From Bryobacterales bacterium (GTDB taxonomy: Bacteria; Acidobacteriota; Terriglobia; Bryobacterales; Bryobacteraceae), in contig PKZC01000365.1 of assembly GCA_003132905.1 (NCBI GenBank), forward strand, positions 1-12,591: a stretch of 12,591 nt of DNA. The letters run 5' to 3'. Every line of letters starts with the position of its first letter. Position 1 is the first letter of the stretch. The notes beneath the pieces are model-generated. The model did not search any database and had not been told where the DNA came from. It was given only the letters and a program-made list of their open reading frames with translations. A program made the translations under genes and the position numbers. Positions 1 to 12,591 of the stretch are shown one piece after another.

Positions 1-1
1 C

Positions 2-154
2 GACGACAAGGGCCGCATCATGGTCGCCATCTGTCACAACATGGACCTCGGCGATGCCTGGGAGCACTCCGATGAGGCGCAATACCCCGAGAAGTTTTCC
101 GGACTTGCGTTTCGCATCGTCCTCAATTACATTACCTACGCGATGACCCACTAG
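2..154 (+). CDS. DUF4159-type protein, C-terminal end (partial)
   Basis: The window opens inside a reading frame that ends at TAG 152-154; 50 residues are visible. The segment contains NMDLGDAWEHSDEAQYPEKF and ends in a hydrophobic stretch finishing YAMTH. I recognise this ending from DUF4159 proteins, which are exported or periplasmic proteins of unknown biochemical role found beside VWA, MoxR and DUF58 genes in Acidobacteria and Planctomycetes. The downstream VWA gene starts 61 bp later on the same strand, which fits an operon. The start, any signal peptide and most of the domain lie outside the window. The family call comes from the C-terminal motif and the neighbours. Confidence 0.75.
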   Translation, partial: DDKGRIMVAICHNMDLGDAWEHSDEAQYPEKFSGLAFRIVLNYITYAMTH

Positions 155-215
155 GCATGAACCGCGCGCGCCTTTTCCAGTCCGCGAGCAGCTCCGAGGC
201 CGATTTCTAGGACAG

Positions 216-2513
216 ATGTTCGAGTTCTTTTTTAAATACCCCCGTCAGGTATATTCGCGCGGCCACTTCGCCCTCTTGGGCGCATGGCCAACGTGGATAC
301 TGGTGCTGCTGATCGTTGCCGCCGCCGTCGTCCTGGCTTGGCTGACTCGCTCTCGCATGGCGGAAGCCGCGCCGGTCATGCGCAGTTGGCGAGCCTGGTT
401 CCTCTGGGGCTTGCAGACACTCCTGGCCGCGCTGGTGCTGGTGCTGCTGTGGCAGCCGGCGATCACCGTCTCCGAGTTGAAGCCGCAACAAAACATCATC
501 GCCGTGCTGGTGGATGACTCTCGCAGCATGGGAATATCCGAGGATGGTTCCACGCGTCAGGCCCAAGCCATTACCGCTCTTCAGAACGGCGTCTTGGCCA
601 GCCTGAATCAAGGCTTTCAAACGCGTCTCTATCGCGTCGACGATGTGCCCGCCCGCATCGACAACCTGAACGATCTGAAACCTACCGCGCCATCTACCCG
701 CATCGGCGACAGCCTCAAGCAATTGAGCGAGGAAACTTCCGACCTGCCCATCGGCGCCGTAGTGCTGCTGAGCGATGGTGACGATAACACCGGCGGTATT
801 AGCGCGGACGCCATCAATGCTCTACGCGCCCGACACATTCCCGTTCACACCGTGGGCTTCGGACGCGAACGCGCCGCTCACGATGTCGAACTCGACGATG
901 CCGTGGTTGCTCCGCGAGCTCTGGCCGATTCGCGCATCGCCGCCAAAATCACTTTCCACCAGCGCGGATATGCCGCGGCGAAGATCAACTTGGCGGTGCG
1001 CGATGTCACCACCGGGCAACCGAAAGTGCTGGCTTCTCGCGCGGTCACGCTGGGTCCGGATGGCAACGTCCAAACCGAAACTTTAATGTTCGATATTGGC
1101 GGCGCGGGCGCCAGAACGCTTCAAATCGCCGCCATTCCACTTGCAGGCGAAGAAAACACCGCGAACAATACCTTGACGCGCGTGGTAAACGTCGGCTCCG
1201 ATCCGCGCCGCATCCTCTACGTTGAGGGCGAACCGCGCTGGGAGTTCAAGTTCATCCGCGAAGCCGAAGAGGGCGACCGCATGGTTCACATCGCCTCGAT
1301 GGTTCGCACCAGTGAAAACAAAATCTACCGCCAGGGTATTTCCGATCCCAAAGAGCTAGCCTCGGGCTTTCCCGCGCGCGCCGAGGATCTGTTTGCTTAT
1401 CAGGGATTGATCATCGGCTCTGTGGAAGCTGGTTATTTCACTCCCGCGCAGCAGGAATTAATCCGCGAATTCGTGGATCGCCGCGGTGGCGGCCTGCTGC
1501 TTCTCGGAGGCCAGTTCTCGCTCGCCGATGGCGGATGGAACGCCTCGAATCTGACCGATCTTTTCCCCACCACTCTGCCCACGCAAGCAGGCACCTTTCA
1601 TCGCGAGGCCGATCCCAGGAACGGTACCACCCATACAACAGCCGAACTGGCGCCCGCCGGCATGGATAGCATTATTACTCGCCTGCTTGACGATCCCGCC
1701 GCCAACGCCGCCAAGTGGAAGACGCTGCCTTACTTGATGGATTACGAAGATCCCGGCACTCCCAAGCCAGGCGCGGCCGTGCTCGCCAACATGATTACGC
1801 CCGAAGGCCGCAAGTTGCCGTTGCTGATTACCGAAAACTTCGGCCGTGGCAAGACCGCGATCATGGCAACCGGCGGCAGTTGGCGTTGGCAGATGAGTCT
1901 GCCGCTTGGCGACACCGCTCACGATTTGTTTTGGCAGCAACTCCTGCGCTGGGTGGTCTCCGATACCCCCGGTCACGTGACGGCTTCGGTCCCCGCTCAG
2001 ATGTTGCTCGATAACGGCGCAGTCACTCTTACTGCCGACGTTCGGGATCAACAGTACAACCCCGCTCCCGACGCGAAAGTAGAAGCTCATATCCTCGGCC
2101 CCAGCGGCGTCAGCGCGCTGGTGGAAATGAGCCCGGTCCCCGATAATCCTGGACAATTTCAAGCGGCATGGTCCGCTCCCAAAACTGGCGCGTATCTTAC
2201 CGAAGTCACCGCCCAACGCAACGCAACGGAATTAGGCCGCGATGTTTTAACCTTTCAGCGCATGGATGGAGTGGCGGAGAATTTCCACACCGAACAAAAT
2301 CGTGACTTGCTGGAACGCCTGGCCACTCAAACCGGCGGTCAATATTGGAAGCCCGCCGACCTCGGCAAACTCGCTAGCGCCATTCCCTATTCCGAAGCCG
2401 GCGTCACCATGCGCGAAACCAAAGATCTGTGGGATCTTCCGCTGGTCTTCCTCGTCTTGCTGCTACTGCGTTTCTCCGAATGGTGGCTGCGCCGCAAGTG
2501 GGGAATCGTTTGA
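216..2513 (+). CDS. VWA / glutamine-amidotransferase-like membrane protein
   Basis: A 765-residue membrane protein. Two hydrophobic segments (about residues 25-43 and 60-80) anchor the N-terminus. A VWA domain follows, with the metal-ion (MIDAS) signature DDSRS at 100-104. From about residue 329 (RRILYVEGEPRWEFK) to about 585 there is a class I glutamine-amidotransferase-like fold (GGGLLLLGG, TGGSWRWQM), and I see no obvious catalytic Cys/His pair. A last membrane segment (LPLVFLVLLLLRFSEWW) lies about 15 residues from the end. The start ATG is preceded by AGGAC 6 nt upstream. Such proteins occur with DUF4159, MoxR, DUF58 and BatA-like proteins and are thought to act in envelope assembly or stress tolerance; the exact role is unknown. 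The next same-strand family member is separated from it by a VapBC module, so the cluster looks interrupted. Confidence 0.88.
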   Translation: MFEFFFKYPRQVYSRGHFALLGAWPTWILVLLIVAAAVVLAWLTRSRMAEAAPVMRSWRAWFLWGLQTLLAALVLVLLWQPAITVSELKPQQNIIAVLVDDSRSMGISEDGSTRQAQAITALQNGVLASLNQGFQTRLYRVDDVPARIDNLNDLKPTAPSTRIGDSLKQLSEETSDLPIGAVVLLSDGDDNTGGISADAINALRARHIPVHTVGFGRERAAHDVELDDAVVAPRALADSRIAAKITFHQRGYAAAKINLAVRDVTTGQPKVLASRAVTLGPDGNVQTETLMFDIGGAGARTLQIAAIPLAGEENTANNTLTRVVNVGSDPRRILYVEGEPRWEFKFIREAEEGDRMVHIASMVRTSENKIYRQGISDPKELASGFPARAEDLFAYQGLIIGSVEAGYFTPAQQELIREFVDRRGGGLLLLGGQFSLADGGWNASNLTDLFPTTLPTQAGTFHREADPRNGTTHTTAELAPAGMDSIITRLLDDPAANAAKWKTLPYLMDYEDPGTPKPGAAVLANMITPEGRKLPLLITENFGRGKTAIMATGGSWRWQMSLPLGDTAHDLFWQQLLRWVVSDTPGHVTASVPAQMLLDNGAVTLTADVRDQQYNPAPDAKVEAHILGPSGVSALVEMSPVPDNPGQFQAAWSAPKTGAYLTEVTAQRNATELGRDVLTFQRMDGVAENFHTEQNRDLLERLATQTGGQYWKPADLGKLASAIPYSEAGVTMRETKDLWDLPLVFLVLLLLRFSEWWLRRKWGIV

Positions 2514-2533
2514 ATGTCTGAAAGAGCCACACA

Positions 2534-2923
2534 TCAAAGGACCGAGGCGATATCGGTCCTCTTAAAATTCTCTCCCTTAAACAAGAGAGGCTCGCCGCTC
2601 GTCTTGGTAAGCGCATAGGCGAAGCAGTCGCCGAAATTCAACCCCGCCGGGTGACGGCCTTTTCCGAAATCATGGAAGGCTTGGCGCGCGATATGCGCCT
2701 GCTCAACCGTGAAGGGCTCGACGACGATGCCTGCGCGGCGGAAAAACATGTCGCACTGGCGAGCGACCTCCGGTCCAGTCTGGCGCTCGATAACGATAGA
2801 AAGCTCCAGAAATGTTCCGCTACTGATGAGACAGCGATCAGCGCCGTGGATGAGCCGGGTATAGGAGTCGGCTTCAGGTTCCCCGAACAGAACCGCGATC
2901 ACCGCGGAGGTGTCCAAAATCAT
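2534..2923 (-). CDS. vapC: VapC-type PIN-domain toxin
   Basis: A 129-residue protein of typical VapC length. PIN ribonucleases of this group cleave tRNA or rRNA using a cluster of acidic residues that bind Mg2+ or Mn2+. The visible residues are D4 (MILDTSAVIA), E40 (TFLELS) and D99 (LNFGDCFAYAL), followed by LLFKGENFKRTDI near the C-terminus, where relatives usually have a second Asp (GDDF); here it reads GEN. The start ATG overlaps the stop of the antitoxin gene by four bases (ATGA), the usual arrangement for coupled antitoxin-toxin genes. It is convergent with the upstream VWA gene: the two stop codons are 20 bp apart. Family assignment is secure; the RNA target cannot be read from the sequence. 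Confidence 0.92.
   Translation of the reverse strand: MILDTSAVIAVLFGEPEADSYTRLIHGADRCLISSGTFLELSIVIERQTGPEVARQCDMFFRRAGIVVEPFTVEQAHIARQAFHDFGKGRHPAGLNFGDCFAYALTKTSGEPLLFKGENFKRTDIASVL
2538..2560. terminator. Hairpin between convergent VWA and vapC genes
   Basis: AGGACCGA at 2538-2545 pairs perfectly with TCGGTCCT at 2553-2560 around a 7-nt loop. It lies just after the VWA stop codon and inside the last codons of vapC. The plus-strand sequence after it (CTTAAAATTC) is only weakly T-rich, so it may be a poor intrinsic terminator or just an mRNA 3'-end hairpin. Confidence 0.35.
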
Positions 2924-3192
2924 TTTGGCAAGCCGTGTTCGTCGTAGAGGAGTTCGGCATGATCCAAATAGGGACGTTTGACGTGAGCTGCTGCTCGCTC
3001 GGCGATCGCGCGCAGTTCTTCAACGGAGGCCTTATTACGGCGGCGCTGAAGTCGCTCGTACCGTTCCCGCAGCGCTTCCGTGACGGCTCGAGTCATGGTT
3101 TCTCCGGTTTCCCGCGCAATTGCCTCGGCAAGCCTATGGGCGTCCGGATCCTTCACGTTGAGATTCACGGCTTTTCTTGCTTTCTTTACCAC
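2920..3192 (-). CDS. vapB: VapB-type antitoxin
   Basis: A 90-residue basic protein beginning with GTG. The N-terminal half (KAVNLNVKDPDAHRLAEAIA, then a MTRAVTEALRERYERL helix) has the strand-helix-helix pattern of ribbon-helix-helix VapB/PSK-type antitoxins, which bind DNA as dimers and repress their own operon. The C-terminal half (from about residue 55 to HAELLYDEHGLPK) would be the toxin-neutralising tail. A purine-rich ribosome site (GAAAGG on the minus strand, about 6 nt before GTG) supports the start. The stop overlaps the vapC start. An 11-bp direct repeat spaced by exactly 20 bp covers the ribosome-binding and start region and may be the binding site for autoregulation. Confidence 0.88.
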   Translation of the reverse strand: MVKKARKAVNLNVKDPDAHRLAEAIARETGETMTRAVTEALRERYERLQRRRNKASVEELRAIAERAAAHVKRPYLDHAELLYDEHGLPK

Positions 3193-3210
3193 GGTCTGCC
3201 TTTCTTTACC
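3180..3210. repeat. 11-bp direct repeat at the vapB start, possible operator
   Basis: CTTTCTTTACC occurs at 3180-3190 and again at 3200-3210, a period of exactly 20 bp (about two helical turns). The first copy covers the GTG start of vapB and the second its ribosome-binding site. Ribbon-helix-helix antitoxins often bind spaced repeats around their own start, so this is a candidate operator. It could also be chance, because purine-rich ribosome sites and Lys codons share the same bases. Confidence 0.35.
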
Positions 3211-3285
3211 TTACTCCCCCGTACCCATTGATTGCAAGGAGTTGCTGGTGCCATAGCAAGGTCCACTCCAAAAGCATGCAATAGC

Positions 3286-3351
3286 GTGAATACTCTGCTG
3301 CTGCATAAAGGCTGGACTCGGAGTGGGTTCAAGAAGGGCGATCAGGTTGCC
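3286..3351 (+). pseudogene. Possible scrap of a DUF6152-like gene
   Basis: Reading plus-strand codons through this stretch gives NTLLLHKGWTRSGFKKGDQV. This resembles the 'SPNxLxxxGWTRxxLKxGDxV' core that I recall from DUF6152-type secreted proteins common in Acidobacteria. The similarity stops after GDQV, where the continuation expected in that family is absent, and no plausible full-length frame surrounds it. It would be a relic left where the cluster was rearranged. The match is short and judged by eye, so confidence is low. Confidence 0.25.
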
Positions 3352-3520
3352 AAGGAGCCAATTTTGGTTCTAGCTTTCGCGGATAACCTCCCAATAAAGT
3401 CGTCTCACTTGCGAGTCAGATCCAGCACCAGATCGTTGCACACATGTTCGTGAATCTACCACCTTCACAATGAAAGGCGCGCGCGACAAAGGCGCACGAC
3501 GGCGATGCCGCAAAGTCGCT

Positions 3521-3526
3521 TATAAT
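3521..3526 (+). promoter_or_regulatory. TATAAT -10 box before the BatA-like gene
   Basis: A perfect TATAAT lies 20 bp before the ATG at 3547. No good -35 hexamer is visible 16-18 bp upstream. Transcription would start near 3533, leaving a leader of about 14 nt. The box suggests the BatA-like gene has its own promoter now that it is cut off from the upstream VWA gene by the inverted VapBC pair. Confidence 0.45.
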
Positions 3527-3546
3527 CGGAGTTCTTTCGGCATTGA

Positions 3547-5574
3547 ATGGGACTCTTCGCCCCCTGGTTCCTCGTCGCTCTGGCCGGCCTCACGCTTCCG
3601 CTCTATCTGCATCTACTGAAGAAGCTCAAATCAACACCCAAGCCCGTAAGCTCCTTGATGTTTTACGAAGCGCGCACGCAGGCCTCCACACATCATCGCC
3701 GTCTCAAGTATCTCCTGCTGCTCTCGCTGCGCCTGCTGTGGCTCGTGCTCTTGATTCTCGCCTTCGCCAATCCATTCTTCAATCGCAACGCCACGGCTTT
3801 CGCCAGCAATCGGCTGGTGTTGCTAGTGGTGGACAATTCTTTCAGCATGCGCGCGGGAACTCGCTTGGCCGATGCCAAGGACGCCGCCATCAGCGTGCTG
3901 TCTGGAAAGGGAGCCGCACGCGCCCAAGTAGCCGCGTTTGGATCGCAACTGCGCTTCATGACGCAACCGATCGAAGATCAACCGGCCTTGCGTGTCGCTG
4001 TGCAGGCCATTCAGCCTGGCGATGGCCACGGCAATTTCGGCGAACTCGCGCGCGCCGTGCGTGCCCTGGCCGAATCCGTCCACACTCCCATCGAGCTTCA
4101 CCTATTCAGCGACATGCAGCGTGGCCAATTGGCTGCCACTTTCTCCGACATGGCGCTGCCCCCGACCGTCCAACTAGTCACCCATGCCGTGATTACCAAA
4201 CCCCAGCCTAACTGGACCGTCGAATCGGTGGATGCGCCCGGACAAGTCTGGGGCAAGGACGCCAAGCCCGTCCACGTACAAGCCGTGATTGCCGGCTACC
4301 TCACTCTAGCCGCGCAACGCAGCGTGTCGCTGGTAGTAAATGGCAAGACCATCGCCGCCAAAACCGTTTCAGTTCCCGCCAACGGACGCGCCACCGTCGA
4401 TTTCCCCGCGCTCGAAGTCCCCTACGGCTTCAGCCGCTGCGAGGTCAAGATCGATTCCGCCGATGCGCTCCCGGCCGACGATCTCCGCCGCTTTGCCGTC
4501 CAGCGCTCCGATCCGCAGAAGGTGTTGCTGATTCATAATTACGGCGACAATCGTTCGCCCCTCTACGTCGGCGCCGCGCTCTCTTCGGCCGCACAATCGG
4601 CCTTCACTCTTGAGTCCATCAACGTTAACGAGGCCGCCGATCGCAAACCGTCCAATTACGCATTCATCGTTCTGTCCGATTTAAACGCGCTGCCTTCGCT
4701 GCTCGAGAATTCGCTCACTCAATATGTCCGCTCGGGCGGCAGCCTCCTCATCGCCGCTGGCACCTCCGCGGGCGGACGTTCGCAGATTCCCATTTTCGGC
4801 GCGCATATCATCGAAGCCCGCGACTACAACCGCATTCCCAATCGATACATGGCCGTTGGCTCCAGTGACTCGTCTTATCCCGCCGTCGCCAAAGCCAGTG
4901 GCTGGACAGGCGTGAAGTTTTTCTACGCGCTCAATGTCGATCCCGGCGCTGGTCCCGATGCCGCGCGTGTGATAGTTCGCTTGGCCGATCAGACGCCGCT
5001 GCTGCTCGAAAAGCGCATCGGGGAAGGCCGCGTGGTGCTGCTCACCTCCGGGCTCGACAACCTCACCAACGATTTCCCGCTGAATCCGGCTTTCGTTCCG
5101 TTCATCGAACAGACCGCGCGCTATCTCGCAGGCAGCGAACGTCAGGGGGGCGCGCGCCCCGTGGATGCTTTCCTCGAACTGCGCAATGCCAGGGAACAAG
5201 GCCAGAGCGTCGAGGTCACCGATCCCGACGGGAAGCGTCCGCTTACGCTCGGTCAGGCCGCCTCCGCGCAGTCGTTCCAACTCACCCAGGCCGGCTATTA
5301 TCAGCTCCGCCTCGCCAATGGCCGCCAGGACGAAGTCGGCGTCAATCCCGATCCCAGGGAGTCGAACCTCGACGTGATCCCCGACGATGTTCTCGCGTTG
5401 TGGCGCGGCAGCAAGGGCAACCAATCTTCGCAAGTTGCGTCAGCGTCAGGCCCGGCAGCCCCCAGCAAAACGCCCGAAACCTTTTGGTGGTACGTCATGC
5501 TTCTGGTGCTCGCCGCTGCTCTGGCCGAATCAGCCGTCGCCTCCCACCACCTGGACACCGAGCGCGAAGAATGA
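3547..5574 (+). CDS. BatA N-terminal domain / VWA membrane protein
   Basis: A 675-residue membrane protein. Residues 1-79 form the BatA N-terminal region: a first membrane segment (GLFAPWFLVALAGLTLPLYL), a basic loop (LHLLKKLKSTPKPVSSLMFY) and a second membrane segment (about 54-75). A VWA domain follows, with MIDAS residues DNSFS at 96-100. The middle (about 325-520; VLLIHNYGDN, GGSLLIAAG, VVLLTSGLDN) looks like the same amidotransferase-like fold as in the upstream VWA gene, and a last membrane segment lies near residues 647-665. BatA-like proteins are linked to aerotolerance and envelope stress, usually together with a MoxR ATPase and DUF58 protein; the exact function is unknown. There is no good ribosome site, and the leader from the TATAAT box would be short. 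It ends 30 bp before a hairpin terminator. Confidence 0.87.
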   Translation: MGLFAPWFLVALAGLTLPLYLHLLKKLKSTPKPVSSLMFYEARTQASTHHRRLKYLLLLSLRLLWLVLLILAFANPFFNRNATAFASNRLVLLVVDNSFSMRAGTRLADAKDAAISVLSGKGAARAQVAAFGSQLRFMTQPIEDQPALRVAVQAIQPGDGHGNFGELARAVRALAESVHTPIELHLFSDMQRGQLAATFSDMALPPTVQLVTHAVITKPQPNWTVESVDAPGQVWGKDAKPVHVQAVIAGYLTLAAQRSVSLVVNGKTIAAKTVSVPANGRATVDFPALEVPYGFSRCEVKIDSADALPADDLRRFAVQRSDPQKVLLIHNYGDNRSPLYVGAALSSAAQSAFTLESINVNEAADRKPSNYAFIVLSDLNALPSLLENSLTQYVRSGGSLLIAAGTSAGGRSQIPIFGAHIIEARDYNRIPNRYMAVGSSDSSYPAVAKASGWTGVKFFYALNVDPGAGPDAARVIVRLADQTPLLLEKRIGEGRVVLLTSGLDNLTNDFPLNPAFVPFIEQTARYLAGSERQGGARPVDAFLELRNAREQGQSVEVTDPDGKRPLTLGQAASAQSFQLTQAGYYQLRLANGRQDEVGVNPDPRESNLDVIPDDVLALWRGSKGNQSSQVASASGPAAPSKTPETFWWYVMLLVLAAALAESAVASHHLDTEREE

Positions 5575-5603
5575 ATCTCTCTAAGAAGCATGATCCCTAA
5601 AAC

Positions 5604-5643
5604 GTAAAAACCCTCCCACGCTGCCGCAGGAGGGTGCTTTTAC
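5604..5643. terminator. Bidirectional intrinsic terminator
   Basis: ACCCTCC (5610-5616) pairs with GGAGGGT (5629-5635) around a 12-nt loop. Flanking GTAAAA and TTTTAC can extend the stem across a two-base GC bulge. A/T runs on both sides make it usable in both directions. It sits between two convergent genes, the BatA-like gene (plus) and the small Lys/Gln-rich gene (minus). Confidence 0.8.
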
Positions 5644-5669
5644 GGACTAATTGGTTTGAGCAGATGAGA

Positions 5670-5822
5670 CTAGCGGGTTAACCGAGTCTCGGGATGCTCC
5701 TGTTCATGAGGCTTTCGGTAGTCATGAAGAATGCTAGGATTATCTTCCCGCGTCTTCTGTCCTTGCTTCTGTTGGGTCTTCTGGTGCTGACCCTTCTGGT
5801 TCTGCTTATTTTTCGTGTTCAT
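5670..5822 (-). CDS. Small Lys/Gln-rich hydrophilic protein (50 aa)
   Basis: I do not recognise a family. The 50-residue product is strikingly hydrophilic: residues 1-24 are almost entirely Asn, Lys, Gln, Gly, His and Thr (NTKNKQNQKGQHQKTQQKQG), followed by a charged tail (ILHDYRKPHEQEHPETRLTR). There is no signal peptide or membrane segment, and the chain is probably disordered. I chose the internal ATG (5820-5822) over a longer frame reaching 5921 because a strong AGGAG lies 10 nt upstream of it, and the extra 33 residues show no protein-like pattern. The gene faces the BatA-like gene and shares its hairpin terminator. It is divergent from the two-gene module starting at 5968. Function unknown; a nucleic-acid-binding or stress-related disordered protein is possible but speculative. 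Confidence 0.6.
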   Translation of the reverse strand: MNTKNKQNQKGQHQKTQQKQGQKTREDNPSILHDYRKPHEQEHPETRLTR

Positions 5823-5955
5823 ACGTGGAACACTCCTTTCAGTCAATAAATACCACAAACCAGAGCCCATGTCGCCCGGGGGAGCGCAGATAGCTATATC
5901 GACTGGGCCGGTTGTGAACAACGACTACATTCCTGGTGTTGAGGTGATCAGGCGC

Positions 5956-5961
5956 TAAAAT
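5956..5961 (+). promoter_or_regulatory. TAAAAT -10-like box, possibly giving a leaderless mRNA
   Basis: TAAAAT ends 6 nt before the ATG at 5968, so a transcript starting at the usual distance would begin at or within 1-2 nt of the start codon. No ribosome-binding site precedes that ATG. The -35 region is poor, so the promoter is tentative. Confidence 0.35.
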
Positions 5962-5967
5962 GAATCT

Positions 5968-6192
5968 ATGAAGATGTTTCGCCTCCCGACAGCAGAACAA
6001 GTGGCGCGGGCGGAAGATTGTCTGCTCCATCCGGCGCGCGGGAGCCGAATCGAAGCAGCCAAGAACTATGGCATAGATTTGACACTGCTCGTTGAGCAGT
6101 TGCGGCTAACGCCGTCCGAACGGGCGCGAAAACTCGAACTCACGTCAATGGCGCTGGAACAAGTGCGCGGAGCCGCGCGCCGCCGTTCCTAA
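5968..6192 (+). CDS. Small helical protein paired with a nucleotidyltransferase
   Basis: A 74-residue protein of unknown family, predicted mostly alpha-helical and basic at the end (EQVRGAARRRS). The motif LTPSERARKLELTSMALEQV resembles the short helical proteins often encoded just ahead of minimal nucleotidyltransferases, where they may act as partner or antitoxin. Its stop codon shares one base with the start of the nucleotidyltransferase gene (TAATG), so the two are almost certainly translated together. An alternative start (ATG at 5974) would remove two residues. No ribosome site is visible and the promoter-like TAAAAT suggests a leaderless start. The partner role is inferred from gene order and this pattern. 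Confidence 0.65.
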   Translation: MKMFRLPTAEQVARAEDCLLHPARGSRIEAAKNYGIDLTLLVEQLRLTPSERARKLELTSMALEQVRGAARRRS

Positions 6193-6668
6193 TGCAATTC
6201 GAGAAAGCGGTCCAAGCACTGTGCGATGCAAGCGTCGATTTCGTTGTAATCGGTGGCCTCGCAGCTACGCTCCACGGTAGCGCGCAAGTGACCTATCATT
6301 TGGACATTTGCTATTCCCGAGCCACCGCCAACCTGCGCCGGCTCATCCAAGCACTCGCTCCATTTCATCCAAGGCCGCGAGGACTTCCCGGCGGCCTTCC
6401 TTTCGTTTGGGATGAAGTGACCCTGCACAACGGAACGGTGTTCACCCTTCAGACTGACATCGGTGAAATCGATCTCCTGGCAGAGGTCACGGGTCTGGGA
6501 GCCTTTGCCGACGTGAAACAACACTCGATAACGGTGGAAGCATTCGAACGCCACATCGAGACGCTCGATCTCCCAGGACTTATCCGCTCAAAACGGGCAC
6601 TATGCCGAGCGAAGGATTTAACCGCTCTTGCCGAACTCGAGAGCATCCTCGAAGCTGGCGAACCATAA
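6192..6668 (+). CDS. Minimal nucleotidyltransferase-fold protein, altered active site
   Basis: A 158-residue protein of the polymerase-beta-type nucleotidyltransferase superfamily (MNT/AbiEii-like group). The nucleotide-binding GG is at 21-22 (VVIGGLAATLHGS). The acidic pair, normally DxD in 'TYDLDI', reads H36-L37-D38 (TYHLDICYSR). A third acidic position is supplied by GEIDLL (D94). The rest (FVWDEVTLHNGTVFTLQTDI, then a helical end with KDLTALAELE) follows the family pattern I recall. Members modify RNA or protein by adding nucleotides; some are toxins neutralised by a partner. The Asp-to-His change needs one base (GAT to CAT) and could reduce or abolish catalysis. It is coupled by overlap to the small helical protein upstream. 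Confidence 0.82.
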   Translation: MQFEKAVQALCDASVDFVVIGGLAATLHGSAQVTYHLDICYSRATANLRRLIQALAPFHPRPRGLPGGLPFVWDEVTLHNGTVFTLQTDIGEIDLLAEVTGLGAFADVKQHSITVEAFERHIETLDLPGLIRSKRALCRAKDLTALAELESILEAGEP

Positions 6669-6902
6669 GCTCTTGTCGATATCTGCTTTCTCGAAAAAGA
6701 CGAAGTCGACCGTGCCGTCCTGCGGGAAGGCGATATCGCACAACCCGTTCCTAGAAACCAATAACCTTGGAGCAGTTTCTTCCCAAAACTCGCGCCGTCG
6801 ATGGCGGCCTTCACAAGCGCCGGATCGCCCATCCTTCCGATTCCTTTTGCACGGCCTTGCCGAATTGCGAAGATGGCTAGACACAAATGGCCTCAAGTGC
6901 AC
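6618..6902 (-). pseudogene. Possible frameshifted remnant gene
   Basis: On the minus strand one frame reads MGDPALVKAAIDGASFGKKL and another continues NGLCDIAFPQDGTVDFVFFE and KADIDKSLWFASFEDALEFG. Both look more protein-like than random and favour G or C at third codon positions, as if one gene had been split by a frameshift near 6735-6760. I recognise no family. The 3' end overlaps the last 51 bp of the nucleotidyltransferase gene, where the signal may be a shadow of that gene. Confidence 0.25.
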
Positions 6903-7013
6903 AACGTCAGATTAAAGCAATGGACAATACATTCTTTTTCATTGTGTGAGAAAGGTGAGATGGCGGGGCTACTGTGCGGCATGCACAATGACTAGAGGTG
7001 ATATTCTGGCAAG
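6669..7013. other. Gene-poor gap after the nucleotidyltransferase
   Basis: 345 bp with no confident gene. The first 230 bp carry minus-strand coding character in two frames (see the possible pseudogene). The last 100 bp are relatively AT-rich, with inverted CATTGTG/CACAATG sequences about 40 bp apart (6940-6946 and 6984-6990), and precede the next plus-strand gene pair. A clear promoter could not be identified. Confidence 0.5.
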
Positions 7014-7277
7014 TTGGATAACATGCGCGTAACTGCGATTCTTTTCTTTGTAACTGGACTACCGATCGCCGGCGCTCTGACCGTTGCGTTCGCCCGCAAC
7101 TTGTTGATGGACACGATACCCAAAATCGACCCCGATCTCGTGAAGACGCGTACGGACATTTACGCTGTCCGGGCCGCATTCGCCAGTTTCATGGTGGGCT
7201 TATCCATCCTCGCCGTGTGGGCCTGTGGGGTCGCGGTGCTCGGTATCGTCGCTGGAATCCGTGTACTCTGGGGCTGA
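7014..7277 (+). CDS. Small membrane protein (87 aa)
   Basis: No family recognised. The 87-residue protein has one membrane segment near residues 6-27 (VTAILFFVTGLPIAGALTVA) and a long hydrophobic region at about 54-86, enough for one or two more passes. Between them is a polar loop (DTIPKIDPDLVKTRTDIY). The start is TTG at 7014, 15 nt after AGAGG; an in-frame ATG at 7023 is an alternative but is further from any ribosome site. It ends 6 bp before the dCTP-deaminase-like gene, so the two probably form an operon, and both products would be in the inner membrane. It may be a partner of that protein. Confidence 0.65.
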   Translation: MDNMRVTAILFFVTGLPIAGALTVAFARNLLMDTIPKIDPDLVKTRTDIYAVRAAFASFMVGLSILAVWACGVAVLGIVAGIRVLWG

Positions 7278-7283
7278 ACTCTC

Positions 7284-7916
7284 ATGTTTCTATCGCACCA
7301 TGAAATCGAGCAGGACTTTCCCAATTTCATCGAGAAAGGTAGTAAAGAATTTCTCCGGGAGGTCTGCTACGACCTGCGGGTAGGTGATGAGGTTTATCGC
7401 TCGGAAGAACGTCTACCGGACAGCCTTTCCCAAGACAGGCAGCCATTTGTCATCATACAGCCAGGACAATTCGCGCTGGTTAAGACGCTCGAATTCGTAA
7501 AGGTTCCTGCAGCGAACGTGGGATTCATTTCGATTCGGTCAGAGTACAAGTTCCAAGGATTGGTCAACGTGTCAGGATTTCATGTGGACCCGACATTTGA
7601 GGGGCACTTGATCTTCGCTGTACAGAATGTCGGCCCGAACGACATTAGACTCCGATACGGGGAACCGGTTTTTATGATGATGTGGGCCAAACTGTCGGAG
7701 CCCTATCGCCCTCCCGTAGGAGCTCGAAAACGGGATGGGTTCCCAAATATTCCCGTGCGCTTCATGGCGCAACTGGGCGGCGGAAGTATCACGCTCTCCG
7801 CACTGAAAACAGAAGTCGATAAGCTCAACACACAGGTCAAATTCTTCATCGGCATTGGCATTGGATTAATCATGGCGATCATTGGGGTAATCCTTAGGCT
7901 CGTTTTCCAAAAATAG
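7284..7916 (+). CDS. Membrane-anchored dCTP deaminase/dUTPase-fold protein
   Basis: A 210-residue protein. Residues 1-140 follow the dCTP deaminase (Dcd)/dUTPase fold pattern: CYDLRVG at 28-34, IIQPGQFALVKT at 57-68, SIRSEYKFQGL at 83-93, SGFHVDPTFEGHLIFAVQN at 97-115 and LRYGEPVFMMMWAKL at 123-137. In E. coli Dcd the catalytic Glu lies in 'IVLEFYN'; the matching stretch here is LIFAVQN, with Ala at that place, so deamination is unlikely. The C-terminus adds a short coiled-coil-like helix (LSALKTEVDKLNTQ) and a strong membrane segment (about 187-207), leaving the nucleotide-binding fold in the cytoplasm. The likely role is nucleotide binding or sensing, or another activity; real dCTP deaminases serve thymidylate synthesis and, in some phage-defence systems, dCTP depletion. 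Confidence 0.8.
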   Translation: MFLSHHEIEQDFPNFIEKGSKEFLREVCYDLRVGDEVYRSEERLPDSLSQDRQPFVIIQPGQFALVKTLEFVKVPAANVGFISIRSEYKFQGLVNVSGFHVDPTFEGHLIFAVQNVGPNDIRLRYGEPVFMMMWAKLSEPYRPPVGARKRDGFPNIPVRFMAQLGGGSITLSALKTEVDKLNTQVKFFIGIGIGLIMAIIGVILRLVFQK

Positions 7917-7993
7917 AGCACGGCCCCGATTCGGGGGAGTCGTCCTTCTTCAAACCGACTGTCCCCATGCGCCCCTTTTCTTAGGAAGAGGGC

Positions 7994-8024
7994 TTGACAG
8001 ATTCCCGACAAGTGGTAAGATAAT
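7994..8024 (+). promoter_or_regulatory. Sigma-70-type promoter of the XRE/ThyA-like/kinase operon
   Basis: A perfect -35 hexamer TTGACA (7994-7999) is followed by two overlapping -10 candidates: TAAGAT (8016-8021, spacing 16) and GATAAT (8019-8024, spacing 19). Transcription would start around 8028-8031, only about 6-10 nt before the first ATG at 8037. The -10 region lies within a perfect palindrome, so a bound repressor would directly block RNA polymerase. Confidence 0.75.
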
Positions 8025-8032
8025 CTTACCAC
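8012..8032. promoter_or_regulatory. Perfect 21-bp palindromic operator
   Basis: The arms GTGGTAAGAT and ATCTTACCAC are exact reverse complements separated by a single A. The palindrome covers the -10 region and ends 4 bp before the first start codon of the operon. Its size and symmetry fit a dimeric helix-turn-helix repressor; the XRE protein encoded second in the operon is the obvious candidate. I found no second copy elsewhere in the window. Confidence 0.8.
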
Positions 8033-8036
8033 GGGA

Positions 8037-8333
8037 ATGCCGATGCCAACAACCGAAGAAATCCAAGCAAAACTAATCGAGACGATCTGCGCCGTCCAGC
8101 TAGCCTGCGGCGAACCAGAGCCGGTCCTAACGCCCAAATCGTGTCCGATGATGGAGCTCAGAGGATTCGACAGCCCGTTAGGAGTCAACGTGACCGGCGT
8201 TGTGGCGATCGGCTTGGGGATCGAAATTCCTTTGGAGCTTAACGTGTTCGTGGATGACAACAAACGTCGCCTGACGATCGAGGAGAGCACTGCGCTGATA
8301 TTTAAGGTCATCAACAAACGGAGCACAAAATGA
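8037..8333 (+). CDS. Acyl-carrier-protein-like small protein
   Basis: A 98-residue acidic protein with the layout of an acyl carrier protein: an N-terminal helix (TTEEIQAKLIETICAVQ), the loop MMELRGFDSPLGVNVTG with GFDS at 43-46, where Ser46 is the possible phosphopantetheine site, then LGIEIPLELNVF and a final helix starting LTIEESTALIFKVI. The classical 'DSL' is DSP here. It might carry an acyl or aminoacyl group, or only keep the fold. ATG at 8037 and ATG at 8043 are both possible starts. It is the first gene after the palindromic promoter, and its stop overlaps the XRE gene start (ATGA). The fold is inferred from motif spacing only; why such a protein heads this operon is unclear. Confidence 0.6.
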   Translation: MPMPTTEEIQAKLIETICAVQLACGEPEPVLTPKSCPMMELRGFDSPLGVNVTGVVAIGLGIEIPLELNVFVDDNKRRLTIEESTALIFKVINKRSTK

Positions 8334-8668
8334 AGAAAGAGGATTCGAATCGAGGCGAAATCGGCTCACGAATCAGGATGGCCCGTGAGATGGCCGGACT
8401 ATCTCAGGGGCAGGTGGCAAAGCTCATGGGACTCCACCGCCCATCGGTTACCGAAATTGAGGCAGGAAATCGACGGGTCTCAACTGACGAGCTTGAACAG
8501 TTTGCGGCTCACTTTGATGTGAGCACGTCGTGGCTACTAGGCGAAGACGAAAGTGGTAAGCCCGATCAGGCAAAACTTCAGCTTGCTGCCCGCGAGCTCG
8601 AGAAACTTAAGCCTGAAGACCTAGATCGCCTGATGAAGCTTTTGGCTGCGATTCGTCAGGAGAAATAG
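8330..8668 (+). CDS. XRE-family helix-turn-helix repressor
   Basis: A 112-residue DNA-binding protein. Residues 11-66 form a Cro/CI-type helix-turn-helix: IGSRIRMAREMAGLSQGQVA, then KLMGLHRPSVTEIEAGNRRV and LEQFAAHFDVSTSWLLGE, a very typical XRE pattern. The C-terminal part (from about 79) is a Lys/Leu/Glu-rich helix for dimer or partner contact (AARELEKLKPEDLDRLMKLL). GGAG lies 6 nt upstream of the ATG, and the start overlaps the stop of the ACP-like gene. Directly downstream is an ImmA/IrrE-type peptidase, the classic pairing in which the peptidase cleaves the repressor on a stress signal. The palindrome at 8012-8032 is its probable operator, which would make the operon self-repressed. Confidence 0.9.
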   Translation: MKKEDSNRGEIGSRIRMAREMAGLSQGQVAKLMGLHRPSVTEIEAGNRRVSTDELEQFAAHFDVSTSWLLGEDESGKPDQAKLQLAARELEKLKPEDLDRLMKLLAAIRQEK

Positions 8669-8670
8669 CC

Positions 8671-9534
8671 TTGAAGAGCGTGACGAGTCAATTGGCTACA
8701 AAAGGGATACAGGCGGCATTGCAAGTACGGCAGTTATTGGGCGTCGACCTTCATTCCCCGATATGCATCTTCGATGCTTGCGATACGCTCGGTGTTCAGG
8801 TGCGATTCGCCAAGATAAATTCGATGGAAGGCATGTACTACCAGGGCCCGCCAGCAAGAATTCTCCTTGGGGCAAAACGTCCTCTTCCGCGACGCACGTT
8901 TAGCTGTGGACACGAACTAGGCCATCACATTTTTGGACATGGTTCAACAATCGATCAACTCCAAAAAGCGACGGCAACCGAAGCCTGGCAACCGGACGAA
9001 TTCTTGGTAAACTCGTTCTCCGCCGCGCTGCTAATGCCGCACGTGGGATTAAAAAGGGCGTTCGCGGTGCGCTCTACCACTCCGGTAATGGCGACGCCGC
9101 AAGAGCTTTTTGCAATCTCATGCAATTTCGGAATTGGGTACGACACGCTAGTGAACCACATGGCGTATGGTGTCCGTCTCATTACCGAGGAACGGGCGAC
9201 GGAGCTAGGACACTTTTCTCCTAAAGAAATCCGCAGGGAGCTGCTCGGAAAAGATGTTCAGCACCCGCTGGTCATCGTTGACCAGCATTGGTCTGCGCCT
9301 ACGGTGGATCTCGAAGTGGACAGCTTCCTGCTGGTGCCGGCTCAGCTGTCTGCCGAGGGGACTGTGCTACGCCATTGCGAGAGTCTTGGCTCGAACGAAC
9401 TATTTCAGGCTGTCTCCCCGGGCTTAGGCCGGGTGGTGGACAAAAGGGGAGAATCGCGATTCGTCCGCGTGAGTCGGTTTCACTTTGCAGGATTAAGCAA
9501 GTATCGACACCTAGAGGAGGATTCAGACAAATGA
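8671..9534 (+). CDS. ImmA/IrrE-type zinc metallopeptidase
   Basis: A 287-residue protein. The zinc site HELGHH lies at 81-86 (HExxH at 81-85), and the expected third ligand is E110 in PDEFLVNSFSAALLMP, a hallmark of ImmA/IrrE peptidases. In ICEBs1 and Deinococcus such enzymes cleave an XRE-type repressor after a DNA-damage or other signal. The C-terminal 120 residues (from about 165) form a second domain of unknown role, perhaps the signal sensor. The start is TTG at 8671, supported by AGGAG 8 nt upstream, 2 bp after the XRE stop. The stop overlaps the ThyA-like gene start (ATGA). Together with the repressor and palindrome it makes a complete-looking inducible switch for the downstream genes. 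Confidence 0.9.
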   Translation: MKSVTSQLATKGIQAALQVRQLLGVDLHSPICIFDACDTLGVQVRFAKINSMEGMYYQGPPARILLGAKRPLPRRTFSCGHELGHHIFGHGSTIDQLQKATATEAWQPDEFLVNSFSAALLMPHVGLKRAFAVRSTTPVMATPQELFAISCNFGIGYDTLVNHMAYGVRLITEERATELGHFSPKEIRRELLGKDVQHPLVIVDQHWSAPTVDLEVDSFLLVPAQLSAEGTVLRHCESLGSNELFQAVSPGLGRVVDKRGESRFVRVSRFHFAGLSKYRHLEEDSDK

Positions 9535-10316
9535 GCACGAGCCCATTACTAACTGATGAGGCAAGCCTTTCCCGCGCATGGGCAAAGTCTATCCTTTACG
9601 TACTAGACCACCCCGGAAAGATTGTGTCTCCCTTGATCGTGAGCATCACGGGCTTCGGCCAGAATCAAATTCCTGAAGACGCAGCATTTCGTACAGCTGT
9701 AGATGCTGCGCTTGAAACTGCGGGTGAGCAATCGCCGCATACGGTCGCCAACACAATTTTTCCGCAATCCCTTTGGCGACTGGCCGGCGGAAACCGCGAG
9801 CGGTTATATGAAATCTATATCCAGAGCTTTCCTCGGTTGCAGGCGTTAGCCAAGAGACAGAATCGTCGAGGGCTATATTTCGAGCGACTGATTCGGTGGA
9901 GTTCTACCGGAGAACGCAACAACCAACTTGAATGGATCATCGGACAGTATCGTGAGCGCCCCAGCGTACGGCGGAGTGCGCTGCAGGCGAGCATTTTCGA
10001 CCCCGAGCGAGACCACATTCCAGACGCGCAGCTCGGGTTTCCGTGTCTCCAGCAGATCAGTTTCGTGCCCGAGGGCAGCTCGTTAGTGATGAACGCCTTT
10101 TACGCGAAACAGTCACTTTTCCAAAAGGGGTATGGGAATTACTTGGGTCTATGTCGCCTTGGCCTATTCATGGCGGGAGAGATGGGCCTCACGTTGGAGC
10201 GGGTGAACGTCACCATTGGGGTTGCTGAGTTAGAGATGTTGTCCAAGTCCAGTCCAATTGTTAAGGACTTGCAGCGTGCCGCGCAGCTTCTTTGCAACCC
10301 TGCCTTTGCCGCTTGA
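9531..10316 (+). CDS. Thymidylate-synthase-superfamily protein
   Basis: A 261-residue protein. The C-terminal half matches the core of the ThyA / dCMP-dUMP hydroxymethylase superfamily by eye: VRRSALQASIFDPERD (146-161, compare ThyA 'RRxxxSAWNP'), GFPCLQQISF (169-178) with Cys172 at the catalytic Cys position, and KQSLFQKGYGNYLGLCRLGL (193-212, compare 'RSxDxFLGxPFN'), followed by FMAGEMGL. The His after the catalytic Cys in ThyA is replaced by Leu, and the ThyA ending GxxAHxY reads GVAELEM, so this is not a housekeeping thymidylate synthase. A hydroxymethylase or other C5-pyrimidine activity is plausible. ATG at 9531 was chosen because AGGAGG lies 10 nt upstream and the start overlaps the peptidase stop; a longer frame from 9288 is out-of-frame reading of the peptidase gene. 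The kinase fusion follows after 8 bp. Confidence 0.7.
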   Translation: MSTSPLLTDEASLSRAWAKSILYVLDHPGKIVSPLIVSITGFGQNQIPEDAAFRTAVDAALETAGEQSPHTVANTIFPQSLWRLAGGNRERLYEIYIQSFPRLQALAKRQNRRGLYFERLIRWSSTGERNNQLEWIIGQYRERPSVRRSALQASIFDPERDHIPDAQLGFPCLQQISFVPEGSSLVMNAFYAKQSLFQKGYGNYLGLCRLGLFMAGEMGLTLERVNVTIGVAELEMLSKSSPIVKDLQRAAQLLCNPAFAA

Positions 10317-10324
10317 TTGACGTA

Positions 10325-12049
10325 ATGATGCGACGACTAATTCAAAAAGAACCTGGCAAGTTGATCGTTCTTGAGGGTCCTGACGGTGTCGGTAAGACAA
10401 CTCTGGCCGCAGAATTGGGTAATCGGCTCGAAGCGGCAGGGGAGCGAACGAGAGTCTTGAGTTTTCCCGGACGGGAGCCCGGAACTCTCGGCGCACATGT
10501 TTACGCCTTACACCATGCTCCCAGCCTCTTCCAGATAGAGAGCATGACCGCTGCGAGCAAGCAACTGCTGCATGTTGCTGCCCATCTAGACGTGATCGAA
10601 TCAAAGATTCAGCTGTGGTTGAAAGATGGCATCAACGTAATTCTCGATCGGTATTGGTGGTCAACGTGGGTTTATGGGCGAGTTGAGGGCGTTTCGACCG
10701 CACTCCTAGATGCGATGATGGGCGTGGAACGTGCCGCGTGGGGTCGCACCATGCCCGCGCTTACGGTGCTGCTGCGCCGACAACAACCAATTAACCGGGA
10801 TGTCAGTGCAGCGGAATGGATAAACTTCCAAAATTTGTACAGCGATCTGGCGATGCGTGAGCGGGCTGAGACGGCGGTGCTATTTCTCGACGATTCACCG
10901 ACCCCCCAATCCGCATGTGATTCGATCCTTGCTGTTTTGCAAAAGAAAGCATCCCAGCACGCTAAAGGTCTATCGCGGCAGGAATTGTCAATTGACCTGG
11001 TCGCTCCCGAGCGATCATCAACCGGGCCCGTCGTGCTCACTCACCTGTCGCCGATCAAGGCGACCCCAGTCTATGACACCTACTGGAAGTTTGCGGTTGA
11101 GCGGCAGGAGGTATTCTTCAGGCGGCTCGAAGGGCGACCCGCCCCATGGACGGACGATCCGATTCTTCAAACGTTTAAGTTCACCAACGCCTACAGAGCG
11201 TCCGACAGGGTGAGCCAGTTCCTTATCAGAAACGTTATCTACAACGAAAAGTACCCAACTGATCGGGAAGAAGTCTTTTTCCGCATTCTACTGTTTAAGC
11301 TGTTTAACAAGATAGACACCTGGGAGCTGCTCGAAAGCAAGCTTGGACCGATTCTCTATTCGGAGTATTCGTTTGCTCGATACGATGAAATCTTGACTGC
11401 CGCAATGGCAAGAGGCGAACGCATTTATTCCGGTGCGTATATTATGCCGTCTGGCGGTCGTATTTTGGGCTTCAGCACCAAGCACCGCAATCACCTGAGT
11501 CTCCTGGAGCGAATGATGGCGGATGATGCGCCTCGTAAGATTCAAGACGCGAAGACGATGCACGCAGGGTTTGATATTCTCCTCACGTATCCAACGATAG
11601 GAGAGTTCCTCGCATATCAGTTCGTCATTGATCTTAATTACAGCGAGTTGACGTGTTTTAGCGAACGTGACTTCGTTGTTCCTGGGCCGGGAGCATTGGA
11701 CGGCATTCGCAAATGCTTCGTCGACCTTGGTGGATTGAACGAGCCCGAATTGATACGGTTCATCGCTGACCAGCAGGAGAGGGAATTTGAACGTCTTGGC
11801 CAGCGCTTTCGGTCTTTGTGGGGACGGCCACTTCATCTCATCGACTGCCAGAATTTGTTTTGCGAGGTGGACAAGTATTCGCGGGTTTATCACCCTGAAA
11901 TCGCTGGTATCAGCGGTCGCACTCGTATAAAGCAGAGATTCTCCCAGAACCCAGCGTCGATAGGTTACTGGTATCCCCCAAAGTGGGGGCTCAACGACCA
12001 CATTGCCGCCAATCCCAAGAATCATTCGCTAACCAAAGGGGCTGTATGA
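10325..12049 (+). CDS. Thymidylate-kinase-like domain fused to a DNA base hypermodification helical domain
   Basis: A 574-residue fusion. Residues 12-207 are a thymidylate-kinase-like P-loop domain: Walker A GPDGVGKTT at 18-26, FPGREPGT at 47-54 and DRYWWSTWVYG at 108-118. Residues about 245-560 match the helical domain I know from phage 5-hydroxymethyl-dU DNA kinases and related thymine pyrophosphorylases: TYWKFAVERQ, PWTDDPILQTFKFTNAYRAS (274-293), PTIGEFLAYQFVIDLNYS (423-440), VVPGPGALDGI (451-461) and QNLFCEVDKYSR (509-520). The GPGA and PxIG motifs resemble helix-hairpin-helix DNA-contact elements. The enzyme probably phosphorylates a modified pyrimidine, in a nucleotide or in DNA. ATG 10325 was chosen (10328 also possible) over a TTG at 10292 inside the ThyA-like gene; the ribosome site is weak, suggesting coupling. 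The stop overlaps the next start (ATGA). Confidence 0.78.
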   Translation: MMRRLIQKEPGKLIVLEGPDGVGKTTLAAELGNRLEAAGERTRVLSFPGREPGTLGAHVYALHHAPSLFQIESMTAASKQLLHVAAHLDVIESKIQLWLKDGINVILDRYWWSTWVYGRVEGVSTALLDAMMGVERAAWGRTMPALTVLLRRQQPINRDVSAAEWINFQNLYSDLAMRERAETAVLFLDDSPTPQSACDSILAVLQKKASQHAKGLSRQELSIDLVAPERSSTGPVVLTHLSPIKATPVYDTYWKFAVERQEVFFRRLEGRPAPWTDDPILQTFKFTNAYRASDRVSQFLIRNVIYNEKYPTDREEVFFRILLFKLFNKIDTWELLESKLGPILYSEYSFARYDEILTAAMARGERIYSGAYIMPSGGRILGFSTKHRNHLSLLERMMADDAPRKIQDAKTMHAGFDILLTYPTIGEFLAYQFVIDLNYSELTCFSERDFVVPGPGALDGIRKCFVDLGGLNEPELIRFIADQQEREFERLGQRFRSLWGRPLHLIDCQNLFCEVDKYSRVYHPEIAGISGRTRIKQRFSQNPASIGYWYPPKWGLNDHIAANPKNHSLTKGAV

Positions 12050-12591
12050 CGTTTGATGAATATCAGCTGAAAGCAAAGGACACGGACCAAGTGCCGGGGA
12101 ACGGCGATCAACAGAAGATCGTTCCACTGCTGGGGTTGGCGGGTGAAGCGGGTCAGCTGTTGAGTGAATACAAGAAGTACCTGAGGGACGGAGATGCACA
12201 TCGTCTGTTTAAGGAGCGGGTAGCGGAGGAACTAGGTGACCTTCTTTGGTACATTACAACGGTCGCGACGAAGTTCGATCTTCATCTTGACGAAATCGCC
12301 GTGGAGAACATTAAGAAGACACATGCTCGATGGGGCCATGATCGGTCAGCGACGCTCGAACTATTTCGATTCTTTGACGAAGACTATCCAGCGGGAGAGC
12401 GACTACCTCGATATTTCGAAGTGCAGATAAGTGATACGGTGGAGAACGGGTCTGTTAGGATGCGCGCTTTCATAAGCGGCAAACAAGTGGGCGATCCTTT
12501 AACTGACAATGCTTATTCCAGTGACGGGTATCGGTTTCACGACATCTTTCATTTTGGATTCGCTGCGGGCCTCGGATGGTCGCCGGTAACC
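12046..12591 (+). CDS. MazG-like nucleotide pyrophosphohydrolase (partial)
   Basis: 182 residues are visible and the frame is still open at the window end. Residues 1-95 carry the MazG-type all-alpha fold: LLGLAGEAGQLLSEYKKYLRDG, then VAEELGDLLWYITTVA (59-74). The metal-binding pattern is ExxE...ExxD in the family; here the first half reads E34-A-G-Q37 and the second E62-L-G-D65. These enzymes split (d)NTPs to monophosphate and pyrophosphate. The region from about 118 (LPRYFEVQIS, DPLTDNAYSSDGYRFHDIFH, GLGWSPVT) is a conserved C-terminal extension that I recall from a subgroup of bacterial MazG-like proteins. The start overlaps the kinase stop, so it belongs to the same operon. The likely role here is to remove normal or damaged dNTPs that compete with a modified nucleotide. 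Confidence 0.85.
   Translation, partial: MTFDEYQLKAKDTDQVPGNGDQQKIVPLLGLAGEAGQLLSEYKKYLRDGDAHRLFKERVAEELGDLLWYITTVATKFDLHLDEIAVENIKKTHARWGHDRSATLELFRFFDEDYPAGERLPRYFEVQISDTVENGSVRMRAFISGKQVGDPLTDNAYSSDGYRFHDIFHFGFAAGLGWSPVT

Follow-up and report, generated by a model that had tools for sequence, protein, structure and literature searches.

Thymidylate-synthase and 5-hmdU-kinase domains were newly validated as anti-phage in the DefensePredictor screen (Science 2026); in the available portion of that report, dNMP kinase and NMAD domains fall in the same group of systems, and MazG and MazG-C were predicted but not validated (PMC13092281). The operon analysed here has the thymidylate-synthase and 5-hmdU-kinase domains in common with those systems, as compared by domain name only. 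In the same portion of the report, however, no acyl carrier protein (ACP), phosphopantetheinyl transferase (PPTase) or ImmA/IrrE peptidase is described, whereas all three belong to the systems here; for the thymidylate synthase and the 5-hmdU kinase it gives no mechanism and does not state whether they share an operon. Literature searches found no published mechanism for a thymine-type nucleotide-modifying defence. Such defence is now first being validated, and the present operon is widespread, has few genes packed closely together and can be recognised by its palindrome.

Thymidine hypermodification in phages (Ackermannviridae such as PP35, and SPO1-like SBSphiC) has in common with the operon HMUDK_hel, nucleotide kinases, a thymidylate-synthase-superfamily enzyme and a nucleotide pyrophosphohydrolase. 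As differences, no copy of the operon's divergent thymidylate-synthase-superfamily protein (ThyA*) was found in the phage collection, and no ACP, AcpS, XRE or M78 profile matched phage stretches L081-L084 or the 35 kb of PP35 scanned. The CapH/CapP, ImmR/ImmA and DdrO/PprI switches resemble the one here in that an XRE repressor and an M78 peptidase are encoded side by side in one operon; here, however, the palindrome is followed by the ACP gene before the repressor, and its sequence is conserved across phyla.

Gene layout, switch and spread

In the window, by which we mean the whole 12,591-nucleotide stretch analysed, all six packed open frames were confirmed on the + strand (Table 1); neighbouring frames are separated by 2-8 bases or overlap by 4. 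The families assigned to them in the first-pass annotation were essentially right, as judged by Pfam, NCBIfam, PHROG and PADLOC matches. That annotation overlooked the 21-base palindrome, the holo-ACP synthase gene in relatives and the upstream DCD/dUTPase-fold gene.

Table 1. Genes and sites of the operon and its upstream region
Feature	Position	Strand	Remarks
DCD/dUTPase-fold protein, 210 aa	7284-7916	+	Pfam DCD 1.6e-14; possible accessory gene
Terminator-like site	7927-7942		between DCD-fold gene and operon
Promoter-like site TTGACA-16-TAAGAT	7994-8021	+	consensus scan, 10/12 matches
Perfect palindromic operator-like site GTGGTAAGATAATCTTACCAC	8012-8032	.	unique in window; overlaps -10 box
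ACP-like protein, 98 aa	8037-8333	+	predicted phosphopantetheine site Ser46 at 8172-8174
XRE-type repressor	8330-8668	+	HTH_3 8.6e-14; PADLOC capH 2.1e-16
ImmA/IrrE-type M78 metallopeptidase	8671-9534	+	TTG start; HELGH motif; Peptidase_M78 7e-11; PADLOC capP 5.3e-12
ThyA* (divergent thymidylate-synthase-superfamily protein)	9531-10316	+	TIGR03283 3.4e-8; Cys172 at 10044-10046
TMK-like/HMUDK_hel fusion	10325-12049 (start 10325 or 10328)	+	Thymidylate_kin 6.3e-14 ~10370-10783; HMUDK_hel 1.8e-111 ~11063-11905
MazG nucleotide pyrophosphohydrolase with MazG_C	12046-12591	+	cut by window end; MazG_C 2.1e-27; MazG 5.5e-4

No copy of the palindrome is expected in the window by chance. A promoter scan of 7900-8100 gave two promoter-like sites, one per strand, against a mean of 0.0 in shuffles. 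The palindrome core GTAAGATNATCTTAC was found upstream of the ACP gene (<=160 bp, up to 2 mismatches) in 74 of 77 loci, a descriptive count since the pattern was derived from the same sequences; the shuffle control was mononucleotide, and the 1.93 Mb scanned includes some loci twice. The core is missing in L029, L032 and L077. In locus L069, a relocated MazG gene carries its own palindrome copy. The HExxH motif is present in all 74 distinct homologues of the M78 peptidase. The layout is thus that of CapH/CapP, with an adjacent XRE repressor and HExxH M78 peptidase and a palindrome at the operon promoter. Conservation of the operator is well supported, and it is likely that the XRE protein represses its own operon via the palindrome and that the M78 peptidase triggers induction. 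The repressor/peptidase switch proposed in the first-pass annotation is borne out by this operator and by the PADLOC matches.

The ACP, XRE and ImmA genes stand in the same order and strand in 76 of 80 ThyA* loci. A ThyA* scan confirmed 89 loci, of which the best 80 were used; their counts give the partner frequency given ThyA*, and the reverse direction is covered by a survey of 21 genomes and by 20 plasmid loci. HMUDK_hel was found in all 80, so that the ThyA-like and fusion proteins are far from "never found together", and the joint conservation with MazG claimed earlier holds. In the HMUDK survey of 21 genomes, which includes short or cut stretches where absences are weak (e.g. L124, L126, L129), ACP was found in 7 of 9 genomes with ThyA* (all but G170 and G341) versus 1 of 12 without (Fisher p 0.002). 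The components diverged in parallel (Spearman rho 0.58-0.87 in 21 pairs, correlations that include shared ancestry effects), and 0 of 200 permutations reached the observed rho in each of six pairs tested. The association of the genes is beyond chance, and their linkage is well supported.

The system is found in bacteria of many phyla, the ThyA* homologue set extends to haloarchaea, and carriers are partly plasmid-borne. A total of 3395 ThyA* homologues at E<=1e-3 were obtained among 4495 scored candidates, and 7955 of 7999 for the fusion; a DNA search for E. coli homologues found none. Distribution is sporadic (11/244, 5/398 and 3/247 genomes, each count including a centre genome already known to be positive). 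When 60 of 227 flanking frames were picked at random and 58 scanned, with two long ones excluded, AbiE, GajB and other defence-model genes were seen nearby, as read from the top 25 of the 73 models that matched; the scan had no control.

ThyA*, HMUDK_hel and MazG

ThyA* has no Pfam match; its NCBIfam match is below the cut-off of that model, and it matches a PHROG thymidylate synthase family at 7.3e-5. Alignment by hhalign to phage-type thymidylate synthases gave Prob 92.4 and E 5e-7 with the Cys aligned, and Cys172, in a conserved Pro-Cys context, and Asn203 are invariant in 50 aligned sequences. In these alignments, Cys172 takes the place of the thymidylate synthase nucleophile. Arg166, Asp169, Asn177, His207 and Tyr209 (E. 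coli numbering) are what we take to be among the residues with which thymidylate synthase contacts the phosphate, the uracil, the 3'-OH and the folate. By eye, outside the hhalign segment, counterparts of Arg166, Asp169, His207 and Tyr209 are missing, but the Asn177 and Arg-Arg places do have counterparts. Because ThyA* thus seems, by eye, to be without several nucleotide- or substrate-site residues, the earlier reading of it as a simple dUMP hydroxymethylase is not settled. Nor is that reading favoured by the phage-type thymidylate synthase that stands alongside ThyA* in some loci (L011, L047, L109). A profile of the phage-type enzyme matched 9 of 80 ThyA* loci at E<=1e-3, of which L011, L019, L047, L050 and L070 pass a stricter scan and L020, L071, L072 and L078 match at the looser cut-off only. 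A phage origin of ThyA* is not supported: 50,697 phage records gave 0 matches and 2.9 million viral contigs gave one locus, at the sensitivity used.

The fusion is matched by 484 phage records, and all 40 matches listed fall on the HMUDK part. HMUDK_hel corresponds to PP35 ORF113, which the available part of the source names among the enzymes of 5-hmdU transformation (PMC6336734). In phage SBSphiC, a single 636-aa frame that adjoins a thymidylate synthase begins with what by eye is a P-loop and continues into HMUDK_hel. The fusion in the window includes a TMK-type P-loop domain. No fused kinase domain is present in 73 of 80 loci; TMK stands directly before HMUDK_hel in 7, and any TMK lies within 7 kb in 12. 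Since HMUDK_hel is the helical part and TMK is this infrequent, the "hydroxymethyl-dU DNA kinase" activity is not settled. Apart from this activity, the hydroxymethylase reading and the placing on a bacterial chromosome, the first-pass annotation stood in its main points, namely conservation, switch, an HMUDK_hel common to hypermodified-thymine phages and, through the related domains validated in the portion of the screen report cited above, a defence setting. A sequence search of PDB for a known fold of HMUDK_hel gave three aquaporin rows at E 1.2-1.9, which is chance.

MazG is present in 67 of 80 ThyA* loci and missing in 13, some of them on short contigs. The MazG match in the window just misses the Pfam cut-off, and the full-length relative in locus L001 (12514-13398) passes, with MazG_C at 2.3e-72 and MazG at 3.1e-6.

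An acyl-carrier-type protein and its PPTase partner

What sets the operon apart most is the ACP together with a PPTase of its own. Ser46, predicted to correspond to the phosphopantetheine-bearing serine that opens helix 2 in acyl carrier proteins, is kept in 71 of 72 distinct homologues and in 22 of 22 sequences of a second alignment, and it aligns with a Ser in PDB 1klp. When 22 family members were combined into a profile, it matched 12 distinct PDB sequences at E 0.003-0.08; 11 are named ACPs and one (2lki) is named "putative uncharacterized protein". PF00550 matched 2 of the 22 members (best 1.2e-7), Pfam gave no match for the window protein itself, and NCBI labels some homologues "acyl carrier protein".

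A holo-ACP synthase (AcpS) gene lies within 7 kb in 63 of 80 ThyA* loci and was undetected in 17, some on short contigs; the two AcpS proteins tested matched Pfam ACPS (L109, 1.1e-18; L001, 7.6e-16). In the nearest relative, L001, the gene is at 13408-13791. As the window stops inside MazG, the corresponding gene should lie just beyond its end. A haloarchaeal plasmid groups PPTase, HTH, ImmA, a ThyA* homologue, HMUDK and dTMP kinase. To our knowledge, haloarchaea have no bacterial-type fatty acid synthesis, and the cargo of the ACP is therefore unclear. An ACP-loading enzyme, such as an adenylation domain, is absent from the core set. Full-text literature searches found no link of an ACP or PPTase to such a system, and the first-pass annotation made little of the ACP. 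The "putative acyl carrier protein" of PP35 (ORF105) was considered as a phage counterpart and rejected, because the Ser is missing there (by eye) and no profile matched.

Proposed action and alternatives

The gene set and order, the conserved palindrome, the ACP serine, the ThyA* cysteine and the PPTase gene adjoining in relatives are read directly from the sequence. Our best reading, which we consider about as apt to be right as wrong, is a horizontally spread defence cassette, switched by XRE/ImmA, whose product is an unusual deoxyuridine substituted at C5, possibly by a group that the ACP carries. The defence role is likely; the substrate, the product, the ACP as group carrier and the poisoning of the invader are what we infer. 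Without infection or stress, XRE would sit on the palindrome, which overlaps the -10 box, and keep its own operon off. The M78 peptidase would be activated by a signal that is probably damaged DNA or the replication of foreign DNA; it would inactivate the repressor, and the operon would supply enzymes for an abnormal pyrimidine nucleotide. The ThyA* cysteine may activate C5 of a deoxyuridine nucleotide, to which a group would be attached; the TMK domain, if present, would phosphorylate the product, MazG/MazG_C would clear competing normal nucleotides, and HMUDK_hel would elaborate the modified pyrimidine, either within DNA or at the nucleotide stage. The group to be transferred by ThyA* or HMUDK_hel would most likely be carried by the ACP, once a dedicated 4'-phosphopantetheinyl transferase has armed it. 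Invading replicons would be harmed by the modified nucleotide. Counting against this reading are the scarcity of TMK, the loci in which MazG, AcpS or the palindrome was not seen, the genomes in which ThyA* and ACP were detected apart, an ACP-loading enzyme being absent from the core set, and the DNA searches of E. coli that found nothing.

We further suggest, as a tentative and rather unlikely specific form, that the C5 substituent comes from a carrier-protein thioester and not from tetrahydrofolate, to give an acyl- or aminoacyl-deoxyuridine that serves many phyla and haloarchaea as an inducible poison against invading DNA. If true, a carrier-thioester ThyA* would be a new enzymatic logic for modified DNA bases. 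Finding a carrier protein and the enzyme that activates it within a DNA- or nucleotide-modification operon would join chemistry of the fatty-acid/polyketide type to immunity, and ACP Ser46 and ThyA* Cys172 make the chemistry of the operon directly testable.

In the arrangements observed, the ACP keeps company with XRE-M78 no less than with ThyA*, and linkage therefore speaks equally for a regulatory role. The ACP and PPTase may be the sensor of the switch, with holo-ACP, or its acyl state, binding M78 or XRE to report infection and ThyA*, HMUDK_hel and MazG acting as an effector that distorts pyrimidine pools, the ACP having no part as substrate carrier. We consider this rather unlikely. It would suit the ACP as the first gene after the palindrome, the ACP-XRE-M78 order kept on Streptomyces plasmids where HMUDK and MazG are transcribed separately, and genome G1012, which retains ACP, AcpS and XRE, with ThyA* and M78 undetected and HMUDK in pieces. 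However, a plasmid search with one ACP query gave four records, a small sample, and all four also have HMUDK, so there is no sign of the ACP-XRE-M78 switch serving other genes; and the haloarchaeon, of a group without fatty acid synthesis as far as we know, still retains a PPTase. HMUDK_hel as a common possession with hypermodified-thymine phages, the phage-type thymidylate synthase profile in some ThyA* loci and carriage on plasmids would also fit a constitutive or element-linked modification, in which hypermodified thymine in host or plasmid DNA is a protective self-mark, as in phages. We regard this as distinctly unlikely: at the sensitivity used, viruses almost entirely lack ThyA*, the palindrome and peptidase suggest transient expression, and the core set has no restriction enzyme. 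Because of the switch and a core without a nuclease, modification of host DNA is kept only as a rival.

MazG, DCD/dUTPase-fold proteins and TMK are classic nucleotide sanitation enzymes, and a stress-induced clean-up of damaged or non-canonical pyrimidine nucleotides without an immune role would account for them. XRE/ImmA-type switches (PprI/IrrE) respond to DNA damage, according to the part of the source available (PMC10904395), which would fit as well. Such a clean-up is nevertheless very improbable, given the sporadic, partly plasmid-borne distribution, the defence-model genes nearby (a scan without a control) and the ThsB-type TIR and Nmad2 that accompany HMUDK_hel in other loci.

AvcID/dCTP deaminase-type defence works by nucleotide depletion and, as we know it, shares with the defence cassette proposed here the attack on pyrimidine nucleotide pools. 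Here, however, the DCD-fold protein is accessory to a core of ThyA*, HMUDK_hel and MazG, and where we take the catalytic Glu of dCTP deaminases to belong, the 23 sequences listed have Ala or Ser (by eye), so a working dCTP deaminase is unlikely. An HMM of this DCD-fold family matches the window protein at e-42, and the family is present in 24 of 80 ThyA* loci. The terminator-like site suggests that the gene is on a separate transcript. The protein has a C-terminal hydrophobic segment that is membrane-like by eye.

Gene set around the ThyA-like protein

The six genes of the operon lie on the forward strand and are spaced by 2-8 bases or overlap by 4.

Coordinates of the operon genes in the window
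Feature	Position	Strand
ACP-like (acyl-carrier-type) protein	8037-8333	+
XRE repressor	8330-8668	+
ImmA/IrrE-type M78 peptidase	8671-9534	+
ThyA-like protein (ThyA*)	9531-10316	+
Thymidylate-kinase-like domain (TMK) fused to HMUDK_hel	10325-12049	+
MazG with MazG_C domain, incomplete at window end	12046-12591	+

Genome contigs were scanned with an alignment of ThyA*, which gave 89 confirmed loci, and the best 80 of the 89 were kept (L001-L080). The best locus is in a Candidatus Sulfopaludibacter MAG, where ThyA* has 82% identity. Partner genes were counted with profile HMMs built from the loci, within 7 kb of ThyA* and at E<=1e-3; Pfam identities are those of single representatives. The first-pass annotation had proposed that the ThyA-like, fusion and MazG-like genes work as one set, and their joint conservation was borne out: HMUDK_hel was found near ThyA* in 80/80 loci and MazG in 67/80. 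ACP, XRE and M78 were each present in 76/80; the same four loci (L040, L057, L076 and L079) lack all three, two of them (L040 and L079) being located at the ends of contigs. The one-strand order ACP-XRE-M78-ThyA*-(TMK)-HMUDK is preserved in the 76 loci with ACP. Less frequent partners were a DCD-like protein (24/80), TMK (12/80, in 7 of the 12 directly before HMUDK_hel), a ThsB-type TIR protein (3/80) and Nmad2 (2/80). By record title, the carriers include cyanobacteria, Acidobacteria, alpha- and betaproteobacteria, Binatota, Eremiobacteraeota, Mucilaginibacter (Bacteroidota) and Verrucomicrobiaceae. The components diverge in step, with correlated pairwise distances (rho 0.58-0.87), which is what one would expect of a set that moves as one block.

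Sequence comparison places ThyA* in the thymidylate synthase superfamily. Alignment by hhalign with five phage/plasmid thymidylate-synthase proteins (probability 92.4, E 5e-7) pairs Cys172 of ThyA* with the conserved thymidylate-synthase cysteine and an Arg-Arg pair with an Arg-Arg pair. Cys172 and Asn203 are invariant among 50 aligned sequences, and the best PDB match, a weak one, is CMP 5-hydroxymethylase (E 0.036). Since the places of Arg166, Asp169, His207 and Tyr209 of thymidylate synthase (E. coli numbering) are altered in ThyA* as judged by eye, its substrate and donor probably differ from those of thymidylate synthase. A phage-type thymidylate synthase accompanies ThyA* in 9/80 loci at E<=1e-3 (5 of the 9 also under a stricter search), so ThyA* need not be the hydroxymethylase.

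Probable carrier protein, activating enzyme and switch

In our view, the most surprising finding is a dedicated ACP together with its own activating enzyme inside a nucleotide- or DNA-modification operon. The first gene very probably encodes an ACP, as several lines of evidence suggest. Ser46 is kept in 71/72 distinct homologues, several of which carry the NCBI annotation acyl carrier protein. A 22-member profile of the family matched 12 distinct PDB sequences at modest E values (0.003-0.08), 11 of them named ACP and one uncharacterized, and PF00550 was matched by 2/22 members. In addition, a holo-ACP synthase (AcpS/PPTase) gene is found near the operon in 63/80 loci, often on the opposite strand right after MazG, and Pfam ACPS was confirmed for both proteins tested. 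In L001, the nearest relative, this gene occupies 13408-13791 on the minus strand, its 3' end 9 bases beyond the MazG stop; the window ends before the corresponding position.

A perfect palindrome, GTGGTAAGATAATCTTACCAC, occurs once in the window, at 8012-8032, where it shares bases with the -10 hexamer of a promoter-like TTGACA-16-TAAGAT. With <=2 mismatches allowed, its core, GTAAGATNATCTTAC, is found no more than 160 bp ahead of the ACP match in 74 of the 77 loci examined, namely the window and 76 of L001-L080. The core gave 86 matches in 1.93 Mb (some loci twice) versus 3 after one mononucleotide shuffle. In L069, MazG has been relocated from the operon, and a palindrome copy of its own lies 47 bases ahead of the MazG match; this is independent evidence that MazG belongs to the regulon. 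The XRE and M78 regulators of the window resemble CapH/CapP, and the IrrE/PprI peptidase is described, in the accessible part of the source, as cleaving its repressor upon DNA damage (PMC10904395). Thus, the operon very probably represses itself and is switched on by peptidase action, where both the binding and the signal are inferred.

HMUDK_hel with and without ThyA*

Sought independently of ThyA*, HMUDK_hel is sporadic, being found in 11/244, 5/398, 3/247 and 13/388 genomes; a centre genome already known as a carrier is counted once in each sample, and the 388-genome sample overlaps the 244-genome sample. ThyA* is present in 9 of the 21 distinct non-centre genomes with HMUDK_hel, and 7 of the 9 also have ACP (the exceptions are G170 and G341). 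Among the 12 non-centre genomes without ThyA*, ACP and AcpS occur in one, G1012, whose HMUDK gene is in pieces (7/9 versus 1/12 for ACP, Fisher p 0.002).

The fusion was matched by 23 plasmid records, in one (H21) through the TMK part only. Twenty of the 23 were analysed over 5-10 kb flanks with profile HMMs and NCBI annotation. ThyA* is on 9/20 of these loci, all 9 with XRE and M78. ACP was found by HMM or annotation in 7 of the 9 (L086, L108, L109, L110, L111, L136 and L138) and is suggested by eye only in L114 and L156; a PPTase gene is present in L109, L114, L136 and L156 (4/9). L108 is a complete operon on a Nostoc plasmid, and L109 and L136 are the acpS-bearing operons of Sinorhizobium fredii and Rhizobium rosettiformans. 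Neither ACP nor PPTase was found by profile or annotation within the flanks of the 11 plasmid loci without ThyA*, of which L139 and L140 are unannotated. In Streptomyces plasmids the set is otherwise present but in divergent pieces, with no AcpS within the stretch. A Haloarcula plasmid combines PPTase, HTH, ImmA, a C1 peptidase, a ThyA* homologue (4.6e-33), HMUDK and dTMP kinase with a 111-aa protein that has an Asp-Ser motif, is ACP-like by eye only and has no profile match. A C1-family papain-like peptidase gene lies directly 3' of the M78 gene in L114 and L156 (Rhizobium ruizarguesonis, Haloarcula), possibly a further switch component.

The fusion was also matched by 484 phage records; among the matches listed (40), all hit the HMUDK part. 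Phage PP35 encodes an HMUDK_hel protein, ORF113, which is placed under alpha-glutamyl/putrescinyl thymidine pyrophosphorylases in the accessible part of PMC6336734. The adjoining ORF114, annotated as a putative NTP pyrophosphohydrolase, did not match the MazG profile. In SBSphiC, a 636-aa frame carries a P-loop at its N-terminus (by eye) and HMUDK_hel at its C-terminus; a thymidylate synthase comes next. ThyA* had no match among 50,697 phage records; 2.9 million viral contigs gave a single match, flanked by ACP, XRE, M78 and TMK/HMUDK. PP35 (L149), a phage of the hypermodified-thymine group, also has an ORF105 annotated as acyl carrier protein, in which the phosphopantetheine serine is absent by eye.

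Proposed role and neighbouring genes

Sequence comparison establishes the conservation of the gene set, the palindrome, the ACP serine and the ThyA* cysteine, with a PPTase gene adjacent in relatives. In the mechanism we propose, ThyA* with TMK and HMUDK_hel would make a 5-substituted deoxyuridine, MazG would clear normal nucleotides, and ACP would carry the substituent for the deoxyuridine. The chief rival makes ACP a sensor instead of a carrier; ACP, XRE, M78 and ThyA* stay together, and this linkage fits the carrier and the sensor alike. Induction triggered by the peptidase and an anti-invader role of the operon are likely.

Nucleotide-modifying defence is of a known kind; ACP/PPTase, ThyA* and the switch are what is new here. 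No published description of an ACP/PPTase-linked system was found in a full-text literature search of limited coverage. According to the accessible part of PMC13092281, 42/94 operons were protective in E. coli tests, the newly validated defence domains include 5-hydroxymethyluracil kinase and thymidylate synthase, and MazG, MazG-C and dUTPase are predicted for defence and unvalidated. We scanned 58 proteins flanking ThyA* loci, without a control set. Among the matches listed, which cover 25 of 73 models, are AbiEi (2 matches, best 7.8e-91), AbiEii (1.9e-115), GajB (best 6e-139) and NERD+UvrD (1.1e-273).

Other HMUDK_hel loci have a ThsB-type TIR with Nmad2, or a patatin annotated as CBASS phospholipase. 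The former, without ThyA* or ACP by profiles, are L085, L106/L131, L115, L117, L128, L132, L139 and L140; they represent a second architecture built on the same hub domain, and several also have a phage-type thymidylate synthase. The patatin gene lies directly upstream in L085. L120-L123 are cyanobacterial HMUDK_hel-MazG loci without ThyA*; L123 has a DUF1643 gene between HMUDK_hel and MazG.

The DCD/dUTPase-fold gene of the window (7284-7916), with a C-terminal membrane-like segment, belongs to the DCD-like family, which may be an auxiliary part of the system and in some loci (L061, L063, L109) is oriented divergently to the ACP gene. An uncharacterised family of ~170-190 aa, h109, is a repeated neighbour of the DCD-like gene or of the ACP operon (L044, L051, L061, L063, L064, L068, L071, L072, L078, L109, L114, L116, L118, L127, L156); its L109 member had no Pfam match. 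Elsewhere in the window, overlapping small genes at 2534-3192 on the minus strand look by eye like a PIN-domain toxin and antitoxin (VapBC type). A 158-aa frame at 6192-6668, nucleotidyltransferase-like by eye only, and the small frame preceding it (5968-6192) are perhaps a two-gene toxin-antitoxin-like pair.
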